64,000 nucleotides of DNA from Apium graveolens. Taxonomy: Eukaryota > Streptophyta > Magnoliopsida > Apiales > Apiaceae. Shown here in pieces: positions 1 to 64,000 of this stretch (position 1 is the first letter of the stretch; each line of letters begins with the position of its first letter). The notes under the pieces are model-generated. The model was given only the letters and a program-made list of their open reading frames with translations, ran no database searches and was not told the DNA's origin. The DNA is taken from positions 134,907,263 to 134,971,262 of the forward strand of contig NC_133647.1 in NCBI RefSeq assembly GCF_009905375.1, read 5' to 3'. The position numbers were made by a program, and so were the translations under genes.

Positions 1-406
1 GAAATCCTTGGATTTATTAGAGTTGCAGAGAAGCAAGGTGTGCTTGAAGGAGTTTCTTGGTGCTGGCATATGTTGAGGTTTGAAGAGCAGAATGTGTCTG
101 ATTTATAAGTTGGATCAGGGTTGTCTTGAAATAGTGTTCATCACACTGCTTTGAAAATGCCCAAGATGGCATACCAGATCTGGAACTAGGGCCTACTTCT
201 CCCCTATGTCCAATGGCTCTTCTTCACTATCTCCACCCTCACCTCCAAAGAATTCTTCTGAACCACCAGTCTCATAATCAACATCACCAGCTATTGAGGG
301 CAAAACTGTGATGGCATCCTTAGCTCTTTCCATGGACTGTGTGCTGTACACCAAATTTAGCATCCTTTCTGCATTGTCATTGCCCTGTCCAGCTAGAAGT
401 TGGTAT
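1..406 (-). pseudogene. Fragment of a Sirevirus-type envelope-position ORF (element X)
   Basis: Read on the minus strand, this matches the better preserved ORF of element H at about 50400-50900. Shared words include MLNLV, followed by an acidic tract rich in E, D and G, then PSW and a stretch with A-S-T and LLxxHLxxLQL. The homology changes frame near position 190, so at least one frameshift has occurred. It ends abruptly at 406, where the LTR of element G begins, so G was inserted into this ORF. The left end runs off the window. In Sireviruses an extra ORF between pol and the 3' LTR is called envelope-like, but its function is unproven and I see no membrane segment here. The family link rests on the match to H inside this window. 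Confidence 0.65.
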
Positions 407-3400
407 TGTGGCACCCTCCAAACCCGGGTCAGAAGTTTGGGGTCCACAACACATACACTATATATGAACCTGTATAAGAAATATTATTAGCAATGACCCT
501 GCTTTATATAACCACGGATCGCAACAGGTTAAAGTATGAAAATAGGCCACAACCTTAACTTTATTACAACGTATCAAATCCCAACTAATTAAACTTACAA
601 CTGGTAATGAAATTATTCTTAAAATCTTACTATCCCACGACCGTAATAATCTCCTGCTAGCTCGATCCAACTCAATCTGGAATCATAGCTCGTACATTAA
701 ACTGGGAAACCTCGCTATCAACCGTATCCTTCTTAACTGTAGAATACATAAAAATTCATAAGAGTGAGCTAACTAGCTCAGCAAGTCATGATAACGATAT
801 TAAGATTAAACAATGATCAAACGAGATGATTCAGAGGAATCAAGTTTCTTGTTAAACAATTATTAGAATTGGATATTTATTTTGAATTTTGAAACCAAGG
901 TTAGGCTGTTGATTAGTCAAACACTAACCCCGAGCAAGGCATACAGCTCTGCTCCATAAACTGGATCCAAGGTGCACATTGGCCAAATTCGACCACGAAT
1001 CTGGTCTGACCACGAATCTGGTCCACATAAAGAAAACTATCCAATTCTAAAGCAGTTCAATATGATAAATGGTATAACTCAATGAAATAAGTTCATCATT
1101 AACAGTAATAAAACATTTGCATATAAAACATTTGCATAAGAGCATGGTGCAATGCATGGGTACCACTATTGTATATCAAAGTATGTAAAAGAAAAGGCCT
1201 CCATCCTGTAAGGGAATCAGGTATTAGATGAATCAAGGATTTTTCAAGGTTTATCTCTTTGATGTTATACAAAATGGTTGGGGTATAAAAGTTTTTGTAT
1301 GTTCAAACAATTCGGTTCCAGTGTTTGGTAGTTATATGTTTGGAGAGTAGTATCATAATTGTGTGGTTTCGTATCTGGAAATCAATAAGGGATGGTTAAC
1401 AAAGAATAGGGTTTACGGCTCAAAGACCAAATGATGTGATCCGGGTTCAAGGCTGTATGATTCAAAGTATTCACAATATAAAACAAAACTATTTTGAATA
1501 CTTAACAATATGTCACAAGAGAATTTAGAAATGTTTGCACTATATCTCGAGAAAGGTTTAGAAGTACTTGCCTTGCAGGGCTTTATAACTATTACTGATC
1601 GACTCTGAGCCGACTCTGTCACTCAGGCTTTATTGTCTATCCACTAGATAACCCTGGATCCGACCTCCACACTTAAGTCCTTTAATTGGAACCTTACTGA
1701 GCTTTTCGACTGACCATCAAATTATCTTTCATCCAATGCCAATTCTTGGGCCTTCCGACTAGAACCTATTTAGTCGAAATACCCTAATTTAGACATTCGA
1801 TTATGCTTGACATATCCTCACTAACAATCTACCTGAACGTTAACAAAACCCGACTCGTAACATACTTCATAGAATAATACACATATCAATTAGGGTTCAC
1901 GTTCTCAAAAAATGATTTTAGCAAAGTATTTCATCACAACACATAATTAGGTTCCGTATAGAGTATTCTTATATAATCGATCGACGTTCCGATAGTCATC
2001 GGGTACGACCTTGCGTTTCCGTAATTTAATTTTCCGGAAATCGGGTAGCACCTCCTTTGATTATCGGCTAACCCGTCGAATACAGTCGACGTCAATTCAA
2101 CAACAACAACCAATCAATCCTACAATCCAGAACTTTACAAATCCCAATTGCAATCACAATTTAATTCAAGCACCAATCAACAATTACAACTCAAAATCCA
2201 ATAACCTCGAATAAAAATATTCATCTACTATTTTGCATCGACTTACAAATAAAATTTATACATTTATTATCTATTTATTTTTAAATATTAGGACTCAGAA
2301 TTGATTCATCACGGTCCACCGTCGGCTCGCCGAGGCTCATCGCCGACGGCTGCAAAATTCAGGGAATTTCGCCGATAAGAAAAATTTATGCAAGTAATTA
2401 TAATTTACTTCACAAATTTTACTCAACGAATTCCCTGTAGAAAATAAAATAAATAATTTAACAAGTATTTCCACAAATTACAACCGGAATTATTCAGAAC
2501 ACAAACAATACACGCACGACCTTGTGGCCGGAAAATAAAACAGCCACAGAGAAGAACTATAGAAAGGCAGGCGGCAACATCAAAGAAAGAAGCTACCAAT
2601 CCCGACTCCCACACTCACATATGTGCACACACGAAAATACACACATATATACGGAAGAATAATCGAAACCATCGGTAATAGTTACCGGAGAAGCAGGCGG
2701 CGCCGGAAAATACAGCGGTAGAAAGAGCAGGAAACAGGGAAGACTCACAGATGAAACAACAGGAAGAGAAGAACAAAGATATGAGAAGGGAAATCAATCC
2801 CGTCCGAGAGAGAATAGAGAGATTAAGCCCCCTTCCCTGACTGCTTTTATTTCTCTGTTATATTTTTCTTTTGTTGTTTTTGTTTTTTTTATTAACTAAT
2901 CTGCAGCCAACACGTGGCTCTCACAATCTTATTTGACTGCCACATGTCTCGTAATTTGGGACACGTATCAATAAACGTACTGCAACCCCTTTTCTGGTTC
3001 GCTATCTCACAATTTATCGAGCCAAGTTGCACATAAAATAAATTCAGAAAATTATCAAAATAGTCTCAAAATATTACAAATATACCGAAGTTAATTAAAA
3101 TATAAATTTCATTATTTTAAAATCATTTCTGAAACGCAATTTATACCCGCTTTTATCAGTTAAACGAATTAATTATTTTAAAATCATTTCTGATCAGTCA
3201 CGCACAAACCCCGAGCAAGGCACACAGCTCTGCTCTATAAACTGGATCCAAGGTGCACATTGGCCTAATTCGACCACGAATCTGGTCTGACCACGAATAT
3301 GGTCCACATAAATAAAACTATCCAATTCTAAAGCAGTTCAATATGATAAATGGTATAACTCAATGAAATAAGTTCATCATTAACAGTAATAAAACATTTG

Positions 3401-5832
3401 CATATAAAACATTTGCATAAGAGCATGATGCAATGCATGGGTACCACGAGGGTATATCAAAGTATGTAAAAGAAAAGGCCTCCATCCTATAAGGGAATCA
3501 GGTATTAGATGAATCAAGGATTTTTCAAGGTTTAGCTCTTTGATGTTAACAAAATGGTTGGGGTATAAAAGTTTCTGTATGTTCAAAAAATTCGGTTCCA
3601 GTGTTTGGTAGTTATATGTTTGGAGAGTAGTATCATATTTGTGTGGTTTCGTATCTGGAAATCAATAAGGGATGGTTTACAAATAATAAGGTTTACGACT
3701 GAAAGATCAAATGATGTGATCCGGGTTCAAGGCTGTATGATTCAAAGTATTCACAATATAAAACAGCCGACTCTGTCACTCAGGCTTTATTGTCTATCGA
3801 CTAGATAACCCTGGATCCGACCTCAACACTTAAGTACTTTGATTGGAACCTTACTGAGCTTTTCGACTGACCATCAAACTATCTTTCCTCCAATGCCAAT
3901 TCTTGGGCCTTCCGACTAGAACCTATATAGTCGAAATACCCTAATTTAGAGATTCGATTATGCTTGACATATCCTCACTAACAATCTACCCGAACGTTAA
4001 CAAAACCCGACTCGTAACATACTTCATAGAATAATACATATATCAATTAGGGTTCACGTTCTCGAAAAACGGTTTTAGAAAAGTATTTCATCACAACACA
4101 TAATTAGGTTCCGTATAGAGTATTCATATATAACCGATCGACGTTCCGATAGTCATCGGGTACGGCCTTGGGTTTCCGTAATTTAATTTTCCGGAAATCA
4201 GGCAGCACCTCCTTTGATTATCGACTAACCCGTCGAATACAGTCAACGTCAATTCAACAACAACAACCAATCAATCCTACAATCCAGAACTTCACAAATC
4301 TCAATTGCAATCACAATTTAATTCAAGCACCAATCAACAATTACAACTCAAAATCCAATAACCTCGAATAAAAATATTCAACTACTATTTCGCATCGACT
4401 TACAAATAAAATTTATACATTTATTATATATTTATTTTTAAATATTAGGACTTAGAATTGATTCATCACGGTCCACCGTCGGCTCACCGAGGCTCATCGC
4501 CGACGGCTGCAAAATTCGCGGGTACCCGTTACTTCGGGTTTCCGACGCGAATTTCGCCGATAAGAAAAATTTATGCAAGTAATTATAATTTACTTCACAA
4601 ATTTTACTCAATGAATTCCCTGCAGAAAATAAAATAAATAATTTAACAAGTATTTCCACAAATTACAACCGGAATTATTCAGAACATAAACAATACATGC
4701 ACGGACTTGTGGCCGGAAAATAAAACAGCCACGGTGAAGAACTATAGAAAGGCAGGTGGAAACATCAAAGAAAGAAGCTACCAATCCCGACTCCCACACT
4801 CACATATGTGCACACACGAATATACACACATATATATGGAAGAATAATCGAAACCATCGGTAATAGTTACCGGAGAAGCAGGCGGCGCCGGAAAATACAG
4901 CGGCAGAAAGAGCAGGAAACAGGGAAGACTCACAGATGAAACAACAGGAAGAGAAGAACAAAGATATGAGAAGGGAAATCAATCCCGTTCGAGAGAGAAT
5001 AGAGAGATTAAGCCCCCTTTCCTGACCGCTTTTGTTTCTCTATTTTATTTTTGTTTTGTTGTTTTTGTTTTTTTATTAACTAATCTGCAGCCAACACGTG
5101 GCTCTCACAATCTTATTTGACTGCCACGTGTCTCGTAATTTGGGACACGTATCAATAAACGTACTGCAACCCCTTTTCTGGTTCACTATCTCGCAATTTA
5201 TCGAGCCAAATTGCACATAAAATAAATTCAGAAAATTATCAAAATAGTCTCAAAATATTACAAATATCCTGAAGTTAATTAAAATTTAAATTTCATTATT
5301 TTAAAATCATTTCTGAAATACAATTTATACCCGCTTTTATCAATTAAACGAATCAACGCGCGGGTAAAATTAATCCCAAAAATTTCCAAAATAATTTTAA
5401 AATTCTCAGAATATTCCAAACTTCAATAAATATAGGTTTCATAATTTTTGAAGAATTATGGAATTAAATGCGGATTTTACAATTAAATACAATCAGAAAA
5501 TCATATAGGGCTAAATAATTGATGAAATGTTGATTTCTAAATTTTATAAAATCCCAAAAATAATTATTGTAATTATAGGACCATAAAAATAATTTTAAAG
5601 ACATTCCAAATATTTATGCAAATAAATTTGCACTAAATCCACTTTTGAAAGTGAAAACAATTCAATACGACTCCATAATTAATCACGCGGACAACCCGGT
5701 ACACAATAAATCACACATATATAATAATCAAACAACACATAGCGGTCAAAACCAATACATATATTTTATTTATTTAATAATTTCTATAATCACATATTTA
5801 AATGATTTAAAAAAAATACACGGGTCGTTATA
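407..5832 (-). repeat. 3' LTR of element G, enlarged by a tandem duplication
   Basis: On the plus strand it begins TGTGGCACCC and ends GGGTCGTTATA. These match the ends of the two A-element LTRs at 37236-40492 and 46350-49609 (TGTGGCGCCC to GTCGTTATA). The A LTRs are about 3.26 kb but this one is 5.43 kb, because a segment of about 2.28 kb is present twice in tandem. Short open frames inside it have no coding support. Confidence 0.8.
913..5353. repeat. Direct tandem duplication of about 2.28 kb inside the G LTR
   Basis: Unit 1 runs from about 913 to 3193 and unit 2 from about 3194 to 5353. The word CCGAGCAAGG recurs with an offset of 2281, and TCGACGTTCC (1981 and 4138) with an offset of 2157. 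The difference is a deletion of about 124 bp in unit 2 near 3766, relative to 1480-1610 in unit 1. The join at 3193 links TTAAAATCATTTCTGA, from late in the LTR, to TCAGTCACGCAC, from early in the LTR. Unit 2 carries its own point differences, so the duplication is not very recent or involved two diverged copies. Confidence 0.85.
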
Positions 5833-5846
5833 TCATTCCCCCCTTA
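5833..5846 (-). other. Polypurine tract of element G
   Basis: The plus strand reads TCATTCCCCCCTTA next to the LTR end, so the element strand has a purine run just upstream of TATAACGACCCG. This is the expected plus-strand primer site. Element A has the equivalent tract at 40493. Confidence 0.7.
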
Positions 5847-8800
5847 AAAAGATTATGTCCTCAGAATCTGGTCTAACTAAATAAGTGTGGATATTTGTCA
5901 AGCATATATGACTCTAATTCCCAAGTAGACTCATCTACTCGAGGATTTCAAACATATTCACTATAGATATACACTCATTTCCAAGGATTCGCCTTTAACG
6001 AATAAGAATTTGAATCAATCACTATATGCAGAACAAACTTGGACAAAAGCCCATTGGCTCCTAATCACTCACTTGATTCGAATCAGATATTATCGCCTTA
6101 ATATTGACACTTAGAACATATTATATGTACATACTGTTGTAACGGTAACATCAACTCATGAATAGCTTTATCTATATTTATCAATACCTCGAATGGTTTA
6201 CTAAATTTAGGACTCAGCTTGTCCCCTCTATTTAGACCTATCCAACCTCTTTCAAGGTGAAACTTTTACTAACACTACTGGTCCTATTTCTATATTCATA
6301 CTCTCTCTTAATATAATTCCGCCTTCTTTTTTTGTCTACTCCGAGCTGCTTCAATCAATATCACTATGCCCTTGGTGTGCTGAATTAACTTAGAATTTGA
6401 CAACTTCCTTTGTCCCATTTTATCTCAATAAAGTGGGGACCTACACTTGTGTCCACATAAGGCTTGGTAAAGTGGCATTCTAAAGCTGACATTAATGATA
6501 AATGATCATCCTAGTTTTCCTTAAAACTCAACCTCTCAGCATATCTTATATTTCCTGAATCGTTTCCTCACTTTGACCCTTCATTTAAGGATGATAGGCG
6601 GTGCTCATTTTCAACTTTAGTTTCCAAACATTTAAACATCTCCTATTCATTTTTATCCGTTAAGGTTGAAAAGTAATTTCATATATTCACTTATTATCAC
6701 TTTTAGGTATTTGAACTTCATATTCCACTCTTTCCAATTCATTTATTAATGCCTCAGTGGTCTTAATTACATCTAATCCTTTCTTTCTGCACAAGGCATC
6801 TGTTACCATACGGCTTTGTTTAGGTAGTTGTTAATGGATTAATTCAGAATCTTTTGTTAATCCTCGGTCAAAATTTCATACTTGAAAACTCAACGTATAG
6901 TTGCTTACCTTCTAATCTTTGGAGAAAAATCCTTGGGCATCCCACACAGACTTTCTTATTCTTTCAATAGCTGAGGATGTTATCAATAAATATAATTTGC
7001 TTATCGAAGTACTCCTTATACACCATGTTCCTTATAAACAACTGATACACTTCTTATTTCATATAATATCACCAGAGCTTGCAATGCTCATAACTCATTT
7101 TAATCATAATCTCTGATTTGTTCTCAGATCGGATCTTAAGTTAATCCCCGAGACATAGCACACTTCTTGAATTAGGTCTTATAAGTAATCAATTCTTTAT
7201 AGGGGTCACTTATTCTTATTCGTTATTTTGTTAAACTCCCGATAATCAGTACATAATCTCATAATTTCATTCCTTTTCTCCCTCAACATCACTGGTACAC
7301 TTTACGATTCTCTTCTTGTAAAACAATTCCTTGGTCTGCCTTATCCACTAGGCCTCCGATACTTCACCTTAATTCTTTGACATGTCTAACACTTCTTAAT
7401 CCATTTTGAAATTTCCTTCTTATACCTGGTTATTACTATTTTTCTTTAAATTTACGTATATCTTGGCATTTCTTAAATAAATTAAATACTTTATATTGTG
7501 AATTCCCTATAAGATCTCATTTCTTAATTCTTTTAATTGTAGCATCCAAGTGCTGGAAGAGAACCTGAAAATATCGTGATCGTTCTTTTGGGTGCATAAA
7601 TTTCCTCTTAGTAACTGTTAACGTCGTGATCCATTATCTTCTTTTGACATCTCTTTATCTTTTCTTAACAGCTCTGACTGAAAGGTCATACTACCCATCC
7701 TTGTTTCCTTGAGATTATATATCTGACTTCCAACTCCAACTTCTGAAATTTCATAGGTAATTCTTTTCGGTATTTTTTTTTGCTTATCGCTTGCCACTAC
7801 ATTTTCTTTTCCTTGTAAATACATACTTCAAACTCTTATGGTCCGTATAGATCTTACATCTTCCTCCATACATGTAATGTTTCACAATCTTTCAAAGCGA
7901 ATATTATTATTACTGCTAATTCCAAATTATGAGTAGGGTACTTCTGCTCATAGGGTTTCGGTTGTCTAGATGCATATACAATAACTTTTATTATGCTGCA
8001 TCAACACACCTCCTACTCCCTTATGAGAAGCATCACTATAAACTACAAAATCTCCTTTATACTTTCAAAGTGATAGAGAGGAGGTGCTGTAACCATTCCT
8101 TCCTTTAACTCCGCAAAACTTTCTTCACCCTTCGCCATTTCATATAAACTTTTTACTTTTCCTGGTTAGCTTCGTCAAAGGTATTGCAACTTTCGAGAAA
8201 TCTTGAACAAACTTCCGATAATAACCGGTTCATAATAAAACTTCTTACTTTTGCTGGTGTTTTTGGTCTTTCTTTATTCATAGTAACTTTAATTTCTGCT
8301 GGATCCCCTTTTGTCTTTTCTCATTGACTAATTATGCTAATAATTATACTTCATACAACCTTTTTCTTCTCCAACTCCCCAGTTTTCATTAAAAGCTTTG
8401 CATGGTCCTCCGTTGACTTTAAGTAACATAAATACAACATATCCATATATTCCTTAAAGATTCTGTCCATCAAGTTTAAATATTACTGGTATATGGGTTA
8501 ATTTAAATGACATTACTAGAATTTTATAGCAGCGGTACTTAGTTCTGAAAATTATCCTTGATATGTCCATAGGTTTAATATTCAATTGATAATACTTAGT
8601 TTGAGGTAACGGATACTTGCTCCTGATTGTAAACTTGTTGAGCTTTCACTAGTCGATGCATAATCTCATACTTCCATCTTACCTATTAACAATTCGTACT
8701 GGTGCACCTTATAGGGTACACTAGGTCTAATTGCTCTTTCTTCTAACATTTCTTGCATTCGCTTTACTAACTCCTTTATTTTATCTGGCGCCATTCTGTG

Positions 8801-9566
8801 CGGGGCTTTGAACACTGGCTTCATTTCAGGTACTAAGTCAATCATGAACTCAATTTCTCTATCTGAAGGAAATATTGGTAAGTCATCTGAAAACATATCT
8901 TGAAACTATAAAGTCTTCAAATTATGTTTGCTCCTGACTTCTATTCATAATCACCATAGTGCTTACATCTCGGTCACCATAACCTCTTAGCTTAAATTAT
9001 TGTTAACAAATTCTTTACCTTCCTTCATCCTCTAAACCTTATTATATTCTCATTTGACATCTTCAGAACTATTGTTCCATCACGACGGTCTACATGGGCA
9101 TCACGCTTAAATAGTTAGTTCATTTCTTAGAATAATGTCAAATCCTTTTATCTTAAATGATATCAATTTTTCACAACTTATCGCCAGAATCTCAATTCCA
9201 CCATTGGTACTCACTTATTTAACAATTACATGTTTTTGATTTGCTAGTCCTTTAGTCATAATCTTATCAATTCAACAAGTTAATTCATCTTATCAACACA
9301 ACCTGGAGAGATAAACAATCAAATTGCTCCCACACCTGTCAATACTTTAACGTATAAGGTATTCACAATAATCATTCACGTCACCACATCCGTATTCTGA
9401 ATAACATATTTCACAGACAATTCATAAACTCTCATTCTTGGAGACGTATTCCTTATTAGAGTAGATTCCCTTGGCTCTGAGTGCATCCCTGACTGGGGCT
9501 AGTGATTTTCAATCCTCACCATATACCCTTGTTTTCTTTCCATGTGTGAGAGGTAGAGGGAACTTC
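5833..9566 (-). pseudogene. Decayed Ty3/gypsy pol of element G (RT, RNase H, probably integrase)
   Basis: The remnants follow pol order on the minus strand. The entry to reverse transcriptase lies at 8896-8666, with a region resembling DREIEFMIDL and then HRMAP. RNase H remnants follow near 8050-7960 (frame reading VVYSDASHKGVGGVLMQ) and near 7860-7800 ([14 protein letters not shown]). Below about 7600 integrase is expected but too decayed to place. Stops and frameshifts occur throughout. At about 8223 the sequence is two bases shorter than the equivalent place in element B (58681 onward), and A has the same loss. The reading is broken at 9566 by element D. Confidence 0.75.
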
Positions 9567-10786
9567 TGAAAGAGATATGTCCTAAGTCCAATCACGTATG
9601 AGGATTTAGGAATAACTTTTATGTAATCTGTTTTGATTTCATTGATATTAATAAAAGACTTGTTTTGTTTTTATTACGGGCTCTATCTATTTAAGTGTTT
9701 AAATAAGATATACCATAGTTTAGAGTAAAGCTTTTTATGGATTATGATGAGATCATAATAGTGAGACCTAAAAGATGATAACTCTAAACTTAAATAGTTC
9801 CTGGTCATATGATTACTAACTGGTAATTAATAATCCGCAAAGATCGGTACATACTATGTTTGTTTCATTATGAAGGATGTCTGTTCTCATAGATATTTGT
9901 GTGGTGACACTATAGCTAGTATGTAGGTGCTTATTATAGAATAAGTTCACTGAACATGACTCGCACAGCTGAACAACTGATGGAGTTCACTCACGTGTCA
10001 ACAGTTGTTCACATAGTGATAGTTGTACAAGTATCCTTAGACTTGAGGTCATCATAGTCATCTTGTGTACACTGAACTATGCTTTGGTTTAGTTCTTAGT
10101 CTCCAGGGATAATTATTAGGGCTCTACTGGGTATAGGAATTTGTACACGAAGATAGTGTATGATCAATAAAGGATCTACCCCTTCCAGTGAAGGAAGAGA
10201 ATGTTCAAAGCTGATCCACTTATGCTAGTTCAGGAATCTATGGCCAGAGTGAATGAAATTAGAAAGGAGTTTTTAATTTACATAGAACTGAGCATAGTGA
10301 ATGGGAAAGCAAATGATTAAATTAGATAGGCTTGACACAAGATCCATGCCTTGTATTTAATCAGGACATTGGAGGGTAGAAGGAGTTAATTGTACGGTAA
10401 CTATTCACTGAATAGGTTCTTGGTATTATAAGCAGTGAATTCATATTATCCGGATAGTCGCGATATGTTGAGAAGCATCACTCAAGATGTAGAATAAATA
10501 TAATTAATCAGTTAATTATATTTAGTGAATTTTAGTATTCATGTAAATAATTAATAAAAGTTTATTATTATTTATTTCTACTACCGGCATAATATTGAAC
10601 CTACAGGGTCACACCATAAAAGAATATTTTCTTTGATGAAATAATGAGAGAGAGAATTATTTTCTAAATAGTTAAGAAAAAGAAATAATGATTAAAATAG
10701 TTTTAATTATTATTAAAGCATTTTATGAAGATAAAATCTGTGGGTTAATATATATAAAGATATAATATAAAACCCTAGGAGAGCCC

Positions 10787-10794
10787 TATAAATA
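10787..10794 (+). promoter_or_regulatory. Probable TATA box in the D 5' LTR
   Basis: TATAAATA lies in the context CCCTATAAATAGAATG, about 490 bases before the LTR end. The position and sequence fit the U3 promoter of a copia LTR. The transcription start is not visible from sequence alone. Confidence 0.55.
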
Positions 10795-11138
10795 GAATGA
10801 GATGGATGGCTCATAAGATTTTTACACACAATTTTGGTTTTGTGAAAACCTAACCTCCATATTCTTCTTCTCTCTCTCTCCCCCAAAACTCCATTTTATA
10901 AAAGCTTAGTTTTATAAAAAGGTTCATCGAAGCGGATCGTTCTTGGTGGATACCGGTAGAGTGCTTCACACACTGAGGAGCAACTGCTAGCACTCCACTT
11001 TTATAAAGCTTCGATTCACGAGGTATGATTTCGATTCCTCAGTTTTTCCCTTTTATATGTTTTTTCTATATGTGCGGTATATGGTTTTTACGGAATAAAT
11101 GTTATTTCACGCTTCCGCTCATCCGTAAATTCCTTCAT

Positions 11139-11150
11139 TGGCATCAGAGC
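11139..11150 (+). other. First primer-binding site copy of element D
   Basis: TGGCATCAGAGC differs by one base from TGGTATCAGAGC, the usual plant complement of the initiator-Met tRNA 3' end. It is the upstream of two copies. Confidence 0.65.
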
Positions 11151-11281
11151 TATTCGATTCACAAGGTATGATTTTGATTCCTCAGTTTTTCCCTTTTATA
11201 TGTTTTTTCTATATGTGCAGTATATGGTTTTTACGGAATAAATGTTATTTCACGCTTCTGCTCATCCGTAAATTTTTTCAT

Positions 11282-11293
11282 TGGCATCAGAGC
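11282..11293 (+). other. Second primer-binding site copy of element D
   Basis: TGGCATCAGAGC again, directly next to the start of the element leader. Being adjacent to internal sequence, this is the more natural functional site. The upstream copy then lies inside the LTR as defined by its outer boundary. Confidence 0.65.
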
Positions 11294-13243
11294 TAGGTTC
11301 TACATATAGAGATTCATATAAAAAAATTCAGATTTTTTTATGCATGTATGGATTTATTATGATTTTTGCAAGTTTATTTGGATTTAATTATGAATTAATT
11401 CGAAATAATTTTTGCATGAGATTTTGACTACTGATCTGGGTTCTACAAGTATTGTAGATTATCTAGGTATTTTTTTCATAATTTTGTGATGTGTAGATTA
11501 TTTGTTATGAATTTTTCAAAATTATTTTAATTAAAAATTCATGAAATAATTATGCATGTGAATAATTATGATTAAAATTTGCACAAGGACCCATGGCTGA
11601 TTTGGTATTTTTCTGCTACTCCCTGATTTAAGAAATCATATTATTTTGATTTTTATTAATTTATTAATTAACTGTTAATTAATTTATTAATAATAAAATT
11701 AAAATAATAAATTAATAAAGAGTTATTAAGGAAGGGAGTAAAAGGAAAGGGGGTTAGTTTTTTATCTTGTAACGGCTGACTATTCACACGGCAGGAGAAG
11801 AAGGAACTGACAGAACAAGAAAAAAAAACCTGATGTTGCCAACGGTCGGCCAGGTGCGGGCGCGTGAGTCGCACGCGCGGGGTGTGTTGCGCATTCCGTG
11901 AATGTGTTACACACTGTTGTGCATTTACGGAATGCGTTACACGCGTAAATGGCTCAACAGTGTTGTACGCATTACGTACATGCGTTACAGCCCGTATATC
12001 CACATTAAATTTGATTTTTTTGGAGTTTCGTAACTCCGTTTTGGGCGTGCAATATACCGTTGGATTCGTTTTTCCGAGACGGATCTAATGGAATGGTCAA
12101 ATATTTTTTATATAAAAGTTTTGAACTGTTTATATTCCCGAAAGTGTTTTAAAGCATGTTTTAATTGTTTTAATTGCTTTTAAATGCTATAATAAATCCA
12201 TACATCATTATATCAATGTGTGACATGATATTACTTGCATGCTTACTTGTTTATTCATTTTTATATATGAGATATATGCATGTGTTTACCATGCGATGAT
12301 AGATTTAGGTGAACTTAAATCAATATAAGGCGTGCTCTAGAAAATCTAGAATAGGAATCGTTTCTTGCCTTGACAATAATATTATGAATACAATCATGAG
12401 ATTCTTGTGTTTATGAAACACGTAATTAAATATGAATTTTCAATTTTGAGAGAAAGGATGATTCTGTCAACAACAGATTTCTATCTGTAAGAAAGGGTTA
12501 TTAAGTGACGCCTCTTGACAATGCTCCACCCGATCTGGGAATCATCTGATTATCGATTATTGATTTGAAATATTTAATTTAAAAGGAAGAATCTCTTTAT
12601 AATATGATTATGATTGTAACGTAATATAATCCCTCTAAAATTAAATAATATCAAGTAGTAATTGGCTAATGACACAACGGGCTTGTGTCGGTCATAGCCT
12701 TCCAACATGATAGAAAGTGGTTCTTATTTTTAAATCATTGTCGTTTCGTGCTACAGCCGAGGGCTTTGATTTCAAAATAAGGAATACTTGTCTATTACAT
12801 AGAGATGTATATATTGAATTAGAATCTAAAGGTCGTTACGTGCCACAGCCGTGGGCCGTTGGAGACTGATTCAATTGTACGAAATGTTGGGTTAGACTTG
12901 ACTTAGAATATTGAGTTTGTCGTGCTACAGTCGTGACTCAATTATTCAAGAGGCTAAAATTATATTAGGGAATAACATAAGATGTAATTGACAAGAGTTT
13001 TCTGCCTATTGAACATCACATGACGTTTCGTGCTATAGCCGAGGTTGTGTAATGGAATGTAGGATCCCTATTCCCACTAGCATTATGAATGCCTAATTTT
13101 CACTTAGGGGGTTGTATAAATTAGATAAACTAGTGGGAGCCACTTATGAATAAAGACCCGATTCATATAGTGTTTTGAAATGAAATTGAATATTTGCTAA
13201 GTGTTGTTATGTGTTTATCATTTACAGATTTACTATATTCGTT
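11294..13243 (+). other. Untranslated leader of element D
   Basis: This stretch of about 2 kb between primer site and gag has no coding homology that I recognise. It is AT-rich apart from a GC-richer patch at 11840-11970 with repeated GCGTTAC and CATT words (two overlapping open frames there look fortuitous). Its last 600 bases hold a row of stem-loops described separately. A leader normally carries dimerisation and packaging signals. Confidence 0.6.
12660..13063 (+). repeat. Array of stem-loops sharing a CGTGCYAYAGYCG loop
   Basis: Four hairpins share the loop core CGTGCYAYAGYCG but have different stems. First: TTATTTTTAAATCA (12724-12737) pairs with 12767-12780, 13 of 14 positions. Second: ATTGAATTAG (12813-12822) pairs with CTGATTCAAT (12866-12875), all ten positions including one G-T. 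Third: TTGAGT (12911-12916) pairs with ACTCAA (12936-12941). Fourth: CATCACATGAC (13014-13024) pairs with GTTGTGTAATG (13044-13054), ten of eleven positions, extended by CCTA/TAGG. A fifth hairpin upstream (GGCTAATGACACAA with TTGTGTCGGTCATAGCC, 12663-12699) has a different loop. Confidence 0.8.
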
Positions 13244-13672
13244 ATGTCTTATGCACTATCACTCCGGAGTATACTAGATGCTCACAAGTTGACTGGTCCT
13301 AATTTTGCTGACTAGCTTCGAAACTTGAGAATTGTTCTCAGGGTTGAGAAGCTGGAATATGTGCTTGACTCACCTAAGCCTACTGAACCTGCTAACGATG
13401 CACATAATGATGAATATGTTGTGTATTGTAAGTGGATAGATGATGCAAATGTTGCTCAATGCATCATGCTAGCTTCCATGAACATTGAGCTACAGAAGCA
13501 GCATGAGCATATGGATGCTCACACTATCCTTATGCATCTACAAGAGTTATATGATGTGGCAGGGAGGACAGCTCGATATGAGATATCGAAGGAGCTGTTC
13601 GGTTGTAGGATGTCTGAGGGATCATCCGTGAATGACCATGTACTTAAGATGATCAATTTGATTGAACGTCTT
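13244..13672 (+). pseudogene. N-terminal part of gag of copia element D
   Basis: The frame opens at ATG 13244. It reads through a typical copia gag start (motif LDAHKLTGPNFAD, then LRNLRIVL) and a region with HILMHLQELYD-like spacing, ending in LIERL at the insertion point. One in-frame TAG at 13313 replaces what is normally Trp. Gag would coat the RNA genome in the cytoplasm. The frame is continuous with gag resuming after the nested element C: the last codon before insertion and the first after the target duplication join without a shift. So the gene was open here, apart from the stop, when C arrived. Confidence 0.8.
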
Positions 13673-15820
13673 TGTAATAACCCCAATTTTTTATTTTTTT
13701 TTGGAAATTTTTGAAACCCTTATGAATAGTGTTTTTGCTGAATGAGAAAACTTTTCATGCCACACTATGTAGGGGTTCTGTTATGGATATTCTGAGATTT
13801 TATTAGTACTCTATATGGTATATAAGTGTATGTAAAGATCGTCAGAATCCAATTCCGAACACTTTGATTTTTCCCGAAAATCCACTAGATACGGAAATAA
13901 TTGAGTATAAGGTAACATGATTAAAAGGATTTAAATTCAAGGATTATAAGAGAGGATCATAAAAGGAATATAATGTATGGAGAAAGGTTAAGGGAACCCA
14001 AGTAATAAGATCCCGGGTATGATCCCTCAAACGATAAATGAGAACGAAAGTTAAGCGAACCGTATAACAGATCAGCGGTCATTAGGCAAACAATTAGGAA
14101 GTTAATCAAAGAGATTAGAGGGGATGATGTCATCCAACCAATAGAAAGAGGACAAAGGAGGGGTGATGGCATCACAAAGTGATGCAAGCATGACATAAGA
14201 GGGAAGGAAATGTGGTGGAATATTAACCACACAAAATCAAGGGTAAATGGGTAATTGACCTAAAACAAAACAAAAACAACCAACCAAAAAGCAAAACAAA
14301 GCAAAACACAAAAATCTCTCTTTCTTCTACATCTTGCTCTCGGCTTTTTGAAGAAATGCAAGGATGGGAATTCCAAAACCCAAGCTCCACTTAATCATAA
14401 TTCAACAGGTTTGTTTCTTTAGCTTCCATAATTCATAACTAAGATGAGCCATAAGTTTAAGCTCAAGATTCCATGTTTAACATAGCTAATTAATTCATCA
14501 AAGTTCTCGGTGAATAGTGTTTTCAAGAAACTAACTTTGTGTTTTCTTATGTTTCTTCAAGATCCAAGCTTAGTAGAGATAGTTAGTGGCTATTTAAGGC
14601 TTCCTAAGTGATTCTCCACTCTCCAAGGAAGGTATAAACTACAAACCCTAGCTTTAGTTTTGAGTAATTAGGAATGAATATGTTTGATATAGTATAAGTG
14701 AAGCATGATGCTTGATTGTTTGAAGTTTGGTTGAGTTGTAGAGATTAGTTGGTTTTGTGGTATTGTTGGAGTTGTAAATCTTGATAAGTAGTTAAAGAAC
14801 CTAAGTAAAGCTTTTAGTTTATGTGGGGAATAAGTATAAATGGTTAATGTGGAGTTGTTGGGGCTGTTATGATGTGGTTTGGATGGATGTTGGTTGTATG
14901 ATTGATTTGGGGTTGAATTGTGGTTGGTTTTGAATGGTTTAAATTTGGGAAATCGCGTAAACATAGCCGTCGTAACGTCCGATTTTCTTTAGACTGTTTT
15001 TGTGCATAACATTAGGACCCGAGAACCCCCTGCTAGATTATGACCATTGCCATGTCTAGATAGCTCGTGTTACGAGCTTCGTTTTGATATGTAGTTCGTT
15101 CGATTCCGATGCACGGTTTAGGAGAAACGACCGTTTAGGAGAAACCTTGGTTAAGGACCTTAAATGACTAATTGGGGTAAGAAAAATTTATGGTAAGTGT
15201 GTTAGGCAGTTGGTAAGACACTGCGAGTTCATCGCCTTAAAACTCGTAAAGGTTAAATTATTAAAAATGGTGGAGCCGAGGGTACTCGAGTGACTTAAGA
15301 GAATCAATAAGCGCAAAACAAGCGTTAGAGTCTAAGTTAGTTAAAGTATAGATTTACAAGTGACTTTGGTTTAATTCCAACTTACTTGTTGTTTATAGGT
15401 TACCAGACTCGTCCCGAGCCTTTTTTCACCCCAAGTCGCTCAGGCAAGTTTTCTACCCGTTATACTGTTGTTGTGATGTATATATGTATATGCATTATCT
15501 TGCGGTAGATGCATGTTGGTTAATTAGAAAATGTTGCGATATATTGTAGCATGTTATATGGTACATATGCATGCCTGTTTTGTATTCTTGCCATATATAT
15601 CTGTTGGTTCAGTTGATAATACCTATGCTAGAGGATGACAGTATTTTGCATATACCCTTATTATAAGGACCCAAAAGGTGAAAACATTTTCTAAAACCGG
15701 GAGTCGAGGATCCCGAGTAGATTTTGTATATATGTATATATATATATAATTATATATATATATGGTTATAGTTTTCAAAACTATTAATCGAATAAGGGTT
15801 ATTCGATAACTTTATATTAT

Positions 15821-16035
15821 TCATTGAATATTATTTCGAATATTCATCCGAGGACTTATGACTCCTTTATTTTATTATTGAATATTATTTCGAATATTCA
15901 TTCGAGGGCTTATGACTCAGTTTATATTATTTAATGATTATTAATTGGATAGTCATTTGAGGATGTATTGACTCCTTTATTTTTAATGAATATTATTTAT
16001 AATATTCATTCGAGGTATTATGACTCCGCTTATTA
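15821..16035 (+). repeat. Four palindromic tandem repeats in the C 5' LTR
   Basis: Units of about 52-54 bp each have an AT palindrome followed by a version of TCGAGGACTTATGACTCC. In the first unit TGAATATT (15825-15832) faces AATATTCA (15839-15846). The third unit replaces the stem with ATGATTATT and GATAGTCAT and keeps only part of the pairing. The same block is present in the 3' LTR at about 24813-25026. Confidence 0.75.
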
Positions 16036-16511
16036 CTGAAATATATTCTTTATGTTATTAAAGAATAAGGTGTCAATAATCAAACTTATTTTCGATTATT
16101 CAAATAAAGATAGTACTTTTATATAAGTATATCTTTGGTAATTTAATATCCATTTCAAGTATAAGTTTTAATACTTCTACTTCGATTATTTTTATAAGGA
16201 TTATCTTTATGAGAATATTATTTAAATAATAATATTCAGACATTTTCTAAATATATTGGGAATGATTTACTTCATTAAATCAGCATTACTCCAAACACTC
16301 TTTAAAGTGTTTTCGAGTCTTCAAAATGATTTTTAAAAGTTAGAGCGGATCCCAAAACTCATTTTTATATTTAAGATCTTCCTTTTAAAAAGGGGATTTA
16401 AATACTCGCTCAAAACCTGAGGGATCCGGCTGTATGGTGTATTTTATATTCGCAACAAGGTTGCAGTTTTTGTAAATGAATTGATTACTTACCCAACGTT
16501 CGAGAAGTAAG

Positions 16512-16625
16512 TCCATCTATTGAGTCGGCATAAGCAACATGGGCTCAGTGGGCGTCCATGATAGTGTAAGTGGCTCAGTGGGAGTCCATCAAATGCATAA
16601 GTGGCTGAGTGGCAGTCCAGCATAA
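16512..16625 (+). repeat. Three-copy GGCTCAGTGGGNGTCCA repeat in the C 5' LTR
   Basis: GGCTCAGTGGGCGTCCA, GGCTCAGTGGGAGTCCA and GGCTGAGTGGCAGTCCA are spaced about 35-40 bp apart, with a weaker relative (GTCCATCTATTGAGTCGG) just before. The same set is in the 3' LTR at 25504-25619. Role unknown. Confidence 0.75.
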
Positions 16626-17608
16626 GGTCCTATTGTGACCAGGGTGATGACCAGTGGGGAATTCGTCCATCTACTAGTAGAAAAGGTTACTTATTGGTAT
16701 CTTTGCCTGATCAGCGAGATATCTGGTTTATGCCAAAATTCTTTTCCTTTCCAAAATTCATTGGATGTTCCAAACTCTGTTCATACTTTACATGACAGAG
16801 GTTTTCAGGAAATGTATAAAGAAGATGTATATGTGGATATATATATATATATATCAGAACTTAATGAAGTATATCATAACTTCATTTCCTTTAATAATAT
16901 TTCAAAGATTTAATCTATTCAAATCTTGTCTTGTAGTCTCATCTATGTGATGAACTGTTGAAAGCTCATTATACTTTGAACAGTGGTAGTTCAAGTAGCT
17001 TTATAAATGATATAAGCGTAGTGAAGTATTTGGTAACTTCATCCCTTGTTTTTACTTATATCTAGTAAGTAATTATCTTACACATGATAAAAGATTCTAG
17101 TAAGTATCCATTTAGATACTTATATTATTGTTATCACTATATATTATCTTGCGAGCTGTAAGGCTCACTCTTGCTTTATTTCTTCATCACACAACAACAG
17201 TTAGGAAAGATGGCCAGACTCCAGCAGACCCAGCGCAAGTGCGTGGGAAGCGTCCCGCGTCTTCCCGATGATGTTGTAGCTGCTATAGCTGCAGAGGTAG
17301 ATCTATTGGTAGACCAGGCACTCTACTTTTGAGAATCAAATTATGTATAATTATAACTTGTGGCAGATAATGGCAATTAACTGTAAATTATCAAGTAATC
17401 ATTTTGGGTTGTAATAACTTTTAAATTATGGATTCAAAGACTTGTACTTATTTCAATTTCATCTCTGAGACTATAACGGGTTGTGGCGTGTGTTAGTGTG
17501 GGGTCACAGCATAAGGTTATTTATTATTAATTAAGTGAAGTGATATTGTGGAAAAAAAGACCGTGATGACCCGGATCCCCGACCCCGGATCTGGGGGTGT
17601 TACAGAAA

Positions 17609-17620
17609 TGGTATCAGAGC
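17609..17620 (+). other. Primer-binding site of element C
   Basis: TGGTATCAGAGC starts four bases after the 5' LTR end. It is an exact match to the common plant initiator-Met tRNA primer site. Confidence 0.9.
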
Positions 17621-18059
17621 TAAGCGTTATAAACCTCAGAGATGATGTGACGTTAAGATAATAAGTTCACTAAGATAATAAGAACTCTTGCCAAGTTCAT
17701 AGTCGGGCTACCTAACGTAGCACTGACAGTTAAAACCCTTATGGGAACCCTTATAAATATCGTGATAGAAGCGTAGTTCGTTATCGTAGATGGTAGCGGG
17801 ACTTCGAACCCTGAGGTTGAGGAGCAACAGCGCGATGATGGTTATTACTAATTGGAGATCGGATTGTGGATCCGATAGAGTGTCCTAATACAGGACCGGA
17901 TGATGTTGATATTGAGGATGTAGCGGTTGAGGATGTTTTCCTAGAAGGGATAGTTACTGAGGAGGATCCCATGGAGGATCCTGACAAGAATGAATAAAGG
18001 ACCACTGATGAATTGATGACCATGGTTAGGTCGACTACCAGAGGTAGGATTGGTCGGTC

Positions 18060-18890
18060 ACTACCGGAGGTTCGTTCAAGTTTGTAAAGATAGTAGCCCC
18101 TTTAACGCGGCTTACTCATAAGACTGAGAAGTTCGAATAGACAGAGAAATGCGAGAACAGCTTTTAAGAACTGAAGCAAAGGTTGGTGACGGCCCCTATG
18201 TTGGCGTTGCCGGATGGAAAAAGGAGATTTTGTGATTTGTAAGTGACGCTTCGCATAAGGAATTAGGGTGCTTCTTATATAGCACAGCAAGATAATCGCG
18301 TCTGCGTCAAGACAATTAAGGGAATATAAAATTCGATATCCCCACCCATGAGCTTGGGCTCGTGGCAATAGTTTTGCCCTAAAGATTGGAGGCAATATTT
18401 GTATGGAGAGGAGTGCGAGATTTACCTAAGCCATAAGTACTCTAGTACATTTACCCGTAGAAAGAGCTCAACATACGCCAGAGGAGGCGGTTAGAGCTAA
18501 TCAAGAATTATGAGTGGGAGATTCTTTATCATTCGAGGAAAGCCAATGTGGTGGTTGATGCCCTTAGTAAAAAGGAGAGACTCAAGATGATAATGTCTTT
18601 GGGAGAGTTTATAAGAGATTTTGGAGATAGAAGTGAAGGTAACCGGAGCCGGTACCGAAAAGCTGTTTGAAATTGCAATACAGACCGAATTATTGGAAAA
18701 GAACATATTGTGCCAGAAAAAGTGATGAATGAAGGCAGAGAGCCAACAAATAGATATGAGATTAATACCGAGAAATATGATAAGGGAATAATGAGGTATT
18801 CCTATAGAATTTGGGTTCCAAATGTTTAAGAGCTTAAAGATGAGATCCTAGATGAAAGTCATAGTTCAAGGAATAAGATTTAGGGCAAAC
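18060..18890 (+). pseudogene. Displaced RT end, RNase H and integrase start in element C
   Basis: With frame changes the sequence reads VAPLTRLTHKTEKFE and then [16 protein letters not shown] (end of RT), SDASHKELG (first RNase H Asp motif), a degenerate HELGLVAIV segment (RNase H Glu region), then RRLELIKNYEWEILYHSRKA and VVDALSKKERL (last RNase H Asp and connection). After this comes an IMRYSYRIWVPNV stretch typical of the lead into the integrase zinc finger. These motifs match the order seen in element B at 57770-58795. Here they sit between gag-like stretches, so the block has been moved or duplicated. Confidence 0.75.
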
Positions 18891-19089
18891 TCTGAACGTG
18901 ATAGTCAGGGAGGTCGCCATCAAGATAGAAGGAACCCATAACATAATGAAGTGGAAAATGAGGATTTTAACGTATAAGATAACCCCAAGTATGGGAGAAG
19001 GATGAAACATTTCACACTAAGGAAACAGAAAGTCGATTAAGGAAAGGAGACCCGAGACGGTACTCCTATACGGCAATTCATGGACCTGT

Positions 19090-19530
19090 CTAAAAAGGAC
19101 TTAGACTATTATCCCCAACCACCACCCTGAGGAAACAATGCGGTGAGAAATTCTTTCAGGACCTTTAAGTCGCTAAGCTCTCCGAGTTCTAAGGAACAAG
19201 CTGACCCAGTCGAGGCAAGAGCCTGGCTAAAGGAAATATAGGAATCATTTGAAATTCTAAATGATTGACGAATCACAAAAGACTGTTTTGTCACTTACCC
19301 TCCTAAGAGAAGGGCCACCACTGGTGAAAGACCAAGAAAGGCACGGAGCCAGAGGTTAGAATAAACTGATTAAAGTTCAGTCAATTGTTTCGGGAAAGTA
19401 ATTCCCGAGGTTATGGAGATAGTGTAAAAGCTTTAGAGCCAGAACAAAGGCAGACGAGTATGATGAATTATGAATCTAAGTTGTAAAAGTTATCAAGATT
19501 CGTTCTGAGGACACGAATCCAGAATGACGG
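19090..19530 (+). pseudogene. Gag core remnant of element C
   Basis: Frames read NPPPPPPEE, then DPVEARAWLKEI, SFEILN, and KTVLSLTLL-like words, matching the conserved start of the Ty3 gag domain (DPxEAxxWL...FEILxxxxxxKTxFAxYLL). Further on, a YESKLxKLSRFV-like segment matches the end of the domain. Several stops interrupt it. It lies downstream of pol-derived sequence, which is abnormal. Confidence 0.7.
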
Positions 19531-22389
19531 GATGTTTGAAATCAATGCTTATGTTGTGTTGGTTCATGAAATAAGGATAAGAGAAAGGAAAATAAAAAGG
19601 AATTGAAGTGGAAAGGAATATAAAGGCAAGAGAGTTTGAGAAATGATAAGGGAGTTGGGTTTGAGGAAACCCTAAAGACTCGTAGTAATAGAAATAGAAA
19701 AGTATGTAATCGTCCGGATGAGGGTGATTCACTATGAGTTAAATTGATGGTTGAAGGTATAAGAGATACATATATTTTATCCCCTGTAAGTTGGGAGGAT
19801 TCGAGGAAACCTTGAGATAGTTCGAAGGATAAATAATGAGACGCGGATAGACTGGGGAGACAAGGAAGTAAGAAAATTAGGAAAAATTGGATGAAGGAAG
19901 TGACCTTCAAGAATGTGAAGTGTAAGACCGGTGGCTTGATACCCAGAAAGGGAGACGCCATGTATGAAAGATATCCCAACATTGAGGTGACTGTTGAGAT
20001 AAACAACAAAAGTAAATAAGGAAGTATTAAGAAGAGGTTCACGTTGAACACGGCCAATATCTTCCAAAACATCCTTGTTATCGTTACCAAATTAGGCAAG
20101 AAAAGCGGATAACCGTTGTTATCTTTTGGAGGCCATATTGATTGACCTCATTTTGAATACAGATGTTATTGTGAAAATTAGGCATATACTATCGAGGTGG
20201 GAATGATTGAACAAGACACCCTTATCAGGGATATATGACTTGATTTATCCATGGAAGGATGCGTGTACCTTTTTAAAGGTGGAATTAAGGATAGAACATC
20301 GGTAACTTAAAACGAATCCTAGGGGAATGCCTAAAGGTTGGCATTTCACCCTTAATAGGGATAGTATGAGTTTTGACAGTATGAATTGGAAAGGATTAAG
20401 GTATTAATAACCTTTAAGGATCAGTGGAGAAATTTTTCAGAAGTATATAGACAATGGTTCTAGTATTAGTAAATGGTATTTTGATATGCCCTGTATATAG
20501 GGAATACAGGAGGAACGATTCAAGGATAACCTTAGAGGTTTTACAAGGAGAAAGGTAATATTCAAAATTCTCAAGAATAGAAATGTTGATAAAGGAAATG
20601 TGTCGTAATTATAATGATGCCAAGTGGGGCACGTGTTACACCACGAGAAAGTATGGATCGAACCAGTAATGGTCGAAATTGTTCAGGGCAATTAGGACTT
20701 AAGGTAAAAGATGTTCTAAGTATGATTAAGAGTCAGTCGTGACAGTGATTAACCTCTAAAGACTGAGGCAATAACTTATGGAAAAATGGTGATATTTTTT
20801 TTACTTATCAGATTTTAAGGAAAACATCTTCACATAAGCTGTGATTGAAATGAGGTAGAAAATTATTTGGAGGTGGTTAAAATGACATTGACTGTAAGGA
20901 AATTTTACTATCAGGAAAGGCCAAAGAGATGGCCGACACTTTAAAGGTAAGAGGATAATTATAGGCGCTTGTGCCAAAAGAATACAGTGATGATGGTTAA
21001 AGCTGTGAAGGTTGTATTATGGTTTGGAAGATTGACATTCCTTCTGATGACTGTGCAATACCCAACCGTAATAGTAGTTGGTAAAGGTTTAATTCGTGTA
21101 ATCGCCATGAATGGGCTATCTATCTTAGAAGGTCCTATCTTGAGATAAGCCAGGACCATGTTTCAAAAAGGACTAGACGAACCTTTGAATAAGTCTTCTA
21201 TTTAAGGCATATGATTTAGAATGGTATTAACCTGCTATCGTTGCTTTGATTGAAACTCTTCTGCAATTTTATCTGCTTCATGTCATATATGTATGTCAGG
21301 ATCAGGAGTGTTCTTCATGAATCAGGAATGGTGATTATGTTACCTCCTTAGAAGGATTTGATACGACATGTATGGACTCCATATGGTTAGATATTAAGAT
21401 TTCATGGAACGTGAATGACGACTGTAGGTCAGTAGTGGACCATAGTAATGCAACAATGATTCTGCGAGTAATGAGCTGGTTACAACCGTGAGAGTTGTAT
21501 TGGAATGGATGTTGAGATTGAGTACCGCTAATCGGGTCGTGGTAATGTATAAGTTATCATTCATAGACTAATTAAGTAGAGTATCTACCTATTGAATATT
21601 TATTCCTTCTTATGAAAAGAGAGTCGTATTACTATATGAGGAAGGTTGCGGTGCAAGCATAGAATTCTAGTAACGATGATGTCTAGAATGAGATCCCAGG
21701 TTCGATTTTTGATATCGAGGGAGTTTCAAAGGTGATTGTGTATAAGCTCGAGGAAGAGCATGGGCCCATAGAATGACAGACGGAATAGCAAAAATATTTA
21801 GGCACGTGAAATGCGATGCTATAATACTTGATGTTGATATAAATACATATATGTTTTGTTCTTCTATGATAAACCTCTATAGTTCAGAGGTAGGTTCCAA
21901 GCCAGATATTTTGTGGCAGTATATATTTTTTTTTCATATATACAATTCTCTTCAATTCGTTCTTTTCTCTTCTTTTCATTTTGTATAAGCTGAGAAGAAC
22001 AACCCTTCCAGAAGGGGAGGTATTGCCGAATGACTATCTATCTGTGTGATAGAAGCCTAGTAGGATACCAGCTATTGTTTAATTGCTTGTCAAGTACTAA
22101 AGGCTGGCCACCTTCTGTACTAACTATGCGATATAACAAGTGTTCATGATCATAGTGATCTCTCAATAAATTCTTTTACTTTTATATGAAGGATGAAGCT
22201 TTCGATAATAGAAACAGCTGAAAAAGGAGTAGTAAAATTTTGGTGGTATTCGGAATGGAAACACATTCGTGATACTAAGGTTGACGTGGTTATTAAAAGG
22301 TTATAGAACGCTAATGAGCAAAAGTGTAACCAGTATAATATTAGGAACGGAGGGCAGTAGCGATTACGAACTGGAAAAGAATGGGTATT

Positions 22390-23100
22390 GAGAAGCAAAA
22401 GCTCTAATGTTAAAAGCTATAATGAGAGTCTGTGCAATAGACTTGAAAGAAATTGGAATGATCACTTAACACGGATTGAGTTTTCTTACGACAATAGATC
22501 ATATGTCATTATCGAGATGTCGCCTTATGAGATCCTTGAGAGAAGACAATGTCGATCTCCCTTATGTTAGGATGAAGTTGTAGAGCGCAAGATGCTCAGA
22601 CCCGCAGTAGTCCAAAGGACCAAGGATATAATAGATCTAATCAGAGACCGGCTGGTAGTAGCCCAAGATGGACATAAGAAGTATGTCGATTTGACACGAA
22701 AGGACAAGGAATAGGAAGTAGGGGACCTAGTGTTGTTATAGGTATTCCCTTGGAAGGGGTTAATGAGATTTAGAAAGAAAGGAAAACTAAGCCCAAGATA
22801 CATTGGACCTTTTGAGATACTAAGACGGATTGGGAAGTTGGCTTACGAGCTAGCCTTACCCCCGAACCTGCAACAAGTTCATAACGTGTTCCACGTATCA
22901 ATGTTAAGAAAGTGTAATTCGGGTGCCAGATAAATAGGGGCATATGAGCACATAGACATGCAACCCGACGTAACCTATATGGAGCAATCAGGAAGGGTTA
23001 TAGAGTGAAAAGGAACAAGTGCTTAGGAGAAGGATTATCAAACTAGGCAGAGTTTGGTGGTAGGACCACAATGTGGGAAAATTTACTCGAGAGTTAGAAA
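22390..23100 (+). pseudogene. Integrase C-terminus and chromodomain-like tail of element C
   Basis: The frame reads NDHLTRIEFSYDN, then MSPYEILERRQCRSPL, a region resembling RDRLVVAQDGHKKYVD, then KKGKLSPRYIGPFEIL and LQQVHNVFHVSMLRK. These are the hallmarks of the gypsy integrase GPF/Y module. A short stretch with MEQSGRVIE follows where a chromodomain begins. Stops at about 22568 and 22714 and the missing catalytic core make it non-functional. The position just before the polypurine tract is normal. Confidence 0.8.
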
Positions 23101-23158
23101 GTGCAATGCTAAGAGAGTATCCCTATTCATTTTCTATCTGATTCCGGGACGGAATCCT

Positions 23159-23174
23159 TTTAAGGAGGGGAGAC
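23159..23174 (+). other. Polypurine tract of element C
   Basis: TTTAAGGAGGGGAGAC lies directly before the 3' LTR start TGTAATAACCCC. Confidence 0.85.
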
Positions 23175-26100
23175 TGTAATAACCCCAATTTTTTTTTTTT
23201 TTGGAAATTTTTGAAACCCTTATGAATAGTGTTTTTGCTGAATGAGAAAACTTTTCATGCCACACTATGTAGGGGTTCTGTTATGGATATTCTGAGATTT
23301 TATTAGTACTCTATATGGTATATAAGTGTATGTAAAGATCGTCAGAATCCAATTCCGAACACTTTGAATTTTCCCAGAAATCCACTAGATACGGAAATAA
23401 TTGAGTATAAGGTAACATGATTAAAAGGATTTAAATTCAAGGATTATAAGAGAGGGTCATAAAAGGAATATAATGTATGGAGAAAGGTTAAGGGAACCCA
23501 AGTAATAAGATCCCGGGTATGATCCCTCAAACGATAAATGAGAACGAAAGTTAAGCGAACCGTATAACAGATCAGCGGTCATTAGGCAAACAATTAGGAA
23601 GTTAATCAAAGAGATTAGAGGGGATGATGTCATCCAACCAATAGAAAGAGGACAAAGGAGGGGTGATGGCATCACAAAGTGATGCAAGCATGACATAAGA
23701 GGGAAGGAAATGTGGTGGAATATTAACCACACAAAATCAAGGGTAAATGGGTAATTGACCTAAAACAAAACAAAAACAACCAACCAAAAAGCAAAACAAA
23801 GCAAAACACAAAAATCTCTCTTTCTTCTACATCTTGCTCTCGGCTTTTTGAAGAAATGCAAGGATGGGAATTCCAAAACCCAAGCTCCACTTAATCATAA
23901 TTCAAAAGGTTTGTTTCTTTAGCTTCCATAATTCATAACTAAGATGAGCCATAAGTTTAAGCTCAAGATTCCATGTTTAACATAGCTAATTAATTCATCA
24001 AAGTTCTCGGTGAATAGTGTTTTCAAGAAACTAACTTTGTGTTTTCTTATGTTTCTTCAAGATCCAAGCTTAGTAGAGATAGTTAGTGGCTATTTAAGGC
24101 TTCCTAAGTGATTCTCCACTCTCCAAGGAAGGTATAAACTACAAACCCTAGCTTTAGTTTTGAGTAATTAGGAATGAATATGTTTGATATAGTATAAGTG
24201 AAGCATGATGCTTGATTGTTTGAAGTTTGGTTGAGTTGTAGAGATTAGTTGGTTTTGTGGTATTGTTGGAGTTGTAAATCTTGATAAGTAGTTAAAGAAC
24301 CTAAGTAAAGCTTTTAGTTTATGTGGGGAATAAGTATAAATGGTTAATGTGGAGTTGTTGGGGCTGTTATGATGTGGTTTGGATGGATGTTGGTTGCCAG
24401 ACTCGTCCCGAGCCTTTTTTCACCCCAAGTCGCTCAGGCAAGTTTTCTACCCGTTATACTGTTGTTGTGATGTATATATGTATATGCATTATCTTGCGGT
24501 AGATGCATGTTGGTTAATTAGCAAATGTTGCGATATATTGTAGCATGTTATATGGTACATATGCATGCCTGTTTTGTATTCTTGCCATATATATCTGTTG
24601 GTTCAGTTGATAATACATATGCTAGAGGATAGCAGTATTTTGCATATACCCTTATTATAAGGACCCAAAAGGTGAAAACATTTTCTAAAACCGGGAGTCG
24701 AGGATCCCGAGTAGATTTTGTATATATGTATATATATATAATTATATATATATATGGTTATAGTTTTCAAAACTATTAATCGAATAAGGGTTATTCGATA
24801 ACTTTATATTATTCATTGAATATTATTTCGAATATTCATCCGAGGACTTATGACTCCTTTATTTTATTATTGAATATTATTTCGAATATTCATTCGACGG
24901 CTTATGACTCGGTTTATATTATTTAATGATTATTAATTGGATAGTCATTTGAGGATGTATTGACTCCTTTATTTTTAATGAATATTATTTATAATATTCA
25001 TTCGAGGTATTATGACTCCGCTTATTACTGAAATATATTCTTTATGTTATTAAAGAATAAGGTGTCAATAATCAAACTTATTTTCGATTATTCAAATAAA
25101 GATAGTACTTTTATATAAGTATATCTTTGGTTATTTAATATCCATTTCAAGTATAAGTTTTAATACTTCTACTTCGATTATTTTTATAAGGATTATCTTT
25201 ATGAGAATATTATTTAAATAATAATATTCAGACATTTTCTAAATATATTGGGACTGATTTACTTCATTAAATCAGCATTACTCCAAACACTCTTTAAAGT
25301 GTTTTCGAGTCTTCAAAATGATTTTTAAAAGTTAGAGAGGATCCCAAAACTCATTTTTATATTTAAGATCTTCCTTTTAAAAAGGGGATTTAAATACTCG
25401 CTCAAAACCTGAGGGATCCGGCTCTATGGTGTATTTTATATTCGCAACAAGGTTGCAGTTTTGGTAAATGAATTGATTACTTACCCAACGTTCGAGAAGT
25501 AAGTCCATCTATTGAGTCGGCATAAGCAACATGGGCTCAGTGGGCGTCCATGATAGTGTAAGTGGCTCAGTGGGAGTCCATCAAATGCATAAGTGGCTGA
25601 GTGGCAGTCCAGCATAAGGTCCTATTGCGACCAGGGTGATGACCAGTGGGGAATTCGTCCATCTACTAGTAGAAAAGGTTACTTATTGGTATCTTTGCCT
25701 GATCAGCGAGATATCTGGTTTATGCCAAAATTCTTTTCCTTTCCAAAATTCATTGGATGTTCCAAACTCTGTTCATACTTTACATGACAGAGGTTTTCAG
25801 GAAATGTATAAAGAAGATGTATATGTGGATATATATATATATCAGAACTTAATGAAGTATATCATAACTTCATTTCCTTTAATAATATTTCAAAGATTTA
25901 ATCTATTCAAATCTTGTCTTGTAGTCTCATCTATGTGATGAACTGTTGAAAGCTCATTATACTTTGAACAGTGGTAGTTCAAGTAGCTTTATAAATGATA
26001 TAAGTGTAGTGAAGTATTTGGTAACTTCATCCCTTGTTTTTACTTATATCTAGTAAGTAATTATCTTACACATGATAAAAGATTCTAGTAAGTATCCATT

Positions 26101-26592
26101 TAGATACTTATATTATTGTTATCACTATATATTATCTTGCGAGCTGTAAGGCTCACTCTTGTTTTATTTCTTCATCACACAACCACAGTTAGGAAAGATG
26201 GCCAGACTCCAGCAGACCCAGCGCAAGCACGTGGGAAGCGTCCCGTGTCTTCCCGATGATGTTGTAGTTGTTATAGCTGCAGAGGTAGATCTATTGGTAG
26301 ACCAGGCACTCTACTTTTGAGAATCAAATTATGTATAATTATAACTTGTGGCGGATAATGGCAATTAACTGTAAATTATCAAGTAATCATTTTGGGTTGT
26401 AATAACTTTTAAATTGTGGATTCAAAGACTTGTACTTATTTCAATTTCATCTCTGAGACTATAACGGGTTGTGGCGTGTGTTAGTGTGGGGTCACAGCAT
26501 AAGGTTATTTATTATTAATTAAGTGAAGTGATATTGTGGAAAGAAAGACCGTGACGACCCGGATCCCCGACCCCGGATCTGGGGGTGTTACA
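23175..26592 (+). repeat. 3' LTR of element C
   Basis: 3418 bp, same termini as the 5' LTR and closely similar along its length, with a handful of substitutions by eye. The main difference is a missing block of about 513 bp: TTGGTTG at 24393 continues straight into CCAGACTCGTCCC, which in the 5' LTR is separated by about 14892-15404. Confidence 0.92.
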
Positions 26593-26597
26593 GTCTT

Positions 26598-27227
26598 GGA
26601 CAACTTGGTTTTGCCATGGATGGGGAGCTGAGCCAAGACTTGGTCTTGCAATCACTTCCGGGTTCATTTTCGCAGTTTGTTGTGAACTTTCACATGAATA
26701 AGCTGGATATCAGCCTGGCTGAACTCCACAACATATTGAAGACTGCGGAATCGAATTTTCCCCCTAAGAAGGGTTCTGTTTTTCTAATTGGTGAAGGTTC
26801 CACTCCTAAGATAAGGAAGAGGAACCCTTCCAAGAAGAAGAAAGTAGGTGAAGAAAATCCGGTTCCACCAAAAGCTGAAGACCCCAAGAGCAAAGTTGTT
26901 TGCTCTCACTGTAACAAGGTGGGGCACTGGAAGAGGAACTGCAAGGTTTACCTTGCAGAGTTGAAGAAGAAGAAGGGGAGTGAGACTACCGCTTATGATT
27001 CAGGTATGTTCATGATAGAAATGAATATGTCATTAAGTCAAATTTCTACTTGGGTATTAGATATCGCCTGTGGTTCTTACATCTGTAATTCGTTGCAGGG
27101 ACTAAGGAGAAGTAGGACTCTTGAGGAAGAGGAGGTGATTCTACTGATGGAAAATGAAGCAAGAGTTGCTGCTGAAGATGTACGATCATTTCATTTACAT
27201 ATGCCTACGGGCAAGACTATTGTTTGA
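26598..27227 (+). pseudogene. Gag C-terminus and protease start of copia element D
   Basis: The frame resumes right after the GTCTT duplication and stays open to 27227. It reads a copia gag end (LVLQSLPGSFSQFVVNF, then LxELHNILKTAE), a basic spacer, and a zinc knuckle CSHCNKVGHWKRNC at 26901-26942 with all CX2CX4HX4C residues. A protease start STWVLDIACGSYICN follows. In copia proteases the catalytic word is D-T/S-G/A; here it is D-I-A, so the Thr/Ser is lost. The protease then degenerates. The zinc knuckle would bind RNA in the virus-like particle. Confidence 0.85.
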
Positions 27228-28955
27228 AATAATTGTTATTTTGTTTCCTCAATTGTAAGGAATATTGTTTCTATTCCTATGTTGGATTTGGATGGTTTTT
27301 CATTTTATTATTAAGAATAATGAATGTTCTATCCTTAGAGATAATATTCTTTATTGACGTGGTATTTTAAATAATGGTCTGTATGTATGTGACATAATTT
27401 ACTTCAGATTGAAATAACTAATAAAAGAAAAGGGATGATGAAAATCTCACTTTCTTTTGGCACTGCAGACTTGGTCATATTAGTGAAAATAGACTGCGGA
27501 CATTGCATAAGGAAGGGTTACTTGACCCCTTTTGATTTTGAATCATATCCTACATGCGAGTCTTGTCTATTGGGTAAAATGACCAAATCTCCATTTAGTG
27601 GACATGGAGAGAGGGCTGCAGATTTGCTAGGATTGGTACACATAGATGTATAAGGACCAATGTCTACGCAAGCCATGGGTGAGTTTTCATACTTCATTAC
27701 TTTCATAGATGATAGATCTAGATTCGGATATGTGTTTGATGAAACACAAGTCTGATGCCTTTGAAAAGTTCAAAGAGTATAAGTAAGAAGTGGAGAAACA
27801 AACCAAAAATGGTATTATAACTCTTCGATCAGATCGAGGTGGTAAATACTTGAATGGAGAGTTTCTGGATTATCTCAAAGAAAAGGGTATAGTCTCCCAG
27901 TGGACTCCTCCAGATTTAGACATGGTTCGGTCCATGATGAGTTATGTGAATCTTCCAGTATTCTTATGGGGTTATGCATTGGAAACCTCAGCATATTTAC
28001 TGAATAAGGTGCCTTCCAAATCTGTCCCTCAAACTCTATATGAGATATGGAAAGAAAGGAAACCGAGTCTTAAACACGTTAAGATTTGGGGATGTCCAGC
28101 TTATGTCAAGAAAGTTGACCCAGATAAGCTGGAATCTTGATCCGTAAAATGTAATTTTGTGGGATATCCTAAAGAGATTTTGGGGTATTACTTTTGCACC
28201 GATCATCGGGTGTTTGTCTCCAGACATGCTACCTTCTTGGAAAAGCAGTTTATCATTAAAGGAAACAGTGGGAGCAAAATTGAACTTGATGAAGTTCAAG
28301 AAGCACAAACTACTACGAATCAAGTGGAAACACCTGTTCAGACTGAACAACCTTCTGTGGAACAGCCCATTCGTAGGTCAGGGAGAGTGTCTCGCCAACC
28401 TGAGAGGTATTATGGCCTTGTCATTGAGAATGACAATGAGTTGTCAATCATTGATGATGACGACCCTAAGACCTATAATGAGGCTATGAGTAGTGTTGAC
28501 TCAGAGAAATGGCAAAGTGCCATGAAATCCGAAATGGAATCTATGTATACGGTATACAAAAGAAAGATTAGAGCAGATGGCCAGGTGGAGACCTTTAAAG
28601 CCAGGCTTGTGGCAAAAGGATTCAAACAAAGGCAATGGATTGACTTTAATTAAACCTTTTACCTGTAGCCCTGTTAAAATCAGTTCGGATTTTGCTTGCG
28701 ATTGCTGCTTACTACGACTATGAGATCTGGAAAATGGCCAGATGGTTTTCTTTCCAAGGGAAATGAAAACCTAGTGTGTAAGCTGCTGCGAACCATATGT
28801 GGTTTAAAGCAAGCTTCTCGTAGATGGAACATCCGTTTTGATGAGACAATCAAAGAGTTTGGTTTTATCAAAAACATAGATGAACCATGTATCTACAAAA
28901 GGGTTAGTGGGAGCGCGGTAACATTTCTTGTATTGTATTGAAAGAGAGTTGACAC
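27228..28955 (+). pseudogene. Integrase and RT remnants of copia element D
   Basis: The GAG-pre-integrase motif (LGHISE, then YPTCESCLLGK) is at about 27455-27580. The integrase core follows, with the first Asp in VHIDV and the second in LRSDRGG. Near 27912 the sequence jumps from QWTPP to LDMVRSM, skipping the segment with the catalytic Glu. The late integrase and linker are well kept (KIWGCPAYVKK, RRSGRVSRQPERY). The RT start (VYKRKI, FKARLVAKGFKQR) lacks about 20 residues before it. The DVKTAFL motif is missing near 28735, and KLLRTICGLKQASRRWN is kept. At 28941 the frame stops at FLVLY, exactly where YVDD should begin. Frameshifts also occur at 28140 and 28650. Confidence 0.85.
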
Positions 28956-29060
28956 ACATAACAACATAGCAGACCCACTCACTAAGCCACTTTCTGAAAG
29001 TCACTTTGATCGTCATAAAGACAAGATGGGTATTAGATACCAGAGTGATTGGCTTTAGTA
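28956..29060 (+). pseudogene. C-terminal end of copia D pol (RNase H tail)
   Basis: The frame reads THNNIADPLTKPLSESHFDRH followed by MGIRYQSDWL and a stop. This is the usual C-terminus of copia polyproteins (NxADPLTKPL). Everything between FLVLY and here, i.e. the RT active site and nearly all of RNase H, is absent. The retained tail directly precedes the polypurine tract. Confidence 0.8.
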
Positions 29061-29072
29061 CAAGTGGGAGAT
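29061..29072 (+). other. Polypurine tract of element D
   Basis: CAAGTGGGAGAT directly precedes the LTR start TGAAAGAGATAT, a typical copia arrangement. Confidence 0.8.
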
Positions 29073-29297
29073 TGAAAGAGATATGTCCTAAGTCCAATCA
29101 CGTATGAGGATTTAGGAATAACTTTTATGTAATCTGTTTTGATTTAATTGATATTAATAAAAGACTTGTTTTGTTTTTATTACGGGCTCTATCTATTTAA
29201 GTGTTTAAATAAGATATACCATAGTTTAGAGTAAAGCTTATTATGGATTATGATGAGATCATAATAGTGAGACCTAAAAGATGATAACTCTAAACTT
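29073..29297 (+). repeat. Truncated 3' LTR of element D
   Basis: 225 bases identical or nearly so to 9567-9791. Similarity stops after CTCTAAACTT, where the 5' LTR continues AAATAGTTCC but this copy changes to TATATAGTAAT, the start of unrelated sequence assigned to element F. The remaining 1.3-1.5 kb of LTR and the right target duplication are missing. Confidence 0.85.
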
Positions 29298-29389
29298 TAT
29301 ATAGTAATATCTTGCATTGGTTCAAGAATTTGAAACCTGAGATATGTGAGTTGGACCATCTTCAGAGATTGCTATGAAAGCAAGATATT

Positions 29390-29773
29390 TATTATTCTCG
29401 TCATCTGATCCATCCCAACTCTTTCCCGTGCACTATAAGTTTTGACTGGCTTCTTCCCTAAGAAAATATTCCACCTTTGTCTCAACTCTTCAACTGAATC
29501 CCTACTCATCCATGTTTGTCAAGCTTCTTGTTCTGTAGTAGCAAAACTCCTGATAGTTACTTGACACATAATACTTGTCAAACCTGTAGCTATCAAATCT
29601 TGTTTATGTCCCAATCTCAGTCTTGAAATCACCTCTTGAATTGAATCTATAAAAGTCTTTGCTTTAGAATAGATAGGCTTGATCCTTGGACATAGCTTAT
29701 GTATTCCTTGTGAATGTGATACGACCAAACTTCCTCGACATGTGAAACACTGCCCTAACGTCCAGTCCCTCAA
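29390..29773 (-). pseudogene. Possible gag remnant of element F, unrecognised
   Basis: A minus-strand frame is open from 29773 to 29519 and continues in homologous-looking fashion to about 29390. It contains GQCFTCRGS followed by HKLCPRIKP, which could be a decayed zinc knuckle, and further on EELRQRWNIFLGKKP and YSARERVGMDQM. I do not recognise the family. The position after a leader and primer site on the same strand is where gag is expected. It could also be a chance frame. Confidence 0.35.
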
Positions 29774-30278
29774 GTAATTCTACCTAAGCTTCCTTTGATT
29801 CATCTATCAGTAACTCTTACATTCTGTCCTGAGGTTCCAACTATACTGCATGTAACTGAGATGTTTGTATGTCCCCACTATTCTCTCTTATCTCCACAAT
29901 TCCTGCCTGTATGATCTCATTGATTCCCGTATAAACATAGCATTGGTACAAACCACTGTGTGACTGTATAATCTGGAATCAAAGAGTTGTTCCACTTTAA
30001 AAGCCCGGAGGAATCCTGAGTCTACCAATACTTAAAGTACCCTTAATTTAATATTTAAGAGAAATTTAAATTTTCAATATTTTTAATTTTCTTAGAAAAT
30101 AAATTAATCAAAAATAAATATTTACGTAAAATCTAATTTTCAAGATTTTCGAATTTTTTTAAAAATTAAATAAAACATAAATTATTATCTAAGAAAATTT
30201 AAATTTAAGAATTTTAAATTTTATGGAAAAATGAATAAATCAGAAATAAAAAATTAAAGAGCTAAATAAATTTGTTTT

Positions 30279-30620
30279 ATGGCGACTCTGGCAGCTCCCT
30301 TGTATATCTCTGCGGCGACCACAGGGCGTACATGTTTCTCTTAGCCAAATATACAATTCCCCTGTGGCGACCTCTTTTACTTCTATACGCCGTCTTTGCG
30401 CCATCTTTATTCGTGTGTGGCGACTAGGGAAGCAACAAGGCTGTGGCGACTAAATTCTCTGTGGCGACCACCCAATTGTCGTGCGTGTGCACCTGTACGG
30501 TTCCCGCGCGTGGCTTCTGTTTAAACAAATTGCCGTAAGTCTTGCGCGTGGAAAAAGGCGGCAACATCCGGCTGTATTCACTTCCTGCGCGTGTTACAAC
30601 CTTGGAGGTACATGCGCGTG
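30279..30620. repeat. GTGGCGACC motif array in the F leader
   Basis: Six copies of NTGGCGACY occur at about 30279, 30313, 30364, 30418, 30443 and 30461, in otherwise AT-rich sequence. They are followed by four TGCGCGTG words (about 30500-30620). A second set of related motifs lies in the LTR at 31621-31820. Confidence 0.7.
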
Positions 30621-31029
30621 AACTAACCGAAGCTGAAGCCGCTTCCTGATGTTTTGTTTAAATATAATCCAATAGAAGCTGCCATTATTAACTCAAGATG
30701 TTATACTTATGAGATTTGGCAGCTAATAAACAACTAGCAAACCATTATGCCAATTTATTTTCGAATGAATGAATGAATAAAAAAAATGGCAGCTAACAAA
30801 TCCCGAAAACTGATTTAAATTAATAAATTTTTATTTACTAAAACTTACATAATCAATTAATTTAATAAAATTTATAAAATAAATTTATTTAAATTAAGTT
30901 CATATAAACTTATTTAAATTAAATTTATAAAATAAATTTGTTAAATCAAATTTATAAAATAAATTTATGTAAACGCAAATTAATAATATAAATAAATTTA
31001 GGGATCCTGATTTGTGTATCAATCAGTAA
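30621..31029. other. AT-rich leader sequence of F without coding signal
   Basis: Repeats of AAATTTATAAAATAAATTT-like words with no coding frame. It separates the motif array from the primer site. Nothing else recognised. Confidence 0.5.
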
Positions 31030-31041
31030 GCTCTGATACCA
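31030..31041 (-). other. Primer-binding site of element F
   Basis: Plus strand GCTCTGATACCA, so TGGTATCAGAGC on the element strand, two bases from the LTR end CGGGACCTAACA. It fixes the minus orientation of F. Confidence 0.85.
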
Positions 31042-31043
31042 AT

Positions 31044-32910
31044 TGTTAGGTCCCGAATTATCGTAGAAGGGGGGTTGAATACGATAATCACTAAATTAAA
31101 AAAAAATTGAATCTTTAGCGGATATAGATTTAGTGCTCGGTTAGTGGTTTCGTGTTCTTGAGAGGAATGGTGTTTGTAACGATAAAAACAAGGAACACAA
31201 GATATTCAGGGAAGTATATATTTGTATATAAATCCTTGGGGGGTGTTGCTATACTCCGGTAAATAAATTAACCGGCTATAATCTAAGAACAAAAAAATTC
31301 CTAGCTTCTACAAAGATTTACAAATTAAATCCTATACAATGATCTAGATTTTATTTATACTAGGATTTAATTACCGGGTAACGATTATAATGCCCTTATG
31401 AATATACAAGAATTAAATCAGGCATTATAACGTTACTCCATTGAGAAGTTAAACGGATATAGAAAAAACTTGAACTTCTCTAAAAAAAATTGCTGCTATT
31501 TTTCACCTCTCTTGGGAGAGAAGATGAACAAAAATAATTCCAAAATTGCTAAGTCCTTCTGCTGTAAATGTGTAGTCTTTATATCCAATAAAATTGTGTG
31601 GTTGAGGAGAGGAGCATTTCTGTGGTGACCAAGAGTACAGGGGGCTTAGTTTATTTGTGTGGCGACCAGGGAGGTACAGGAGGATTTATTTGCCTTGGAT
31701 TTTCTTTTACTCAATACACCTATGGCGACCAAGGGGGAAAAAGCTCTTTGGCGACTAGCTACTAGTACTAGTATAATATTTGATTTCTAATAATCTAACT
31801 CCCCTGTGGCAACCACAGGGGCTGCTAGCATATATAAATATACTTGATCAAAACAAACTAACTACAACTTGTACACGTTTGTTTCAATTCTTTTATTTCC
31901 TTTTTCTTTTTCCTTTTTCTTTTTCTTTTTCTTTTTTCTTTCTTTTTGTTTTTCTTTCTTTTCTTTCTTTTTTTTGTTTTCTTTCTTTTTTGTTTTTCTT
32001 TTCTTTTCTTTTCTTCTTTTTTTTTCTTTTCTTTTAGTTTAAATTATAACTAAATTAATTTATAAAATTAACTTAAATATAACTTATATAAATAAACTAA
32101 TTTAGATTTATAAAATAAATTATTTAAAGTTTATAAGATAAATCATTTTAAGTTTATTAAATAAATTATATTAAATTCCACTACATAAATTTATTTAATT
32201 TAACAATTAAACTTTGAGTTTCGCCAGTCCCCTGAACTGTTTAGTTGTATACTCCGCGCACCTCTTCTCGTACTTTAACAGATAAACGTTCAATCCAAGT
32301 ACGTTTCTTAACTTAACAATCCTTCTATAAGTAATACCCAGATTCCTTTCACGAGCTGTTGACGCCTAGTGCAACTGGTCTGGTTCACAAACGACTAACC
32401 CCGATTCAGGTCTTCGTATTATGGCCTTGATTAAATTGTTAAGCTTGCAACAACTTTATCGCTTCAGACACTGACTGTTAATAAACAATTATACTTTCAT
32501 TGGAATGCTTTATAGTACTTTAGACAACGTCTTCATTAACCTCTGTCTATACCCTATCTTCAATTCTTCAGATTCCTATACTTCAAACACTGTCTATATT
32601 CAATCAATGCCAATACACTAAAATCTTCTGGTAGCATTTATAAACTGAATCTTCATCATTTCTGAAACCCTGAAAGTCTTTAGCCTTTGTTCTTCACTGA
32701 GGCATGATAATATTAATGAACTTCTTTCAGTGACCTGTAGACAGACTTCCAGCCTTCTTCTAATCTTCTAATTCTTTGTATTTGCCCTGTCTTTGTTCTT
32801 CCTGATTTCTTGTGTAGACATAGTATTATTAACCTGTTCTATTCTAGTATTGTTATTGTGTTGAGTTATCACGTAACTGTTTATACAGCTACGCAGTCTC
32901 ACCAATAACA
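31044..32910 (-). repeat. 5' LTR of element F
   Basis: The end next to the primer site is certain (plus strand TGTTAGGTCCCG at 31044). The outer end is inferred at 32910, where the plus strand reads CACCAATAACA, giving TGTTATTGGTG on the element strand, just before coding-like sequence of element E. It contains GTGGCGACC-type motifs (31621-31820) and a pyrimidine-rich tract. Confidence 0.55.
31889..32036. repeat. Low-complexity T/C tract
   Basis: About 150 bases of TTTTTC/TTTC repeats in the F LTR, purine-only on the element strand. The 85-codon open frame across it is a low-complexity artefact. Confidence 0.85.
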
Positions 32911-32912
32911 TG

Positions 32913-34360
32913 TAAATGGAAAGGAGAGTTGTGGTCAACATCAATGATGTTGGGGTTGACAGGTGTATGCAGGTCTCCTTAGCATTTCTGAAATCTAGGA
33001 TAGCCTCAGAACTGGAAATCTTCATCAATAAAGTCAAGGTAATGATTCCATAAGACACTCTCTTGCTAAAAGAACTCAAATCAGGACAAAGAATGAGCCT
33101 TTACTGAAGCTTATCTTATGCCTAGCAAGGGAGTGGCTTACATATGCCCAACCACCAGAAAATGCAGAAACTTCCTGATTCCAAAGCACTACGTGATGGA
33201 AAACAAAAGAGTATTAATGATGACACTAGAGACAGAGTTGAAGCTCAAAAGAAATAAATATGTGGAGGATGTTGAAATGGTCAAGATTCTGAGAAGGTAT
33301 ATTGAAAATGTTGAGAGCTAGCTTCCTAAGACTACTATCAATACCCAAGATGAGGACAATGATGATGATGAGAAAAAGAAAGAGGAAGTTAAATCTTTTG
33401 GCTCAAATCCTAGTCACTCTAGAAAAAGTAGTGGGAATAGCAATAATGTCAAGAAAGGGAGTGAGAAGGGTGATGAAAAGAAAGGGAGGAATAAGGATGA
33501 TGAGAAGAAATGAGATGATAAAGAAGGGATGGACACCAAAAAGACACTTGTGAACCAAAAATCTCAAACCAGAAAACCGTGAACCAAATCCCTAGTCAAT
33601 CAAAAATTCCAACTCCTCAAACCCTCAAGCCTAAACACTTTTACAAACTCACAACCAACTCTCTACTCAAAACACCTATCCTAGCCAATCAAACCATATT
33701 GAAGAAACTAGTCAAACCTCCATCATTCAATCCACCAGTCAAAACATGGTTTAATTATATTGAAAGAAAACCAAAGGAAAACAAAGTTAAAATGGGAGCA
33801 TTGTGGGCCTGCTTTAATCAAGATAAATTTCTATCAATCTCAGAGGAAGTCTCAGAAGATGACTACAATAAACAACAAACAGAACTCATATTTAGAGTCA
33901 CTGTAGATACTCTGGGAGAGGTGAGAATCTATTCCAAAAATGGCCTTCAACATATTCAAGAAATAAATAATGGAGAACTTCTCAATAGTAGAACTTAAAA
34001 GGGTGATAAGTTTAATGACTGAGAATGATAAATTCACAAGAATGAGGAAGGTTCAGCTAGCTGAAATGTTGGTAAATAGAAATGAAAGAATGGCAAGGGA
34101 GAAGGTTGAGATAGAAGAAAGATCTATTAGGATGGATGATGAGCTAGAGAGATTGAAAAGAAGATCAAATAAACTCAAGGATAGATGATTAAGAAGGGTT
34201 TCTAAAAATGGTGTGTTCCTGAACATTAGAACTCATAAACTATCAAGGTACAGAGTTGAGCATCTAGGTAGTTACTCACTAGAAGAATGGTTGAACCTCA
34301 TAGAAGCACTAAAAGGAACTGAGATCATTAAAGAACTTGATCATGTCTTGTTAGACTAAA
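32913..34360 (+). pseudogene. Envelope-position ORF remnant of element E
   Basis: A succession of plus-strand frames with shifts: IPKHYVMENKRVLMMT, a Lys/Glu/Asp-rich stretch around 33330-33520, a PSFNPPVKTWFNYIERKPKE stretch near 33740, and a coiled-coil-prone region at 33990-34190 rich in E, R, K and M with regular spacing (RNERMAREKVEIEERS). It resembles the low-complexity, coiled-coil ORF found after pol in Sireviruses. No function is known and no transmembrane segment is seen. Stops at about 33320, 33510, 33550 and 33998 show it is broken. Confidence 0.5.
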
Positions 34361-34545
34361 GGACTTGATTAAATCTTAGTCATAATATGAAAACTTCAGT
34401 CAATTCTGTAACTCAATTTTCTTTGTAATAGCTAAATGATATTTATGTATAGAAGAATGTACTTTGTATATCTCTATTATTTTTCATTTTTAGCTTGGGT
34501 TAATCTTGTTATCAGCCATGAATTTGTGACAAGTGATCTTCTCAT

Positions 34546-34559
34546 AAATTGGGGAAGAT
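34546..34559 (+). other. Polypurine tract of element E
   Basis: AAATTGGGGAAGAT precedes TGTTGTGCAAG, taken as the LTR start. Element H has the similar AAATTGGGGGAGAT. Confidence 0.6.
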
Positions 34560-34817
34560 TGTTGTGCAAGACATGTCTTGATATAACAAGACTAAGTCAT
34601 ATTGACAATCCTAAGATTTAGTTGACTTGTAATTTTTATGTAATCTATAATGTTATTCCTTGAGTCTGTAAGAATGTTAAAGAAGACTTGAGTGGAGTAG
34701 TTTTTAGTAAATAGCCAATAAGCTAGGAATAAATCTTTGGAAAAAGATCAAGCCTGATCATGACTCAGAATGAAGATATATAACTTGGTGAAGAATAATG
34801 TTGTAGATTGAAAAATG
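34560..34817 (+). repeat. 3' LTR of element E, first part
   Basis: Starts TGTTGTGCAAG after the polypurine tract and runs to the AAATG target site (34813-34817) of element H. It continues at 61845. Confidence 0.55.
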
Positions 34818-35027
34818 TGTTATTCCCTAACAATACAACAAGAATTACAGAAGGGGGTTTGAATGTAATTCTGGCTACTTTTTCAAATTTTAAAATAGTT
34901 CTAACTTGATAAATATAACAATGTTTGATTAGCAGTTGTGCGGAATAAAAAGATGATAGAAATCAAAACACTAAGTAATAAAAATGAAGGCTTTTAAAAC
35001 TTTCTGGTGGATTTGAAAGTATCCACC

Positions 35028-35077
<50 letters not shown>

Positions 35078-35886
35078 AATGAGAACCCTGTGAAGCTTGA
35101 ATAGCTCACAGCTGCTTACAAGTTTGAACAACTAAACTATAGAGAAATGCTTACAGGATATAGCTTGATATGTTTCTCTGAAAATATATCTGCTTAGTAA
35201 ATTGATCTACTTGCTACACTTGGTTTATATATCACCAAGTTTACATTACAATAAGACAAGATAATAAAACAAAACATATCTAGTCTAATTTCATGCTACT
35301 TCACTACTCTATTCCAGCATCTTTGAATATCTTCACAATTACATGGACATGGTAATGCTTCTTTGTTCTCAAATTCCTGCTTAACAGGCTGCCACATTCC
35401 TTTTGCAAACACCCAACGCAAGTGACTGTGTTATCACTGTCAACAGCTATTTGAATTTGATCATTCGTCGGGTCTATGCCTGTCATCCATGGGGCAGCTT
35501 TGTTGATCATCTGTTGAGAGTCTTGTATATTATCCGTCGGGTGTCTATTTGTCACTTGACTCCATTTCACTTATACAGAATTATAAGACATCTCATATTT
35601 AAAATTAATCAACCTATTCTCCATATCAATCTAGTAGTCAACATAACTTATAGAACCCTAAGCAATCTACTTGACTAGTACATATTGTTTGCAGAAATGT
35701 GCTACAGTTCTTATTATTACATAAGCTACTCACTCGATGGATCTTAATCAGTTATCCGTCGGGACTGTAAAGTTTATCCTTCGGGACTATATTAGATCAT
35801 CCGTCGAGTGCTACAAAATACACTAAGTTAAATCTACTAAGGTGATTTGTTTAACTTATCATCAAGTTCAAAACATATTCCTAACA
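34818..35886 (-). repeat. 3' LTR of element H
   Basis: 1069 bp, plus strand TGTTATTCCC to CCTAACA. It matches 60791-61839 with scattered differences. It holds a perfect hairpin (TCTGGTGGAT at 35003 with ATCCACCAGA at 35021), a (TA)n tract at 35031-35075, and several ATCCGTCGGG words between 35460 and 35815. Confidence 0.92.
35031..35075. repeat. (TA)n microsatellite in the H 3' LTR
   Basis: About 22 TA units. The other LTR has about 16 units at 60999-61030, so the tract has changed length since insertion. Confidence 0.95.
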
Positions 35887-35900
35887 ATCTCCCCCAATTT
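35887..35900 (-). other. Polypurine tract of element H
   Basis: Plus strand ATCTCCCCCAATTT next to the LTR end, so AAATTGGGGGAGAT on the element strand directly before TGTTAGGAATATG. This is the typical Sirevirus tract. Confidence 0.85.
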
Positions 35901-36092
35901 ATGTCTACTGGAATTGTAGCCATAAATTAAGAGAAACTTGATGATAACAAAACACCCTAAAAATACAGATTGAAAAATAGTAGATAAAACTGATAAGTGC
36001 TACAATAGTTATTAAAAATTGAATAAAGAAAAGTGTACAAAGAGTTACTCAAAATCAATATCAAGGTGTTCCTCTAGTCTGAGCAGATCAAT

Positions 36093-37235
36093 CTATTTCC
36101 TTGATTGTCTGGATTTCTTCCCAAGCCTCCTGTTGTTCTCTTCTATCTGATTCTGGAGTTGTCTGTGGAATTCAAGTTCATCAGCTTCAGATAAATCCAA
36201 CATTTCTTGCATTTCCAAAAGAGTCTCATTGCTAGAGATACTCAGTTGGTCATCCATTCTGAAGAATCTTCTAACTCCCTTATCATCCATGAATTCCATC
36301 AGCCAATAAGGCCTTAAATGTACTCTCTTTCATGTGAAGGGAATAGACAGAGTTTTTGGAAGTGCATCTTTGGCTCTATTACTCCTTAGCTCCTCTAGTT
36401 TCTTTAGGACTATTCTCTTTGCAGTCACATTAAATCCAAAGTTTTTCTTGAAGGATGAATAGACCTTTATCAGTACAGATTGGCTTTCTTGAAGAATCCT
36501 GTGAAGTGGCCATGTCATCTCTTTCCCTCCATTGTACTTGAACACTAGGCTTTCAGGAAGATGCCTGTAAGCATCAAAACCTCTTACTTTTTCCAATTCT
36601 TCTAAGTAGAGGTTTATTTCAGAGAACTCCTTGATGTCACAGATATATAAGAGATCTTCCTTGTTGACTTTGGGTTGAGATTTGGTTAGAGTCTTGGATC
36701 TAAGAGTCACAGGCTTCACTTTCTTGATTGCTCTAGTCTTTGTTTTCATTGGCTTGTTGAAGATAGGAAAGTTTAGTTCAGGAATTGGCAAACTATCCCA
36801 TTCTACTGGCTCATCCTTTGGAATTATGGGCTCACCATGAATATTCCTAGTTGGAACCAACACCTTGAATTCTTCAAATACCATTGAGGGTTTTGATGTC
36901 TGAGTTGAAGTTGTAGACTTTTTGGGAATGTAGTCTTCCATTTCCTCATCACTAAAGTCCAATTTTCTTTTGGAGGGGAGCTTGTATCTGAATCTTCTTT
37001 TCTGTTGTGGTTCCTGTTGCATTTTCTGATCTTGAGGTTCAGCGATCACAGATGGTTGTGCAGAAATCTCAGTTGTAGTCTTCACAGCTTGAAGTTTGGC
37101 CAAGATAGCAGCTTGCTCCTTCTTTTGTTTGAGCTTTTTAGCATCTAAGGCAGCTTGCTTCTTTTCTTGCCTGATTCTTTCCTTCTCTTACTTTTTAGCT
37201 TCTACAAATTGGGGGTGTCCAGCCACCACACATAT
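36093..37235 (-). pseudogene. C-terminal half of the envelope-position ORF of H
   Basis: Continues in frame from 49610 across the nested element A: the codon split by the insertion is completed after the CATAT duplication. It reads CVVAGHPQFVEAKK, then a TAA at 37188-37190, then a Lys/Gln/Ala-rich stretch. The long frame 37103-36330 follows (KRRFRYKLPSKRKLDFS, a basic and then acidic region, and FGFNVTAKRIVLKKLEELRS). After a TGA at 36330 the last frame reads MEFMDDKGVRRFFRMDDQL, a Glu/Leu-rich coil and a basic end RRLGKKSRQSRK. The basic patches look like nuclear-type or RNA-binding signals, but that is inference. No transmembrane segment is visible. Confidence 0.7.
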
Positions 37236-40200
37236 TGTGGCGCCCTTCAAACTCGGGTCAGAAGTTTGGGGTCCATAACACAAACACAATATATCAACCT
37301 GTATAAGAAATATTATTAGTAATGACCCTGCTTCACAAAACCATGGATCGCAACAGGTTAAAGTATAAAAACAAGCCACAACCTTAATTTATTACATCGT
37401 GCCAAATCCCAACTAATTTAACTTACAATTAATGATAAAGTCATTCTTACAATCTGACTATCTCTTTACCGCATGAAACTTCTGCAAGCTCGATCCAACT
37501 CGACTGGAACCTTAGCCCGCACTTTGGACTGAGGAACTTCACTATCATCCATATTCTTTTCAACTATAAAATATATGAAAGAATCGCAAAGGTGAGCTAA
37601 CTAGCTCAGCAAGTCATGATAACGTTAACTGAGGTTAATCAATGATCAAATGAGATGATTCAAAGGAATCAAGTTTCTTTTTAACTAATCATTAGAATTG
37701 GATATTCATTTTAAGTTTTAAAACCAAGGTTAGGCTGCTGATCAGTCACGCACTAACCCCGAGCAAAGCACACAGCACTGCTCTAATTACTGGATCCAAG
37801 GCACACATTGGCCTAACTTGACCATTGGTATGGTCTGACCACGAATCTGGTCCTCATATATAAAAACTATCCAATCCTAAAGTAGTTCAATATGATAAAC
37901 GATATAATTCAATAAAACAAGATCATAATCAATAATGATTAAACATTTGAATAAAACGTAAGGGAACTCATGGATATCACAAGGGTATATCAGGGTATGC
38001 AAAAGAAACGGTTTTCAATCTGTAAAAGAATCAGGTATTGAACAAATAGTGATTTTCCGAGGTATAGTTCTTTGATATTATAAAGAATGGTTGGAGTATA
38101 AAAGTTTCTGTGTTTTCAAACCATTTTCTTCTGGTATTTGATAGTTAAACATTTGGGAAATAGTATCATATTTGTGTGGTTTGGTGTCTGAGGATCAACA
38201 AAGTACGGTTTGCCAAGAATAAGGCTTACGGCTCAAGATCAAGAAAGAATCAGGGTTTAAGGGTAAATAGTTTGAAGCATATGCATTGTAAAACAGGAGT
38301 TATGTTTAATGATAACAATATGTTATAAAACAGTTCAAAAACATTGGTAATATATCTTGAAGAAAAGTTCAGAAATACTTGCCTTACAAGGCTTTACAAC
38401 TATTACTGATCAACCCTGAGCCGACTTTGATGCTCAGGCTCTAACGTCCAATCACTAGATCCCATTGGATTCGACTTCGACACTCAGGTCTTTCTGTTGA
38501 AACTCTACTGAGCTCGTCGACTGACCACTAGGTTATCTTTAGTCCAACGTCCACTTTCAAGTTTCCGGCTATAACCTACAGGGTCGAAATACCCTACGTT
38601 AAACGTCTAGGTATGCTTGACATATCCTCGATACTAATTCTCACCCAACAATATTCAAACCCGACTCGTAATCATTCATATTAGAATAACACAGACAACA
38701 ATTAGGGTTCATATTCTCGAAATCGATCCAGTGTTCGTTTTTACAAAATACGCATATTCGTCATTTTACGAAATTAGGGTTACTGGATTTTTGACCGAAC
38801 ATTCACCACAACATACAATCAGGTTTCGCACATGATACAAGTATATACTTATATACACTCGTTCGATGTTCCGATAATTACAGGGTATGTCCCGAATTTC
38901 TGAATTTAATTTCCAAAAGTTCGGGCAGCACCTCCTCTATTTATCGGCCTACCCGTCGAACAACTCGACGTCAAATCACAACCAAACAATCAATCCAGTT
39001 ATGCATTTCAATCCTCAATACAACCTTTATATTTTAAATAAATATTTTTCTTCCGAAAATAACTTCACGGATTAAGTTTATTTATTTTATAAAGATAGGA
39101 CTCAGATCAAAATCATCCTTGTCCACCGCCGACTCACCGAAGTTCATCGTCGACGGCGGCGAAATTCTCGGGGCACCCGATAGTACGGATTCCAACCCAA
39201 AATTTCACCAATATTCGAAACATTTTTCGCGCAAAATATTCATATCACGAATATCATTCAAAATTAATTTCCAGCAACTAAACCCAAAAATTCAGATTAC
39301 AGTACGCATAACAGATTGCAAGCCAACAGAACCAACACACGGCGCAGGACACACACGCGCCACCTCCTCCACAGAAAACGGGGATGGCGGCGATAGAGAA
39401 ACCGAAAACGCAACACAGCAGCAGACACACGAGTACATACTTACACATACACGCGAATACAACCCTGCAGACCAGGCCACCACCACCCCGCCGGAAAACC
39501 GAGGAAGGGCGGCGTTACCCGGCCACAACCGAATTACACAATACATATACACAAGATTGTATATGCATGTATAGATAATTTGAATAATCAACCGAAACCA
39601 GGACATCAATTGAACATGAATGGCTAGAAAAACGGCAGTGAGCTCGTTGGAGCAGAGAACAGATGGGGGGTAAGAACGATTGTGTTTATCTCCCTCTTTA
39701 CTATATTTATTATTTTTTTTTATAAAAGATTTGTGAACTGTAAACATTTACTCTGCTGCCACACACAATTGCAAATTGATACGTGTCCCCCCTTTTTATA
39801 AAAACCTGACACGTGTCCTGATATTCCCGTAAATCGAAATCTGATTCGCTTTTCTCTTGACTTAACGACCCAAGTTGTACATACAACAATTTCAGAAAAT
39901 TACGAGAATAGTTTTAAAATGTTCTAAATATCCCGAAATTTATAAAAACATAAATTTCATTTTTTTCTAAAATAATTTTTGAAATGCAATGTATACCCGC
40001 TTTTAACGAATAAGCGAAACAACGCGCGGGTGAAATTAATCTCAAAAATTCCTAAAATAATTTTAAAATTCTCGAAATATTCCAAACTTAAATAAATACG
40101 AGTTTCATAATTTTTGAAGAATTTTGGAATTAAATATGGATTTTTCAAATAAAAGAAATCAGAAAATCATTTAAAAATAAATAATTAATAAAATATTGAT

Positions 40201-40492
40201 TTCTCAATTTTATAAAATTTTAAAAATAATTAATGTAATTATAAAATCATAAAAACAATTTTAGAGACATTTCAAGTATTTACGCAAATAAATTTGTACC
40301 AAATTCACTTTTGAAAATGAAAAAAATCCAATATGATCCCATAATTAATCACACGAACAATCCAGTATATTACAAATCACACATTAATAGTCAAACAACA
40401 CATAGTTGTCAAAACCAACACACATATTTTATTTATTTAATACTTTCCATAAATACATAAATAAATAATTCAAAAATACACGAGTCGTTATA
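37236..40492 (-). repeat. 3' LTR of element A
   Basis: Plus strand TGTGGCGCCC to GAGTCGTTATA. On the element strand the ends are TA and CA rather than TG and CA. Open frames of up to 151 codons on both strands overlap the GC-rich patch at 39119-39580 but recur in the other LTR with frame differences, so they are not genes. Confidence 0.92.
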
Positions 40493-40505
40493 TCCTTCTC
40501 CCCTT
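40493..40505 (-). other. Polypurine tract of element A
   Basis: Plus strand TCCTTCTCCCCTT, giving AAGGGGAGAAGGA on the element strand before TATAACGACTCG. Confidence 0.8.
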
Positions 40506-43500
40506 AAAAGGATTCTGTCCTCAGAATCTAGTCTAACTAACTAAGTGAGGATATTTGTCAAGCATATCTAACTCAAATTTCCAGGTAGACTTTTCTATTC
40601 AAGGATTTCAAACGTATTCATAATAGATATACACTCATTTCCAAAGACTCGCCTTTAACGATCAAGAATTTATATCGATCACTATATGCAACACAACTTG
40701 GACCAGAGCCTATTGGCTCCTGATCAACCACTTGGTTCGAATCAGACACTTATTGCCCTAACCTTGACAGGTAAAACACACTATATGTACATACTGTCAT
40801 GATGGTAACATCAACTCATGAACAACTTTGTCTATATTTATCAATACCTCGAATGGTTCACTAATTTTAGGACTTAGCTTGTCGCTTCTACTCAAACTTA
40901 TCCAAAGCTCTTTCAAGACGACACTTTTACTAACACTACTGGTCCTATTTCTATATTCAAACTTTCTCTCAATACAATTTTGTCTTCTTTCTTTGTCTAC
41001 TCTGAGCTGCTTTAATCAATATTACTATGCTCTTGGTGTGCCGATTTAACTTAGAATTTGACAACCTTCTTTCTCCCGCTTTATTTTAATAGAAATGGGG
41101 AACTACACTTGCGTTCACATGAAGCTTGATAAAGTGGCATTCCAAAGCTGACATTGCTGATAAATGATCGTTCCAGTGTTTCCTTAAAACTTCACTTCTC
41201 AACATATCTTACATTTCCTAAATCATTTCCGTACTTTGACTCTCCGCATAAGGATGTTAGACGGTGCTCGTTTTCCACTTGGTTTCTAAACGTTTAAGCA
41301 TCTCTTATCATTTTTCATCAATTAAGGCTGAAAAGTAGTCTTATATATTCACGTATTATCACCTTGAAGTATTTAAGCTTCAGATTCCACTCCTTCCCAT
41401 TCGTCTATTAATTTCTCGGTGGTCTTAATTACATCCAATCTTCTCTGTCGGCATAATGCATATGTTACCCTACAGCTTTGCTTAGGTAGTTGTTCGTGGA
41501 TCAATTCAGAATCTTTTGTTAATCTTAGTCAAAATTTCATTCTTGAAGACTCAACGTATAGTTTCCTGAACAGCTGAAGATGTTATCAATAAATATAATT
41601 CACTTATCTGAGTACTCCTTATACAATATGTTCCTTAATTCCTTATAGACAACTGATACACTTGTTATTTCACATAATATCACCGGAGCTTGCAATACTC
41701 ATAACTTATTTTAATCGTAATCTCTGTTATGTCCTCAGGTCGGATCTTAAGTTAATTCTCAATACATAACACACTTCTTGAATTAGGTCTCATAAGTAAT
41801 CAATTCTTTTTAGGGTCTCACTTCTTCTTATTCATTGTTTTATTATATTCCCGATAATCAGTACATAATCTCATAATTTCATTCCTTTTCTCCATAAATA
41901 TCACTGATAACCTTCACGATTCACTTCTTGTAAAACCACTCCCTGGGTCTGCCTTATCTACTAGGCTTCCAATACTTCGCCTTAATTTTTTTTTTTTTAA
42001 CATATCAAACACTTCCTAATCCATCTCGAAATTTCTTTCTTATACATGGTTGTTACTATTTTTCTTTCAATTTCCGTATATCTTGACATTTCTTCAATAA
42101 TTTAAATACTTTATATTGTGAATTTCCTGTGGGATCTCATTTCTTAATTCTCCTACTTGTAGCATCCAAATGCTGGAAGAAAACCTGGAGATATCGTGAT
42201 CGTTCTCCTGGGCGCATAAATTTCCTCTTACTAACTGCTAACATCGTGATCCATTATCTTCTCTTGACATCTCCTTATCTTTCCCTTAACAAATTTGACT
42301 GAAAGGTCATACCATCCATCCTTGCTCTTTTTGGATTATAAACTCTAACTTTTAATTCCAACTCCATAGATAATTCTTCTAGTATAGTTTCTATGTTCGT
42401 TATCTCCTTTCTGCTTATCGCTTGCCTCTACCTTTGCTTTTCCTCGTGAATACATATTTCAAACACTTATGGCCCATATAGATTTTACACCTTTCTCCAT
42501 ACATATCATGTTTTCCTCAATCTTTCAAAATGAATATTATTTCTACTAGTCCCAATTTATGAGTAGGATACTTCTGCTCATGGGGTTTCGGTTGTCTGGA
42601 TACACATACAATAATTTTATTGTGCGGCATTAACACACATCCTATTCCCTTATGAGAAGTATCACTATAACTACCAAATTTCCTTGATACTTTCAAAGTA
42701 ATAAAGTAGGTGTTGTAACCATTCTTTACTTTAACTTCACAAAACTTTGTTCATCCTTCTCCATTTATACAGCTTCTTGTTTTTCCTGGTTGGCTTCGTC
42801 AAATATATTGCAACTTTCAAGAAATCTTACACAAATTTTTAATAATAATCGGTCCATGGTAAAACTTCTTACCTTTGCTAGTGCTTTTAGCCTTTCTTTA
42901 TTCATAGTAACTTTAATTTCTACTGGATCTCCTTTGGTCTACTTCTCACTGATTACTTATGCTTTCTATCATAAAAAATTTCACCTTGTTAACTTTACAT
43001 ACAACTTCTTTCTTTTCTGATTCCTCAGTTGTCATTAAATGCTTCGCGCGGTCCTCCGTTGACTTTAAGTAACATAATTACAACTCATCCAGATATTCCT
43101 TAAAGATTATGTCCATAGGTTCAATCTCTAATTGGTAACACCCAAATCTTAAATTAATTTTAGAAAATACTTTGCTTCTTCTGTTTGATCAACAAATCAG
43201 TAGTTCGAGGTACCAGATACTTACTCTTGATAGTAAACTTGTTGAGTTGGCTTTAGTCGACGCATAATCTCATACTTCCATTTTCTTATTAATAAATAGT
43301 ACTGGTGCACTTCATGGGATACACTGGGTTTAATTGCTTCTTCTTCTAGCATTTCTTGCATCTGCTTTGCTAACTTCCTCATTCTAACTGGTGCCATTTT
43401 GTGTAAGGCCCTGGTCACTGGCTTCGTTTCAGGTGCTAAGTCAATCGTGAGCTTCACTTCTTTATCGGGAGAAAATATTGATAACCCATTTGAAAACATA

Positions 43501-44150
43501 TCTTGAAACTCTTTAATCGTTATAAAATCTTCAAATTTTGTTTGCTTCTGACTTTTATTTATCTCATGACTACCATAATGCTCACATCTTGATCACCGTA
43601 ATCATCATTAACAAATTCTTTACTCTCCTTCTTCCTTTATATCTCATCATATTCTCACTTAACGTCTTTAGGACTATTTCTTCATCACGACGGTTTGTCT
43701 GGGCATCATGCTTTCAAAGTTAATCCATTTCTTAGAATAATATCAAAACCTCTTATCTTCCAAGATATCAATTCTTCACAACTTATTGCCAGGAATCTAA
43801 ATTTCACCATTAGTACTCACTTGTTCAACACTTTCACATTCTTAACTTGTTAGTCCTTTGATCCTAATCTTATCAACAAAACCTTGAGAGATAAACAATT
43901 AAGTTTCTCTTACATCTTTTAATACTTTAACGCATAAGGTATTCACCCTAATCATCCATGTCATCACGTACGTATTCTGAATAACATATTTCACAAGAAA
44001 ATTGTATATTCTCGTTCTTGAAAATGTATTCCTTATTGGAGTAGATTTCCTTGACTCTTAGTGGATTCTTCACTGGGGCTAATAATTTGTAATCCTCTCC
44101 AGGTGCCCTTATTTTCTTCCTATGCATAAGATGTAGATGGAACTTCGTCC
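40506..44150 (-). pseudogene. Decayed Ty3/gypsy pol of element A
   Basis: Collinear with 5846-9566 of G. The start of RT lies at 43499-43221 (KLTIDLAPETKPV, KMAPVRMRKLAKQMQEMLEE). RT and RNase H remnants follow towards lower coordinates: near 42830-42900 the frame equivalent to [13 protein letters not shown] is two bases short, as in G, and RNase H words are near 42600-42700. Integrase would follow below but is not recognisable. Many stops in every frame. Confidence 0.75.
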
Positions 44151-46334
44151 GCTTGATTCAGGATACCTTGATTTCTGTTTGAAAACCTCTTGCAAAGAAC
44201 GACAACATAACGAAATGACTAGAAGGATTCAAAATTCAACAAAATTTAGAGTTGGAAAGAAAGAAGAAGTAAGAATTTAAATATGAATGAGACAACCACA
44301 TTGGTACTTAAGATGGCCAGTCTTTCGTACCATATGGCATACAACATATGATTAGGTGGCGTCCCACCCGACTCTTCGTCATTTTGACAAAGTGTCTCAC
44401 CATAACACTGTTTGTCCCAATCAGAAAGCAAGACTTGAGGGAAGCAAATAAATTTGAAAGGAATGGAATATCTTCCTTTTTGATATCATAGAAAGGAGTT
44501 TATTTAAGAAAAGAAGTTCATACTTATTTAGGAATCAAAAAAAGAATATACGTTGTAATATTGAAGATAAAAACGATACCATTGGTCACCATCCACATTT
44601 CACTTGTATTCATCTTTCGAGCTTGTTCAATCATAACTCCGTTGTTTCATGTAATAACTTTAGAAAGTACGTTGAAATGCCTTCGCAAATTAAGTATTAT
44701 GGTAGATTCTTACTTGTCACATCTTGCGTCTTTAACATCACACCTCTATATATAATACTTTAACAACTCGATCATAATGACGTCCCTACCAGACAACCTC
44801 GAGTTTCCTTTTTCAATTTAGAATAACCCCGAAGCATTCAACATAGCGATCTTTGTGTTAATAATATTCTTCTTTTTAGGAAATCTGGAAATCTTCTCAA
44901 TCTCCTTCAGTCATACTCAGACTTCTGTTAGATCAGTGAATTCCTTAAACTTGGATAATCCTGTAATTGGATGAGTAATTGCTCCGTACACTGATTCTGT
45001 TATTAATCTTATCAAATAATATTTGTACCTTTCTGTTGAGAATAACCAACTTCTTCATAATTGCGGATCATTTTGTCCTCTGAATTAACAATACTAAGTC
45101 TGAAACAGCATTCTTCCAGGTAATCCAGGCTTTCTAACAAATAAGAAGCTCAAGTAGTAACTTGATAACCAATGTTTAAAAATCATTTTATTCGAAAAGG
45201 CTTTTAGAAATTTGAAAAGGAAAATCTTTTTCGAAAACTTGTTTAAAAAGTTTGAAACATCACAAACCTGGTTGTCCTTACTATATGAGTTAGTTGTTGT
45301 CCTTCCGACCTATAACAAGGTACCATATTAAAGAAACAATTACATAAAAGTTCATTCACTCCAATCTACCTTTTCTCCTTTATCGGATCCATTTGTCTTT
45401 CTTAATCGACGAAAACTTCAATTGTCGTTGCATGTTATCTTATTCGTAGTTTCACGTCAAAGCTTCCATACTGGTAGTACTCCCGATATTACCGTTACAG
45501 TAGTTAAGTAAAACAGGTTATTCAATAGTCAATAAGTCTATTTCATAGAACAAAGTTTGCTCGTATCACATCACATTACTACTTTACATATCGCATTTAT
45601 CATATCATCATCATTTAATTTCACAAAAATCCCAGGTTTATACTTTTCTCTCTTACCCTTTCAAAATTCATCTAGTTCATCCCATACTTATTCACGGGTG
45701 GCTTAGTCACTAAGGGCTTCTTTTAACTTGATAACAGCTATCCTCTGAAACACTTAAATCTCTTCTCTAAACTTCGTCTCACCTCTATTTATAACTCAAG
45801 CGCTCACCATTTACTGTAGCTCTCCAATCCATCCTCGTAGGTACAATCGCTTCATAGGACAAGTTCTAAACTGGGGGTATAGAACAAGATGTAGAGTAAA
45901 TTAAAGAGATACGCTCACAGCTGAATGTCCAGTGAAACAAGAATAAACAGATGGAGGTTCTTGAATAGGTGATCTCATATCAAAAGGTGGAAAAATAGCA
46001 TAGAATAGCTTGAAGATGTGCAACCGTTATAACCGAAGGTAATACTATTAATATTGACGGAAGAACAAGGTACAATTCAAATCTGGAAGAAGATGACGAT
46101 CCTCGAACGGAAGGCTCCAAACGATCAGATGATACCAAGAAATCAGAATCTGCCATTGTCGTTGTCTGGAAATCACATCGCAAGCTAAGAATCCCGAATT
46201 GCAACACGAACCGTGCCGGAGACCTACTATGCAATCGCACTCAACCTCACAACGTCTTATCTTTCTATTTACTATTCCTATTCCTCTACCCAATCCCGAC
46301 AATCTAGGCTTGTTTCAGTGACTTATAACCTGTA
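44151..46334 (-). other. Interior of element A between pol remnant and primer site, no gene seen
   Basis: This is where gag should be. I find no gag core, zinc knuckle or protease motif. Two open frames (46240-45980 and 46302-46048) overlap each other in different frames and show no recognisable motif. Either gag has decayed beyond recognition or this family lost it. Confidence 0.5.
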
Positions 46335-46346
46335 GCTCTGATACCA
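46335..46346 (-). other. Primer-binding site of element A
   Basis: Plus strand GCTCTGATACCA, so TGGTATCAGAGC on the element strand, three bases from the LTR end GGGCGCCACA. It proves the minus orientation. Confidence 0.9.
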
Positions 46347-46349
46347 ACC

Positions 46350-49300
46350 TGTGGCGCCCTTCAAACTCGGGTCAGAAGTTTGGGGTCCACAACACAAACA
46401 CAATATATCAACCTGTATAAGAAATATTATTAGTAATGACCCTGCTTCACAAAACCATGAATCGCAACAGGTTAAAGTATGAAAACAAGCCACAACCTTA
46501 ATTTATTACATCGTACCAAATCCCAACTAATTTAACTTACAATTAATGATAAAGTCATTCTTACAATCTGACTATCTCTTTACCGCATGAAACTTCTGCA
46601 AGCTCGATCCAACTCGACTGGAACCTTAGCCCGTACTTTGGACTGAGGAACTTCACTATCATCCATATTCTTTTCAACTGTAAAATATATGAAAGAATCG
46701 CAAAGGTGAGCTAACTAGCTCAGCAAGTCATGATAACGTTAACTGAGGTTAATCAATGATCAAATGAGATGATTCAAAGGAATCAAGTTTCTTTTTAACT
46801 AATCATTAGAATTAGATATTCATTTTAAATTTTAAAACCAAGGTTAGGTTGCTGATCAGTCACGCACTAACCCCGAGCAAAGCACACAGCACTGCTCTAA
46901 TTACTGGATCCAAGGCACACATTGGCCTAACTTGACCATTGGTATGGTCTGACCATGAATCTGGTCCTCATATATAAAAACTATCCAATCCTAAAGCAGT
47001 TCAATATGATAAACGATATAATTCAATAAAACAAGATCATAATCAATAATGATTAAACATTTGAATAAAACGTAAGGGAACTCATGGATATCACAAGGGT
47101 ATATCAGGGTATGTAAAAGAAACGGTTTTTAATCTGTAAAAGAATCAGGTATTGAACAAATAGTGATTTTCCGAGGTACAGTTCTTTGATATTATAAAGA
47201 ATGGTTGGAGTATAAAAGTTTCTGTGTTTTCAAACTATTTTCTTCTGGTATTTGGTAGTTAAACATTTGGGAAATAGTATCATATTTGTGTGGTTTGGTG
47301 TCTGAGGATCAACAAAGTACGGTTTGCCAAGAATAAGGCTTACAGCTCAAGATCAAGAAAGAATCAGGGTTTAAGGGTAAATAGTTTGAAGCATATGCAT
47401 TGTAAAATAGGAGTTATGTTTAATGATAACAATATGTTATAAAACAGTTCGAAAACATTGGTAATATATCTTGAAGAAAAGTTCAGAAATACTTGCCTTA
47501 CAAGGCTTTACAACTATTACTGATCAACCCTGAGCCGACTTTGATGCTCAGGCTCTAACGTCCAATCACTAGATCCCATTGGATTCGACTTCGACACTCA
47601 GGTCTTTCTGTTGAAACTCTACTGAGCTCATCGACTGACAACTAGGTTATCTTTAGTCCATCATCCACTTTCAAGTTTCCGGCTATAACCTACAGGGTCG
47701 AAATACCCTACGTTAAACGTCTAGGTATGCTTGACATATCCTCGATACTAATTCTCACCCAACAATATTCAAACCCGACTCATAATCATTCATATTAGAA
47801 TAACACAGACAACAATTAGGGTTCACATTCTCGAAATCGATCCAGTGTTCGTTTTTATAAAATACGCATATTCGTCATTTTACGAAATTAGGGTTACTGG
47901 ATTTTTGACCGAACATTCACCACAACATACAATCAGGTTTCGCACAAGATACAAGTATATACTTATTTACACTCGTTCGATGTTCCGATAATTACAGGGT
48001 ATGTCCCGAATTTCTGAATTTAATTTCCAAAAGTTCGGGCAGCACCTCCTCTATTTATCGGCCTACCCGTCGAACAACTCGACGTCAAATCACAATCAAA
48101 CAATCAATCCAGTTATGCATTTCAATCCTCAATACAACCTTTATATTTTAAATAAATATTTTTCTTCCGAAAATAACTTCACGGATTAAGTTTATTTATT
48201 TTATAAAGATAGGACTCAGATCAAAATCATCCTTGTCCACCGCCGACTCACCGAAGTTCATCGTCGACGGCGGCAAAATTTTCGGGGCACCCGATAGTAC
48301 GGATTCCAACCCAAAATTTCACCAATATTCGAAACATTTTTCGCCCAAAATATTCATATCACGAATATCATTCAAAATTAATTTCCAGCAACTAAACCCA
48401 AAAATTCATATTACAGTACGCATAACAGATTGCAAGCCAACAGAACCAACACACGGCGCAGGACACACACGCGCCACCTCCTCCACCAGAAAACGGGGAG
48501 GGCGGCGATAGAGAAACCGAAAACGCAACACAGCAGCAGACACACGAGTACATACTTACACATACACACGAATACAACCCTGTAGACCAGGCCACCACCA
48601 CCCCGCCGGAAAACCGAGGAAGGGCGGCGTTACCCGGCCACAACCGAATTACACAATACTTATACACAAGATTGTATATGCATGTATAGATAATTTGAAT
48701 AATCAACCGAAACCAGGACATCAATTGAACATGAATGGCCGGAAAAACGGCAGTGAGCTCGTTGGAGCAGAGAACAGATGGGGGGTAAGCACGATTGTGT
48801 TTATCTCCCTCTTTACTATATTTATTATTTATTTTTTTATAAAAGATTTGTGAACTGTAAACATTTACTCTGCTGCCACACACAATTGCAAATTGATACG
48901 TGTCCCCCCTTTTTATAAAAACCTGACACGTGTCCTGATATTCCCGTAAATCGAAATCTGATTCGCTTTTCTCTTGACTTAACGACCCAAGTTGTACATA
49001 CAATAATTTCAGAAAATTATGAGAATAGTTTTAAAATGTTCTAAATATCCCAAAATTTATAAAAACATAAATTTCGTTTTTTTCTAAAATAATTTTTGAA
49101 ATGCAATGTATACCCGCTTTTAACGAATAAGCGAAACAACGCGCGGGTGAAATTAATCTCAAAAATTCCCAAAATAATTTTAAAATTTTTGGAATATTCC
49201 AAACTTAAATAAATACGAGTTTTATAATTTTTGAAGAATTTTGGAATTAAATATGGATTTTTCAAATAAAAGAAATCAGAAAATCATTTAAAAATAAATA

Positions 49301-49609
49301 ATTAATAAAATATTGATTTCTCAATTTTATAAAATTTTAAAAATAATTAATGTAATTATAAAATCATAAAAACAATTTTAGAGACATTTCAAGTATTTAC
49401 GCAAATAAATTTGTACCAAATTCACTTTTGAAAATGAAAACAATCCAATATGATCCCATAATTAATCACACGAACAATCCAGTATATTACAAATCACACA
49501 TTAATAGTCAAACAACACATAGTTGTCAAAACCAACACACATATTTTATTTATTTAATACTTTCCATAAATACATAAATAAATAATTCAAAAATACACGA
49601 GTCGTTATA
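46350..49609 (-). repeat. 5' LTR of element A
   Basis: Closely matches 37236-40492 along its whole length. It is followed by the CATAT duplication and by the reading frame of the H ORF. The 203-codon minus-strand frame at 49003-48392 is an LTR artefact, as the equivalent frame is broken in the other copy. Confidence 0.92.
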
Positions 49610-52600
49610 CATATTTCCTTACCATTTCTGTAGATCTTGGTAATCCTTCTTTTAAGTACTAAATCAGCTGGATCTTTGAAAAATGCAATTGACCTAGCCA
49701 ACAGCTTCTTCTCATCTGGCCTAGGTGTTTCATACACAATATCCATAGGATTTTTGTCTGAAAACTTTGAGTAGTTTCTTTTAGACTTCAGGACCAGATT
49801 TGCCTTGGGAGACTTTATGCAAGAAGTTTGACCCTTTTCCAGATAATTCAAACTCTTTTCATTCACATAAATCTGCTTGACTTGAGAGTGATGATTAAAG
49901 ATTTTGTCTGCTTTCTGAATTGGCCCAAAATTCTGTTGAATTTCTGCATCTATTTTCCTCCATTTTTCTTTTAGTTCCTTCTCAGCTGCTGCTACATCAA
50001 TCTTTAGCAGTGTGTCATTTGATTCCAGTTTTTCTGCTGCCAAATTGATGATGTCAATGATGTCCATGGCCGGTGGCTTAGTGAAAGCAATTGTTGGCAC
50101 AATTACTTTGCTGACTTGAATGTTGAGCTGTTTCTCCCCCTTACTTGATGAGCCTTTCTCCCCCTTTTTGTTAGCATCAAGTTGTTGAGTGGAAGGGAGT
50201 TGAGTAGCCACCAACTGTTGTAGCAAAGCAGTCTGAGTTTCCTGATTAGCAAGTATCTTGGCCAGTGACTTCTCCACATCAGATATTCTAGAGTCCATGA
50301 CCTCAACCTTTCTATTGAGATCAGCTTCCTTCCTCAGTTTCTGAGTTATCTCAGTCATGGTGGTTCCAGGAAGTCTAGCATCCAACCTTGCTATGAAATC
50401 ATGTTTTACTTTAGAGACTTCTTGCTTTATTTCATCCACACTTTAACTGTGTTGGAGATCTTGAATCTTGTGCAGCTGGAGAGCTTCAAGATGTGATGTA
50501 AGTAATCTCTCTGTGCTGGCATTTGTGGATGCTTGAATGGATGTTTAGGTGTCATGAATGAGCTTGAATAATATGGATTGAAGATGTGAGTATGAACATT
50601 CTTTAGTTAGCATCCAGGAAGGAATTTCTGCATCTCCCCCTATACTCATGTTGTCTTCCTCATCATCCCTACCAGCATCCCCAAAAGAATCTTCAGCCAG
50701 TTCAAAATCACTGCAAGTATTGGATGGCATGGCAGTGATTGCATCATTTGCTCTTTGTAGAGAAGTAGTTGTGTGCACTAGATTGAGCATCTTTTCAGCC
50801 TCCTCATTACCCTGTACAACTAGAGTTTGATAAGCTGTAACAGGATGAGTAAATGTCTCAGCATCTAGGGAGATAGAATCTATGACAGCTTGATATTCTT
50901 GCTGAAATAGTCTCTTCCTTTCTGCATCACTGACATTCATTGACTCACTAGCAATGGTGTCCACCCTTATCAATCCTGTACCTGTATTTCTCTCATAATC
51001 TCTCTTTTATTGCATCAAGGTCTCCCCTTGGCTTCCCACCCTCACACCCTCACCTTCACCATATAAGGTAGGACTCCTCTCACTCACTTTTGCCAAACCT
51101 GAAGAAATGGTCTGCATTGGTTCACCCATTTTCTCTCATTTTACCTGGGAGCAACCCAGCCTCTCACTCAATTCACTCTATGCCCTCAGTCCTAAGAGTG
51201 ATTGCACTACTACTAAGTCATCTGCACTTGTGACAATTGTAGTTATTTTAAGTTGTACAAAGACTCCCGACGAATGAGGAATATCCATCGGGATAGTAGT
51301 TTGGCTAGCCGACGGATGACAGCTGTTAGGCACATCCGTCGGGATACAATCACTACTCGACGGATGAAGAATATCCACCGGGATAGAAGAAATGAATGAG
51401 TTTGGAGTGGAGACTATTGTAGACTCTATGCAGATTGATGAATATTTGGGCAAAGATGTCTCAATAGACTCAGAAAGGATTGGCAAGTGAGCCAACAAAT
51501 CATCTAAAAGCTGATGCTCACTTTCTTGGATTTTTGGCTTCTCCAATAGAGTTAAAGATGGAGAATTTGGAAGTGATGTATGAATCATGTCTATATCCAA
51601 TGAGTGTGTGGGTGAATTTGGTATTTCGGGTGCTTCAATTATTAATGATTTTGGCTGTGACTCCATATTTATTAGAGCCACATCAATCTGAGTTTGAAAA
51701 GGTGCAGTGACTGGGTCTTTAGCACCAGTTTGCACTATGTGTGTTTCCCTGTGCATCCCCAAGGGTTTTAGATCTTTTCTTTCTGGCATAAGTATATGGT
51801 GAACTTGTGTCCCTAGCCCTCTTGGTATGTGCTCCTGGTTGGGAGCTTGTTTCAATAGTAACATCCTTTTGGGAGGATGAAACTAGAATTAAGCTAATAT
51901 CCTTATTAACAACCACAGTTTGTTGGGAAACTGTGGAGTGTCTAGGCTTAGGTACACTAATCTCACCAGCCTTATTCTTAGGGTTTCTTTGATTTTCACC
52001 ATGTCCCTCACCTTGCTCACTCTCCTTCACACTCCCCTCTTTGTGTTTAGTAGATTTTGCAACTGATTTCTTTTGAAAGAAACCAGAAAAGGCTTTCTTA
52101 GCTTTGGATTTTGAAATTGTTGTTTTGGTAGCTTGGGTAGGCATATGTTGGGTCAATGACACAAATGCCATAGCTACACTTGAAGGCAAAGAAATGTGTG
52201 AGGTTGGAGGAGTGGAGACAGTGGTGCTTACCTCACTTACCTGAGGTCCCCCCATGATTGGAAAGTAGAAGAGGGGCACCTCCTTTGTGGTAACTTGTCC
52301 TATTAAGATCATCAATGACTCTCCTTTCTTGAACCTAATAATTCAGTTTGTTGGTTGGGTTCTCAACAACAATATTCTCAATAAGATGGTTAGCAAGCAT
52401 CATAAAGAATCTAACATAATAGACACTTTTACCTCTCTTATTAAGTTCCCCTAACTTTTAACCTAACTCAAACATGATCAAGTCACTAAAGTTAAAGTAC
52501 TTATCAGTAACTAGCATATAAAGCATGTTAAGCATGGAAATGTTAACAAAATCAAAATTTCTTATTTTACCAGAAAATATCTTAGTCACAACATCACACA

Positions 52601-52895
52601 GATAGCTCCATTCCTTTCTAAGACCTAGCCTCCTAATTTCACTTAACTTAGAAGCTGAAAGTGCATAGCCCATAGAATTTAACATGTTAACTATATCAGT
52701 ATCTGTGTGTGGGACAGTAGAGGTGTTATATGGAATTCTAAAGAATGATTTGATAATGTCACTATTAATGCAAAACTGCTTACCTTTAAGTTTCACGCCC
52801 CAAACAATTACAAAAGACAATATACGAGTAATTATATTAGTTAACAAAAAGAAGTAAATACATCTGAATCCAAGATCTTTACAGGTTTTAGGGTT
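49610..52895 (-). pseudogene. N-terminal half of the envelope-position ORF of H
   Basis: Minus-strand frames in order: 52847-52458 (KQFCINSDIIKSFFRIP, then MGYALSASKLSEIRRLGL and a hydrophobic MLNMLYMLVTDKYFNFSDL), which resembles the putative plant transposon protein domain found in many retroelement ORFs. 52315-51719 and 51864-51178 are Ser/Thr/Pro-rich and unconserved. 50973-50545 has QGNEEAEKMLNLV, shared with X. 50439-49610 has a coiled coil (VMDSRISDVEKSLAKILANQ, ETQTALLQQLV) and ends at the split codon where A inserted. Frameshifts separate the pieces. The product is called envelope-like in Sireviruses; its function is unproven. Confidence 0.7.
51262..51392. repeat. Inverted CCGACGGAT repeats inside the H ORF
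   Basis: Three facing pairs: CCCGACGAATG with ATCCATCGGG, CCGACGGATG with CATCCGTCGGG, and CTCGACGGATG with ATCCACCGGG. On the minus strand they encode the repeated Ile-Pro-x-Asp-x-(Pro/His) words. The same ATCCGTCGGG word is found several times in each H LTR. Confidence 0.8.
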
Positions 52896-55800
52896 TGTAA
52901 TAGCCCAACACTATTAACTATTACAACCTGATTCCAATATCGAGTCCTCACACACAAAATCACTAACTACCTGAGCTCGAACATACGAATCGGCATCACA
53001 AGTCTTACACGCTGTCTGCTTGAATCTAACCATATCTGCTAGTTGTAATATCAGGGTAAGCAAGTAGTGAGCCAAATGCTCAGCAAGCGCTAAAATATAC
53101 ATAAACAAGAATAATACATTAACAATGAATTGAAAGATTCAACAATACAGTATCAAGAGATAAACTTTCAGGGTGATGGCATCTTTTAATGTAATAAAAC
53201 CATTCAAAACCATTTCCTTATCAAAAACCATTTTATGACGCTACGGATTACAACCTGTGATCAGCCACGAAGTAATCCCGAACCTCGCTGGGTTCTAGAA
53301 TATTAATGGGATCCCTAGGAAACTTTTAAGCCTACAAATTAAGAGCGGAAAGGACTTGCGTCTTAGTCCAGATCCACTATCTAAAGAAAATATGTGTCCC
53401 CCTTTGGGACTGGAAATCCAAATTTTAACTTTTTATTTTAAAAAACTGATGCCAAGTGACGGTTAATTTCTTAAATAGTGAGCATCTTTATCAAGGGTTC
53501 TAGATCAACTTTGAAGCACAAGGAATAGGTCCACTAAATTTCAAGGCCATGATCAACTAGACTATACTTTATCAAGGGAATTGCAAGGTTTCTATTCACA
53601 AGGAATTCGACAATGAGATTTAGCAGGGTTATCAGATAGTATGAAGGAACTAAGTCAAACTAGGTTCAAGGTAATGGTTCCAGATAAGACATAGGTATTG
53701 AAATATAAAGAAGGTGAGCATCAGTTCAAAGTATAACAAGGTATCATGTTTTAGGGCTAAGAATAGGGTTATCAAGAAATTATGAACGACTTTTAAGGTA
53801 TAGCTGACTTTTAGGTATCAAGATAAGGTTACTGAGTATAACTTGCACAGGGTTCCACATGATAATTACTTGGTATATTAGCATGGTATGACTTTTAAAT
53901 TACTTGCATAGAAATCTCCAAGCAAAGTTAAACTACTTGCAACAGATATTTGAGGGTTCATGGAATTTGTATATAATATGAAAGATAGATTTGAAACCAT
54001 TTGGATCATATATATCAAGGTGAATTAGAATACTCGCATCATATATAAAAGCTGGGCTAACACTATCTTGCAGTATAAACAAAAAGGTAGGTTGAAACAC
54101 TTGCTTTGAGAAAGGTTTGACTTGACTGGCAGGTGGGAGCAACTGGAGCTTCACTCGACTTTAATGGCAATTTTACCCTTATCTCGAGAGCCTACACAAA
54201 ATAATAATATCCTCATTATAATATATACTCACTAACTCAACCTAATTATAAACCGAAATTACTCACATTGGCACTTAGGCTTATATACACAAACACACTT
54301 ATAATTACTTATAAGTATAATAGTTCACATAACCATATATGTTAAAATAACACATTTAAGTACATAATAATATATCCATACATATTATATTGCATCACTA
54401 GGCTTGGATGATCTCACTTCACTTACTCAAGTCACTTAGTTATGCTAAACTAGCCAAAACTCTTAATATCGTCCTCATAACTCGAAGTGCCTTTTCTAAA
54501 CCATCAAGTTCTTATGGACACTGACTTAGGCCTTACATCTACTGACCTCATACTATCTTACAACTATGGTGGTCAACCTAGGCCTCACTCATAAGTTCCC
54601 TAAAACTAAAGGTTAAGTGATTTTGCTCATTATAGTGATTTCAGGGTGACACCAATGGGTTTATGAGTACAATTGACACCCTTACACTTCAATTTAACTC
54701 TCAAACTTCTACACTAGACTATTCTGATCATAAGTCAACTCTCAAACTTGGTGTGGCTCAAGGGCCTAGCTTGGGCCTACCTGGGCCTAAGCTTAAAGTC
54801 CAATGTTCCCCTATTTTCTGAACAGAAAAGTGTCCAGTTTTGCACTAACTTATGACACATGATTCTAACTCAATTCCTATGAACTATGGCTGTAAAAACT
54901 CCTCTAACACTCCCTCTAACTAGGTCTAACCAATGCCTAGTGAGGGCCTACCCATGACATGGTCGAAACTCCTCATTTCTAAGTTGCAACAAAATTGTCC
55001 CCTGCTGGACAGATTCTAAATTTTGGTGTGTGCACCTCACTAAATGGTTGGGTTTCTCTAATTTGTGACTTCTAGGCTCAATTATACCCCAAGTATTAAC
55101 TGCCCGTGGCTTGGGCCTAACAATGCCTAAGAAATGCCCATTCAAAATCAACACAAAACTCACATGCAAATCTGGAAAAAAATTCAGGATTCTATCCTAG
55201 CCTCTCCACCTTAACTCCCACTTCAAAATCAGTTATTAAATCTCAACCAAGGAAAATTTACTACTATAAGACTCTAAAATAAGGCCTCAACCAATAATGG
55301 AGATCATCCATGCCCTATAGTACCAACATGCAAAATAAAACTTAACATGCAACTCAAGATGATCACTAAATCAAGTTCGACTAAACAAGAGGGTTATTAG
55401 CTCATAAATTTGACTTAAAATACTTAACTACTTTAAAAGATCATGCACACTACCTTTTAACAACTAAGATCAAGCATAATATCCAGGAAACAATTCGTTT
55501 TAAGCACATATAAGGTCGAATTTAACACAAACTAAGCATGCATGTACATTTTCGAAAAGAAGAGCATATATAACATGATTATACTTGAAAATAATGCCCT
55601 ATCTCTAACATGCAAAGTACAATATGACTTTACAACTAAAGTTCAGTAGCATGCAAAGGTTTTAAAAGAGTTTTATTCAGGGAAACATTTAGTTTATGCA
55701 CATAAAAAGTATATCTCATAGAGAACTCTTTAATCCACATGAATTAAGAGTTTCTCTTTGGAGATCATATAAAATCAAGACATGCAAGCATTAAACTTCA

Positions 55801-56582
55801 TCTCGTAAGCATGGAACTTCTTATAAAGTGTATATTATATGAATGGGTAATGGAATTATACTAGAATGGCAAGGATTTGATGAAGAAAAATTGAAGGGAA
55901 TGGGGGAAGGGCTTCGGCCGAATGAAGAAAAAGAGAGGGGGAAGAGAGAAAATTTGAGAGTGAAAATGATGAGCTTGAGTGGAGTGTGGTTTTGGGTTAA
56001 CTCCTCTCTTTATGGTTCATCATGCACTAATTCAATAGTGGAATTTGGAATGTACTAAAGTGCCCTTCTCCAATAACCAAGAAAAAGTGCATGCAAGGGT
56101 AGTTTAGTCTTTTGGTGGATAGAAGAAGGTTAATGGGGTATGAATTGTCTCTTATGCCCTTTTAAATTGAATTGGAGGGTATTTGCATGCTTGGGCAACT
56201 AAGTAATTTGCAATTTAAAAATCAACTAATTTATATAAAACAATTTATATATATATAAATGCACCTCCATAAATTACAAAATAAATATCATAAAATAGCT
56301 TATGATTTTAGAAATTTAATGATATAAAATTTGAAAATTTATTGTTAAAAGATTTTTAAAATCGATTTTCATATAAAATGAAGTACTTTTGATTATCATT
56401 TAAAATACTAAATGATAAGATTTTCTTTTCAAAATTTTTTTATATAAACTATTACATTAAACACTTAGTTTATAGGCACTCAGTCATATAGATCATCCAA
56501 ATTTATAATTCCGCACAATTTAAATTTTAATTATAAACACACAATTATATATAGATAGGGTTTAGAAATACCGTTCTTAACA
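52896..56582 (-). repeat. 3' LTR of element B
   Basis: Plus strand TGTAATAGCCC to CGTTCTTAACA, 3687 bp with TG/CA ends. The inner end is fixed by the polypurine tract; the outer end is fixed by the return of the H ORF. No coding homology inside. The open frame at 55843-56058 is a purine-rich stretch without support. Confidence 0.75.
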
Positions 56583-56597
56583 TCCTCTCCCCCTTTA
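56583..56597 (-). other. Polypurine tract of element B
   Basis: Plus strand TCCTCTCCCCCTTTA, purine-only on the element strand (AAAGGGGGAGAGGA), directly before TGTTAAGAACGG. Confidence 0.85.
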
Positions 56598-56611
56598 AGG
56601 ATTTTGTCCTC

Positions 56612-59239
56612 AGAATCTAGGAGAATAAGTGAGGTTATCGGCTACGCATATCCGACTCTAGTTCCCACGTTGACTCTTCAACCTTGAGATTTCTCCAAAG
56701 TACTATTACCAACTTGACCAACTTATTTCTAAGACTCTTCTCTTGCTAGTCGAGTATTTTGACAGGTTGCTCCACACATGACAGGTCTGCTTGAATCTCT
56801 ATAGGTTCATATTCTATCACATGGTTGGCATCAGGATTATACTTCTTAAGTAATGACACATGAAACACGTTATGCACATGCTGATACTGAGACGGAAAAG
56901 CTAATTCATAGGCCACATTCTCTACTTGACTCGAGACTTCAAAAGGACCAATATATCTAGGTGCTAACTTCCCTTTCTTGCCAAATCTAGACAATCCTTT
57001 CCTCGGTGATACTTTCAGCAATACGGCTTCACCTACTTGAAATCTGATATCCTTACGTGCCGGGTCTGCATACTTTCTTTGCCTATCTTGAGCAGCAAGT
57101 AATCTCTTCTGAATCAAGTTAATTGTCTCATGCATTTGTTGCACCAATTCCGGGCCTAAAATATTTCTTTCTCCCACTTCATCCCAGCTGGTTGGTGATC
57201 TGCACTTCCGTCCGTATAAAGCTTCGTATGGTGGCATGCCAATACTGGTGTGATAGCTGTTGTTATAGGAGAATTCTACCAATGGAAGGTGGTCGTCCCA
57301 ACTTCCCGCAAAATCAATCGCACAGCTACGCACCATGTCTTCAATTATTTGAATTGTCCTCTCGCTTTGACAATTAGTCTGCGGATGATACGCCGTACTC
57401 ATATTCAACTTAGTGTCAAGACTTTCTTGAAATTGCTTCTAGAATCTCGAGTTAAATTGTGGATCTCTGTCTGAAACTATTGATACAGGTACGCCATGTC
57501 GTAATACGATTTCACGCACATACAGGTGGACCAATCGGTCCAATGAAGACCTCTCGTTAATCGAAAGAAAATGTGCCGAATTCGTAAGGCGATCAACTAT
57601 AACCCATATAGCGTCATGTCCAGATTTCATTCGTGGTAATCCTACTATAAAGTCCATGGAAATGTTTTCCACTTCCATTCCGGAATCTTTAAAGGATGAA
57701 TTAATACACTTGGTCTTTGATGTTCTGCCTTCACTTTCTGACAAGTATAGCACCTCGCAACCCATTCTGCTACTTCTCGCTCATATTTGGCCACCAAAAG
57801 TTCTGCTTCAAGTCCTGGTACATCTTGGTGCTTCCCGGATGGATTGAAAATCTAGAATTATGAGCTTCTTGCAATAACTCATTCTTCAATTCAGTCACAT
57901 GAGGAATCCAAATTCTTGAGGAAAACCTTAATATACCTTGTTCATCCCTTTGAGTACAAATCTCTTCTCCGATCAGTTGATTATTCTCCTGTTTCATCAC
58001 TTCTTCCTGATATTTCTTTATCTTTTCCAACAATGATGGCTGAAAAGTCATAGTACGATAAATCTCCTCAACTTGTCCGCAAGCACACAGTTCTAATTCA
58101 AATCTCCTGATTTCTCCAGATAATTCCTTTGATACCGCTGCCATATTCAACCTCTTTTTCCTACTCAAAGCATCAGCTATCACATTCGCTTTTCCTGGAT
58201 GATAATTTATCGAGCAATCATAGTCCTTAATTAATTCCAACCATCTCTTTTGCCTCATATTGAGCTCCTTCTGAGTGAAAATATACTTCAAACTCTTGTG
58301 ATCCGTGTAGATCTCACACCTTCCTCCGTAAAGGTAATGTCTCCAAATCTTAAGTGCAAATACTATAGCAGCTAATTCAAAGTCATGTGTAGGATACTTT
58401 AATTCATGTGGTTTTAACTGTCTTGACGCATACGCAATCACCTTGTTGAGTTGCATTAGCACGTAACCCAGGCCCTTATGTGAAGTATCACTGAAAATCA
58501 CAAAGTCTCTTTAATCGTCTGGTAATACTAGTACCGGAACTGTAACCAGCCTCTGTTTCAATTCTTGAAAACTATCTTCACATTCTGCATTCCATTCAAA
58601 TTTCTGATTCTTCCTAGTCAACTTACTCAATGGCGTGGCGATTTTCGTGAAATCTTTACCAAACCTTCTATAATATCCCGCCAATCCTAGAAAACTTCGC
58701 ACTTCCGTCGGTGTCTTTGGTGTCTCCCAATTCATAATTGCCTCAATCTTTGTCGGATCCACTTTGACTGCTTCATTTCCAATAACATGTCCCAAAAATT
58801 GAACTTCCTTTAACTAGAACTCACACTTAGAAAACTTGGCATACAACTTCTCTTGTCGGAGTATCTCCAATGTTAACCATAGATGCTGCATATGTTCTTC
58901 TTCTGACTTTGAATATATAAGAATATCATCAATGAATACCACTACAAACTTGTCCAAATACTTTTTAAATACCCGGTTCATCAGATCCATAAATGCTGCA
59001 GGAGCATTAGTCCACCTAAAAGGCATTACTAAGAATTCATAATGTCCGTATCTTGTTCTGAATGCTGTCTTCAGGATGTCATCTTCTTTGATCTTTAATT
59101 GATGGTATCCTGATCTTAAATCAATCTTGGAAAAGCACTTAGCTCTTTTCAGCTGACCAAATAAATCATCTATCCTTCGAAAAGCACTTAGTTCCTTTCA
59201 GCTGACCAAATAAATCATCAGATCCAAATAAATCATCAA
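56612..59239 (-). pseudogene. Ty3/gypsy pol of element B: RT, RNase H, integrase, chromodomain-like tail
   Basis: RT begins inside the domain ([20 protein letters not shown], active site [14 protein letters not shown] at about 58930). RNase H shows its acidic residues in [33 protein letters not shown] and VIADALSRK. Integrase has the zinc-finger His pair ([10 protein letters not shown]) and, after a frameshift near 57770, CYTCQK. The core Asp residues are in [10 protein letters not shown] and VSDRDPQF, and the Glu in SERTIQ. The GPF/Y module (KLAPRYIGPFEV) and a chromodomain-like tail (VLWRNLKVEESTWELE) follow. Stops interrupt at about 58796, 58505, 57770, 57437 (TAG for Trp) and 56746, and two substitutions sit next to the catalytic Glu. 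Not functional, but the youngest pol in the window. Confidence 0.9.
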
Positions 59240-59240
59240 T
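59130..59240. repeat. Short tandem copies of RT sequence at the B/H breakpoint
   Basis: AAAAGCACTTAG followed by CAGCTGACCAAATAAATCATC occurs at 59130-59171 and again at 59179-59220. A third partial copy (CCAAATAAATCATC) follows at 59224-59237. Only the first belongs to the normal RT. Beyond 59240 the sequence is gag of H. Confidence 0.85.
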
Positions 59241-60730
59241 CTGGATGATTTGCATGCCTTAATCACTTCATATTCTCGTTCAAGCTGCTTCTTTAAAATC
59301 TCTTCTTTCTTTAAGGACTCAGTTACTTCATCCTTAGCAATCTTATACTCAATTCTCAATTTCTCAAATTCAATAAACTGAGACTCTAGCACATTATTCC
59401 TCTCACTTAAAAAAACAAGTTGTTTTCTTTGATTTTAGCATTTTCCTTAGTGAGGGACTTAAGTGTAACACGTAGGTGATATAATTCTGTGGACATGTCA
59501 TTTATTGCATCATTACACTCAGCTTTAGATAAATGTGTTAGGTTAGTGGTGATTACCTGATTGCTTGAAGAACTTATTTCTGTTTCATTAGATTTAGCCA
59601 TTAGGGCTAGATTAACATAGATTGTTTCTTCATCTTCATCCAATTCATCTGCAGCCCGATCATTCTTATGTGGATGAAAGCCCTTTCCTTTTGTTTGAGC
59701 AACTCAAAGTATTTATGTTTATAATCAACAGGCTCAAACTTCTTGTTAGAATCAGACTTTCTACAATCACTGGCAAAATTCCCTGCCAAGCCACATTTGA
59801 AACATTTGAATTTGGATTTATCCACCATATTTCTATTTGGCTTGGCTGCTCCAAAATATTTTTTGAATTTGAGCTTGGCAAATCTTCTGGATAGGAATGC
59901 TAGATGTTCATCAATATCATCCATGTCATCTTGGCTCAAGTGATCTTCATTTTCAGCTACCATCCCTTTACCCTTGCTTTCACAGACCTTTGATGTAGAC
60001 TCAACAGCTTCTACCTTCATCTCTTTCTCCTTCTCTAACTCAGCAACCAGTTCTATGGACCCTCCTTTCTTCCTTCCTTTCTCCATCCTCTCATCTTGCT
60101 CTATTTCAAGCTCATAAGTTTTTAGGATGCCATACAGTCTCTCCAAGGTGAACTCCTTGTAATCCTGAGAATTTCTCAATGAGACTGTCATTGGCTTCCA
60201 CTCTTTTGGAAGATATCTAAGGAACTTGAGGTTAGAGTCTTTTGTTTGATAGACTCTTCCATGCAACTTTAGAGCATTTAGTAGCTTTTGAAATCTACTA
60301 AAAATATCAGTAAGAGACTCATTTTCTTCACAGTGGAAATGCTCATATTGCTGAATCAGTAGCTGCATCTTGTTCTCCCTTACTTGCTCAGTACCATCAC
60401 AAATAATCTGGATTGTGCCCCAAACCTCTTTGGTTGTTTTACAGTTAATGATGTTATCAAACCACCATCAACTCCATTGAACAATATGTTCATGGCCTTC
60501 TTATCTTTCATGACTTGCTCAATATCAGGGTCTGATCATTCATGCCTAGGTTTGGGAACAGATGGTTCATTGCCAGTTGCGGCTCTCATTGGTACATGTG
60601 GACCTCTCTCTATGCAATCCACATAAGCCTCATCTTGAGAAAGAAGATGGAGGTGCATCTTCACCTTCCAGTGGTGACAATTGTCTTTGTCCAGAAATAG
60701 AAATTTGACTCCAACATCCTTCTTGTTCAT
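59240..60730 (-). pseudogene. gag of Sirevirus-like copia element H, broken and 3'-truncated
   Basis: ATG at 60730, only about 46 bases from the primer site. Reads KFLFLDKDNCHHWKVKMHLH, a TGA for Trp at about 60536, a frameshift near 60470, then a long frame 60368-59607 (FSRFQKLLNALKLHG, then LPKEWKPMTVSLRN and a Glu/Lys-rich linker). The zinc knuckle is CFKCGLAGNFASDC near 59795: the CX2CX4HX4C His is replaced by Asn. After another shift come the acidic and coiled-coil parts (59643-59407 and 59392-59240). It stops at the fusion to B. The role is RNA-binding coat protein; the copy cannot be functional. Confidence 0.88.
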
Positions 60731-60776
60731 CTTGTTGTTTGTTGTGATCTTTATACTCTTTGTACTTCAAGAGCTT

Positions 60777-60786
60777 GCTCTGATAC
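60777..60786 (-). other. Primer-binding site of element H
   Basis: Plus strand GCTCTGATAC, so GTATCAGAGC on the element strand, four bases from the LTR end GGGAAACA. It matches ten of twelve bases of the usual initiator-Met site. Confidence 0.8.
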
Positions 60787-60790
60787 TGAT

Positions 60791-60996
60791 TGTTTCCCTA
60801 ATAATACAACAAGAATTACAGAAGGGGGGTTGAATGTAATCGTGGCTACTTTTTCAGATTTTAAAACAGTTCTAACTTGATAAATATAATAGTGTTCGAT
60901 TAGCAGTTGTGCGGAATAAAAAGATGATAGAAATCAAAACACTAAGTAATAAAAACGAAGGCTTTTAAAATTTTTTGATGGATTTGAAAGTATCCA

Positions 60997-61032
<36 letters not shown>

Positions 61033-61839
61033 AATGAGAACCCTATGAAGCTTGAATAGCTCACAGCTGCTTACAAGTTTGAATAGCTAAACTATAGAGA
61101 AATGCTTACATGATATAGCTTGATATATTTCTCTGAAAATGTATCTGCTTAGTTAATTGATCTACTTTCTACACTTGGTTTATATATCACCAAGTTTATA
61201 TTACAATAAGACAAGATAATAAAACAAAACATATCTAGTGTAACTTTATGCTACTTCACTACTCTATTCCAGCATCTTTGAATATCTTCACAATTGCATG
61301 GAAATGGTAATGCTTCTTTGTTCTCAAATTTCTACTTAACAGGCTGCCACATTCCTTTTGCAAACACCCAACGCATGTGACTTTGTGTCACTGTCAACAG
61401 CTATTTGAATTTGATCATCCGTCGGGTCTATGTTTGTCATCCGTTGGGAAGCTTTGTTGATCATCCGTCGGGAGTCTTGTATATTATACGTCGGGTGTCT
61501 ATTTGTCACTTGACTCCATTTCACATATACAGAATTACAAGACATCTCATATTTACAATTAATCAACCTATTCTGCATATCAATCTAGTAGTCAACATGA
61601 CTTATAGAACCCTAAGCAATCTACTTGACTAGTACATGTTGTTTGCAGAAACGTGCTACATTTCTTATTATTACATAAGTTACTAACTCGATGGATGTTA
61701 ATCTGTCATCCATGGGACTGTAAAGTTTATCCGTCGGGACTATATTGGATCATCCGTCGAGTGCTACAAAATACACTAAGTTAAATCTACTAACATGATT
61801 TGTTTAACTTATCATCAAGTTCACAACATATTCCTAACA
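60791..61839 (-). repeat. 5' LTR of element H
   Basis: 1049 bp, matching 34818-35886. It ends at CCTAACA before the AAATG duplication. It contains a shorter (AT)n tract (60999-61030), a TATA box, and ATCCGTCGGG words at about 61416-61500 and 61725-61760. Confidence 0.92.
61179..61186 (-). promoter_or_regulatory. Possible TATA box of element H
   Basis: TATATAAA on the minus strand, inside the short palindrome CTTGGTGATATATAAACCAAG. It lies about 395 bases before the LTR end on the element strand. The same sequence is present in the 3' LTR near 35222. Function not shown. Confidence 0.4.
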
Positions 61840-61844
61840 AAATG

Positions 61845-62814
61845 TTCTAAGTCAAATATCGAGAAGTCACAGATCAAGGAATGCTGTAAAGTATATCGAG
61901 AAGTACTCAAGCTTATCGAGAAGTCAATTTGAATTGTAGAGAAGTCATTTCTCTTGTAGAGAAGTCATTTCACTTATAGAGAAGTCATATTCCCTATCGA
62001 GAAGTCAAAACGCAAGTAGAGATATGGAAATTTCGTCAAGTCAAAACGTATGTAGAGATATGGAGATGTCGATAAGTCATTTAAATATGTAGATAAATGA
62101 AGATATTGATAAGTCATTTATACATGCAGAGAAATGGAGATATCGATAAGTAATTTACACATGTATAGAAGTGGAGATATCGACAAGTCATTAAGACATC
62201 ACGATACAAACATCTCTATACATTTTGAAGATCTCGATAACAGCTTCAATTACAGAATACAACTATCATGAAGATTCAAACTTATCAGTTAACAAATTGT
62301 TTTATCATTAAAATGAAAAGTCTACAAATCCCGCTTGAAGAGTGCAAGATCAAGGGTCAATGGACAAAGGAGTGTAGCAGACCTAGAAGATTGTATGTTG
62401 ATATGCAACACTTGAAATAGAAATAGAGAAAATAGCTTTAGAAATTATTTAGCCTATTTTAGTGTAATCTATGTAAACTGTGCATGTTAGTCTATAAAGC
62501 ATGTCACGGGTCTTTTGTTCAGTGATAACAAACAGACTAGCTTTTCTTGTATTTTCTCAACTAATAGACAAGTTCTTCAAATATCAAAAACTTAGATTTG
62601 TAATACAACATATTTGGTTTAATAAATGATCAAGTAAGTTTTGATAATTGTATTTCTATTTCTTTTATAATTAATATGTTATCACTACAAATTACTTAGC
62701 CGGTTGAGTCCTAGTAAGTCAAAATACTTAGCTTGATTTTCTTGAAAACAAAATACAAAGTTTTTAAGTAAAAATAAAGAAACACACATTCACCCCCCTT
62801 TTGTGCACATTTCA
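61845..62814 (+). repeat. 3' LTR of element E, second part
   Basis: Continues after the AAATG target duplication. The end is placed at 62814, after CACCCCCCTTTTGTGCACATTTCA, a CA terminus following the pyrimidine-rich end common in Sirevirus LTRs. TATAAAG at 62493 may be a promoter element. The end is inferred, since the 5' LTR is not in the window. Confidence 0.5.
61858..62215 (+). repeat. GAGAAGTCA / GATAAGTCATTT repeat array
   Basis: About a dozen imperfect copies of (A/T)CGAGAAGTCA, TAGAGAAGTCATTT and GATAAGTCATTT, spaced about 20 bp at first and about 40 bp later, alternating with TAGAGATATGGAGAT-type words. It lies in the E LTR. Confidence 0.8.
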
Positions 62815-62833
62815 TACCTAAAAACATGATCTT

Positions 62834-63060
62834 TTTTTTTATCGTAGGTAACCCGCAGCCGCTACCTTTGGGTTCGCACTGGGTAAACCCTACGGGCTCA
62901 CGCAATAGCCTGCAAATCACGTGAACCAAGGTAAACCGCATTTAAGCGACAGGCTCTGACTCAGGAGGCATAATCATAAATTCTCCTCCCGTGGGATTCG
63001 AACTTGTGACTAAGAGTATAGTTATCCCCTCTTTAATCAACTGAACCAAGCCTTGCGGGC
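62834..63060 (-). mobile_element. tRNA-derived SINE
   Basis: 227 bp on the minus strand. Box A-like TGGTTCAGTTGA is at 63048-63037, and box B GTTCGAATCCC is at 63003-62993, at tRNA-like spacing. The 3' end is CGATAAAAAAAA. An 11-bp direct repeat AACATGATCTT flanks it (62823-62833 and 63061-63071). The body with GGTTTACC and GGGTTACCTACG resembles Au-type plant SINEs. The open frame crossing it is fortuitous. Confidence 0.9.
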
Positions 63061-63071
63061 AACATGATCTT

Positions 63072-64000
63072 ATTATTACTTATATGATTCTAACTCACTT
63101 ACACTAAATTTTGTCAATTAAAATCTTTAGAATAAAATTTTAATTTTTTTTAATTTTAAAAACTCCCTATAAATTAATAGTTATTAATTTATCGATACGC
63201 TACTATTATAAAAGAAACATGATTTTATTTGATCGGTTATTTAACATTTTTTCTACAAATTGGTTATCACTTTCAAAAAATTAAAATGTATTTATTTATT
63301 TTAAAAATAAATAACGCATGTATCCAACATAACTAAAAAATATTAATATTTCAGTTAAAATCTATACTACTTACACTCAATTTCTTCCCAAATTCTTATG
63401 CTAAAAAGATCAAACTCTTTCAAAGTTATTCAAACAATCAAAATAATAAATAACAAATAGAAAAAAAAATCAAAAGGGTATAAGTTTAGGGATTTCAAAT
63501 GCCAGCATTATTTTAAAAATAAAATTGATAACATAAAATAATTTATAATAAAATAGAAAATAAACCAAAATTCAATAATAAATAATATTATCATCACATG
63601 ATTTCTAATTTAAAATGAAATTTCAATTTCAAATATAAAATTATATAATAATAGAATAATAAATATTAAAATTAATCATTGTATCGCACACTCGTATTAA
63701 TTTACGAGAAATGATAGAATTCCCAAATATCTGTCCCTGAATAGGTACTAGATGACAATTGGCAAGATTTTTTTTTATTTTGACGACCAGGCGAAAAAAT
63801 TATTGAGACATTAAAACCCAGTTAGAATAAACCTCCAAACTATCTACAATCTGATTGTAAAATAAAAAATAATATAAATAATTAACCATTTTGTTTTCAG
63901 AATGTTTAATATATAGAATATCTAAATTATTTAATCTAAAAGGTATTACAATAAAATCTAGAGAAATTCAACCAACATTAGTTGTGAAACTAGTTGCATC
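63072..64000. other. AT-rich flank, no gene recognised
   Basis: About 0.93 kb of very AT-rich sequence without a coding frame, tRNA or clear repeat structure. It may be the oldest host sequence in the window or a decayed transposon. TACTATTATAAAAGAAACAT near 63208 has the flavour of short non-autonomous plant elements, but no ends could be found. Confidence 0.4.

Follow-up and report, generated by a model that had tools for sequence, protein, structure and literature searches.

Why should the leader of a plant LTR retrotransposon present the same small structure four times, each time on a different stem? The question is raised by the DNA between the primer site and gag of element D, which lies in the window (the whole 64,000-nt stretch that was analysed). 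The answer that we favour, and to which we give about an even chance, is that the array serves the element's own Gag as a multivalent signal, confined to the unspliced genomic RNA.

D is a Ty1/copia LTR retrotransposon, as judged from its gag, its CCHC knuckle, its integrase-side SH3 domain and its LTR with primer site. The parts that define it are:

9567..11281, + strand: 5' LTR of D, its end inferred from the primer site
11282..11293, + strand: primer site TGGCATCAGAGC of D, with a second copy at 11139-11150 inside a 143-bp tandem duplication
13244..13672, + strand: start of the gag of D, up to a nested LTR element (Retrotran_gag_2, E 5.8e-5, below the Pfam cut-off)
26532..27227, + strand: later part of the gag of D with the CCHC zinc knuckle, after the insertion (zf-CCHC above the Pfam cut-off)
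29073..29305, + strand: truncated 3' LTR of D, from repeat comparison

The start of the 5' LTR matches the truncated 3' LTR at 98.3% over 233 nt. The primer site, which we take to be complementary to the initiator tRNA-Met, is one mismatch from the common plant site, as expected of Ty1/copia. A leader of about 2 kb separates it from the gag AUG at 13244, where an ATG is present in 36 of the 37 family copies compared below. Pfam finds SH3_retrovirus in one piece just below the cut-off and another just above it, the protein relatives of D bear copia names, and Apium graveolens proteins match its pol piece with 82-95% identity over 32-51% of that piece. Structure alone fails to separate most plant copia lineages, according to the accessible part of PMC6317226.

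The tandem duplication (11010-11152 and 11153-11295, 95.8%) doubles the end of U5 together with the primer site. The nested element within gag has long, near-identical repeats (13673-17605 and 23175-26593, 98.6-99.4%), and D resumes near 26532. Around 28900-28960 D seems to be without most of its reverse transcriptase and RNase H, the frames skipping directly from part of RT to the end of pol.

The array occupies the downstream half of the leader:

12664..12700, + strand: fifth hairpin, without the tip, a candidate array member only
12733..12771, + strand: hairpin H1, core 12747-12759, ten outer pairs, lower stem out to 12708-12798
12825..12863, + strand: hairpin H2, core 12839-12851, lower stem out to 12807-12881
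12907..12945, + strand: hairpin H3, core 12921-12933, in D with two of its inner pairs broken
13015..13053, + strand: hairpin H4, core 13029-13041, with a pair (13017/13051) compensated between subfamilies

The core CGTGCYAYAGYCG is present in four exact copies, starting at 12747, 12839, 12921 and 13029, and the window holds no further match at up to 2 mismatches. Shuffled sequences give a mean of 1.03 matches at 2 mismatches and 3 of 100 shuffles reach 4, so that the word count is weak evidence by itself, whereas the genome-wide control given below is strong. The first-pass annotation had taken the core for a plain loop. Rather than being single-stranded, it folds into an apical hairpin of its own, CG-(bulged U)-GC-YAYA-GY-CG, with two pairs outside and then a 2-nt 5' bulge. 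From base to tip, the complete model has ten outer pairs, this 5' bulge (UU in H3, GU in the other three copies), four pairs, the bulged U and two more pairs, of which the last, C-G, closes a YAYA tetraloop.

H1-H4 align over 39 columns without a gap and in one common register form 8, 9, 8 and 9 of the 10 outer pairs, which bears out the initial description of four stem-loops with a common core and stems of their own. In the outer stems 34 of 40 cells pair and 9 of the 10 pairs show two-sided change, against 28-46% pairing in slid registers. For the whole model 56 of 64 cells (87.5%) pair and 10 of 16 pairs show two-sided change, against 25-46% when slid by 1-3 columns, although such slid controls are somewhat biased in favour of a model that was built from these same four sequences. 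When arms are swapped among the hairpins the cognate set ranks first of 24, and none of 200,000 random quadruples of leader positions reaches it. A descriptor combining a C-YAHA-G tip, the bulge and the pairing fits 4 of the 71 tips on the + strand of the window, exactly H1-H4, and 0 of the 91 on the - strand; among the other loci, only L026 and L027 have a fitting tip, one each and the same in both.

Folding energy supports H1 and H2 strongly, H3 and H4 less so. With 30-nt flanks shuffled, 1, 0, 76 and 52 of 500 shuffles equal H1, H2, H3 and H4 respectively, and in a spanning-pair test 1, 0, 0 and 296 of 1000 do so. Two of the six inner pairs of H3 are broken in D (G.G and U.U), and H4, which is no better than shuffles by energy, is distinguished just by its register and its relatives. 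The fifth hairpin, reported earlier as perfect, does exist but contains a C.A mismatch at 12667/12696 and is equalled by 15 of 200 shuffles. Outside the array, the upstream half of the leader has a very strong hairpin at 11866-11956 (-44.4 kcal/mol, 18-bp arms, GCATTCCGTGAATG-like), and at 13072-13139, between the array and gag, lies a 10-bp inverted repeat, CCCACTAG/CTAGTGGG, which where variable still pairs in nearly all copies.

Stems that differ and yet keep pairing had been read as an RNA structure with a recognised tip, placed between primer site and gag. That reading is favoured by the two-sided changes, by the relatives and by the non-Watson-Crick cells of H1-H4, of which nine are G.U and one is A.C, making sense RNA the better candidate; the function that we infer from it is taken up below. 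We give only the faintest chance to the view that the repeats act as DNA, as protein-binding sites or palindromes, or feed small RNAs, for which a precedent exists in the palindromic repeats of proposed DNA role in Sirevirus LTRs (accessible part of PMC2829016). A microRNA match in Rfam also falls at H1, at a sub-threshold 19.4 bits (gathering score 101.7), and the nine Rfam matches within 11100-13700 are each under their gathering score. Against these readings stand the two-sided changes and the G.U pairs on the sense strand, as well as the conservation of the tip and not the stem, the pattern in microRNAs being the reverse.

The array is spread through the 3.33-Gb host genome. The core occurs there 18,584 times forward and 18,856 times reverse (37,440), and the reversed core pattern, used as a control, 4 + 6 = 10 times. 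The first 36 places in the core list (L036-L071, all on contig C1) served as a sample of relatives, making 37 arrays with D. Each of the 36 has 92-96% identity to D across an alignment of 652 nt or more, with the four hairpins in place; damage is local and in single copies, such as the deletion of part of the apical arm of H1 in L067 and an altered H4 core in L062. Copies in which the word is kept and the stems are lost, the case that would speak against an RNA structure, were sought among these same-genome relatives and not found as a rule.

Stem variants common to several of the 37 arrays mostly retain pairing. Compensatory change, two-sided among the four hairpins of a single element, is found once between subfamilies as well, at the H4 pair 13017/13051, which is T-A in 24 arrays, C-G in 12 and C-A in 1 (D itself). 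Further variants that retain pairing are G-U/A-U, G-U/G-C and U-G/U-A in H4 and U-G/U-A in H2. Exceptions are the H2 pair 12830/12858 (A-U in 24, A.G in 13) and the H3 pair 12920/12934 (U-A in 12, U.U in 25 including D); the inner G.G mismatch of H3 is unpaired in all 37 copies. The stems are no less variable than their surroundings, with shared variants at 7.5% of outer-stem sites and 7.2% of spacer sites, while inner stems, tips and bulges have more shared variants than either.

The BLAST similarity of the relatives to D ends upstream of about 12050-12340, and 20 U5 stretches (L102-L121) have mostly short blocks in common with the LTR of D. The array half of the leader is thus the shared half. 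With 92-96% in that half and a patchy LTR, D and its relatives look as if LTR and leader halves had been swapped. In grapevine Noble elements leader length varies by large insertions and deletions (accessible part of PMC2576258).

The tips of the four hairpins vary in concert. The first base of the tetraloop is C or U, and all four hairpins agree in 24 of the 37 arrays (13 UUUU, 11 CCCC), a number reached by 0 of 10,000 permutations within columns, although array copies are related and neither this nor the following permutation figures are probabilities. Subfamily S1 has 19 of 24 arrays in agreement (0 of 10,000 permutations) and subfamily S2 has 5 of 13 (542 of 10,000), so that concordance is not significant in S2 alone. 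Among 70 control quadruples of other C/T sites the best gives 12 agreeing arrays and none gives 24. On a tree made without the apical modules the four tip sites change 2, 6, 4 and 4 times, with UUUU in both subfamilies, and the second bulge base is alike across H1, H2 and H4 in 29 of the 37 arrays. A common ligand is the best account of the concerted tips; recombination between copies or conversion between hairpins may also produce them.

If such processes were the whole explanation, the array would be a by-product without function, an ancestral hairpin having been duplicated repeatedly and its tips equalised by recombination or template switching. Recombination does occur, given the differing upstream halves of D and its relatives, and three hairpins of one further family, L019 (see below), are clear duplicates. 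We nevertheless find this improbable: the stems differ at nearly every pair and still pair, conversion of a 13-nt tip without its stem would be hard to achieve, and the same plan is met in four families.

The spectrum of tips also bears on dimerisation, one of the roles that the first-pass annotation had thought possible. Kissing contacts between the tips of two genomic RNAs would suit the leader location, and the dimer signals of Ty1 lie near the 5' end (accessible part of PMC8396678). However, CACA, UACA, CAAA, CCUUC and CCAUC are not self-complementary, as the tip of a kissing loop should be. UACA and CACA dominate the 37 arrays and only UAUA, which is rare, could pair with itself, which makes a tip-mediated dimer highly improbable.

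Arrays were also found in other families. A scan of GTDB contigs by copia alignment gave nine loci, all titled bacterial, which we read as eukaryotic contamination. Two of them, L018 and L019, have long open gag-pol frames and four hairpins each, with a C-CAAA-G tip at 811, 897, 981 and 1111 in L018 and a tip of the CCAYC-CCUUC-GGUGG type near 1768, 1863, 1934 and 2168 in L019. In a motif-blind test they give 4 and 3 equal tips respectively (0 of 1000 shuffles each, and 0 of 400 each in a stricter version). D scores only 2 in the same test, which 46 of 1000 shuffles reach (2 of 400 in the stricter version), and of six relatives hand-picked from the 36 five score 4 and one scores 3. The apical stem of L018 has two-sided change in 3 of 4 pairs. 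Its outer stems have no common register (3840 of 5000 random sets equal it) and its hairpins are weak singly (11, 264, 157 and 53 of 1000 shuffles as good). Copies 1-3 of L019 are near-duplicates, and its arm-swap test gives rank 2 of 24.

A second family of the host genome, E, was found by way of the L018 gag (131 matches scored of 52,101 candidates, identity 43-47%); across 30 E loci its gag has about 39-43% identity to the gag piece of D. In one copy, L072, the hairpins lie at -603 to -514, -326 to -237, -233 to -165 and -161 to -85 from the gag AUG, and in the two copies that were folded (L072, L085) three hairpins carry the tip word CACMCAUCGUG and the remaining one a variant. Three equal tips are reached by 0 of 400 shuffles, and the cognate arms rank first of 6; 75% of cells pair, against 30-45% when slid, and covariation is weak. 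D, E, L018 and L019 share one plan: ahead of gag, at a like position, each family's tip recurs on stems that differ. The gag of L019 is closest to matches overlapping family E (51-53%) and its tip resembles that of E. Thus L019 and E, apparently from different plants, have similar tips, whereas D and E have different tips in one genome. The unlike tips of D and E in a common host, together with gags that are about 41% identical, suggest that the reader is more likely the element's own Gag than a host protein.

Locus L017 was considered as further support and set aside, as it has a repeated unit with CAAACGTTGG-tipped hairpins yet lacks the four-hairpin plan. The unit lies in the leaders of two elements (2736-3025 and 10929-11107), its tip constant on unlike stems; the pol frame is open in one, and no N-terminal gag was found with the D gag pieces. 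In L022 and L023, whose leaders seem short, no array was found. L020 has just 138 nt before its gag AUG and was used for the acceptor alone, and L021 and L024-L027 were covered by generic hairpin scans only. The generic cluster scan misses the array of D because its tips differ; the other clusters that such scans returned are AT-rich LTR palindromes (L018, L026, L027) and short inexact clusters (L017, L018, L020). LTRs at L018:6252-6528 and L026:3826-4167 have AT-rich perfect hairpins with a constant three-base tip, GAG, on different arms.

Plant-like copia DNA (L017-L020, L026, L027; protein P0008) stands in public bacterial genome and plasmid records of Solirubrobacter, Streptomyces, Kitasatospora and Klebsiella, probably as contamination. 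Three matches came from plasmid records, the two inspected being plant-like pol without a listed gag; the gag of D found no match in plasmid records, and phage records gave none at all. Pattern matches in IMG/VR were rejected as relatives: each of the 16 loci has a single motif, lacks a primer site and does not resemble the window in sequence, so that we read them as chance, and protein scans of IMG/VR gave no copia relative.

In D, L018, L019 and E the array begins 511-607 nt and ends 85-181 nt before the gag AUG. In D it is flanked by splice-like sites, by which it might be removed from spliced RNA, as a retroviral psi signal is:

11163..11171, + strand: splice donor predicted within U5 (AAG|GTATGA), 116 nt upstream of the primer site
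13213..13227, + strand: splice acceptor predicted 16 nt upstream of the gag AUG (GTTTATCATTTACAG)

The acceptor AG is retained in 35 of 37 copies of the D family. An acceptor-like site precedes the gag AUG by 16 nt in D, 4 nt in L018, 6 nt in L019 and 0 nt in L020 (where it is weaker), and the chance of such a placement is about 2-3% each for D, L018 and L019. E has such a site too, and its form TGATTCTCAG|GATAAAATG is unaltered in 25 of 30 copies. On the donor side, the duplicated copy in D offers an equally scored GAG|GTATGA at 11023. The AAG|GT donor in U5 precedes the primer site by 116 nt in D, and such donors also stand 195 nt ahead of it in L019 and 109 nt ahead in L027. The donors of L017 are CAA|GTAAG at 177 and 134 nt, and those of L018 are AAG|GTGAAT at 250 nt and a weaker one at 132 nt, with no AAG|GT at the usual distance. 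The primer site could be placed in 16 of the 20 D-family U5 stretches (one weakly), and in 15 of these 16 the best donor, 107-123 nt before it, is AAG|GTTAGA (9), AAG|GTTAGT (1) or AAG|GTAAAC (5). Scored with hand-entered matrices, these sites predict an intron that would open at the U5 donor, close at an acceptor lying 0-16 nt upstream of the gag AUG, and enclose the array. This predicted intron, the concerted tips and the other families go beyond the first-pass annotation. Plant LTR elements are generally intron-free, with Ogre and EVADE as exceptions (accessible part of a 2025 review, PMC12786077).

The proximity of array and predicted acceptor could also mean a role in splicing or translation: part of the RNA might be kept unspliced, or ribosomes helped past AUGs, by hairpins close to the acceptor or by a host protein bound to the tips, 61 ATGs being present in the stretch scanned before the gag of D. 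A host reader would be expected to favour one tip, however, and the tips of D and E differ in one genome, which leaves this rather unlikely. The same difference weighs on the idea of an export element bound by host export factors, as in mouse IAP and MusD. Unspliced RNA, if the intron is real, needs to leave the nucleus, and the accessible part of PMC12786077 describes mammalian cases, but the four near-equal small hairpins contrast with the complex MusD fold described there, and we consider export unlikely.

A signal for Gag is the reading that we prefer. From the calculated hairpins, their pairing and spread, the concerted tips and the positions of the splice-like sites we infer binding, packaging and splicing as follows. 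The four hairpins would present one apical structure, the sequence of a stem being irrelevant as long as it pairs, and one ligand could bind four times. The element's own Gag would be the likeliest ligand, with its zinc-knuckle part making the contact. Spliced RNA, freed of the primer site, the array and many upstream AUGs, would be a clean Gag-Pol messenger, whereas the unspliced RNA would retain the primer site and the four tips and be selected as the particle genome. Four like sites might then serve as a multivalent nucleus for assembly.

The same-register stems with two-sided changes, and the repeated tips on differing stems in three further families, count for a recognition signal. The registerless outer stems of L018, its weak single hairpins and its atypical U5 donor, the duplicates of L019, the weak covariation of E, the non-significant concordance in S2 and the energy of H4 count against it, as does the failure in vivo of tip-based packaging signals in satellite tobacco necrosis virus (STNV; accessible part of PMC6475782). 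A broader proposal, possible in our view but somewhat doubtful, is that plant copia families bear a private RNA barcode: one tip repeated about four times in a leader intron, its repeats evolving together and in step with the Gag of the family, on stems that are free to drift. By such a barcode genomic RNA would be told apart from messenger, and own RNA from foreign, and splicing would settle the competition of translation with packaging.

Little is known of how plant LTR retrotransposons select the RNA for their particles. A compact array at tens of thousands of genomic places, with natural tip variants, makes recognition of RNA by Gag directly testable, and D and E, with different tips in one host, offer a ready test of specificity. 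The concerted tips would document the co-evolution of a protein with its RNA as it has happened in nature.

Among known systems, the coat-protein operator of MS2 resembles the D tip in having a single-base bulge in the 5' arm two pairs below a four-base tip. It differs in its bulged A, its ANYA tip, its single copy and its bacteriophage context, and there is no sign of relationship. In the open-access literature, covered through titles and abstract openings and with subscription journals mostly outside it, no such array is described, and six exact motif words have no match in open-access papers. In the accessible main text of the 2025 review (PMC12786077) the words stem-loop, hairpin and dimerization are absent. 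Sireviruses share with the array repeated dyad-symmetric motifs in plant copia elements, but theirs lie mainly upstream of the LTR TATA box, have a CGG-CCG signature and a proposed role in transcription; by the definition in the accessible part of PMC2829016 the array, with its leader location, constant tip and different arms, was rejected as a Sirevirus palindromic motif.

The AxxA signals of STNV come close in form, being several hairpins with a common tip, variable stems and proposed binding of capsid protein. They belong to a virus with other proteins, however, and in vivo data weighed against the tips (accessible part of PMC6475782). Yeast Ty1 offers a cis-acting 5' RNA structure in a copia-type genome, with preferential Gag binding, but its proposed packaging region has a pseudoknot and palindromes (PAL sites), and repeated constant-tip hairpins are not described in the accessible part of PMC8396678. 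Barley BARE is, like D, a plant Ty1/copia element, and it has separate RNA pools for translation and replication, with mention of conserved dimerisation and packaging signals. Its pools arise through promoters, capping and a splice that favours Gag, and the accessible part of PMC3735527 describes no hairpin array. If the intron of D is real, it would add another separation of messenger from genome to the promoter-based one of BARE.

The psi signals of retroviruses, such as SL1-SL4 of HIV-1, offer a further comparison. Like them, the array consists of conserved RNA stem-loops in the leader near gag, and like them it would, by prediction, be carried only by unspliced RNA. It differs in presenting one tip about four times on unlike stems. 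In retroviruses, moreover, Gag is made from the unspliced RNA, whereas here the spliced RNA would be the Gag-Pol messenger.
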